Shown one piece after another: positions 1-28,029 of a stretch of 28,029 nucleotides of DNA. Within the stretch, counting starts at the first letter, position 1. Each line of letters starts with the position of its first letter. Made by a program: the position numbers and the translations under genes. The DNA comes from a virus, in the IMG/VR virus record IMGVR_UViG_3300006929_000084, positions 1 through 28,029 of that record. The stretch is one strand, 5' to 3'. Below the pieces are notes generated by a model. The model was not told where the DNA came from. It did no database searches and saw only the letters and a program-made list of their open reading frames with translations.

Positions 1-584
1 TCCGCTCAACAACAAACTTCTCCGTCTTTTCAATAGGCCAAAGAGGTATGTCTTGAATCCAAATGTCGTGCTGTGGGTATTCGGGTTTGCGAGCAGCGTC
101 GTGCTTGCTCCAATCCTTGATGAAATTAATGATCTGCAACCCGCTAACTTCGATGCCGTTCCTGTGCGCTATGTATGCGTAGATGTTGAGTTGCTTCTCG
201 TCGCTGTCGTTATTCATAACGCCATACGCTTTGCGCGTCTTGTAGTCCTGTAACACCCGCGTGCCATCCGGTTGCACATGCTGTACGTCTATGGCACCTG
301 ATAGCTTTACGCCGCTCACAGAGCAGTACAGGCGCTCCTCCGTGATGAAGTCGGGGTGCTTGGAGTCTTCAAGAATGTTGTGGACTGCTGTTCCAAACAG
401 CGTCCAAAGATTACTGCTCACATCTCTGAACATGATGTTGTTCGGGTCATCGAACAAAGCTGCCATTCTGGGTGGGCGCAGCAACCCCGTCGCACTAAAC
501 GACGCATCACCCTTGGTGTAGCTGTCGCGTGTCAGCGCTGCGGCTAGTGGGGCAGGAAGCCCTAACTTATTGGTGTAGTTCATG
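1..584 (-). CDS. PD-(D/E)XK (RecB/Cas4-like) nuclease, 3' end beyond the window
   Basis: The reading frame starts at the ATG complementary to 582-584 and stays open to the left edge (194 residues visible, no stop), so the C-terminus is missing. Core motifs of RecB-like nucleases appear in order: GTAVHNILE with H68 and E72, SGAID with D99, VLQDYKT with D113 and K115 as the D-x-K catalytic pair, and QLNIY with Q131. The expected role is metal-dependent DNA cleavage in phage recombination, replication or host DNA degradation. It is preceded by CGCAACAATGGTAACAC, a variant of the extended ribosome-binding element used elsewhere here. It diverges from the RusA gene with about 40 bp between starts. 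The family call is secure; the exact role is inferred. Confidence 0.8.
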
Positions 585-626
585 TGTTACCATTGTTGCG
601 ATAGGTATGGGGTACGATTGGAACAC

Positions 627-1064
627 ATGGAAAAACGGTCTGTCAACAAAATAATTTTTGGAGTAGCGCAAAGCAAGTCTAACAGTCGGCGTCTTGTCAC
701 CTTCGGGGGTAAGCCTCGCTTCATAAAATCCAAGGCCGCTATTCAGTTTGAGAAAGATGTGAAAGCGCAGATCGGGAAGATGGACAACATGCTTGAAGGC
801 GACCTGTCATTCCACGCAGACATATACTACCCAACACGCAGACAGGATCTTGATCCCAGCATTTTGCTCGATGCGATGCAGGGCTTGCTGTACGAAAACG
901 ACAGGCAGTTTAAACAAATCAGCAGCCGTAGATTTCTGGACAAAGAAAATCCCAGAGCGGAGATAACTATTACGGAGATTGATCACAACGAAAATGGCCC
1001 ATCGCCACAGACGGGGCGTGACGATGAGCCTTCCTTCGCAACAAAGGATGTCAACAAGTTGTGA
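627..1064 (+). CDS. RusA-like Holliday junction resolvase
   Basis: A 145-residue protein with the RusA endodeoxyribonuclease pattern: GGKPRFIKSKA near residues 27-37, a central D74-L-D76 followed by LLDAMQGLLYENDRQ with D82 and D92, and a final RRFLDKENPRAEITI strand. RusA dimers cut four-way DNA junctions and in phages resolve recombination or replication intermediates before packaging. The ATG at 627 was preferred over an in-frame ATG at 582 because 582 would run across the divergent nuclease start, and homology begins near 627; neither has a strong ribosome binding site. GTTTAAAC at 908 encodes the Q-F-K-Q residues. The C-terminal 25 residues extend past the usual fold and look disordered. 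Confidence 0.85.
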   Translation: MEKRSVNKIIFGVAQSKSNSRRLVTFGGKPRFIKSKAAIQFEKDVKAQIGKMDNMLEGDLSFHADIYYPTRRQDLDPSILLDAMQGLLYENDRQFKQISSRRFLDKENPRAEITITEIDHNENGPSPQTGRDDEPSFATKDVNKL

Positions 1065-1283
1065 TGAGAAGTTGACAAGGGGATTGTGACTGTGCTTTTT
1101 TAAGAAAGCAAGGAATGCGCAAGGGGGTAAGACCGCAAGGGCGCTATACAAATTCGCGGTAATGTCCATGCTCGGCTCCGTCCGATCTGACTTTCTCTCT
1201 CCAATCTCCTTTGATGAGGGGGGTTTGGGGGGAGCGTCCTTCTCTCTCCATCCGATCTAACTATCGCAACAGAGGTAACTCTT
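1065..1283 (+). other. intergenic region with permuted direct repeats
   Basis: A 219-bp gap between the resolvase and the next nuclease gene. TCCGATCTGACT (1181-1192) recurs as TCCGATCTAACT (1251-1262). A pyrimidine-rich block (1191-1206) recurs with small changes at 1238-1253, so the two elements repeat in swapped order. TTGACA at 1072-1077 resembles a -35 box but has no convincing -10. Two very short coupled reading frames, 1115-1162 (15 codons) and 1162-1260 (32 codons), are possible but lack supporting homology. The next gene's ribosome binding site, CGCAACAGAGG, lies at the right end. Confidence 0.4.
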
Positions 1284-1742
1284 ATGAGGCCAGTGTACGA
1301 AACAAGCAAAGACCGCGAGCGCGAAGGCACGTTGGCGGGTAAAATTGCTGTGATGTGGGACATTCAAGCAAAGCCAAACCCGAAAATGTACGCCATCGAC
1401 TACTCGTTTATTAACGATGCAGGAGAGGTTGAGGGGTTCGGTGAAATCAAAACAAGAACGCATCCTTTCGGTACGTTCCCAACGTATATGATCAGCAGCC
1501 ACAAGGTGGCGAGCGCAAAATCTCTTGCAAGTGCAACCGGATTAGATGTATTTTTAATTGTGGAGTGGTCATGCGGAACCGTGGGCTACTTGAGTATGGT
1601 GAATGCCAAACCGGATTCAATCCAATGGGGAGGCAGGAAAGACAGGGGAGATGAGCAGGACATGGAGCCTGTGAATCATTATGAAATGAGGCAGTTCCAA
1701 ATCGCAACAAAGGAGCAAATTAGAAATGGCGAGTTCGACTGA
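1284..1742 (+). CDS. PD-(D/E)XK nuclease-like protein
   Basis: A 152-residue protein. Residues 37-95 show the usual order for small PD-(D/E)XK or VRR-type phage nucleases: a strand ending in D39, then E54-I-K56 on the next strand, a conserved lysine at K74 and a hydrophobic strand DVFLIVEW. It may act on branched or free DNA ends in recombination, but this rests on motif order only. The start is supported by CGCAACAGAGGTAAC upstream. Its 3' end overlaps the next gene by 17 bp and contains that gene's ribosome binding site. It sits between RusA and the primase-helicase, which fits a DNA-metabolism job. It could instead be a non-catalytic DNA-binding relative. Confidence 0.55.
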   Translation: MRPVYETSKDREREGTLAGKIAVMWDIQAKPNPKMYAIDYSFINDAGEVEGFGEIKTRTHPFGTFPTYMISSHKVASAKSLASATGLDVFLIVEWSCGTVGYLSMVNAKPDSIQWGGRKDRGDEQDMEPVNHYEMRQFQIATKEQIRNGEFD

Positions 1743-2019
1743 ATATAAATTCAACGGCAACACAATCAAGCTGAAAGCAGCCGACTATGATCGGTGGGTA
1801 AGCAGCTACAAAAACATTCCAAACTTAGATGCAGTTCTGCAATCGCGTGACGATTGGCTCACATACGATGCAGAGATCAAGACCCAGCAACGCTGGTTCC
1901 TAAGCACATCAGCCTACCTTGCCAAGCAAGATGCCAAGGCTGCACTGGAGAACAGGACTGACCCTGTCGGGAGAAAGATAACTCCCGATGGTCGCGTTAG
2001 ATTCAAGACGGCTCCCTAG
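1726..2019 (+). CDS. small protein resembling a replication-protein C-terminal domain
   Basis: A 97-residue protein of unknown function. The pattern YKFNGNTIKLKAADYDRW, then a D-x-W-L segment and a W-containing helix ending in YLAKQ, resembles the small domain often found at the C-terminus of phage replication (DnaT- or O-like) proteins. Here it stands alone, directly before the primase-helicase with 2 bp between genes. It may help load or contact the helicase; this is inference. The start is marked by a textbook copy of CGCAACAAAGGAG at 1703-1715, ten bases before the ATG and inside the previous gene. Confidence 0.6.
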   Translation: MASSTEYKFNGNTIKLKAADYDRWVSSYKNIPNLDAVLQSRDDWLTYDAEIKTQQRWFLSTSAYLAKQDAKAALENRTDPVGRKITPDGRVRFKTAP

Positions 2020-2021
2020 CC

Positions 2022-3752
2022 GTGGACTTCTGGGATTCTCTGGCAAGCGAAGGCTTCGCCATCAATGCGCTGTCTGAGGGGCAATCAAAAATACTTTGCC
2101 CCAAGTGCAGTAGCACCCGCACAAAAAACAAACATGAGCATTGTCTGTCAATTTCTATTGACGGTGAGGGGGCGCAATGGCGTTGCCATCACTGCGATTG
2201 GACAGGAAATGTTTGGAGAAACAGCATGAATAGTAGCCCGTTTAAACGGAGCAAGCGGCCTGAAGTGGTCAAGCCAAAGGAGCCGCCGGTCATACCTGAT
2301 TTGGAAAAGCCTAGCGAGGGCGTGATCAAATGGTTCAGTGACCGAGGTATCTCTCGCAAGGTTGTCGAGATGGCTGGAGTAGAGACAGGTAGCGCGTACA
2401 TGAACGGAGAGAGCAAGCGAGCTATTGCGTTTGTGCATAGGGATTGCGGTGGCAAGATCATCAACGTCAAGTTCCGAAGCAATCAAAAGGAGTTCAGCCA
2501 GATCAAGAATGGAGCGAGGCTCCCCTATCTGTGGAACCTGATTGAGCCAAGCAACGACCAATTGATTATCACCGAAGGTGAGGTAGATGCATTAACATGC
2601 ATGGAGGTGGGATACAGCAACGTCATCAGCGTACCTGACGGTGCGAGTGACAAGAAGCTGTTGTGGGTGGAGGATCTGGAAGAGGAGTTAAAGCAGTTCA
2701 AGAGGATTGTTTTGCTCACGGATGGGGATTCCGTTGGTATCGCAATGCGCAATGAGCTTGCGCGTAGGTTGGGTAGGCATAGATGTTGGCGGGTTGATTG
2801 GCCAGAGGGCTGCAAAGACCCAAACGATATGCTCGTCGGCTACGGCGCGGACAAGTTCAAGGAGTTTGTGGATGGCGCAGAACCATGGCCGTTAAAAGCG
2901 TTGCATGAGACACGCTCATATGTGAACGATGCTTTTGCATTGCTGAATGGCGATGTGAAAACTGGTGTTAGCACAGGTATTGCCGCACTGGATCTGAACT
3001 ATCGGGTGAGGGCTGGCGAGCTAAACATTATCAGCGGAGCGCCGGGAGTTGGTAAGTCAGAATTCCTAGATCAAATCTGTTTAAACCTTGCGGCAATGGA
3101 GGATTGGAGGTTTGCAGTTTGCTCGTTTGAGAACCCAGTTGACGAACACATCAACAAGTTGGCAGCTAAATTTGTCGGAAAGCCAGCATGGGATGTGCGT
3201 AGCGGAGAGAAGATGAACCACAACGAGTGGTCAGAGGCGGTTAGTTTTATTGGCAAGCACTACTACTGGATCAGATCCGAAGACGAAGCGCCTACTGTGG
3301 AGTGGTGTTTGGAGAATGCAACCGCGTGTGTGCAGCGATACCCAAACGTGCGCGGCCTGATCCTTGATCCGTACAACGAGTTTGAACACCGTCGCCCTAG
3401 CGGGTGGACGGAAACGGAGTATGTGTCGCAGATGCTAGCCTCGCTCAAGCGTTGGGCAGCAGCAAACGAGTGCGCGATATTTCTGGTTGCCCATCCAGCG
3501 AAGCTGAGAAGGAATCAGGATGGGACGTTCCCTGTTCCAGAGCCATATGACATAGCTGGATCAGCAAACTTTTACAACAAGGCAGATAACATTCTAATTG
3601 TGGAGAGGGATTTCACGGAGGGATCGGATGACATCCGAGTGCATGTGAAGAAGATAAGATTCAAGCAGAGCGGTAGGGTGGGGACAGTCGATCTCAAATA
3701 CAACTACGTTGACGGTAGTTATCGGACACCAACAGGGGGGTTATCGGGATGA
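2022..3752 (+). CDS. T7 gp4-like primase-helicase
   Basis: A 576-residue replicative enzyme that would prime lagging-strand synthesis and unwind the fork. Domains in order: a zinc-binding module with C26-x2-C29 and C55-x2-C58; a TOPRIM primase core with E185 in LIITEGEVDAL and D234-G-D236; then a RecA-like hexameric helicase with Walker A GAPGVGKS (339-346), Walker B ending at D449 in GLILDP, and an H3-type LVAHPAK strand. Length and order match T7 gp4 and Twinkle. The start is a GTG at 2022, two bases after the upstream stop. The stop overlaps the next ATG as ATGA. GTTTAAAC occurs twice inside, at 2240 and 3079, in different frames. No DNA polymerase is visible in this window. Confidence 0.93.
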   Translation: MDFWDSLASEGFAINALSEGQSKILCPKCSSTRTKNKHEHCLSISIDGEGAQWRCHHCDWTGNVWRNSMNSSPFKRSKRPEVVKPKEPPVIPDLEKPSEGVIKWFSDRGISRKVVEMAGVETGSAYMNGESKRAIAFVHRDCGGKIINVKFRSNQKEFSQIKNGARLPYLWNLIEPSNDQLIITEGEVDALTCMEVGYSNVISVPDGASDKKLLWVEDLEEELKQFKRIVLLTDGDSVGIAMRNELARRLGRHRCWRVDWPEGCKDPNDMLVGYGADKFKEFVDGAEPWPLKALHETRSYVNDAFALLNGDVKTGVSTGIAALDLNYRVRAGELNIISGAPGVGKSEFLDQICLNLAAMEDWRFAVCSFENPVDEHINKLAAKFVGKPAWDVRSGEKMNHNEWSEAVSFIGKHYYWIRSEDEAPTVEWCLENATACVQRYPNVRGLILDPYNEFEHRRPSGWTETEYVSQMLASLKRWAAANECAIFLVAHPAKLRRNQDGTFPVPEPYDIAGSANFYNKADNILIVERDFTEGSDDIRVHVKKIRFKQSGRVGTVDLKYNYVDGSYRTPTGGLSG

Positions 3753-3982
3753 GCGCAAAGTTTTTGAAAGCGATACGCGCACAGGATGATGCGCACAGGT
3801 TGTTTGAGAAACCAAAGGTTTACGAAAAGCGCAAGCCTTTGACGGAAGAAGAAGTCGAGAGAGTGGCAAGGCTTTACAGCGAAGGCGTGACTCAGGCAGA
3901 GATTGCGCGAGCGATTAAGATTGCGCCGTCAAGTGTCTACAATGTGGTGCGTAGACACCTGCGGCGATTAGGTAGCGTTTAA
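3749..3982 (+). CDS. small helix-turn-helix DNA-binding protein
   Basis: A 77-residue protein, basic overall. Residues 46-68 form a clear helix-turn-helix of the Hin/resolvase or sigma-like type: GVTQAEIARAIKIAPSSVYN. There is no catalytic domain, so it is probably a regulator or DNA-organising protein. It overlaps the primase-helicase stop as ATGA and is likely translationally coupled to it. The last codons read GTT-TAA and lie inside a GTTTAAAC palindrome (3977-3984), which also supplies the stop of the converging minus-strand gene. It is one of two local candidates for the protein that reads GTTTAAAC; this is speculative. Confidence 0.7.
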   Translation: MSAKFLKAIRAQDDAHRLFEKPKVYEKRKPLTEEEVERVARLYSEGVTQAEIARAIKIAPSSVYNVVRRHLRRLGSV

Positions 3983-4395
3983 ACGTCAAGCATTCTTTCG
4001 ATTTCCTCGATGGCCTTGTTGCGCTCATCTTGGGATTGAAGGATGCCGACCTTGTCATCGACATAATCCTTGTCACCTAGATCCTTGATTGCTTTATCCA
4101 CTGCGCCTTCAAGTTTCCACTTGACCGAGTAAACATACTGACGGCTAACGCCTTCGTCTTCTGCGATGCTTGCCATACTACGCTCGCCCTCCCGTATGGC
4201 CAACCTTATGCGGTCAGCCCGTTCGGAGTTGCGCGTTGGCTTCTTCAAAGACAGGTACTCCTCCTCTGTCATTGCGCTCAAAAGGTATGGCCGCATGGTG
4301 CTTAGGGGTACGCTGATCTCCTCTGCGATCTGCTTGAGCGTACTCCCGTTGCGCCTTAGATGTACGGCAGCGGCGATCCATGGTACGCCAGACAT
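3979..4395 (-). CDS. double helix-turn-helix DNA-binding protein
   Basis: A 138-residue protein with two helix-turn-helix segments, residues 18-39 (STLKQIAEEISVPLSTM) and 73-94 (SMASIAEDEGVSRQYVY), and a charged, probably helical C-terminal tail. Two recognition helices in one chain fit binding to a long or palindromic site, so it is likely a transcription factor or DNA architectural protein. The chosen ATG at 4395 overlaps the upstream stop as TGATG; a longer upstream reading would run into the previous gene. It is the last gene of the minus-strand operon, and its stop lies in the GTTTAAAC palindrome shared with the converging gene. Target and function are unknown. Confidence 0.7.
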   Translation of the reverse strand: MSGVPWIAAAVHLRRNGSTLKQIAEEISVPLSTMRPYLLSAMTEEEYLSLKKPTRNSERADRIRLAIREGERSMASIAEDEGVSRQYVYSVKWKLEGAVDKAIKDLGDKDYVDDKVGILQSQDERNKAIEEIERMLDV

Positions 4396-4787
4396 CAGTA
4401 GTCCTCCGGCATTAGAACAGTCAGAGTCTCGTGCCCTGCATCCAAGATCAGCCACACCAGATCTTTGGCGTCGTTGTATGGGTACTGACCCATCACCATG
4501 CCGCCACGCTTGACGCTGGCTAGGTTTGTTTCCTTGTCTTCATCGCAGATGACACCCCAATCCAATCCGTTGAATCGGCGGAGTGTTGACTCAACCCATT
4601 CGTTTAAACGATCTGGAGTCATCGCATTAAGCAGTTGTTCCTCGGCGTTGAGAGTCATGGCAAAGTTCTTAACTCCGACCAAGACGTTTTGCGACGGCTC
4701 TTGTAGTTGAATGCGCACAGTGCGATCCATGCCTACATCCTCGCCCACATCAACCTTCTCGCCGCTCATGTTGTAAACATTACTCAC
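4395..4787 (-). CDS. hypothetical early protein
   Basis: About 130 residues, not recognised. The GTG at 4787 was chosen because AAGGAG lies seven bases upstream; an in-frame ATG at 4811 would place that ribosome binding site inside the coding sequence. The protein is acidic and mixed alpha/beta by eye, with a conserved-looking segment MTPDRLNEWVESTLRRFNGLDWGV in mid-protein and hydrophobic LVWLILDAG near the end. It overlaps both neighbours by a few bases, so it is part of the translationally coupled operon. GTTTAAAC at 4602 encodes R-L-N-E. No function can be assigned. Confidence 0.6.
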   Translation of the reverse strand: MSNVYNMSGEKVDVGEDVGMDRTVRIQLQEPSQNVLVGVKNFAMTLNAEEQLLNAMTPDRLNEWVESTLRRFNGLDWGVICDEDKETNLASVKRGGMVMGQYPYNDAKDLVWLILDAGHETLTVLMPEDY

Positions 4788-4959
4788 TGGCACTCTCCTT
4801 TTTCTTCTCATCTATGGCTGCAAGCAGCCCATCTACCATGTCACAGATAGCTACCATGCCATCATCCTTGCGAGCCTTGGTCACTTCTTTCTTGATCATG
4901 CCCACGATTTTCTTATCGCCCATATCGCTGGCGATTTTTCTGAGTTCTGAAATCTTCAT
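4780..4959 (-). CDS. small hypothetical protein, 59 residues
   Basis: A 59-residue reading frame starting at the ATG complementary to 4957-4959: MKISELRKIASDMGDKKIVG, then an amphipathic helical region and a lysine-rich end. Its stop overlaps the next gene's GTG start region by 8 bp, and the next gene's ribosome binding site lies inside its lysine codons, so the two are coupled. Its own start is preceded by AGGTAACAC, the same sequence found before the nuclease start at 584 and nearly the same before the gene at 6717. Function unknown. Confidence 0.6.
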   Translation of the reverse strand: MKISELRKIASDMGDKKIVGMIKKEVTKARKDDGMVAICDMVDGLLAAIDEKKKESASE

Positions 4960-4966
4960 GTGTTAC

Positions 4967-5110
4967 CTACTTACGAATATGTTTGGACGCACAAACGGGA
5001 TCGCTTGTGCATTGCTCTACGAAGTCCTGTTCGCTGATCCAGAGGTACGCCATGGCCGCTAGGATCATGGTCGCACCCCTCGCCACAACGTGCCAGTTAA
5101 TGCTTCGCAC
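4967..5110 (-). CDS. small probable membrane protein, 47 residues
   Basis: A 47-residue frame starting at a GTG (5110) with a strong AAGGAGG nine bases upstream, inside the preceding gene. A hydrophobic stretch around VVARGATMILAAMAYLWI could span the membrane once, followed by a short tail with two cysteines, TSDPVCASK. An internal ATG (codon 15) lacks a ribosome binding site. It overlaps the upstream gene by 14 bp. Size and topology fit many uncharacterised phage early membrane peptides that act on the host, but nothing more can be said. Confidence 0.5.
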   Translation of the reverse strand: MRSINWHVVARGATMILAAMAYLWISEQDFVEQCTSDPVCASKHIRK

Positions 5111-5426
5111 TGGTCAATGCCTCCTTGGCTGCGAGGATACGTTCGTGTTCGATCAAACCCTCCAGCGCTCTGGCGTGTGCCCTGCGGATAACGTGTAGGC
5201 ATTGCAGCAGCAGATTGTTTTGCACTGAACTATATGAATCCGAAAGATCTATCTCCATCAACTGATCGTGAACGATCATCACCATGCGAGCAAACATCAC
5301 ATCGAGTTCGCTATGAGATCCAGCATGTTTAAACACATCCATGCTTTGCTGCTCTGTCTTGCGGATAAACCCTCTGCAAATCTCCATCGTCTCATCGACA
5401 ATCTTCTTCTGTCTCTGCATATTCAT
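5097..5426 (-). CDS. hypothetical helical early protein
   Basis: A 109-residue, probably all-helical protein: MNMQRQKKIVDETMEICRGF at the start and LIEHERILAAKEALTSAKH at the end, rich in charged and methionine residues. The ATG at 5426 was chosen because AAGGAG lies six bases before it, within GCAACAAGGAG, a shortened copy of the operon's recurring ribosome-binding element. Longer upstream readings would overlap the previous gene. GTTTAAAC at 5327 encodes V-F-K-H. Function unknown. Confidence 0.6.
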   Translation of the reverse strand: MNMQRQKKIVDETMEICRGFIRKTEQQSMDVFKHAGSHSELDVMFARMVMIVHDQLMEIDLSDSYSSVQNNLLLQCLHVIRRAHARALEGLIEHERILAAKEALTSAKH

Positions 5427-5442
5427 GCACATCTCCTTGTTG

Positions 5443-5679
5443 CTAGTTATCAAACCCATCTTTCGATAACGAATGTCGTTCCTCTTGGCCCGACTTCGTT
5501 TCATACGCCTTGAATGCGATGGATGGTACACGCCCCGTTCGCATCTCACTCTCGGCCTCCTCTGCGAATTTACGCAGCCCTATGTCATGCTTATCGAACA
5601 CCTCGTATGCTGACCCGTACTGGCTGTAGCGGATCAGCACCTCGCGTATCTGACGCAAGCCGTTCTCGTTCACTGCCAT
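5443..5679 (-). CDS. hypothetical early protein
   Basis: A 78-residue protein, not recognised; charged and mostly helical (GLRQIREVLIRYSQYGSAYE, then FAEEAESEMRTGRVPSIAF). It starts at the ATG at 5679, which lies 10 bp inside the end of the upstream gene, and there is no strong ribosome binding site, so translation probably depends on coupling to the upstream gene. Function unknown. Confidence 0.55.
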   Translation of the reverse strand: MAVNENGLRQIREVLIRYSQYGSAYEVFDKHDIGLRKFAEEAESEMRTGRVPSIAFKAYETKSGQEERHSLSKDGFDN

Positions 5680-5864
5680 GGTATTATGTCCGGCAATTCC
5701 CCAACAACGTGCTGCTCTACCCTCTTGAGGTTGTCACCAAACAATCCATGTTCTTTACACAACACGAGTAGGTGTTCTAAAGATCGCGCATCGAACTGAT
5801 ACGCGACCTCCATTGTCTTGCCTGACTGTGTCATGTGGTCTGCGATTACGTCGAATGTTTGCAT
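5670..5864 (-). CDS. hypothetical early protein
   Basis: A 64-residue protein, not recognised. The sequence includes MEVAYQFDARSLEHLLVLCK, a likely strand-helix unit, and ends in DIIPWQ. The ATG at 5864 has GAGGTG seven to eight bases upstream. It is separated by 2 bp from the upstream gene and overlaps the downstream gene by 10 bp, in line with the rest of the operon. Confidence 0.55.
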   Translation of the reverse strand: MQTFDVIADHMTQSGKTMEVAYQFDARSLEHLLVLCKEHGLFGDNLKRVEQHVVGELPDIIPWQ

Positions 5865-5866
5865 GG

Positions 5867-6070
5867 CTACACCTCGTTTTCAGTTTCGACAACTTCTACC
5901 ACCTCATCGAAGTACTGTTTAAACACATCGACAAGGTACTCGTAGTCGCCCTGTTGCATTTCGTAAACGATCTCTTTGCCATCCAATCCCATTTGCTTTG
6001 CAAAGTTTTTGGCGTGACCCATCAACGCGAATGCGTTACCGTCTTGTCCACTTAGGTCTATCGTGACCAT
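5867..6070 (-). CDS. conserved small phage protein (DLSGQDGNAFALMG type)
   Basis: A 67-residue protein. The N-terminal TIDLSGQDGNAFALMGHAKN and the later EMQQGDYEYLVDVFKQYFDE match a small protein pattern common in phage early regions; no function is known for it. The ATG at 6070 has AAGGAG seven bases upstream; the longer reading from 6088 would swallow that site. It lies largely in a region where the upstream gene also codes in another frame (35-bp overlap). GTTTAAAC at 5917 encodes V-F-K-Q. The C-terminus is strongly acidic. Confidence 0.7.
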   Translation of the reverse strand: MVTIDLSGQDGNAFALMGHAKNFAKQMGLDGKEIVYEMQQGDYEYLVDVFKQYFDEVVEVVETENEV

Positions 6071-6248
6071 TGCCTGTCTCCTTCTCATATGAAACTTCGA
6101 TCACCACTTTGGTGAGTTTACTTTTCGTAACACCCTCATCTCTCAAGGCTGACTCAACAAGCTCGGACATCTTCGATAGGTCGATGACATCGTCTTCGTT
6201 CGCTGGCTCAACCTCAATCCACAACATCCTGTTGCGCTTGAAGATCAT
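6036..6248 (-). CDS. hypothetical early protein
   Basis: A 70-residue protein, not recognised. It has an alternating pattern MLWIEVEPANEDDVIDLSKM and KLTKVVIEVSYEKE, suggesting two beta strands around a helix. The start ATG overlaps the upstream stop as ATGA, without a strong ribosome binding site, so it is probably coupled. The C-terminal 11 codons overlap the next gene's start region in another frame, an unusually long overlap for this operon. Confidence 0.5.
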   Translation of the reverse strand: MIFKRNRMLWIEVEPANEDDVIDLSKMSELVESALRDEGVTKSKLTKVVIEVSYEKETGNGHDRPKWTRR

Positions 6249-6472
6249 GCGGCTGCTCTGCCTTGCTGTATCACAGCAGCCAGATTGTCGATGTATGCCT
6301 TGGCCTCGTCCTCGCTGTCGAAGTAAGGCGTACCGCTAGAGCAGTCGTTCACATAGTTCCTGCCACCAGCGTCGTACTGGTAGCGCAAGTCGGCGTGATA
6401 GCACTCAAGGTATTGGTACACATCCAAGGGAAGTCCTTGCTCAAGCCTGTCGATTATCCAGTTAGGGGTCAT
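6245..6472 (-). CDS. hypothetical early protein
   Basis: A 75-residue protein, not recognised: MTPNWIIDRLEQGLPLDVYQ at the start, an aromatic-rich YHADLRYQYDAGGRNYVND centre and a final helix. The ATG at 6472 was chosen because it overlaps the upstream stop (GCATGA) and has GGAGGAGGG just before it; a longer frame from 6559 would lie inside the previous gene. Function unknown. Confidence 0.6.
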   Translation of the reverse strand: MTPNWIIDRLEQGLPLDVYQYLECYHADLRYQYDAGGRNYVNDCSSGTPYFDSEDEAKAYIDNLAAVIQQGRAAA

Positions 6473-6717
6473 GCCGCACCCTCCTCTTCTAGGAGGAGTC
6501 TCATCTCTGCTCGCTCCCAGTTGTCCAGCCATTCCACTTGTGCCTTGACTCGTGGCCATCGTAGGTCATACCCAACTTGTTTATCAAAATCCGATAGGAT
6601 CTTGTCGCTGAGTTTGCTGATCTTGAAAACCCACAGGATCTTCTCGCGCTTGCTAATGTCATCACGCGCTAGGTTCTCTTGGATTTCGTCTATCCGTGGT
6701 TGGTAGTGTTCGATCAT
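6469..6717 (-). CDS. hypothetical helical early protein
   Basis: An 82-residue, charged helical protein rich in W, K and E (IDEIQENLARDDISKREKIL, then VEWLDNWERAEMRLLLEEE). The ATG at 6717 is preceded by GGGGTAACGC, a close relative of the GGTAACAC sequence seen before the genes at 584 and 4959. The acidic end of the protein is encoded by the purine-rich stretch that forms the next gene's ribosome binding site. Function unknown. Confidence 0.6.
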   Translation of the reverse strand: MIEHYQPRIDEIQENLARDDISKREKILWVFKISKLSDKILSDFDKQVGYDLRWPRVKAQVEWLDNWERAEMRLLLEEEGAA

Positions 6718-6727
6718 GCGTTACCCC

Positions 6728-6940
6728 TTAAACTTCTAACGCTGTTCCAGCGGGTTCGATGTTCCACTGGTCAGCGAGCTTGTAGTACAGTCGGGCGAAG
6801 TGTTTGCGCTTCGCAGTGTTGAAAGACGGAGTCTCAACATGAGGGTTGCGATCTTCGTCTGCTTTCGCTAGTGCCTCTAGCATATCCAAGACCTCTGATC
6901 GGGCTTGTTCTTGTGGCGTAGAGCCGTAGTGATTACGCAT
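6728..6940 (-). CDS. hypothetical early protein
   Basis: A 70-residue protein, not recognised; helical, with SEVLDMLEALAKADEDRN and FARLYYKLADQW segments. The start is well marked by AAGGAG nine bases upstream. That site is part of a full composite element, GTTTAAAC fused to GCAACAAAGGAG (6950-6969). It is one of four genes in this operon with that composite leader, so it may be individually regulated. Function unknown. Confidence 0.6.
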   Translation of the reverse strand: MRNHYGSTPQEQARSEVLDMLEALAKADEDRNPHVETPSFNTAKRKHFARLYYKLADQWNIEPAGTALEV

Positions 6941-6970
6941 TTTTGGGTTCTCCTTTGTTGCGTTTAAACG

Positions 6971-7492
6971 TTATCGTTGTTTAGTTTTCATGCCGAGTCG
7001 TTGGTTGCGATTTTCGGATTCTTCTTTGCTCCACACCTCACGAGTGTTGAACAGGTAGATGGGGAACACCCCCTCCCATGCAAACAAGTGATACTGATTG
7101 CTGGTATCAACCAGCCGATCCTCTTGCGGATACAGTTCCACCGCCTCCCATTGGTCGCTTAGCACTGCGTTCTTGATGCGTTGCTTGGCTCGCCAATCAC
7201 ACAATGGCTCGCGGTCATTGCGCTTGATTGACAGGTAGGTTGGTGCGTTGTCGCCAAACCCATGCTGCTCGTCCCAGAGGACACGACGTAGCACTTGAAA
7301 CATTGGCGATAGGTATGTCGTGGTTTCGTCGTACTCACGTTGCATAGCCTTGACGTTGTCCATCACTCGCTCATCCGTCCAATCATGGGGCGCAACGTCC
7401 TTGACTAGGGCAAAGATTTTCATATCACTCTGCCGCACCGTTGGCACGATCTCAAAGACAAAGTCTTTGTCTGTGTATATCTCGCTCACCAT
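6971..7492 (-). CDS. conserved phage protein, DUF7694-like
   Basis: A 173-residue protein. Its core, YLSIKRNDREPLCDWRAKQR, then VELYPQEDRLVDTSNQYHLF, resembles a widespread phage and plasmid protein family of unknown function in which a strand LSI.R is followed by a DW motif and a late YHL motif. The name DUF7694 is given from memory and should be checked. The ATG at 7492 overlaps the upstream stop (ATGGTGA); a GTG one codon later is an alternative. The 3' end stops just before a GTTTAAAC element. No catalytic residues are obvious. Confidence 0.6.
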   Translation of the reverse strand: MVSEIYTDKDFVFEIVPTVRQSDMKIFALVKDVAPHDWTDERVMDNVKAMQREYDETTTYLSPMFQVLRRVLWDEQHGFGDNAPTYLSIKRNDREPLCDWRAKQRIKNAVLSDQWEAVELYPQEDRLVDTSNQYHLFAWEGVFPIYLFNTREVWSKEESENRNQRLGMKTKQR

Positions 7493-7689
7493 TCGCCCCC
7501 TTCCATTTTGAATTCGCAGTTAGTAAAGAGCTTCGCTTTAGCATCTATGTACTCTTGAGCCTCACGCATTGCCTGTTCGATTCCGTGAGAGTCAACAGAA
7601 AAAGCAATCTCCATACCCCATTCACGATCTGGAATGTGTTTGTTTCGGATCATAACCATGATCCACTGGTCTTTCTTTTCCTCGGTCAT
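7486..7689 (-). CDS. small hypothetical early protein behind a strong promoter
   Basis: A 67-residue protein: a hydrophobic strand WIMVMIRNKHI, a second strand MEIAFSVDS and a helix GIEQAMREAQEYIDAKAK. The fold looks like a small beta-alpha unit; not recognised. The ATG is preceded by a full CGCAACAAAGGAG (7695-7707). It is the first gene after the sigma70-type promoter at 7718-7746, so its transcript probably starts about 20 bases before the ribosome binding site. This suggests higher or separate expression compared with upstream operon genes. Confidence 0.65.
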   Translation of the reverse strand: MTEEKKDQWIMVMIRNKHIPDREWGMEIAFSVDSHGIEQAMREAQEYIDAKAKLFTNCEFKMEGGEW

Positions 7690-7717
7690 GCGACCTCCTT
7701 TGTTGCGATGGTTTACT

Positions 7718-7746
7718 ATAGTAACCTATTGATAATCATTTGTCAA
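7718..7746 (-). promoter_or_regulatory. sigma70-type promoter P1
   Basis: On the minus strand TTGACA (complement of 7741-7746) is followed after exactly 17 bases by TACTAT (complement of 7718-7723), a near-consensus promoter. The -10 box lies within the palindrome TACTATAGTA, which could be an operator. The -35 box overlaps the last codons of the upstream membrane-protein gene. It drives the gene at 7689 and onward. Confidence 0.7.
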
Positions 7747-7951
7747 CCTTAGTTTTGGCGGATGCCAATAGCACCACGGTGCAAGCGCTCATGGTGAACG
7801 TCACGCAGACGAACAGCACGAGCCACGCACCACCCCACAGTTTGATGAGGTAGTCGGGTGCCGTATCCCACAGATACAGCCCCACCCACAGGTTCAGTGC
7901 GCCGACAACGGACAGGATGCCCGTCGTTAATGCGAGTCTTAGATTGCTCAT
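7736..7951 (-). CDS. small two-span membrane protein
   Basis: A 71-residue protein with two hydrophobic helices, about residues 6-28 (ALTTGILSVVGALNLWVGLY) and 38-64 (WGGAWLVLFVCVTFTMSACT and following residues), and a short charged tail AKTKVDK. Size and topology match two-span holins, but it sits in an early-type operon far from any visible lysin, so a superinfection or host-membrane role is equally possible. The ATG at 7951 overlaps the upstream stop as TGATG. The -35 box of P1 is embedded in its last codons. Confidence 0.6.
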   Translation of the reverse strand: MSNLRLALTTGILSVVGALNLWVGLYLWDTAPDYLIKLWGGAWLVLFVCVTFTMSACTVVLLASAKTKVDK

Positions 7952-8295
7952 CAATGCCCCCATCGTTGACGCAGCGCGGTCTGGGCAACCTCGTTGAATC
8001 CAACGAGTAGCGTGGACTTGAGCTTGCCATCCACCACATGATCTATGTACTGCTGCCCGTCACGAGTTGCGATCTTCGCTGCGACTCGCATCTTGTGAAG
8101 CAGTTCGTTTAAACGACGTTGCGTTAGTTGAGTTTTCCATCCGGCGTTGGAGATCCAGATCTCCGACTTGTCATCATCACGTTGAGCGATCAGGTTGCCG
8201 TGTAGATACAGGCTACCCTCGCGGCTCTCCGTGTTGGCGTCTTTCCCGTCGAGTCCGAGCAGGAAGTGTGCGATTGCTGCGTTTGGCTTGTTCAT
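7951..8295 (-). CDS. conserved phage hypothetical protein
   Basis: A 114-residue protein. The central part, GSLYLHGNLIAQRDDDKSEI, followed by WISNAGWKTQLTQRRLNELL, resembles a recurrent small phage protein: a strand pair, then an aromatic GW-x-T turn and a helix. No function is known. The start has AAGGA before it and a composite GTTTAAAC-GCAACGAAGGA leader (8301-8320). A second GTTTAAAC lies inside at 8107 and encodes R-L-N-E. Confidence 0.6.
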   Translation of the reverse strand: MNKPNAAIAHFLLGLDGKDANTESREGSLYLHGNLIAQRDDDKSEIWISNAGWKTQLTQRRLNELLHKMRVAAKIATRDGQQYIDHVVDGKLKSTLLVGFNEVAQTALRQRWGH

Positions 8296-8330
8296 GTTTG
8301 TTCCTTCGTTGCGTTTAAACAGATTGGAAA

Positions 8331-8346
8331 GAGGAGGTTACTCCTC
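8331..8346 (-). other. intercistronic hairpin GAGGAG-TAAC-CTCCTC
   Basis: A perfect 6-bp inverted repeat with a 4-base loop that contains the stop codon of the gene ending at 8338. On the minus-strand transcript it would fold between two operon genes. It lacks a uridine tract, so it is more likely an mRNA-processing or stability element than a terminator. Confidence 0.4.
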
Positions 8347-8538
8347 CTCCCCCCAGCACTCAGTCCACTCCTCGTCGGTCATTCCTGAGATCAAGAACTC
8401 ACGCTCAGAGGTGGACAGTTCAGGCATTACATCCTGTATGAATGCGCCAGCCTCCCACTTAGCGATCTGCTCGTGGGTCACAGGCAGATCCATGGTGTGG
8501 GTCTTGCCTGAGAAAAGAGATTGCTTTTCGATTAACAT
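8338..8538 (-). CDS. conserved small phage/plasmid protein
   Basis: A 66-residue protein. MDLPVTHEQIAKWEAGAFIQ, then DVMPELSTSEREFLISGMTD and EEW, matches a pattern common in small phage and plasmid proteins of unknown function, usually 60-80 residues. The ATG at 8538 has AGGAG six bases upstream, overlapping the stop of the upstream gene. The acidic C-terminus GEEE is encoded by the hairpin at 8331-8346. Role unknown; possibly a host-takeover or anti-defence peptide, which is a guess. Confidence 0.65.
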   Translation of the reverse strand: MLIEKQSLFSGKTHTMDLPVTHEQIAKWEAGAFIQDVMPELSTSEREFLISGMTDEEWTECWGEEE

Positions 8539-8540
8539 AG

Positions 8541-8750
8541 TTACTCCTCGTCTTCAAAAGTTTCTTCTTGGAAGGCCACTAGGAAGCTCGCTTCCCAAGT
8601 AACCCAATCAGGGTTAAACCCTCTCGCACCTAAAGCGTTGTGCAGCATAGTCTCAATCGCCTCTGCGATGTCGGGGTTCGCCTCCAAGAATCCTTGGATT
8701 TCGCGGTCACTAGATTGCACGCTTGTGTGGTCAACTGACTTGATAGCCAT
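8541..8750 (-). CDS. hypothetical acidic early protein
   Basis: A 69-residue acidic protein, not recognised: REIQGFLEANPDIAEAIETM forms a helix, followed by WVTWEASFLVAFQEETFEDE. The leader is the composite element GTTTAAAC plus GCAACGAAGGAG (8757-8776), six bases before the ATG. It is probably co-transcribed with the next gene, 2 bp away. Function unknown. Confidence 0.6.
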   Translation of the reverse strand: MAIKSVDHTSVQSSDREIQGFLEANPDIAEAIETMLHNALGARGFNPDWVTWEASFLVAFQEETFEDEE

Positions 8751-8790
8751 TGGCTTCTCCTTCGTTGCGTTTAAACAAAATGCCGAGGCT

Positions 8791-8904
8791 TTACTGGGAC
8801 TTATTGATATGGCCCATGAGGTCGCATCTCTTGTCGCTTACCCTTGGTCGGACTTCCCAAGGCGCACCCCACATCAGACTCCATGCCCATGATCCGTCAC
8901 TCAT
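8791..8904 (-). CDS. possible tryptophan-rich 37-residue peptide
   Basis: A short frame beginning MSDGSWAWSLMWGAPWEVRP and ending HINKSQ, with four tryptophans in the first 16 residues. There is no clear ribosome binding site before its ATG. The strong element CGCAACAAAGGAG upstream (8951-8963) instead leads into ATG-ACC-TGA. It may be expressed by reinitiation after that minimal frame or not at all. It fills the gap between promoter P2 and the next gene, so it is recorded with low confidence. Confidence 0.3.
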   Translation of the reverse strand: MSDGSWAWSLMWGAPWEVRPRVSDKRCDLMGHINKSQ

Positions 8905-8973
8905 GTGAGGTGATTGACGGTGGAAGGCTTAGGTTCAGGTCATCGCGGCTCTCCTTTGTTGCGATGGTTTACA

Positions 8974-9003
8974 GTAGTAATACGAGACAGCATCACCTGT
9001 CAA
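8974..9003 (-). promoter_or_regulatory. sigma70-type promoter P2
   Basis: Minus-strand TTGACA (complement of 8998-9003), then 18 bases, then TACTAC (complement of 8974-8979). Sequence downstream of the -10 (GTAAACCATCGCAACAAAGG) matches that after P1 base for base, so P1 and P2 are duplicated control units. It lies immediately after the vWA-like gene and would restart transcription of the small-gene part of the operon. Confidence 0.6.
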
Positions 9004-9012
9004 GCATTATTT

Positions 9013-9819
9013 CTAAGCGGCCTGTTGGTAGGCCGCGCTCTCAGTCCATGCATCGTTGACCGTGGCCAGCGCTGCGTCCATGTCCTCGTACCCTGTGTCT
9101 CCTAGCATGGGCGGTAGGTACATGGCATCCTCTGGGATGTCCTTCATCTCCTCGACGCTGCCGTAGCCAGATACTGGCTTGTCGTAGGTGAACTCCATGA
9201 TGCGGAAGCACACTCGGCGTAGCATACTGGGGTGTGCCACAGCGAAGCTGATGCGATCAAGATCAAGCGGCTCGTCGGGTTGCTTGACCGTGATGAATAT
9301 GTGCTGCTCATCATACTGGCGATGCGTCTTGCTGATCTGCGTAGCAATCAACTCGACACGCTGCCCAGCCCGTTCGATCTGGTCGATCAGTGCAACCACT
9401 GCGGCACCCTTGCGGATCATCGCCTCAGTACTGGTGTACCACACAGCGCCGATGTCGCAGTAGATTCGCACAATCGGTAGCGGCTTGGCGTCCTCATCGT
9501 CCATGAACATCATGTGCATTGGCGCTCCGGCAGCGTAGCTGGGGACACAAACTCGCTGACCTGCCATGCCATACTCCCACTCAGGTCGTTTAAACGATGC
9601 CTCCTTTGCCTTGGCAAACTGAACGTCGGCGTCCATGGCATCGCGCCCCTCTGCCCAACCGCTGATCGCAAGCTGCTGTGATTCCTCAAAGGAATTAGAT
9701 CCGGTGAACTCGTGGGTGCCGCTGACCGATGATGGCTCATCGCCCCATGCCTCGTTCGGATCACGGTGCATATCTGCCATGCACTCGTCCCATGTTGCGT
9801 TGTACGTTGCTATGCTCAT
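9013..9819 (-). CDS. degenerate vWA-like partner of the AAA+ ATPase (DUF7192-like)
   Basis: A 268-residue protein whose start overlaps the AAA+ gene stop as TAATG. Residues 116-160 read IVRIYCDIGAVWYTSTEAMI, then RKGAAVVALIDQIERAGQRV and ELIAT. This is the strand-helix-strand order of a von Willebrand A domain as in CobT, with the MIDAS D-x-S-x-S reduced to D122-IGAVW. A second strand-helix unit follows (HIFITVKQ, DRISFAVAHPSMLRR). AAA+ ATPases of the CobS/MoxR type usually work with a vWA partner, so this is probably the partner or a substrate adaptor. The DUF name is from memory; the vWA assignment is inference. Confidence 0.5.
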   Translation of the reverse strand: MSIATYNATWDECMADMHRDPNEAWGDEPSSVSGTHEFTGSNSFEESQQLAISGWAEGRDAMDADVQFAKAKEASFKRPEWEYGMAGQRVCVPSYAAGAPMHMMFMDDEDAKPLPIVRIYCDIGAVWYTSTEAMIRKGAAVVALIDQIERAGQRVELIATQISKTHRQYDEQHIFITVKQPDEPLDLDRISFAVAHPSMLRRVCFRIMEFTYDKPVSGYGSVEEMKDIPEDAMYLPPMLGDTGYEDMDAALATVNDAWTESAAYQQAA

Positions 9820-10967
9820 TACGCTGCCTCCACGTTAGCGATGATACCGACCTCGATTTCATCCATGATTTTCTGCTTGTCAGTTTCACTGAAGCCTTTG
9901 TTCCAAATCGTCTGTGCCGCCACACGCTGCGGTGACACGCCAGCCGCTAGCAGCTTGGCACCCTTGACCGAAGCCCTTGGGCTTACGATGTAGCGCATTT
10001 TGTGATGCTCCACGGCGTGGCGAACAGCTTGGACATAGTCCACCCAAGTGTCGTTGCCAGCAATGGCTCGCTCTAGCGACTCGTCGTAACCCATGGTTAC
10101 GTTGCAGAAGCGATCAAGCGTTGCCATGTCCATGGGGTTGCGTCCCACATACTGTGCAGATGCACCGTGACCGAAGGTGTTGGCCGAAGCAATCACGACA
10201 AAGTCGGGGTGCTTTTCGACCATGCCGCCCTCGCCATCGTTCCCCAAAGGGAAGCTGGCAAAATCATTGGCCAGCGCAGCGTTCAAGGCCAGCAGCGCAT
10301 TGCTGGATGATGCGTCCATTTCGTCCATCAGGACGAGGCCACCATGTTTAAACGCCTTGTAGAAGTTGGTTTGTGAATACGAACCGTCCGGCTTGACGTA
10401 ACCGACTACGTCGTGATCGTACTTGATGGCACCGTAGCAGTAGAAGTCTCGGCCAAGCGCTTCAGCGATTTGCTTCGCAATGGTGGTCTTGCCTGATCCA
10501 GCAGGGCCAGCCACATACACGTTCTCGCCAACGGCTACCGTAGGTAGGATCTCATCGAACACTTCGTGAACATGAACATCACCGAGATCTACGATCTCAT
10601 CACCGATCACGATCTCGTGTCGGACAGTACGGGTAGCCGCCACCTGACGCTCCAGATCTTCGATCTTAGACTCAAGCCGCTCGGTGACTTGGGCCACCAT
10701 GCGATCCAGATCATCGCCGGTCAGCGTAGCTGCCTTGCCGCCATCAGGGCCATGTGCCCAGAGGGTGATCTTGTCTTCGACAGGCATCTGGGGGGACAGG
10801 CGGTACAGGGTGCAGAGCAGGGACAGAGCGGAACGCTCATCACGAGACAGGCCGTCAGCGATAATTGCGACGGCGCAGCCGAGGTTATGTGACTTAGTCA
10901 CACGCTCCAACCTTTCGGTCAGTTTGTTTAGGCGGCGTGGCTCGATTGTGTTAGAATGATCGAACAT
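9819..10967 (-). CDS. CobS/MoxR-type AAA+ ATPase
   Basis: A 382-residue ATPase. A helical N-terminal part, with a likely coiled coil at about 86-112, precedes the AAA+ core: Walker A GPAGSGKT (154-161), Walker B LVLMDE (211-216), sensor-1 N263 in VVIASANT, and arginine finger R286 in TLDRF. The spacing and GLVLMDEMDASSSNALLALN match CobS and its phage relatives. These use ATP to remodel partner proteins, often with a vWA protein, which here is the next gene. The ATG has AAGGAG eight bases before it in a composite GTTTAAAC-GCAACAAAGGAG leader (10976-10995). A GTTTAAAC also lies inside at 10346. The substrate is unknown. Confidence 0.85.
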   Translation of the reverse strand: MFDHSNTIEPRRLNKLTERLERVTKSHNLGCAVAIIADGLSRDERSALSLLCTLYRLSPQMPVEDKITLWAHGPDGGKAATLTGDDLDRMVAQVTERLESKIEDLERQVAATRTVRHEIVIGDEIVDLGDVHVHEVFDEILPTVAVGENVYVAGPAGSGKTTIAKQIAEALGRDFYCYGAIKYDHDVVGYVKPDGSYSQTNFYKAFKHGGLVLMDEMDASSSNALLALNAALANDFASFPLGNDGEGGMVEKHPDFVVIASANTFGHGASAQYVGRNPMDMATLDRFCNVTMGYDESLERAIAGNDTWVDYVQAVRHAVEHHKMRYIVSPRASVKGAKLLAAGVSPQRVAAQTIWNKGFSETDKQKIMDEIEVGIIANVEAA

Positions 10968-11006
10968 AGTTCGTACTCCTTTGTTGCGTTTAAACAGTGT
11001 GGAAAC

Positions 11007-11615
11007 CTAGTCTGTGACTAGGCATCCAGCGAGGTGGCAGGAAGGACAATGCGACTCAGCGGTGATGGTCGATTGCCACTTGAGCGAAGCTCGTGCGGTG
11101 AATCCGCATTCGTTGCAGTGGATCTTGAGCATACGAGTGCCTTGCTTCTTGCGAAGGTTGGCGTCGATTGCAGCGTGGGGATACTCTCCGAGTATTTCAG
11201 CGATCTCTTTGAACTGCTCAAGCAGCTCGGGGGAAGCTGGGGTCTGTGTCATCGGGCCGGTAAAGCCTACGGCTCTAGCGATTCGGGCAAACTCGCCCTT
11301 GTGGCCACAGTCGATGCCAGCCCAAACATGAATGAATTCATGTGTCAGGATACGCAGCACCTCGGTGACATCATCCACAAGTGGATTGATGAACACTTCC
11401 ATAGTGCCATCGGCACTGATTGATGCGTCGAATGCCTGACCTAGCACGACCTTGCCGCTCTTGGATCCACGATACCCGATAGGGAAGCCGCAGGACACAC
11501 GGTAGCGGCGGGATTGCCATGCGTCGGGTGAGATACCAGCATTGGCAAACACCATCTCAAACAACATAACAAGCGCAGCTTGTAACCATTCTTCTCGTGT
11601 CTTGTATGACTGCAT
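11007..11615 (-). CDS. SprT-like zinc metalloprotease
   Basis: A 202-residue protein with the SprT/Spartan signature: H92-E93-F-I-H96 in LTHEFIHVWAG, third zinc ligand H105 in CGHKGEF, and a C-terminal zinc ribbon with C167-x2-C170 and C190-x2-C193. Relatives in cells cut DNA-protein crosslinks; in phages the role is not known and might be removal of bound host proteins or a step paired with the adjacent AAA+ ATPase. It is the first gene of the long minus-strand operon, with CGCAACAAAGGAG (11623-11635) before its ATG and a hairpin-rich leader of about 420 bases further upstream. Confidence 0.85.
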   Translation of the reverse strand: MQSYKTREEWLQAALVMLFEMVFANAGISPDAWQSRRYRVSCGFPIGYRGSKSGKVVLGQAFDASISADGTMEVFINPLVDDVTEVLRILTHEFIHVWAGIDCGHKGEFARIARAVGFTGPMTQTPASPELLEQFKEIAEILGEYPHAAIDANLRKKQGTRMLKIHCNECGFTARASLKWQSTITAESHCPSCHLAGCLVTD

Positions 11616-11639
11616 AGCAGTACTCCTTTGTTGCGATTA

Positions 11640-12059
11640 CTTTATGAACACAATCGAGAACACTCAGGGTGTTCTCTGTTCTGTTCACACAGAAACATTA
11701 GTGAATCTATCGTCTAGTCCAAGTCGCTTTCTGTGGCGACTCTTCAGGTGCATCACGGGCCTCATACCGATCTGCGAACACCCCTAGTCGGTTCACTCTA
11801 TCGACGCTCTTGGCCTATCCGACTACGTCGCTGCCGCTATCCCAGCGGTACACTTCGTGTCGGAGTAGGTGACTCCAACGCCCCGACATCCTTTGCCCAA
11901 GCCTTCGCAGCATTGCCTTGCACACAATGCCAGCTTGATTCGCTCCGATCCGCCGTGAGATCGAAACACCGATACCTGATCGGAGGTGGCCTACACCCAT
12001 TCAGTGATCGTCGGTAAGCTGGGCCAGATGGGCTGCCCAATCCGTCGATGCCAATCACT
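11640..12059 (-). ncRNA. candidate structured RNA or long 5' leader
   Basis: About 420 bp without a convincing gene but dense in perfect inverted repeats. Stems: 11656-11663/11669-11676 (8 bp), 11722-11727/11736-11741 (6), 11785-11791/11819-11825 (7), 11834-11838/11844-11848 (5), 11858-11863/11883-11888 (6), a nested pair 11898-11902 + 11910-11915 with 11925-11930 + 11933-11937 (5+6), 11943-11950/11978-11985 (8), 12020-12024/12035-12039 (5), and an outer 12003-12008/12054-12059 (6). Promoter P3 lies at the upstream end for minus-strand transcription, so this would be the leader of the SprT operon. It could also be an origin or a packaging signal. The strand and the RNA nature are inferred; no known RNA family is recognised. 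Confidence 0.45.
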
Positions 12060-12086
12060 ATGCCCAGATTCCGTTTAAACTGTCAA
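12057..12086 (-). promoter_or_regulatory. promoter P3 with GTTTAAAC against the -35 box
   Basis: Minus-strand TTGACA (complement of 12081-12086), an 18-base spacer and CATAGT (complement of 12057-12062). The first eight bases of the spacer are GTTTAAAC (12073-12080), directly adjoining the -35 box, where a bound protein would block RNA polymerase. It is the likely main promoter of the SprT-to-HTH operon. Confidence 0.55.
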
Positions 12087-12156
12087 CTTTTATTTCGTAA
12101 CTAAGTTTATTACCCTACGGGTAACTTTCGCAGTTTAAACGCTCTACGGGTTATGC
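12087..12156 (+). promoter_or_regulatory. probable control region before terS
   Basis: This holds the inverted repeat TTACCC-TAC-GGGTAA (12110-12124), the direct repeat CTACGGGT at 12115-12122 and 12144-12151, and a second GTTTAAAC at 12133-12140, 60 bp from the first. No clear sigma70 promoter is seen on the plus strand, so late transcription may depend on a phage or modified polymerase binding these repeats. Confidence 0.4.
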
Positions 12157-12582
12157 ATGGGTAAGCAGGTCAGCGTGAAAGAACGCCTATTCGCTAGGTA
12201 TGTGGCCGAAGGCCGCACACAAGCGCAGAGTGCGCGTATGGCTGGCTACGCCAGTAATCCAGACAAAAAGGGGAGTGAGTTGGTTAAAAAGCCTGAAGTC
12301 GTAGACTTAATTAATCAGCGTGGCGCTGAATTGGCCGAGGATCGGGCCGTATCCCTACGGGAGCACCTCGATACGCTGGCTGCTTTGCGTGATGATGCGC
12401 GTGATGCTGGGCAATATAGCTCTGCTATACAGGCCGAGCACCATCGTGGCAAGGCATCGCGTCTGTATGTCGAGCAACAGGTGGTCGCCAAGGCCGATAT
12501 GGATTCACCTACGGTGATCTTGGAGCGTTTAAACGGATTGCTATCGCGTGGCGCACCCGATGCGCTCGATGCGCCGGACTAG
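12157..12582 (+). CDS. terminase small subunit
   Basis: A 141-residue protein. The N-terminal third, ERLFARYVAEGRTQAQSARM then AGYASNPDKKGSELVKKPEV, is the helix-turn-helix region typical of small terminase subunits that recognise the packaging site. A helical oligomerisation region follows (LREHLDTLAALRDDARDAG) and a short C-terminal tail that would contact the large subunit. The gene starts the rightward packaging block, 238 bp before terL. The start lacks a strong ribosome binding site, having only CGGG. GTTTAAAC at 12527 encodes R-L-N-G. Confidence 0.75.
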   Translation: MGKQVSVKERLFARYVAEGRTQAQSARMAGYASNPDKKGSELVKKPEVVDLINQRGAELAEDRAVSLREHLDTLAALRDDARDAGQYSSAIQAEHHRGKASRLYVEQQVVAKADMDSPTVILERLNGLLSRGAPDALDAPD

Positions 12583-12819
12583 CGCTCGCATAATGCGCAC
12601 AGGAGTCCCGCTCGTAGCGCGTTTACACGCCCCAGCGCACCCCCACCCCGCGCACACAGCGCAGGAGTCCCATACCTACCCGTATATACAAATATACACA
12701 GTCAGGCACCCCATTTTCCGAATGACCCCACCCCCTTAAATCGCAAATGAAGTTTACATTTATATGTCTACAAAAATTTTGCAAAAAAAATTTACATTTC
12801 TGTAAAGGATTAGTGCGAT
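12583..12819 (+). promoter_or_regulatory. terS-terL intergenic control region
   Basis: A 237-bp gap that begins C-rich and ends A/T-rich. CAGGAGTCCC occurs at 12600-12609 and 12662-12671, each preceded by GCGCA-type sequence. Two perfect palindromic elements follow: GTATAT-ACAA-ATATAC (12682-12697) and TTTACA-TTTC-TGTAAA (12791-12806). The second abuts the AAAGGAT ribosome binding site of terL and could hide it. TTTACATTT also occurs near 12752. It is a plausible late promoter, translational operator or pac/cos region; none is proven. Confidence 0.4.
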
Positions 12820-14349
12820 ATGTCAACCTCAATTACTGAGCAGCTTGATAGTGTAAAACAAATGTTGACGCCTGAAAGGATGTCAACGCTTTCTTCGGCT
12901 GATCGTATTCAAGTAATGGATTTGATGGAGGCGTTGGAGAAGTCTGTTCGTAGAGAGAGGGCGCAGGAAGACTTTCTTTCTTTTTGTTCTTCTGTATGGC
13001 CAGCGTTTATGGAAGGTGGGCACCACAGAAAGATGGCAAGGGCGTTTGAACGTGTTGCTAGTGGGGAGTGTAAGAGGCTTATGATTAACATGCCCCCTCG
13101 TATGGGTAAGTCTCAGCTTACCTCTTGGTTATTGCCAGCTTGGATTATGGGCAAGATGCCTGAGAAGAAAATTATTATGGCTTCTCACACCGCCGAGCTT
13201 GCTATTCGCTTTGGTAGAATGGTTAGAAACCTGATTGGTAGTGAAGAGTTTAAGGATGTCTTTCCCGAAACATCACTTACTGCTGACTCAAAGGCTGCTG
13301 GTCGCTTTGATGTATCAGGTGGTGGTGAGTATTTCTCTGTGGGTGTTGGTGGTGCGGTAACTGGTCGTGGTGCTGATTTGCTTATTATAGATGACCCGCA
13401 CTCAGAACAACAGGGGCAGCAAGCTGATCCAAAGGTATTTGATTCTACCTATGAGTGGTTTAGTTCTGGCCCTCGTCAGCGTCTTCAGCCCGGAGGCGCA
13501 ATCATTATTGTGATGACTCGCTGGAGTCAGAAGGATTTGTGTGGGCAAATCACAAGAGATTCTATGCAGCGAGATGGATCTGATGATTGGGAGGTGATTG
13601 AGTTACCCGCAATACTGCCGTCAGGTAGTTCGTTGTGGCCTGAATACTGGCCGATTGATGAATTAGAAAAGCTCAAGGCTGAACTGCCTATATCCAAATG
13701 GGAGGCGCAGTACCAGCAACAGCCTACATCTGAAGAGTCTGCAATCATTAAAAGAGATTGGTGGCAAGTTTGGGAGGAGCGTGATCCGCCTGATGTGTCG
13801 TTTGTGATTCAGTCTTGGGATACAGCGTTTATGAAACATGAACGGGCTGACTATTCTGCCTGTACAACATGGGGCGTGTTTTACAAAGAGAATGACGAAG
13901 GGATGCTTGCACCCAACATAATCCTATTAGATGCCTTAAAAGAGCGCATGGAGTTTCCTACGCTCAAGAAACGAGCTTATGAGATGTATGTGGATTGGCA
14001 ACCTGATGCATTTATCGTAGAAGCAAAGGCCGCAGGTGCGCCGTTGATCTATGAATTAAGGGCTGTGGGGATTAGCGTACAGGAGTACACTCCTTCTCGT
14101 GGCAATGATAAGGTGTCCCGTGTAAACGCTGTTGCAGATTTTTTTGCGTCAGGCATTGTTTGGGCACCACCGAAAAGATGGGCCGAGGAAGTGATTGAAG
14201 AGTTTGCCTCATTTCCTATTGGCGATCACGATGACTTGGTTGACTCATCAACACAAGCGTTACTTAGATTTAGGCAAGGCGGCTTTATTGCACTTGATCA
14301 CGATGATTATGAAGAAAGCCAGCCACGGCGAATTGCTAACTATTACTAG
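12820..14349 (+). CDS. terminase large subunit
   Basis: A 509-residue packaging motor. The ATPase domain has a Walker A-type MPPRMGKS (91-98) and Walker B LLIIDD (187-192). The C-terminal nuclease of the RNase H fold has D334 in QSWDTAF, E401-like acidic residues in the AFIVEAKAAG region, and a final acidic cluster GDHDDLVD (468-475). It cuts concatemeric DNA and pumps it through the portal. AGGA lies ten bases before the ATG, just after the TTTACA/TGTAAA hairpin. The stop is followed within four bases by GTTTAAAC (14353-14360) in the gap to the portal gene. Confidence 0.95.
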   Translation: MSTSITEQLDSVKQMLTPERMSTLSSADRIQVMDLMEALEKSVRRERAQEDFLSFCSSVWPAFMEGGHHRKMARAFERVASGECKRLMINMPPRMGKSQLTSWLLPAWIMGKMPEKKIIMASHTAELAIRFGRMVRNLIGSEEFKDVFPETSLTADSKAAGRFDVSGGGEYFSVGVGGAVTGRGADLLIIDDPHSEQQGQQADPKVFDSTYEWFSSGPRQRLQPGGAIIIVMTRWSQKDLCGQITRDSMQRDGSDDWEVIELPAILPSGSSLWPEYWPIDELEKLKAELPISKWEAQYQQQPTSEESAIIKRDWWQVWEERDPPDVSFVIQSWDTAFMKHERADYSACTTWGVFYKENDEGMLAPNIILLDALKERMEFPTLKKRAYEMYVDWQPDAFIVEAKAAGAPLIYELRAVGISVQEYTPSRGNDKVSRVNAVADFFASGIVWAPPKRWAEEVIEEFASFPIGDHDDLVDSSTQALLRFRQGGFIALDHDDYEESQPRRIANYY

Positions 14350-14382
14350 GGCGTTTAAACTCGCCGCGATGAGGGAAACACT

Positions 14383-16983
14383 ATGGCTGTAGATAAGTCA
14401 CTAGACGCTTTAGAAATGGCCGATATGGCTGGAAGATTAGAAGCTTCGCAGCCAGCAATGGTTGTTGAAATAGAAAACCCTGACTCAGTTGCAATTGAGA
14501 CTGAAGATGGTGGAATGATCATTGATTTTGATCCAAAGCCTGAAGTAGATGACGCACCGTTTGATGCAAACCTAGCTGAGTTTATGGACGATATGGATCT
14601 TGACATGCTCGGTTCAGAGCTTGTTTCAGCATTTGAAGATGACCTTGCATCCAGAAGAGATTGGGAAGACACCTACGTCGAAGGTCTTGATCTTCTTGGT
14701 TTAAAAATTGAAGAGCGTACTGAGCCATGGCCCGGAGCTTGTGGCGTACACCACCCCTTGCTAGCCGAGTCAGTTATTAGATTTCAGTCTCAGGCAATTG
14801 GGGAGCTGTTTCCAGCGCAAGGCCCAGCAAGAACGAAGATAGTTGGCGAGGCGGATGATGAGGTATACAAGCAAGCAAATCGTATACAAAACTATTTGAA
14901 CTACTTGCTTACTGAGGAAATGACAGAGTTTCGTCCTGAAACAGAGCGGATGTTGTTTTCTTTACCTTTGGCTGGTAGCGCATTCAAGAAAGTTTATTAC
15001 GATGTAACCATGGGCAGACCGTGCTCAATGTTTGTTCCAGCAGAAGACCTTGTTGTTTTTAACGGGGCAACAGACTTGAAGTCATTGACTCGTATGACAC
15101 ATAGGATGCGCAAGACGGGTAATGATGTTCGCAAGCTGCAAGTTGCAGGGTTTTACAGAGATGTAGAGCTTAAAGGCGGCGATTCTCAGGTTGACCAAGT
15201 AAAAGAAAAATACAGTGAATTGACAGGAGAAAGTTATTCTCCATCAGGTGGATCTAATTATTTATTTGGAGAAACTGTATATACATTGCTAGAGATTCAA
15301 GTAGAGCTTGATCTTGAGGGCTTTGAGGACATGAAGGATGGCGAGCCTACAGGCATTGCTATTCCTTATGTTGTGACTGTAGACAAAGACTCTGCTGCAA
15401 TTTTATCTATTCGCCGAAACTACTATGAAGATGATCCGCTCAAGCGTAAGCGTGATCACTTTGTACACTATGAATATATTCCGGGCTTAGGCTTTTATGG
15501 ATTAGGTTTAGTGCATTTGATTGGTGGGTTAGTTAAATCCTCAACCTCAATACTACGTCAGCTGGTTGACGCTGGTACTTTGGCAAACCTTCCCGGCGGT
15601 TTGAAGACAAGGGGTATGCGTATTACCGCAGATGATACTCCAATTATGCCCGGAGAGTTTCGTGATGTAGATGTTCCCGGCGGAACAATAAAAGAAAACA
15701 TTTCGTTTTTGCCATACAAAGAACCAAGCACAACGCTCTATAACCTTCTTGGGAACCTTGTAGAAGAAGCTCGACGTTTTGCATCAATGGCTGATGTAAA
15801 GGCGTCAGACATGAATAGCCAAGCTCCTGTGGGTACTACGCTTGCATTGATAGAGCGGAACATGAAAGTAATGTCTGCAATACAGGCAAGACTTCATGCA
15901 TCTATGAAAAATGAGCTTAGGCTTGTAACTAATATCGTTAAAGACTTTGGGCCGAGTGAGTATCCATATCAGCCATATGGTGAAAAGCAGGATATTCAAA
16001 AAGACTTTAATGACCAGATAGATGTGGTGCCTGTGGCAAATCCAAATGCTGCAACTATGTCTCAGCGTATTATGCAGTATCAGGCTGCGTTGCAGCTGTC
16101 TCAGCAATCGCCTCAGCTTTACGACTTACCGGCATTGCATCGGCAAATGCTAGAAGCGCTAGGTATTAGAGATCCAGAAACACTTGTTCCAGATACAGAT
16201 GACTTTGCTCCTAAAGACCCTGTTACAGAAAACATGGATTTTATAAACGGAGAGCCAGTGAAGGCGTTTGCTTATCAAGACCACGAAGCGCATATCAAGA
16301 CGCATATGGCTGCGATGCAAGATCCAAAACTTTTGGAGCTTATGGCGCAAGCGCCCAATCAACAGGCAATTCAAGCAGCAGTATCTGCACATATCGCAGA
16401 ACACTTGGCGTTCCAATACAGAGTGGAGATACAAAAGGAACTTGGTTTGGATCTTCCTTCAACAGAAACAGAGCTGCCGCCTGAGATTGAGTCCAAGCTG
16501 TCATCACTTGTTGCGCAAGCAGCAGAGCAGTTGTTGCAAAAGGATCAGGCAGAGGCCCAGCAAGCACAACAGCAAGCACAAGCAAATGATCCAATCTTGC
16601 AGTTGAAGCAAAAAGAACTTCAAATCGAAGAACAAACAGCTATGGCTAAAGCGCAATCAGATGCGCAGCGAGTAGCAACAGCGCAAGAAAAACTGGCGCT
16701 TGATGCTCGTAAGGCAGAGATGAGAGATCAATTAGAGCGAATGAAGCTTGAACAAGATATGAACGAGCTTCAGATGAAGATCAACAGTGAAGAAAGAATT
16801 ACTCAAGCGGAGCTTGATGCAAAAGCTAAGATTGCTGGCGCAGAGCTAGGCGCAAGAATTGTTGATAAAACTAATGATCGAGATGCTGCAATTGAGCGAG
16901 CTAATCTTGTAGAAAAAAGCAAAGGCGCTGAAATAGGTCGCAAGCTTGCAGATCAGATTATGAATCCAAAACGCAATGGGTGA
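14383..16983 (+). CDS. portal protein
   Basis: An 866-residue portal, long for the family. An acidic N-terminal extension (about 1-75) precedes the core with RTEPWPGACGVHHPLLAESV near 110-130, DVTMGRPCSMFVPAEDLVVF near 207-225, and DVKASDMNSQAPVGTTLALI near 470-490. The last 180 residues are Q/E/K/A-rich coiled coil, probably forming the inner barrel of the dodecamer. It serves as the DNA channel and the nucleus for head assembly. GAGGG lies seven bases before the ATG. The 3' end overlaps the next gene by 8 bp. Confidence 0.88.
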   Translation: MAVDKSLDALEMADMAGRLEASQPAMVVEIENPDSVAIETEDGGMIIDFDPKPEVDDAPFDANLAEFMDDMDLDMLGSELVSAFEDDLASRRDWEDTYVEGLDLLGLKIEERTEPWPGACGVHHPLLAESVIRFQSQAIGELFPAQGPARTKIVGEADDEVYKQANRIQNYLNYLLTEEMTEFRPETERMLFSLPLAGSAFKKVYYDVTMGRPCSMFVPAEDLVVFNGATDLKSLTRMTHRMRKTGNDVRKLQVAGFYRDVELKGGDSQVDQVKEKYSELTGESYSPSGGSNYLFGETVYTLLEIQVELDLEGFEDMKDGEPTGIAIPYVVTVDKDSAAILSIRRNYYEDDPLKRKRDHFVHYEYIPGLGFYGLGLVHLIGGLVKSSTSILRQLVDAGTLANLPGGLKTRGMRITADDTPIMPGEFRDVDVPGGTIKENISFLPYKEPSTTLYNLLGNLVEEARRFASMADVKASDMNSQAPVGTTLALIERNMKVMSAIQARLHASMKNELRLVTNIVKDFGPSEYPYQPYGEKQDIQKDFNDQIDVVPVANPNAATMSQRIMQYQAALQLSQQSPQLYDLPALHRQMLEALGIRDPETLVPDTDDFAPKDPVTENMDFINGEPVKAFAYQDHEAHIKTHMAAMQDPKLLELMAQAPNQQAIQAAVSAHIAEHLAFQYRVEIQKELGLDLPSTETELPPEIESKLSSLVAQAAEQLLQKDQAEAQQAQQQAQANDPILQLKQKELQIEEQTAMAKAQSDAQRVATAQEKLALDARKAEMRDQLERMKLEQDMNELQMKINSEERITQAELDAKAKIAGAELGARIVDKTNDRDAAIERANLVEKSKGAEIGRKLADQIMNPKRNG

Positions 16984-17179
16984 TTTTATTGACCCTCAGT
17001 TCATTGATTTGATATTGTCGCGTTTAAACGACCTTGAGTCGCATTGTAAAGAAAAGCTGATTGCAGGATCAGTTGAGTCTATTGAAGACTATAAATTGTA
17101 TAGAGGGCAGCTTGAAGGGTTACAAATGGCTGCTAGAGAAATACGAGAAGTAGCAGACAAGACCTTTACAGAAATTTAG
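16976..17179 (+). CDS. small conserved head-module protein
   Basis: A 67-residue protein, mostly helical: FIDPQFIDLILSRLNDLESH, then DYKLYRGQLEGLQMAAREIR. Small proteins with the pattern Y-x2-x-G-x-L-x-G-L between portal and scaffold occur in many phages; their role is unknown. It overlaps the portal end by 8 bp. GTTTAAAC at 17022 encodes R-L-N-D. A 57-bp gap follows with an ACACTT/AAGTGT inverted repeat (17203-17220). Confidence 0.65.
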   Translation: MGDFIDPQFIDLILSRLNDLESHCKEKLIAGSVESIEDYKLYRGQLEGLQMAAREIREVADKTFTEI

Positions 17180-17236
17180 CATCATCAGGATGCGCGGGTA
17201 CTACACTTCCCTTTAAGTGTTGCAGAGAGCGAAAAT

Positions 17237-17635
17237 ATGACAGCAGCAGAAGTGGACTTAACGTCCATTGGCGCTGAAGAAGACAAAGCAGATACAGAAA
17301 AAGCTAGTCAACTTCCAGTGCCTACTGGATACCACATCCTTATTGGACTACCGGAGATAGAGGAAAAAACAGAAGGCGGCATTATTAAGGCAAGGACAAC
17401 GCTAGAAATCGAAGAAACCGCTTCGATGGTGGGGTTTGTTATTGCGATGGGGCCGGACTGTTATAAAGATAAAAAGCGATTTCCCAACGGGCCTTGGTGC
17501 AAAGAGGGAGACTTTATCTTAATGAGGGCGTATAGCGGAACCAGAATAAAGATTCATGGCAAAGAATTCCGTTTGATTAACGATGATACACCCGAAGCCG
17601 TAGTAGATGATCCAAGAGGTATAAGCCGTGTCTGA
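17237..17635 (+). CDS. GroES-like co-chaperonin (Cpn10)
   Basis: A 132-residue protein with the Cpn10 beta-barrel pattern: PTGYHILIGLPEIEEKTEGG at the start of the barrel, a stretch in the mobile-loop position (IIKARTTLEIEETASMVGFV), AMGPDCYKDKKRFPNGPWCK, GDFILMRAYSGTRIKIHGKE and FRLINDD. Phage co-chaperonins such as T4 gp31 cap host GroEL to fold the capsid protein. Its place between portal and scaffold fits that role. An extra loop around YKDKKRFPNGPWC is typical of phage versions. The ribosome binding site is weak. The stop overlaps the GTG start of the scaffold gene. Confidence 0.85.
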   Translation: MTAAEVDLTSIGAEEDKADTEKASQLPVPTGYHILIGLPEIEEKTEGGIIKARTTLEIEETASMVGFVIAMGPDCYKDKKRFPNGPWCKEGDFILMRAYSGTRIKIHGKEFRLINDDTPEAVVDDPRGISRV

Positions 17636-18539
17636 AGAAGTAGCATTACCGGAACCCGATGATATTGAAATTATTGAGGTAGACGATACTCCAGAAGAGG
17701 ATCGTCGCCCTGTCAGAACAGATGTTGAACCTTTTAACATTGATGAAGAGATTGACGTTCAAGATGAGCGTGTTAAAAAGCGTTTAAACAGACTAAAATA
17801 TGAGTATCATCAACAGCGCAGAGAAAAAGAAGCTGCGCAAAGATTAAGAGATGAAGCTGTGCAGTTTGCACAAGGAACCCAATCAGAGGTTCAGCGCTTA
17901 CAAGGACTTGTAGGCCAGAGCGAGCAAGCATTGCTTCAGAGTGTACAGAACCGAACCGAAGCTGAATTAGCGGCGGCGAAGCAAAAGTACAAGCAAGCCC
18001 ACGAAGAGGGCGATACAGATACTATGGTTGAGGCGCAAGAGCAGCTTGCGCAAATACAGGCGGATAGAGCTTATATACAGAACTATCAGCCTCAAATGCA
18101 GCCACAGGTGCAGGGGCAACAGCAACCCCCTGCTAATACGGTGGGACAGCCACCGCAACAGCAACAGCTTGACCCGCGATTGCAGGGATGGCTGGGGCAA
18201 AACACTTGGTTTGGAGCGCCCGGAAACGAAGCAGTCACAGGATTTGCTTATGGGCTTGACGAGATGTTAGTAAAAAGGGGTGTCGAAAGAAACTCCCCTG
18301 AGTATTTTGCAGCTATTGACAAGGCGTTGAGAGATTCATTTCCTTCAGCCTTTGGTATAGAAGCAAAAGATGAAGGTGCTACCTCTCAAACAAGGACATC
18401 ATCTTCGCCAGTTGCACCAGCGCAACGAAGTGGTGGTAAGAAAACACAGGTTAAATTGAGTAGCTCGGAAATCCAGCTTATCAAGAAACTAGGAATTACC
18501 CCGCAGCAGTATGCTGCCCAGAAACAGAGGATGTCGTAA
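17628..18539 (+). CDS. capsid scaffolding protein
   Basis: A 303-residue protein with scaffold composition: a strongly acidic N-terminus (about 1-45), a long coiled coil rich in Q, E, K and A (about 50-145), a Q/P-rich linker and a short basic C-terminal region with GGKKTQVKLSSSEIQLIKKL that would bind the capsid protein. It guides procapsid assembly and is absent from the mature head. The start is a GTG (17628) with GAGG upstream, overlapping the co-chaperonin end by 8 bp. GTTTAAAC at 17782 encodes R-L-N-R. The end overlaps the next gene as TAATG. Confidence 0.75.
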   Translation: MSEEVALPEPDDIEIIEVDDTPEEDRRPVRTDVEPFNIDEEIDVQDERVKKRLNRLKYEYHQQRREKEAAQRLRDEAVQFAQGTQSEVQRLQGLVGQSEQALLQSVQNRTEAELAAAKQKYKQAHEEGDTDTMVEAQEQLAQIQADRAYIQNYQPQMQPQVQGQQQPPANTVGQPPQQQQLDPRLQGWLGQNTWFGAPGNEAVTGFAYGLDEMLVKRGVERNSPEYFAAIDKALRDSFPSAFGIEAKDEGATSQTRTSSSPVAPAQRSGGKKTQVKLSSSEIQLIKKLGITPQQYAAQKQRMS

Positions 18540-18988
18540 TGAGCGAAACAAGAGAACCAAGAGAATTGGAGTCGAGAGATAACACAGCTAGAGAGCAGCA
18601 GTGGACACCACCCAATCTGCTACCAGATCCAATCCCACAACCGGGATGGGCATTTAGATGGATTCGTACATCTATGGTAGGGCAATCAGATGCAACTAAT
18701 GTATCTATGCGTTTTAGAGAAGGATGGGAGCCAGTGAAGCTTGAAGACCACCCAGAGCTAGAAGTTATGCCTGATCATAACTCTCAGTTCCCCGGATGCG
18801 TCGAGATTGGCGGTCAGTTATTGTGTAAGGCTCCGCAGGAAGTTGCGGATTCGCGCCAGCGTCATTACGAGGGAGTTGCAGCGCAACAAATGGAAAGTGT
18901 TGACCAATCTTACATGCGAGAAAACGATCCACGGATGCCTATGCTCCGACCTGATCGAAAGACTCGTGTAAGTAGTTTTGGTAAATAA
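18539..18988 (+). CDS. conserved head-module structural protein
   Basis: A 149-residue protein. WTPPNLLPDPIPQPGWAFRW, then IRTSMVGQSDATNVSMRFRE and GWEPVKLEDHP, matches a protein seen just upstream of the capsid gene in many environmental phages; it is taken to be a minor head or scaffold-associated protein. A further GCVEIGGQLLCKAP segment contains two cysteines. Start and scaffold stop share an A (TAATG), so expression is probably coupled. The exact role is not known. Confidence 0.6.
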   Translation: MSETREPRELESRDNTAREQQWTPPNLLPDPIPQPGWAFRWIRTSMVGQSDATNVSMRFREGWEPVKLEDHPELEVMPDHNSQFPGCVEIGGQLLCKAPQEVADSRQRHYEGVAAQQMESVDQSYMRENDPRMPMLRPDRKTRVSSFGK

Positions 18989-19021
18989 CAACTTATTTTT
19001 ATTTGTTAGGAGAACTCAGTT

Positions 19022-19600
19022 ATGGCTACTTCAGCCGCGCCCCATGGGGCAAGACCAGTTAGCACTACAAGTGCTAGTGGATCTTTCAACGGAAAGGTTC
19101 AACACCTAAGCATCGCTTCTGAATATGGTACATCTATATTTAACGGCGATTTTGTCAAAATGGTTGCCGCAGGTACTATCGAAAAAGATACAGGCACTGC
19201 TACGCTTACCACTATTGGCATTTTTATGGGCTGTAAATATACAGACCCCACCACTAAGCAGATGACTTTTAGCCAGTATTGGCCAGCGTCAACTGTCGCA
19301 ACAGATGCTATGGCATATGTATTAACAGATCCTGATGTGGTTTTCTTAATGCAAGCTGATGGCGCTATTGCTCAAACAGCACTTGGTTCTAACTTTGATG
19401 TTATCCAAACTGCTGGAACAACCGCTATCGGTAACAGCAAAAATGCTGTTGATGCCGATTCAACTGCAACTACCAATACACTGCCATTGCGAATCTATGA
19501 TTTTTACGATGGCCCCAATAGTACTATTGGTGATGCATTCACGGACGCACTCTTCATTTTTAATGTTGGTCATGCGTACAGAAACACAACCGGCGTTTAA
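19022..19600 (+). CDS. probable head decoration protein
   Basis: A 192-residue, beta-rich protein with few charges: Thr, Ser, Ala and Gly dominate (IEKDTGTATLTTIGIFMGCK, then QYWPASTVATDAMAYVLTDP). Position just before the capsid gene and composition suggest a decoration or cement protein on the head surface. A strong AGGAG precedes the ATG, and AAGGAG before the capsid gene follows 13 bp after its end, so both are expected to be highly expressed together. Confidence 0.55.
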   Translation: MATSAAPHGARPVSTTSASGSFNGKVQHLSIASEYGTSIFNGDFVKMVAAGTIEKDTGTATLTTIGIFMGCKYTDPTTKQMTFSQYWPASTVATDAMAYVLTDPDVVFLMQADGAIAQTALGSNFDVIQTAGTTAIGNSKNAVDADSTATTNTLPLRIYDFYDGPNSTIGDAFTDALFIFNVGHAYRNTTGV

Positions 19601-19613
19601 GGAGAATTAAGCA

Positions 19614-20552
19614 ATGGCAATTTCAAGAGCGCAAATGCTTAAAGAACTCCTACCGGGGCTTAATGCTCTTTTCGGTTTGGAGTACACAAAGTACGAAGAC
19701 GAACATACTCAAATTTACGATACAGAATCTTCTGATCGTTCGTTTGAGGAAGAAGTCAAGCTAAGTGGTTTTGGCGCAGCACCAACAAAAGGCGAAGGTG
19801 AAAGCATTACATATGATGCTGCACAAGAGTCTTTTACTGCTCGCTTTAATCACGAGACAGTGGCTATGGGTTTTGCGATCACCGAGGAAGCGATGGAAGA
19901 TAATCTTTACGATTCTCTTTCTGCTCGCTACACCAAGGCGTTAGCACGAGCTATGGCATACACCAAGCAGGTTAAAGCTGCACAGCCATTAAACAATGGT
20001 TTTACAAACTCATTCCAATCGGGTGACGGCGTAAACTTGTTTACCGCTTCTGGCGATGGCGTTACTGGTGGTGATGGACACCCTCTTGTGAGTGGTGGCA
20101 AGAACAGCAACCGTCCTGCGACGGCAGCTGACTTGAACGAAACTTCTTTAGAGGCAGCTATCATTGCTATTGCAGGATGGACTGACGAGCGTGGATTGCT
20201 GATTGCAGCCCGTCCTCGCAAGTTGATTGTTCCACCTGCGTTAATGTTTACCGCAACTCGCATCCTTCAGACTGAAGGTCGCGTTGGTACGGCAGACAAT
20301 GATCTGAACGCTATCTATACAAATGGCAGCATTCCAGAAGGCTACTCAGTAAATCACTACCTCACAGATACAAATGCGTGGTTCTTGATTACTGACGTTC
20401 CAAATGGCATGAAGCACTTTGAACGGGCAGCTTTAGAAAATTCTATGGACGGCGACTTCGATACTGGCAACGTGCGCTATAAAGCGCGTGAACGCTACAG
20501 TTTCGGTGTTTCTGATCCGCTTGGAATTTTCGGATCACCCGGCTCTAGCTAG
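19614..20552 (+). CDS. major capsid protein (Mu gpT-like, HK97 fold)
   Basis: A 312-residue protein. MAISRAQMLKELLPGLNALF, then FEEEVKLSGFGAAPTKGEGE, ETVAMGFAITEEAMEDNLYD, SLSARYTKALARAMAYTKQV and the C-terminal GNVRYKARERYSFGVSDPLG match the Mu gpT-like major head protein family, common in environmental tailed phages. It forms the icosahedral shell. AAGGAG precedes the ATG. A strong terminator follows directly, which should uncouple high capsid expression from the connector and tail genes. Confidence 0.9.
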   Translation: MAISRAQMLKELLPGLNALFGLEYTKYEDEHTQIYDTESSDRSFEEEVKLSGFGAAPTKGEGESITYDAAQESFTARFNHETVAMGFAITEEAMEDNLYDSLSARYTKALARAMAYTKQVKAAQPLNNGFTNSFQSGDGVNLFTASGDGVTGGDGHPLVSGGKNSNRPATAADLNETSLEAAIIAIAGWTDERGLLIAARPRKLIVPPALMFTATRILQTEGRVGTADNDLNAIYTNGSIPEGYSVNHYLTDTNAWFLITDVPNGMKHFERAALENSMDGDFDTGNVRYKARERYSFGVSDPLGIFGSPGSS

Positions 20553-20559
20553 AGCTTTT

Positions 20560-20598
20560 AAGGACTACTCAGGTTATACTTGGGTAGTCCTTTTTTTT
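20560..20598 (+). terminator. rho-independent terminator after the capsid gene
   Basis: AAGGACTAC...GTAGTCCTT forms a 9-bp stem, extended by weaker pairs around a short loop, and is followed by a run of eight T (20591-20598). It sits eight bases after the capsid stop and would end most of the head-gene transcripts. Confidence 0.9.
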
Positions 20599-20610
20599 AT
20601 CCTGACTAAT

Positions 20611-20626
20611 TGTTTCACGTGAAACA
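20611..20626. promoter_or_regulatory. perfect parS (ParB-binding) site
   Basis: TGTTTCACGTGAAACA, a complete 16-bp palindrome, is identical to the bacterial chromosomal parS consensus TGTTNCACGTGAAACA bound by ParB/Spo0J. It lies in the non-coding gap between the capsid terminator and the next gene, about 30 bp before that gene's ribosome binding site. No parA or parB gene is in the window, so the ligand would be host ParB or a phage protein encoded elsewhere. Confidence 0.85.
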
Positions 20627-20655
20627 TTAGACACTAGCCAAGACAGGAGAACTAC

Positions 20656-21183
20656 ATGGCTAATACAACCTTCAACGGTTCAGTCCGCTCGGAGAACGGC
20701 TTTGCAGTCGTTTCAAAAAATAGCAGCACTGGCGCAATTACAACGTCCTTTACGCTTGATGGCTCTGGTATGCAGGTAGCTCCTGTATCACTTGCTGATG
20801 CTGCATCAACTACTCTTACTGCTGCTACAAATGCAGGTCGCATTAATCTTGTTGGTAACAATAGCCAAGATAGCACCTACGTTTTGCCAGCCCCTACTGC
20901 GGGTATTTTTTACCGTTTTGTTTACGCTGGCGGTGCGGCAGATGCAACAGATGCGCTAATTATTACGCCCGGAAATAGCAATTTTTATATTGGCGGCGTT
21001 ACCTTTTTAGACACTGATGGCAATGAGGTAAGCAGCGTATTTTCTGATGGTAACTCTAATAGCAGCATTCAACTAAATGTTCCTGCTGGATTCGATATAA
21101 CTATCTTGGGTCTGGATACAACTAACTACCAGATCTTTGGAAATGTTACGAGTACCACTGCACCTGCATTTGCCGATCAGTAA
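20656..21183 (+). CDS. probable virion surface protein
   Basis: A 175-residue, beta-rich protein: MANTTFNGSVRSENGFAVVS, a central INLVGNNSQDSTYVLPAPTA and a late IQLNVPAGFDITILGLDTTN. Composition and the opening motif resemble virion surface proteins of marine phages, perhaps a head fibre or decoration. AGGAG is six bases before the ATG. A terminator-like hairpin follows the stop, so it may be expressed from its own short transcript starting near the parS region. The exact role is unknown. Confidence 0.5.
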   Translation: MANTTFNGSVRSENGFAVVSKNSSTGAITTSFTLDGSGMQVAPVSLADAASTTLTAATNAGRINLVGNNSQDSTYVLPAPTAGIFYRFVYAGGAADATDALIITPGNSNFYIGGVTFLDTDGNEVSSVFSDGNSNSSIQLNVPAGFDITILGLDTTNYQIFGNVTSTTAPAFADQ

Positions 21184-21198
21184 CCTTTTATAACGCAT

Positions 21199-21221
21199 GG
21201 GGCGGTTTACGCCCCTTTGTT
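21199..21221 (+). terminator. likely rho-independent terminator
   Basis: GGGGCG-GTTTA-CGCCCC is a perfect 6-bp GC stem with a 5-base loop, followed by TTTGTT. It lies 15 bases after the stop of the preceding gene. The U-tract is imperfect, so termination may be partial. Confidence 0.7.
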
Positions 21222-21232
21222 AGGAGAAAAAT

Positions 21233-21640
21233 ATGGCTGATGCAGTAGCTTCACAAACAATCCAAGACGGCCCTAGAAAAGCAATTTTTAGGTTTACCAA
21301 TGTCAGCGATGGCACTGGTGAAGCAGCAGTGAAAAAAATTGATGTATCTGCGCTTAGCGCTGACCCTATGACCGGCGCATCTTGCGCTAAAGTCACTATT
21401 GAAAAGATTTGGTATACCACTGTTGGTATGGGTGTAAAGATATTTTTTGATGCAAGCACTGATGTTTTAGCATGGCAGTTGAATGCAGATTACTCAGATA
21501 CATTAGATTTTGGCGAATTTAGTGGCATTCCAAATAACGCTGGTAGCGGAGTTACTGGTGATATTATGTTTACTACAGTTGGTCATTCTAATAATGATGT
21601 TTATAGCATTTGCATGAGCGTTATTAAGCACTACGGATAG
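21233..21640 (+). CDS. conserved structural protein
   Basis: A 135-residue, beta-rich protein. RKAIFRFTNVSDGTGEAAVK, then KIDVSALSADPMTGASCAKV and a terminal MFTTVGHSNNDVYSICMSVI, follow a pattern met in the structural modules of marine phages, probably a decoration or connector-associated protein. TTAGGAG lies eight bases before the ATG. Function is inferred only from context and composition. Confidence 0.55.
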   Translation: MADAVASQTIQDGPRKAIFRFTNVSDGTGEAAVKKIDVSALSADPMTGASCAKVTIEKIWYTTVGMGVKIFFDASTDVLAWQLNADYSDTLDFGEFSGIPNNAGSGVTGDIMFTTVGHSNNDVYSICMSVIKHYG

Positions 21641-21645
21641 GCTTT

Positions 21646-21879
21646 ATGAATCAGTTTGATCAAAAGATTCTTGAATGTTTTCATGCGTTTACAGACCCAA
21701 ATGATTCGGTGCGAATCAGAATGTCGCTTGATCAAGATCAACGTAATGTTGTTTTTGAGACATATTCTACAATTCCGCTTGCTCATAAGATGTCATTGGA
21801 GCAGTTCTTAAATACACCTGTAGAGTCTTTAAAGTCTATGGCTAAAGGTCTTTGCAGGGAAATGAGGGTGGTTGGATGA
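21646..21879 (+). CDS. small hypothetical protein
   Basis: A 77-residue, mainly helical protein: MNQFDQKILECFHAFTDPND, a middle with MSLDQDQRNVVFETYSTIPL and a final MSLEQFLNTPVESLKSMAKG. Not recognised. It has no strong ribosome binding site and starts 5 bp after the preceding stop, so coupling is likely. Its end overlaps the next small gene as ATGA. Confidence 0.5.
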   Translation: MNQFDQKILECFHAFTDPNDSVRIRMSLDQDQRNVVFETYSTIPLAHKMSLEQFLNTPVESLKSMAKGLCREMRVVG

Positions 21880-22052
21880 AAAAAAGTAAAATGCCGATGG
21901 TCGAAAAAGACGGCAAAATGGTTCCTGAGTTTGCTGCTGATGGCATTGGCAAAATGAAAGAAGGCGGCATTGTTAAGTACCATACAGAACCCCGTAAAGG
22001 CTCTGTGCGTCAAATGGAACGGCGTGGATATGGCGCAGCTAGAAAGCCTTAA
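21876..22052 (+). CDS. small basic glycine/lysine-rich protein, 58 residues
   Basis: A 58-residue basic protein: MKKSKMPMVEKDGKMVPEFA, then GKMKEGGIVKYHTEPRKGSV and a terminal ERRGYGAARKP. Short proteins mixing K/M/P runs with GG turns are common among virion genes of environmental phages and may bind DNA or line the head; function unknown. The ATG overlaps the preceding stop (ATGA). An in-frame ATG at 21852 is possible but would lie inside the previous gene. The 3' end overlaps the next gene by 23 bp. Confidence 0.5.
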   Translation: MKKSKMPMVEKDGKMVPEFAADGIGKMKEGGIVKYHTEPRKGSVRQMERRGYGAARKP

Positions 22053-22653
22053 CAACAACCAAGAGGATTCTATTAGAAAAGAAATCCGAGATTGGTCTAG
22101 GGTTACACTAGAAGCGCCAATAAAAGAGCTTAATGGTTTATCAGGATGCCCATATGCAAAGAAAGCGTGGGCTGATAATAAGGTCGATATAGCGTTTAAA
22201 CGCAGTAAAAGTTTTGATGTCGTTTATCAAATACTAGAAAGTTTTGATGATGAATACGATCTTACAATAGTTGTAGATTTGGATTATGAAGAAGATCCTT
22301 ATATGTTTCATCAACGTGTAGAGGCAATTAACTACTCTATTGCGCATGGAGCTTATAATGATTTGAACCTTTGGGTTATGTCATCGCACCCAGAGGATGA
22401 AGGCAATCAAGAGGCTGGCGACGATGAGTTTGTGCAGCACAACGATTGTGACTATGCGATGATGTACATACAAAGGCTAGACCACTTACAGGAGTCAGCG
22501 AATAAGTTAAAAAAGACAGATTACTATTCGTATACTTTTGGATCTGGTGAGCCTAGTCATGTGTTTCGTTTGAGAGAAAAGTTTTATCAAGACCTACAGG
22601 AGGTTCAAAATGGCTGGAATGAAAAAGAAGGGCGTTATGAAGAAGCGTCCTAA
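22030..22653 (+). CDS. hypothetical protein with CPYAKKAW motif
   Basis: A 207-residue protein. IRDWSRVTLEAPIKELNGLS, then GCPYAKKAWADNKVDIAFKR, followed by strand-helix units with DLTIVVDLDYEEDPY and NLWVMSSHPEDEGN, suggests an alpha/beta fold with a conserved cysteine. The family is seen in marine phages but I know of no assigned function. The ATG at 22030 was chosen because homology-like sequence begins there; a longer frame from 21970 would overlap the previous gene fully. GTTTAAAC at 22194 encodes A-F-K-R. The last 44 bases overlap the next gene. Confidence 0.55.
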   Translation: MAQLESLNNNQEDSIRKEIRDWSRVTLEAPIKELNGLSGCPYAKKAWADNKVDIAFKRSKSFDVVYQILESFDDEYDLTIVVDLDYEEDPYMFHQRVEAINYSIAHGAYNDLNLWVMSSHPEDEGNQEAGDDEFVQHNDCDYAMMYIQRLDHLQESANKLKKTDYYSYTFGSGEPSHVFRLREKFYQDLQEVQNGWNEKEGRYEEAS

Positions 22654-22756
22654 GAAGATGGGCGGTGGCGGCATGGCTAAGAAAGGCGTTATGAAAAAGC
22701 GCCCTACAGGTATGAAGTCTGGTAAGTCTGTTAGAAAAGCCGTTAAAAAGAAGTAG
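22610..22756 (+). CDS. very basic lysine-rich 48-residue protein
   Basis: A 48-residue protein with about 20 Lys/Arg and no acidic residue. It contains an internal repeat: KKKGVMKKRPKKM, then AKKGVMKKRPTGM, separated by GGGG. It resembles protamine- or histone H1-tail-like DNA-binding peptides. The ATG has a strong AGGAGG seven bases upstream, inside the preceding gene, so it should be well translated. Its position among late genes points to a virion or DNA-condensing role; this is inferred from charge alone. Confidence 0.6.
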   Translation: MAGMKKKGVMKKRPKKMGGGGMAKKGVMKKRPTGMKSGKSVRKAVKKK

Positions 22757-22762
22757 CGGTGA

Positions 22763-23446
22763 ATGTCAACTTATACATTTAACTTAGACCTCGGAGACGC
22801 GATAGAGGAAGCTTTTGAGCGAGCGGGGTCAGAGTTAAAAAGCGGGTACGATTATCGTACTGCTCGGCGTAGTCTTAATCTCATGTTTCTGGAGTGGCAG
22901 AATCGTGGGCTTAATTTGTGGACGATAAAAGAGGGGACGCAGTCGCTTACTGCTGGAACTTCACGATACGCTTTAGATGGAAAAATACTTGATATTGTTG
23001 AGGCGTTTATACGCACAAACTCAGGCAATGTATCAACGCAAGTTGATCAAATGCTTACACGCATTTCGGTTAAGCAGTATTCGCATCTTACAAATAAGTT
23101 GACTAGCTCAAAGCCATTGCAGTATTGGCTTGAAAAAATAGATACCGGCATTGCTATTAACTTATGGCCTGTACCAGATTCAACAGAGCCATATGTTCTT
23201 ACATATTATTATATGGAGCGAATAGCGGATGCTGGTTCTACTGGCGCATCAAATCCAGAGGTACCATCAAGATACCTTCCATGCTTGGTTGCAGGGCTTG
23301 CTTATCAAATAAGCCTTAAAAAACCAGAGCTTGCCCAAAGAATCCCCTTGCTAAAACAAATATATGAAGATGAATGGCGACTAGCTGCTGATGCAGATAG
23401 AGAAAAATCATCATTATATTTTGTGCCCGGAGGGTATAGACATTGA
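22763..23446 (+). CDS. P22 gp4-like head-to-tail connector protein
   Basis: A 227-residue protein. DLGDAIEEAFERAGSELKSG, then RTARRSLNLMFLEWQNRGLN and LWTIKEGTQSLTAGTSRYAL, then VPDSTEPYVLTYYYMERIAD, match the P22 gp4-like tail accessory/head completion family of podovirus-type connectors. It binds under the portal after packaging and seals the DNA. GGTGA before the ATG is modest. The stop overlaps the TTG start of the next gene. Confidence 0.75.
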   Translation: MSTYTFNLDLGDAIEEAFERAGSELKSGYDYRTARRSLNLMFLEWQNRGLNLWTIKEGTQSLTAGTSRYALDGKILDIVEAFIRTNSGNVSTQVDQMLTRISVKQYSHLTNKLTSSKPLQYWLEKIDTGIAINLWPVPDSTEPYVLTYYYMERIADAGSTGASNPEVPSRYLPCLVAGLAYQISLKKPELAQRIPLLKQIYEDEWRLAADADREKSSLYFVPGGYRH

Positions 23447-23787
23447 GTATATATGCTAGAGGCAAACATGCGTTTGGGTTTTGTGATGTAACAGGCTTTC
23501 GATATAAGTTGAGAGATCTGGTGCCATTAATTCGTGATGGCAGAGATACGGGCTTTAGAGTTGGGTATGACGTTTTAGATAAAGACAACCCTCAGTATGA
23601 ACTTGGTCGCATGAATATGTCTGATCCACAGGCGTTAAGAAATCCACGGCCAGATAATGCAATTAATGCTAGCAGAAGGCTCGGTTCATTTGACCCTGTG
23701 GGCGGTGGAGTTACACCGCTTGGCTCTAGGACAGTAGGCTTGGATATTACCGGAGAAGTTGGAACAGTTAAGGTGGTAATAGGCTAA
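23443..23787 (+). CDS. conserved connector-module protein, degenerate zinc motif
   Basis: A 114-residue protein starting at a TTG (23443) with GGAGG before it. FGFCDVTGFRYKLRDLVPLI, then NPQYELGRMNMSDPQALRNP and RPD, match a small protein always found near connector genes, usually with a CDxCG zinc knuckle. Here the second cysteine is replaced (C-D-V-T-G), so zinc binding is doubtful. The C-terminal half, with GGGVTPLGSRTVGLDITGEV, is beta-rich. Probably a minor tail or head-completion protein. The stop overlaps the next start as TAATG. Confidence 0.6.
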   Translation: MSIYARGKHAFGFCDVTGFRYKLRDLVPLIRDGRDTGFRVGYDVLDKDNPQYELGRMNMSDPQALRNPRPDNAINASRRLGSFDPVGGGVTPLGSRTVGLDITGEVGTVKVVIG

Positions 23788-24428
23788 TGGCTTGGACATA
23801 TACAACTCTTACTCAGGCAATTAAAGACTATACAGAGAATACAGAAACAACCTTTGCCTCAAACATACCTGTATTTATTAAGACAACTGAAGAGCAGTTA
23901 CTTCGATCTATTCAGTTACCAGACTTTAGAAAGAATGTGACGGGGACATTAACACAGAGCAATCAGTATCTAGCTACGCCTAGTGATTTTTTGTACCCAT
24001 ATTCGTTAGCGATTAATAACTCTGGGTATGAGTTTTTGATATTTAAAGACGTTAACTTTATTAGAGAAGCTTATCCAGATAGCTCATCAACGGGCGTACC
24101 AAAGTATTATTCAATTTTTGATGATGAAACTTTTATGGTTGCGCCAACACCAAATGGCAATTATACGGCAGAACTGCATTACTCATACCTTCCACAGTCA
24201 ATAGTTGATGCTTCAAGCGGTACTAGCTGGTTGGGCGATAACGCAACTAATGCGCTGCTTTATGGCAGTCTTGTTCAGGCATATATATTTATGAAGGGCG
24301 AGCCAGACATTACTCAACAATATCAACAGCAGTTTGAGATTGCTGTTGGCCAGCTGAAAAAAGAAGGCGAAGGATATAATAGAACGGATGCCTATCGAAC
24401 TGGTCAGGCAAGTATTAGCACTAAATAA
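23787..24428 (+). CDS. phage adaptor/tail connector protein
   Basis: A 213-residue protein: LTQAIKDYTENTETTFASNI, then FIKTTEEQLLRSIQLPDFRK, YLATPSDFLYPYSLAINNSG, GVPKYYSIFDDETFMVAPTP and a C-terminal helix. This is the phage adaptor protein pattern, next to gp4-like connectors; it joins the connector ring to the tail tube or nozzle. TAATG overlaps link it to the genes before and after. Confidence 0.7.
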   Translation: MAWTYTTLTQAIKDYTENTETTFASNIPVFIKTTEEQLLRSIQLPDFRKNVTGTLTQSNQYLATPSDFLYPYSLAINNSGYEFLIFKDVNFIREAYPDSSSTGVPKYYSIFDDETFMVAPTPNGNYTAELHYSYLPQSIVDASSGTSWLGDNATNALLYGSLVQAYIFMKGEPDITQQYQQQFEIAVGQLKKEGEGYNRTDAYRTGQASISTK

Positions 24429-24715
24429 TGTCATCATCTATTGAACTAAGTGTAGGTGCGTTTGATGTAGTAACAACTTCAAACAAAGGCCATGACGTAG
24501 AGTTTTGGGCTGAAACAGCTACAAACCGGATTGTCAGCGTTGGCAATGAGTCGCACCCTGTTATTGCTCAACAAGCAGAAGCGTTTAAACAGAGTGTGTT
24601 AAACTGTGTAACGTATTACATGAAGGAAGCTTTAAAAAGCGACAGAACTACGTTGTGTGGTGAACTTGAAAAACAAGGCCAAAGCGAAATGGCTGAAATA
24701 ATTAGGAGGCTATAA
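24428..24715 (+). CDS. conserved small tail-module protein
   Basis: A 95-residue protein with an N-terminal strand region (IELSVGAFDVVTTSNKGHDV, then EFWAETATNRIVSVG) and a long helical end ending AEIIRRL. Small proteins like this follow adaptor genes in environmental phages; function unknown. Both ends overlap neighbours as TAATG. GTTTAAAC at 24583 encodes A-F-K-Q. Confidence 0.55.
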   Translation: MSSSIELSVGAFDVVTTSNKGHDVEFWAETATNRIVSVGNESHPVIAQQAEAFKQSVLNCVTYYMKEALKSDRTTLCGELEKQGQSEMAEIIRRL

Positions 24716-25146
24716 TGGCTATTACGACAGCTATGTGTACCAGTTTTAAAAAAGAACTTATGGAGGCAGTCCATAATTTTAAAAATACAGGTGGCAGCAC
24801 ATTTAATCTTGCTTTGTATACAAGCTCTGCAAGCTTAGGCGCAAGCACAACTGCGTATACAACCTCTAATGAAGTTAGCGGAACAAACTATACAGCTAAA
24901 GGTGCATCTTTAACTCGTGTAGATCCAACTACATCAGGAACTACAGCGTTTACAGACTTTGCAGATTTGACGTTTTCAAATGCAACACTGACTGCACGAG
25001 GGGCGCTTATATTTAATGACAGCGCCTCTGGTGATCCAGCAGTATGTGCGCTTGATTTTGGTGGAGATAAAACAAGCACAGCCGGTGATTTTACTGTGCA
25101 GTTTCCAACAGCTGATGCTAGCAACGCAATTATCCGCATTGCTTAG
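24715..25146 (+). CDS. conserved tail-module structural protein
   Basis: A 143-residue, beta-rich protein. MAITTAMCTSFKKELMEAVH, then STFNLALYTSSASLGASTTA, FADLTFSNATLTARGALIFN and CALDFGGDKTSTAGDFTVQF follow a pattern widespread in marine phage structural modules. It may form part of a tail or head appendage. The start overlaps the preceding stop (TAATG), and AGGAGG lies just before. The function is inferred from position. Confidence 0.6.
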   Translation: MAITTAMCTSFKKELMEAVHNFKNTGGSTFNLALYTSSASLGASTTAYTTSNEVSGTNYTAKGASLTRVDPTTSGTTAFTDFADLTFSNATLTARGALIFNDSASGDPAVCALDFGGDKTSTAGDFTVQFPTADASNAIIRIA

Positions 25147-25156
25147 GAATTAGCGT

Positions 25157-25852
25157 GTGGCAAATATCAATGGATGGGGTAGAGGCACTTGGGGCGAAGA
25201 TGCGTGGGGTACGCCCGACGTTATCGACGTTACAGGCGTTTCTGCAACCGGAGCCGTTGGTACAGTTACAGTTGATGCAGAAGCTAATGCATCGGTTACA
25301 GGAGTTGCTGGCACAGGTGCCGTTACGATTCCAACAGTCGATGCAGAAGCAAATACTACTGTTACAGGGGTCGCGGGTACAAGTGCGCTTGGCAGCATAT
25401 CGCTTGTTACAAACAATACCCTTCCTGTCACAGGTAATGCAGGAACCGGCGCTGTTGGAACAGCGACAGTCGATGCAGAAGCAAATACCGCTGTCACAGG
25501 CGTTTCAGGAACATCTGCGGTTGGCACCGTTACAACCGATGCAGAAGCTAATGTTGCGCTTGCAGGAGTTTCAGGAACGGGCGCTGTTGGTAGCGCTACA
25601 GTTGAGGCAAAAGCTAGCACTTCAGTTACAGGGGTGTCGGCAACAGGCAGTGTGGGTTCTGTCACTACGACAGCTGATGCTAACATTGTGCCTACTGGCG
25701 TTAGTGCTACTGGAGCGATTGGCCCATCAAATGTTTGGGGGATTGTGGACAGAGATCAAACGCCAAGTTATTCAACAATATCAACTAGCCAGACGCCTAA
25801 TTGGACGGCTATTGATGATAACCAAACACCTAGCTGGGAAGAGGTTGCCTAA
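25157..25852 (+). CDS. repetitive beta-rich tail protein
   Basis: A 231-residue protein from a GTG at 25157, opening MANINGWGRGTWGEDAWGTP and followed by about nine copies of an approximately 20-residue unit of the type VTGVSGTGAVGTVTVDAEAN, then a distinct C-terminus with D-x-x-Q-T-P repeats (RDQTPSYST, TSQTPNWTA, DNQTPSWEE). The repeats should form a beta-solenoid or fibrous stalk. DNA repeats such as GATGCAGAAGC recur at roughly 60-bp intervals, so copy number could change by recombination. The stop overlaps the next start (TAATG). Confidence 0.65.
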   Translation: MANINGWGRGTWGEDAWGTPDVIDVTGVSATGAVGTVTVDAEANASVTGVAGTGAVTIPTVDAEANTTVTGVAGTSALGSISLVTNNTLPVTGNAGTGAVGTATVDAEANTAVTGVSGTSAVGTVTTDAEANVALAGVSGTGAVGSATVEAKASTSVTGVSATGSVGSVTTTADANIVPTGVSATGAIGPSNVWGIVDRDQTPSYSTISTSQTPNWTAIDDNQTPSWEEVA

Positions 25853-25983
25853 TGGTACAAAAAGTTAAGAAGGTAATTAAGGGTTTGGAAAAGGCATCTA
25901 AGTCTCACAAACAACAAGCTGAGATGCTAAAAAAACATGTGGCTTCTATGGAAAAAAAGAAGTCAAAGAGCCGGAGAAAATAA
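25852..25983 (+). CDS. small basic coiled-coil protein, 43 residues
   Basis: A 43-residue lysine-rich protein: MVQKVKKVIKGLEKASKSHK, then QQAEMLKKHVASMEKKKSKS and RRK. It is a likely single amphipathic or coiled-coil helix with about 16 Lys/Arg. The start shares bases with the preceding stop, and the stop abuts the tail-fibre ATG with no gap, so it belongs to the same translational chain. It might be a fibre-assembly or DNA-binding peptide; unknown. Confidence 0.5.
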   Translation: MVQKVKKVIKGLEKASKSHKQQAEMLKKHVASMEKKKSKSRRK

Positions 25984-28029
25984 ATGGCAACCTATGTTAA
26001 TGATTTGCGCCTTAAAGAAATCGCCACCGGAGACGAAGCGGGAACTTGGGGCACCAGCACAAACACTAACCTCGAATTAATTGCAGAGGCATTTAGTTTT
26101 GGCACAGAAGCAATCACGACGAACGCTGATACTCATACTACTACTATTGCTGACGGTTCTACTGATCCCGGTAGGAGTCTTTTCCTTAAATACACTGGCA
26201 CACTCGATTCTGCTTGTACCATAACTATTGGCCCGAACACTGTTAGTAAGCTCTGGCTCATAGAAAATGCTACTTCGGGGTCACAGAACATCATCATCAA
26301 GCAGGGCAGTGGCGCGACTGTCACCATAGCCAATGGTCAAACCAAAGCCATCTATTCAGATGGTGCCGGATCAGGCGGTGCGATGGTTGATGCCTTCCAA
26401 GACCTGTCGATCCCAGACTTGTTCATTGACGATGACCTGACGTTTACCTCCGACAGTGCAGTCATCACATTCGGTGCAGATGGCGACACTACGCTCACGC
26501 ACACAGACGGATCTGGCCTGACGCTCAACAGCACCAACAAGATCATGTTCAATGACGCGAGCCAGTTCATACAAGGCTCTAGTGCTACGGTCTTGTCACT
26601 TGGTGCGACGGATGAGATTGATCTTACTGCCACTGCGATGGACTTCAATGGCACCGTTACGATCTCAGGCGACACAACGCTTGAAGATGGCGCTGATCTT
26701 ATCACCGCATCCGCTGGCAGCTCCAACTTCCGCGCAGGTGTCAACGCAGGTAACAGCATCACCTCTGGCGGCAATCAAAACACCGTAATAGGTGATGAAG
26801 CGGGTACGGCTATCACTACGGGCGATAATAACACGGCGCTTGGTCACGCAGCTTTACAAAACACTACGACAGCATCAGAGAACGTAGCTATAGGAAAAAG
26901 TGCACTTGCCACAAATATACTTGGTAGTAAATCAGTAGCAGTTGGTCGTGGGGCTTTATCAAACCAAAATTACGCTACAGCTACTGATGCACACAACGTA
27001 GCGGTGGGGCATGAAGCTGGTGTAAACGTCACTACGGGCTTTGATAATGTGCTCTTGGGAGGTCTTGCAGGAGATACTCTCACTACAGGTTCTTACAACA
27101 TTGCTATTGGAAAAAGCGCTCTTGCGGCAGAAGACGCTAATGGCAAAAACGTAGCGATTGGATACCAAGCTCTCACTGCTTTGAATGCTGGCACTGATGC
27201 GTTTAACGTAGCCATAGGCCAAGAGGCGGGGCATGACCTGACTACGGGAGTCCAGAACACCTTGGTAGGAGGTTTGGCTGGAGACGCTTTAACGGATGCA
27301 GATTACAACGTTGCAGTGGGAGTGACTGCTCTAGGTGGAGATACTCTTGGGAGCAAATCTACAGCCATTGGATATAGCACCCTTGTAAATCAAAACTTTA
27401 CTACGGCGACAGATTCCTTCAATACGGCTGTAGGGTTTGAGGCAGGTGCCGCAGTCACCACGGGCATCAAAAATGTATTGGTCGGTGGCCTAGCGGGTGA
27501 CGCTTTTACTGATGCGGACAAAAACATTGCTATCGGCTACTTAGCACTGAGCGGAGATACATTAGGCTCTAAAAGTGTTGCCATCGGTAATGCCGCTTTG
27601 GGGAGTCAAAACTTCACCACTGCGACAGATTCCTACAATGTAGCTATTGGCGATGAGGCTGGTACGGCAATTACTACGGGAACCCTTAACACCTTGATCG
27701 GTGGAGAGGCAGGTGATGCGCTTACCTCTGGCAATTCTAACGTCGCAATAGGTTATCAAGCACTTACAGCCGACACGTTGGGCGATAGAAACATTGCTAT
27801 CGGCAATGGCGCACTGGCGACACAAAACTTTACGACTACTACAGATGCTTACAATGTAGCAATTGGTCAAGAAGCAGGTGTGTCAGTCACCACAGGAGTC
27901 CGCAACACGCTCATCGGCGGTCTTACTGGTGATGCTCTTACGACAGGAAATAACAATACGGCATTAGGTTTCAACGCTTTAGCAGCCGACACATTAGGCG
28001 ACAGATCCGTTGCCATAGGCGTTGATGCA
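25984..28029 (+). CDS. large tail fibre with 72-residue YadA-head-like repeats, 3' end beyond the window
   Basis: An open frame of 682 codons that runs off the right edge. The N-terminus MATYVNDLRLKEIATGDEAG, then TWGTSTNTNLELIAEAF, is a typical virion-attachment domain of marine phage fibres. From about residue 250, N-x-A-x-G-type beta-helix units (NVAIGYQAL, NTLIGGLAGDAL, SVAIGNAAL) recur in blocks of 70-72 residues (210 then 216, 216, 216 bp), as in YadA/Hep-Hag trimeric adhesin heads. It would recognise the host surface. The segment around 26150-26760 is visibly richer in GC and C-ending codons than the genes before it. No stop or chaperone domain is visible. Confidence 0.75.
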   Translation, partial: MATYVNDLRLKEIATGDEAGTWGTSTNTNLELIAEAFSFGTEAITTNADTHTTTIADGSTDPGRSLFLKYTGTLDSACTITIGPNTVSKLWLIENATSGSQNIIIKQGSGATVTIANGQTKAIYSDGAGSGGAMVDAFQDLSIPDLFIDDDLTFTSDSAVITFGADGDTTLTHTDGSGLTLNSTNKIMFNDASQFIQGSSATVLSLGATDEIDLTATAMDFNGTVTISGDTTLEDGADLITASAGSSNFRAGVNAGNSITSGGNQNTVIGDEAGTAITTGDNNTALGHAALQNTTTASENVAIGKSALATNILGSKSVAVGRGALSNQNYATATDAHNVAVGHEAGVNVTTGFDNVLLGGLAGDTLTTGSYNIAIGKSALAAEDANGKNVAIGYQALTALNAGTDAFNVAIGQEAGHDLTTGVQNTLVGGLAGDALTDADYNVAVGVTALGGDTLGSKSTAIGYSTLVNQNFTTATDSFNTAVGFEAGAAVTTGIKNVLVGGLAGDAFTDADKNIAIGYLALSGDTLGSKSVAIGNAALGSQNFTTATDSYNVAIGDEAGTAITTGTLNTLIGGEAGDALTSGNSNVAIGYQALTADTLGDRNIAIGNGALATQNFTTTTDAYNVAIGQEAGVSVTTGVRNTLIGGLTGDALTTGNNNTALGFNALAADTLGDRSVAIGVDA
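27061..28029 (+). repeat. 216-bp coding tandem repeats of the tail fibre
   Basis: The GG(L/E)xGDAL motif starts at 27061, 27271, 27487, 27703 and 27919, giving spacings of 210, 216, 216 and 216 bp. The units are diverged in DNA but kept in protein, so this is an old repeat under protein-level selection, not a recent duplication. Confidence 0.8.

Follow-up and report, generated by a model that had tools for sequence, protein, structure and literature searches.

The window analyzed here is the whole of the IMG/VR virus record IMGVR_UViG_3300006929_000084, comprising 28,029 nt from an uncultivated phage. Its minus strand carries a set of three genes encoding a SprT-like protease, an AAA+ ATPase of the MoxR clade and a 268-residue protein of the DUF7192 family, for which structure prediction gives a vWA-like fold with a degenerate MIDAS. 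We propose that the ATPase is a remodeling motor, with DUF7192 as its minimal vWA adaptor. This is the best supported part of our interpretation, and taken alone we consider it highly probable. The complete reading adds that the adaptor grips its target without metal, that SprT stands beside the motor and that a host or DNA-bound target is preferred; to this we assign a probability of about 0.6. Hundreds of phages, the Staphylococcus Kayviruses and Listeria phages among them, encode DUF7192 under the label 'unknown function', and a literature search returned no paper on it. Our analysis provides the family with a predicted structural identity and a testable mechanism.

The gene set and its linkage across phages

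The three genes form a single minus-strand operon with the protease first, and the ATPase and DUF7192 genes overlap by one base. Both features had been noted in a preliminary description of this DNA, and the coordinates are confirmed.

11007–11615, minus strand: SprT-like zinc metalloprotease, 202 amino acids, phrog_6361 (profile matches, motifs, predicted structure)
9819–10967, minus strand: MoxR-clade AAA+ ATPase, 382 amino acids, phrog_249 and AAA_5 (profile matches, invariant motifs)
9013–9819, minus strand: DUF7192 protein (PF23822/phrog_1909), 268 amino acids, putative minimal NorD-like vWA adaptor (profiles, predicted structure)
9819, minus strand: one-base overlap TAATG between the ATPase stop codon TAA and the following ATG of DUF7192
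11623–11635, minus strand: repeated leader CGCAACAAAGGAG before the SprT gene, with a second copy before the ATPase gene at 10976–10988 (repeat search)

The SprT and ATPase genes are separated by 39 nt, and each is preceded by a repeated leader ending in CGCAACAAAGGAG together with an AGGAG ribosome site. At up to two mismatches there are 11 copies of the leader in the window, compared with 0.75 expected. Copies precede start codons at 1703–1715, 6950–6962, 7695–7707, 8757–8769 and 8951–8963 in addition to the two listed above, and in places the leader is fused to the palindrome GTTTAAAC, giving GTTTAAACGCAACAAAGGAG. About 15 small open reading frames follow the DUF7192 gene on the minus strand, reaching down to 3979. 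A promoter scan of the region found sites no more commonly than expected by chance, and there are seven terminator-like sites where 2.5 are expected. In comparisons with unsaturated dS, dN/dS is ~0.06 to 0.25 for all three genes, indicating purifying selection. Given these low values, and the matches to PF23822, AAA_5, phrog_249 and phrog_6361, the three open reading frames are real genes.

The palindrome GTTTAAAC is itself abundant. There are 22 copies in the window against 0.47 expected, a number that none of 100 shuffles reached. They lie between genes and also inside them in different reading frames, and are densest in the early half. Relatives (L003–L019, L051–L054, L072, L074, L106 and L108) contain ~9–16 per 10 kb despite their diverged proteins. 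The density is 3.7 per 10 kb in locus L041 and 0–2.4 in the more distant lineages with the three-gene set (L105–L120), and Pelagibacter phage HTVC027P has one copy in 30 kb. GTTTAAAC looks like a lineage-specific site acting at the level of DNA, for a regulator, a methylase or segregation. Two resolvase-type helix-turn-helix proteins (3979–4455 and 3749–3982), encoded where the ends of two gene blocks meet, are candidates for binding these sites. Near the end of the window (25222–25645 and 26797–28019) there are tandem 66-nt protein repeats (22 amino acids, VTGVSGTGAVGTVTVDAEAN-like) and repeats spaced by ~216 nt, probably part of a tail-fiber gene.

The protease matches phrog_6361 with E = 1.4e-34. 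Its score against the Pfam SprT-like model is 17.6 bits, below the gathering cut-off of 25.6, and homologs that are ~43% identical carry the annotation SprT-like protease. The features that characterize SprT-like proteins, namely HExxH, the third histidine, the zincin fold (as predicted) and the zinc ribbon, are all present.

11328–11342, minus strand: HEFIH zinc-binding and catalytic motif H92-E93-F-I-H96, with the third histidine H105 at 11301–11303 (alignment of relatives)
11037–11117, minus strand: C-terminal zinc ribbon C167xxC170...C190xxC193 (CxxC/CxxC pattern)

H92, E93, H96, G104 and H105 are unchanged across 11 relatives, and the zinc ribbon is partly lost in L041. The predicted model (pLDDT 78.7) aligns to the SprT domain of SPRTN (6mdw) with a VIA Z of 7.5. 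A sequence search of the SprT profile against solved structures gave no meaningful match, and there was no profile similarity between SprT and the cyanophage peptidase.

The ATPase and DUF7192 genes are near-invariant neighbors. DUF7192 lies directly downstream of 55 of the 60 distinct ATPases for which at least 600 nt of downstream sequence was available, the five exceptions being cyanophage CobS-type ATPases and a clamp loader. Viewed from the other side, the ATPase is directly upstream of DUF7192 in 55/62 distinct sequences with at least 900 nt available upstream, and the seven exceptions are second paralogs in mycobacteriophage-type genomes. Most of the virus-contig loci were retrieved with DUF7192 queries. 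Seven isolate loci were retrieved from the ATPase alone (Sinorhizobium phiM5, Staphylococcus A5W, Listeria LP-110 and LP-048, Acinetobacter P577, Alteromonas R22Y and Gordonia Octobien14), and all seven have DUF7192 as the next gene. The pair is found in phages of Staphylococcus, Listeria, Mycobacterium, Gordonia, Acinetobacter, Alteromonas and Sinorhizobium. In the phage collection 236 Staphylococcus records match the ATPase query and as many match DUF7192; the Mycobacterium counts for the two queries are 79 and 82. The preliminary description had suggested an AAA+/vWA pairing; the fold predicted for DUF7192 is vWA and the pair co-occurs widely, so that suggestion is strongly supported.

The second DUF7192 paralog of the mycobacteriophages lies ~3 kb from the ATPase pair (L001, 7488–8339; L032–L037; L045, 7984–8844), and perhaps one motor is served by two adaptors in these phages. 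In phiM5 a small open reading frame lies within the ATPase gene in another frame (ORF 65; L024, 1349–1546), and its annotation states that it was detected in the proteome of the phage particle.

SprT is a facultative add-on to the ATPase-DUF7192 pair. Of 48 non-redundant lineages, 23 have it upstream of the pair and one (L041) has it downstream. When an upstream SprT is mapped as a label onto the ATPase tree, 3 changes are required, compared with 16.4 in shuffles; the number of SprT gains is unsure since this is a quick tree with long branches. A scan from the SprT side gave 50 loci. The ATPase is next in all 44 that have at least 450 nt downstream, and both ATPase and DUF7192 follow in all 37 that have at least 1,700 nt, these counts describing the linked subfamily from which the search patterns came rather than all SprT genes. 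In cultured phages the pair is mostly without a nearby SprT, from which it follows that SprT is not needed for the motor. All three genes together were not seen in any cultured phage examined. Among HExxH proteins beside SprT-less pairs, the sole plausible case was an unrelated secreted-type HELGH protein by the Tunturi_4 pair.

The motor pair may work alone, with SprT an independent enzyme that shares its transcript and acts, for example, in the removal of DNA-protein crosslinks. We give this somewhat less than an even chance. It would explain why most isolates have the pair without SprT, and why SprT proteins of Arthrobacter and Microbacterium phages (~43% identical to that of the window) are encoded without the pair and adjoin DNA-replication genes. 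The resemblance of the SprT model to the SPRTN protease domain is also in keeping with such a function. Yet linkage within the subfamily is strict (44/44 and 37/37), and the gene order has been rearranged in L041. The preliminary description had suggested that the protease could form one machine with the pair. That proposal is upheld in part: the strict linkage and the rearranged locus favor it, while the many pairs lacking a nearby SprT and the SprT genes lacking the pair do not. In the linked lineages, we put the odds that the protease is coupled to the motor at about even.

The main rival with respect to role is virion assembly, in which the set would act as a chaperone equipped with a peptidase, of the kind put forward for group 2.2 jumbo phages and Acidianus two-tailed virus. 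In the jumbo phages the same three activities are found in a pair comprising MoxR and a metallopeptidase-vWA protein, for which a role in virion assembly was proposed (PMC7824862), and the cyanophage peptidase-vWA protein adjoins a CobS-like ATPase. However, the window set does not resemble the cyanophage type in sequence, and heads an operon that diverges from the terminase (12157–14349) and head genes. Moreover, in GuuelaD, phiM5, LP-110 and Octobien14 the set or pair lies near the genome ends amid small genes. We therefore regard a function in assembly as unlikely, and because the operon points away from the virion genes a host or DNA-bound target is preferred. The chances of a host- or DNA-directed role rather than a structural one seem to us evenly balanced.

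Predicted structure of DUF7192

The 268-residue protein is assigned to DUF7192 by PF23822 (E = 1.6e-34; 120 bits against a cut-off of 27) and phrog_1909 (E = 1.3e-33). We built an AlphaFold2 model from an alignment of 27 relatives, with a mean pLDDT of 82.8 and pTM of 0.78. In the model a strand (116–122) is followed by a helix (131–150), a pair of strands (154–164 and 171–179) and helices (187–211), distal to which are two short strands and a C-terminal helix. A Foldseek comparison of the model with the PDB placed vWA domains of NorD, taken from NorQ-NorD complexes, in the first five ranks (E = 1.4e-4 to 4.6e-3, the leading ones at 1.4e-4 to 2.3e-4), and the subsequent matches include many other vWA domains, such as those of Ku, factor B and VWF. 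In a viral structure library DUF7192 proteins rank first and phage CobT/vWA proteins next. Using VIA-align, residues 1–263 align collinearly with 364–638 of Paracoccus NorD. The Z values are 7.9 for the vWA domain of Rea1/Midasin (Rea1-MIDAS) and 7.2–7.4 for most NorD chains, where a value under 8 is by itself middling on the tool's own scale. For that reason the vWA call rests on the agreement in kind between the matches and on the partnership with a MoxR ATPase, and on this basis a vWA fold is supported by the model. The protein had been described earlier as vWA-like, and the prediction agrees, with NorD as the best solved match.

There is no match between DUF7192 and any vWA at the level of sequence. 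Comparison with the cyanophage CobT vWA by hhalign gave a probability of 0.4%, and a profile search against solved structures returned no meaningful match. This, together with the Z values and a model whose core has fewer strands than that of a complete vWA domain, would be expected if DUF7192 adopted some other Rossmann-like fold without kinship to vWA. But most of the top structural matches are vWA domains, the foremost of which are partners of a MoxR ATPase, and we find another fold very improbable.

The following elements of the vWA-like protein were examined by alignment of the family.

9442–9456, minus strand: degenerate MIDAS loop D122-I-G-A-V126 (family alignment)
9217–9219, minus strand: invariant R201 (32/32 sequences)
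9283–9285, minus strand: K179 (30/32 sequences)
9160–9165, minus strand: Y219-G220 (Y219 in 31/32, G220 in 30/32)
9508–9573, minus strand: residues 83–104, the most conserved segment, in the place taken by the pore 'finger' in NorD (conservation and collinear NorD alignment)

The intact DxSxS sequence is absent from the window protein, and the loss of the MIDAS serines claimed in the preliminary description is thus correct for D122-I-G-A-V126. Among 32 non-redundant relatives, 17 have N and 9 have D at the first position, and serine or threonine occupies position 3 in 11 and position 5 in 20; a complete DxTxS is kept only in phiM5. These counts indicate that the MIDAS is degenerate family-wide and not just in the window.

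Residues 83–104 have a mean relative entropy of 2.01, compared with 1.44 overall, the highest of the segments compared. They lie just before strand 116–122 with a consensus near YDVxGxxVDVGxFLxGEPECM. In NorD the MIDAS strand is immediately preceded by the finger (403–448), which inserts into the pore of NorQ and contacts the helix-2 inserts; the C-terminus of NorD holds the post-sensor-1 loop (PMC13036017). G87 precedes D122 by 35 residues, and in the cyanophage CobT-like vWA the G of TGVLD (G-x-L-D) is ~36 before DWSGS. We infer that residues 83–104 could be the counterpart of the NorD finger, an assignment made post hoc by position and pattern in a block where the pLDDT is low (roughly 50–74). 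NorD MIDAS mutants retain NorQ binding and the target stays inactive (PMC9976466). Since they still bind NorQ, loss of the MIDAS need not abolish docking, and would change how the target is bound.

The ATPase

The ATPase matches phrog_249 (E = 5.2e-53), which is labeled 'porphyrin biosynthesis', and AAA_5 (E = 4.9e-10, above the cut-off). On searching its profile against solved structures Midasin, CobS and CbbQ come first, and NorQ is also listed. The catalytic motifs are intact, with invariant columns for Walker A and B, the sensor and the arginine finger.

10485–10508, minus strand: Walker A GPAGSGKT, residues 154–161 (G154, G157, G159 and K160 invariant in 19 relatives)
10383–10403, minus strand: putative helix-2-insert segment G189...G195 (G189 and G195 invariant; role by analogy with NorQ, PMC13036017)
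10320–10325, minus strand: Walker B D215-E216 (invariant)
10110–10112, minus strand: candidate arginine finger R286 in ATLDRF (invariant; role assigned by position)
9975–9977, minus strand: candidate sensor 2 R331 (invariant; role assigned by position)

The segment containing G189 and G195 sits between Walker A and Walker B, where a helix-2 insert would be expected.

That the ATPase is a CobS cobaltochelatase subunit, and the set an auxiliary metabolic gene for vitamin B12, is suggested by the phrog_249 label and is the published reading for an Alteromonas phage carrying this very pair (PMC11705849) and for an archaeal-virus CobST (PMC8651126), but we reject it as scarcely credible given a score of 16.6 bits against the CobS equivalog model (NCBIfam TIGR01650) with its cut-off of 558.55, a partner that is not CobT, and a phage distribution in which 236 Staphylococcus records match each gene of the pair. 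The database label 'porphyrin biosynthesis/CobS' is probably wrong, and we argue that this ATPase is a protein-remodeling motor rather than a vitamin B12 gene. Staphylococci are not known to make B12. We also rejected a reading of the set as a defense system, because PADLOC gave weak AAA matches only.

Proposed mechanism and comparison with known systems

In the mechanism that we favor a single DUF7192 subunit would be bound by a hexamer of the ATPase. The finger would be the conserved stretch ahead of strand 116–122, reaching into the pore of the ring to contact the helix-2 inserts, and the rim would be gripped by the C-terminal helix. With the adaptor held at these two points, ATP turnover could twist or pull it against a bound target, in the style of NorQ-NorD. 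As the metal site is degraded, the adaptor would have to grip its target without metal, perhaps through K179, R201 and Y219-G220. SprT, encoded beside the pair in the window lineage and about two dozen others, would be placed to cut protein exposed by the motor. Should adaptors without a MIDAS dock in the manner of NorD, the family would set apart two roles, motor docking by the finger and target gripping by the metal site.

A bolder version of this would have DUF7192 founding a class of metal-independent vWA adaptors, in which finger docking is kept and fixed side chains replace the MIDAS grip. Together with SprT it would form a split remodel-and-cut machine, stripping and destroying specific host DNA-bound proteins early in infection. 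We think this version distinctly unlikely. The main text of the Kayvirus transcriptome papers gives no expression timing for the ATPase-DUF7192 pair.

MoxR-vWA pairs of phages and archaeal viruses have been published previously (PMC7824862, PMC8651126, PMC7911831), and the design of a motor plus partner is already known. What is new is the type of partner and the three-gene set, i.e. the identification, from its predicted structure, of DUF7192 as a stand-alone vWA-like adaptor with a degenerate MIDAS, its near-invariant pairing with the ATPase, and the split SprT-ATPase-DUF7192 cassette.

NorQ-NorD resembles the phage pair in the clade of its motor, in the vWA fold (predicted here) and in an alignment that is collinear over nearly all of the 268 residues, with a conserved DUF7192 segment at the finger position and the C-termini aligned. 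It differs in that DUF7192 has no N-terminal domain or linker and a degraded MIDAS, and in that the phage-encoded set is without nitric oxide reductase, the target of NorQ-NorD. The jumbo-phage MoxR/metallopeptidase-vWA and cyanophage 'CobS/peptidase' systems likewise bring together a phage-encoded motor, a vWA protein and a zinc-peptidase motif. There, however, the peptidase is fused to a vWA with an intact MIDAS (DWSGSM in cyanophages), whereas here the genes are separate, the MIDAS is lost and the peptidase is of the SprT type; the cyanophage peptidase-vWA representatives compared have no profile similarity to the window proteins. CobST shares an AAA+ ATPase with a vWA partner next door, but our ATPase is far below the CobS cut-off and its partner is not CobT. 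The protease shares with SPRTN and SprT the zincin motif, the predicted fold and the C-terminal zinc ribbon, and differs in scoring below the Pfam cut-off and in being linked to a MoxR-vWA pair. Finally, RavA-ViaA and CbbQ-CbbO are cellular and have other targets, but share the working principle of a motor with a vWA adaptor.
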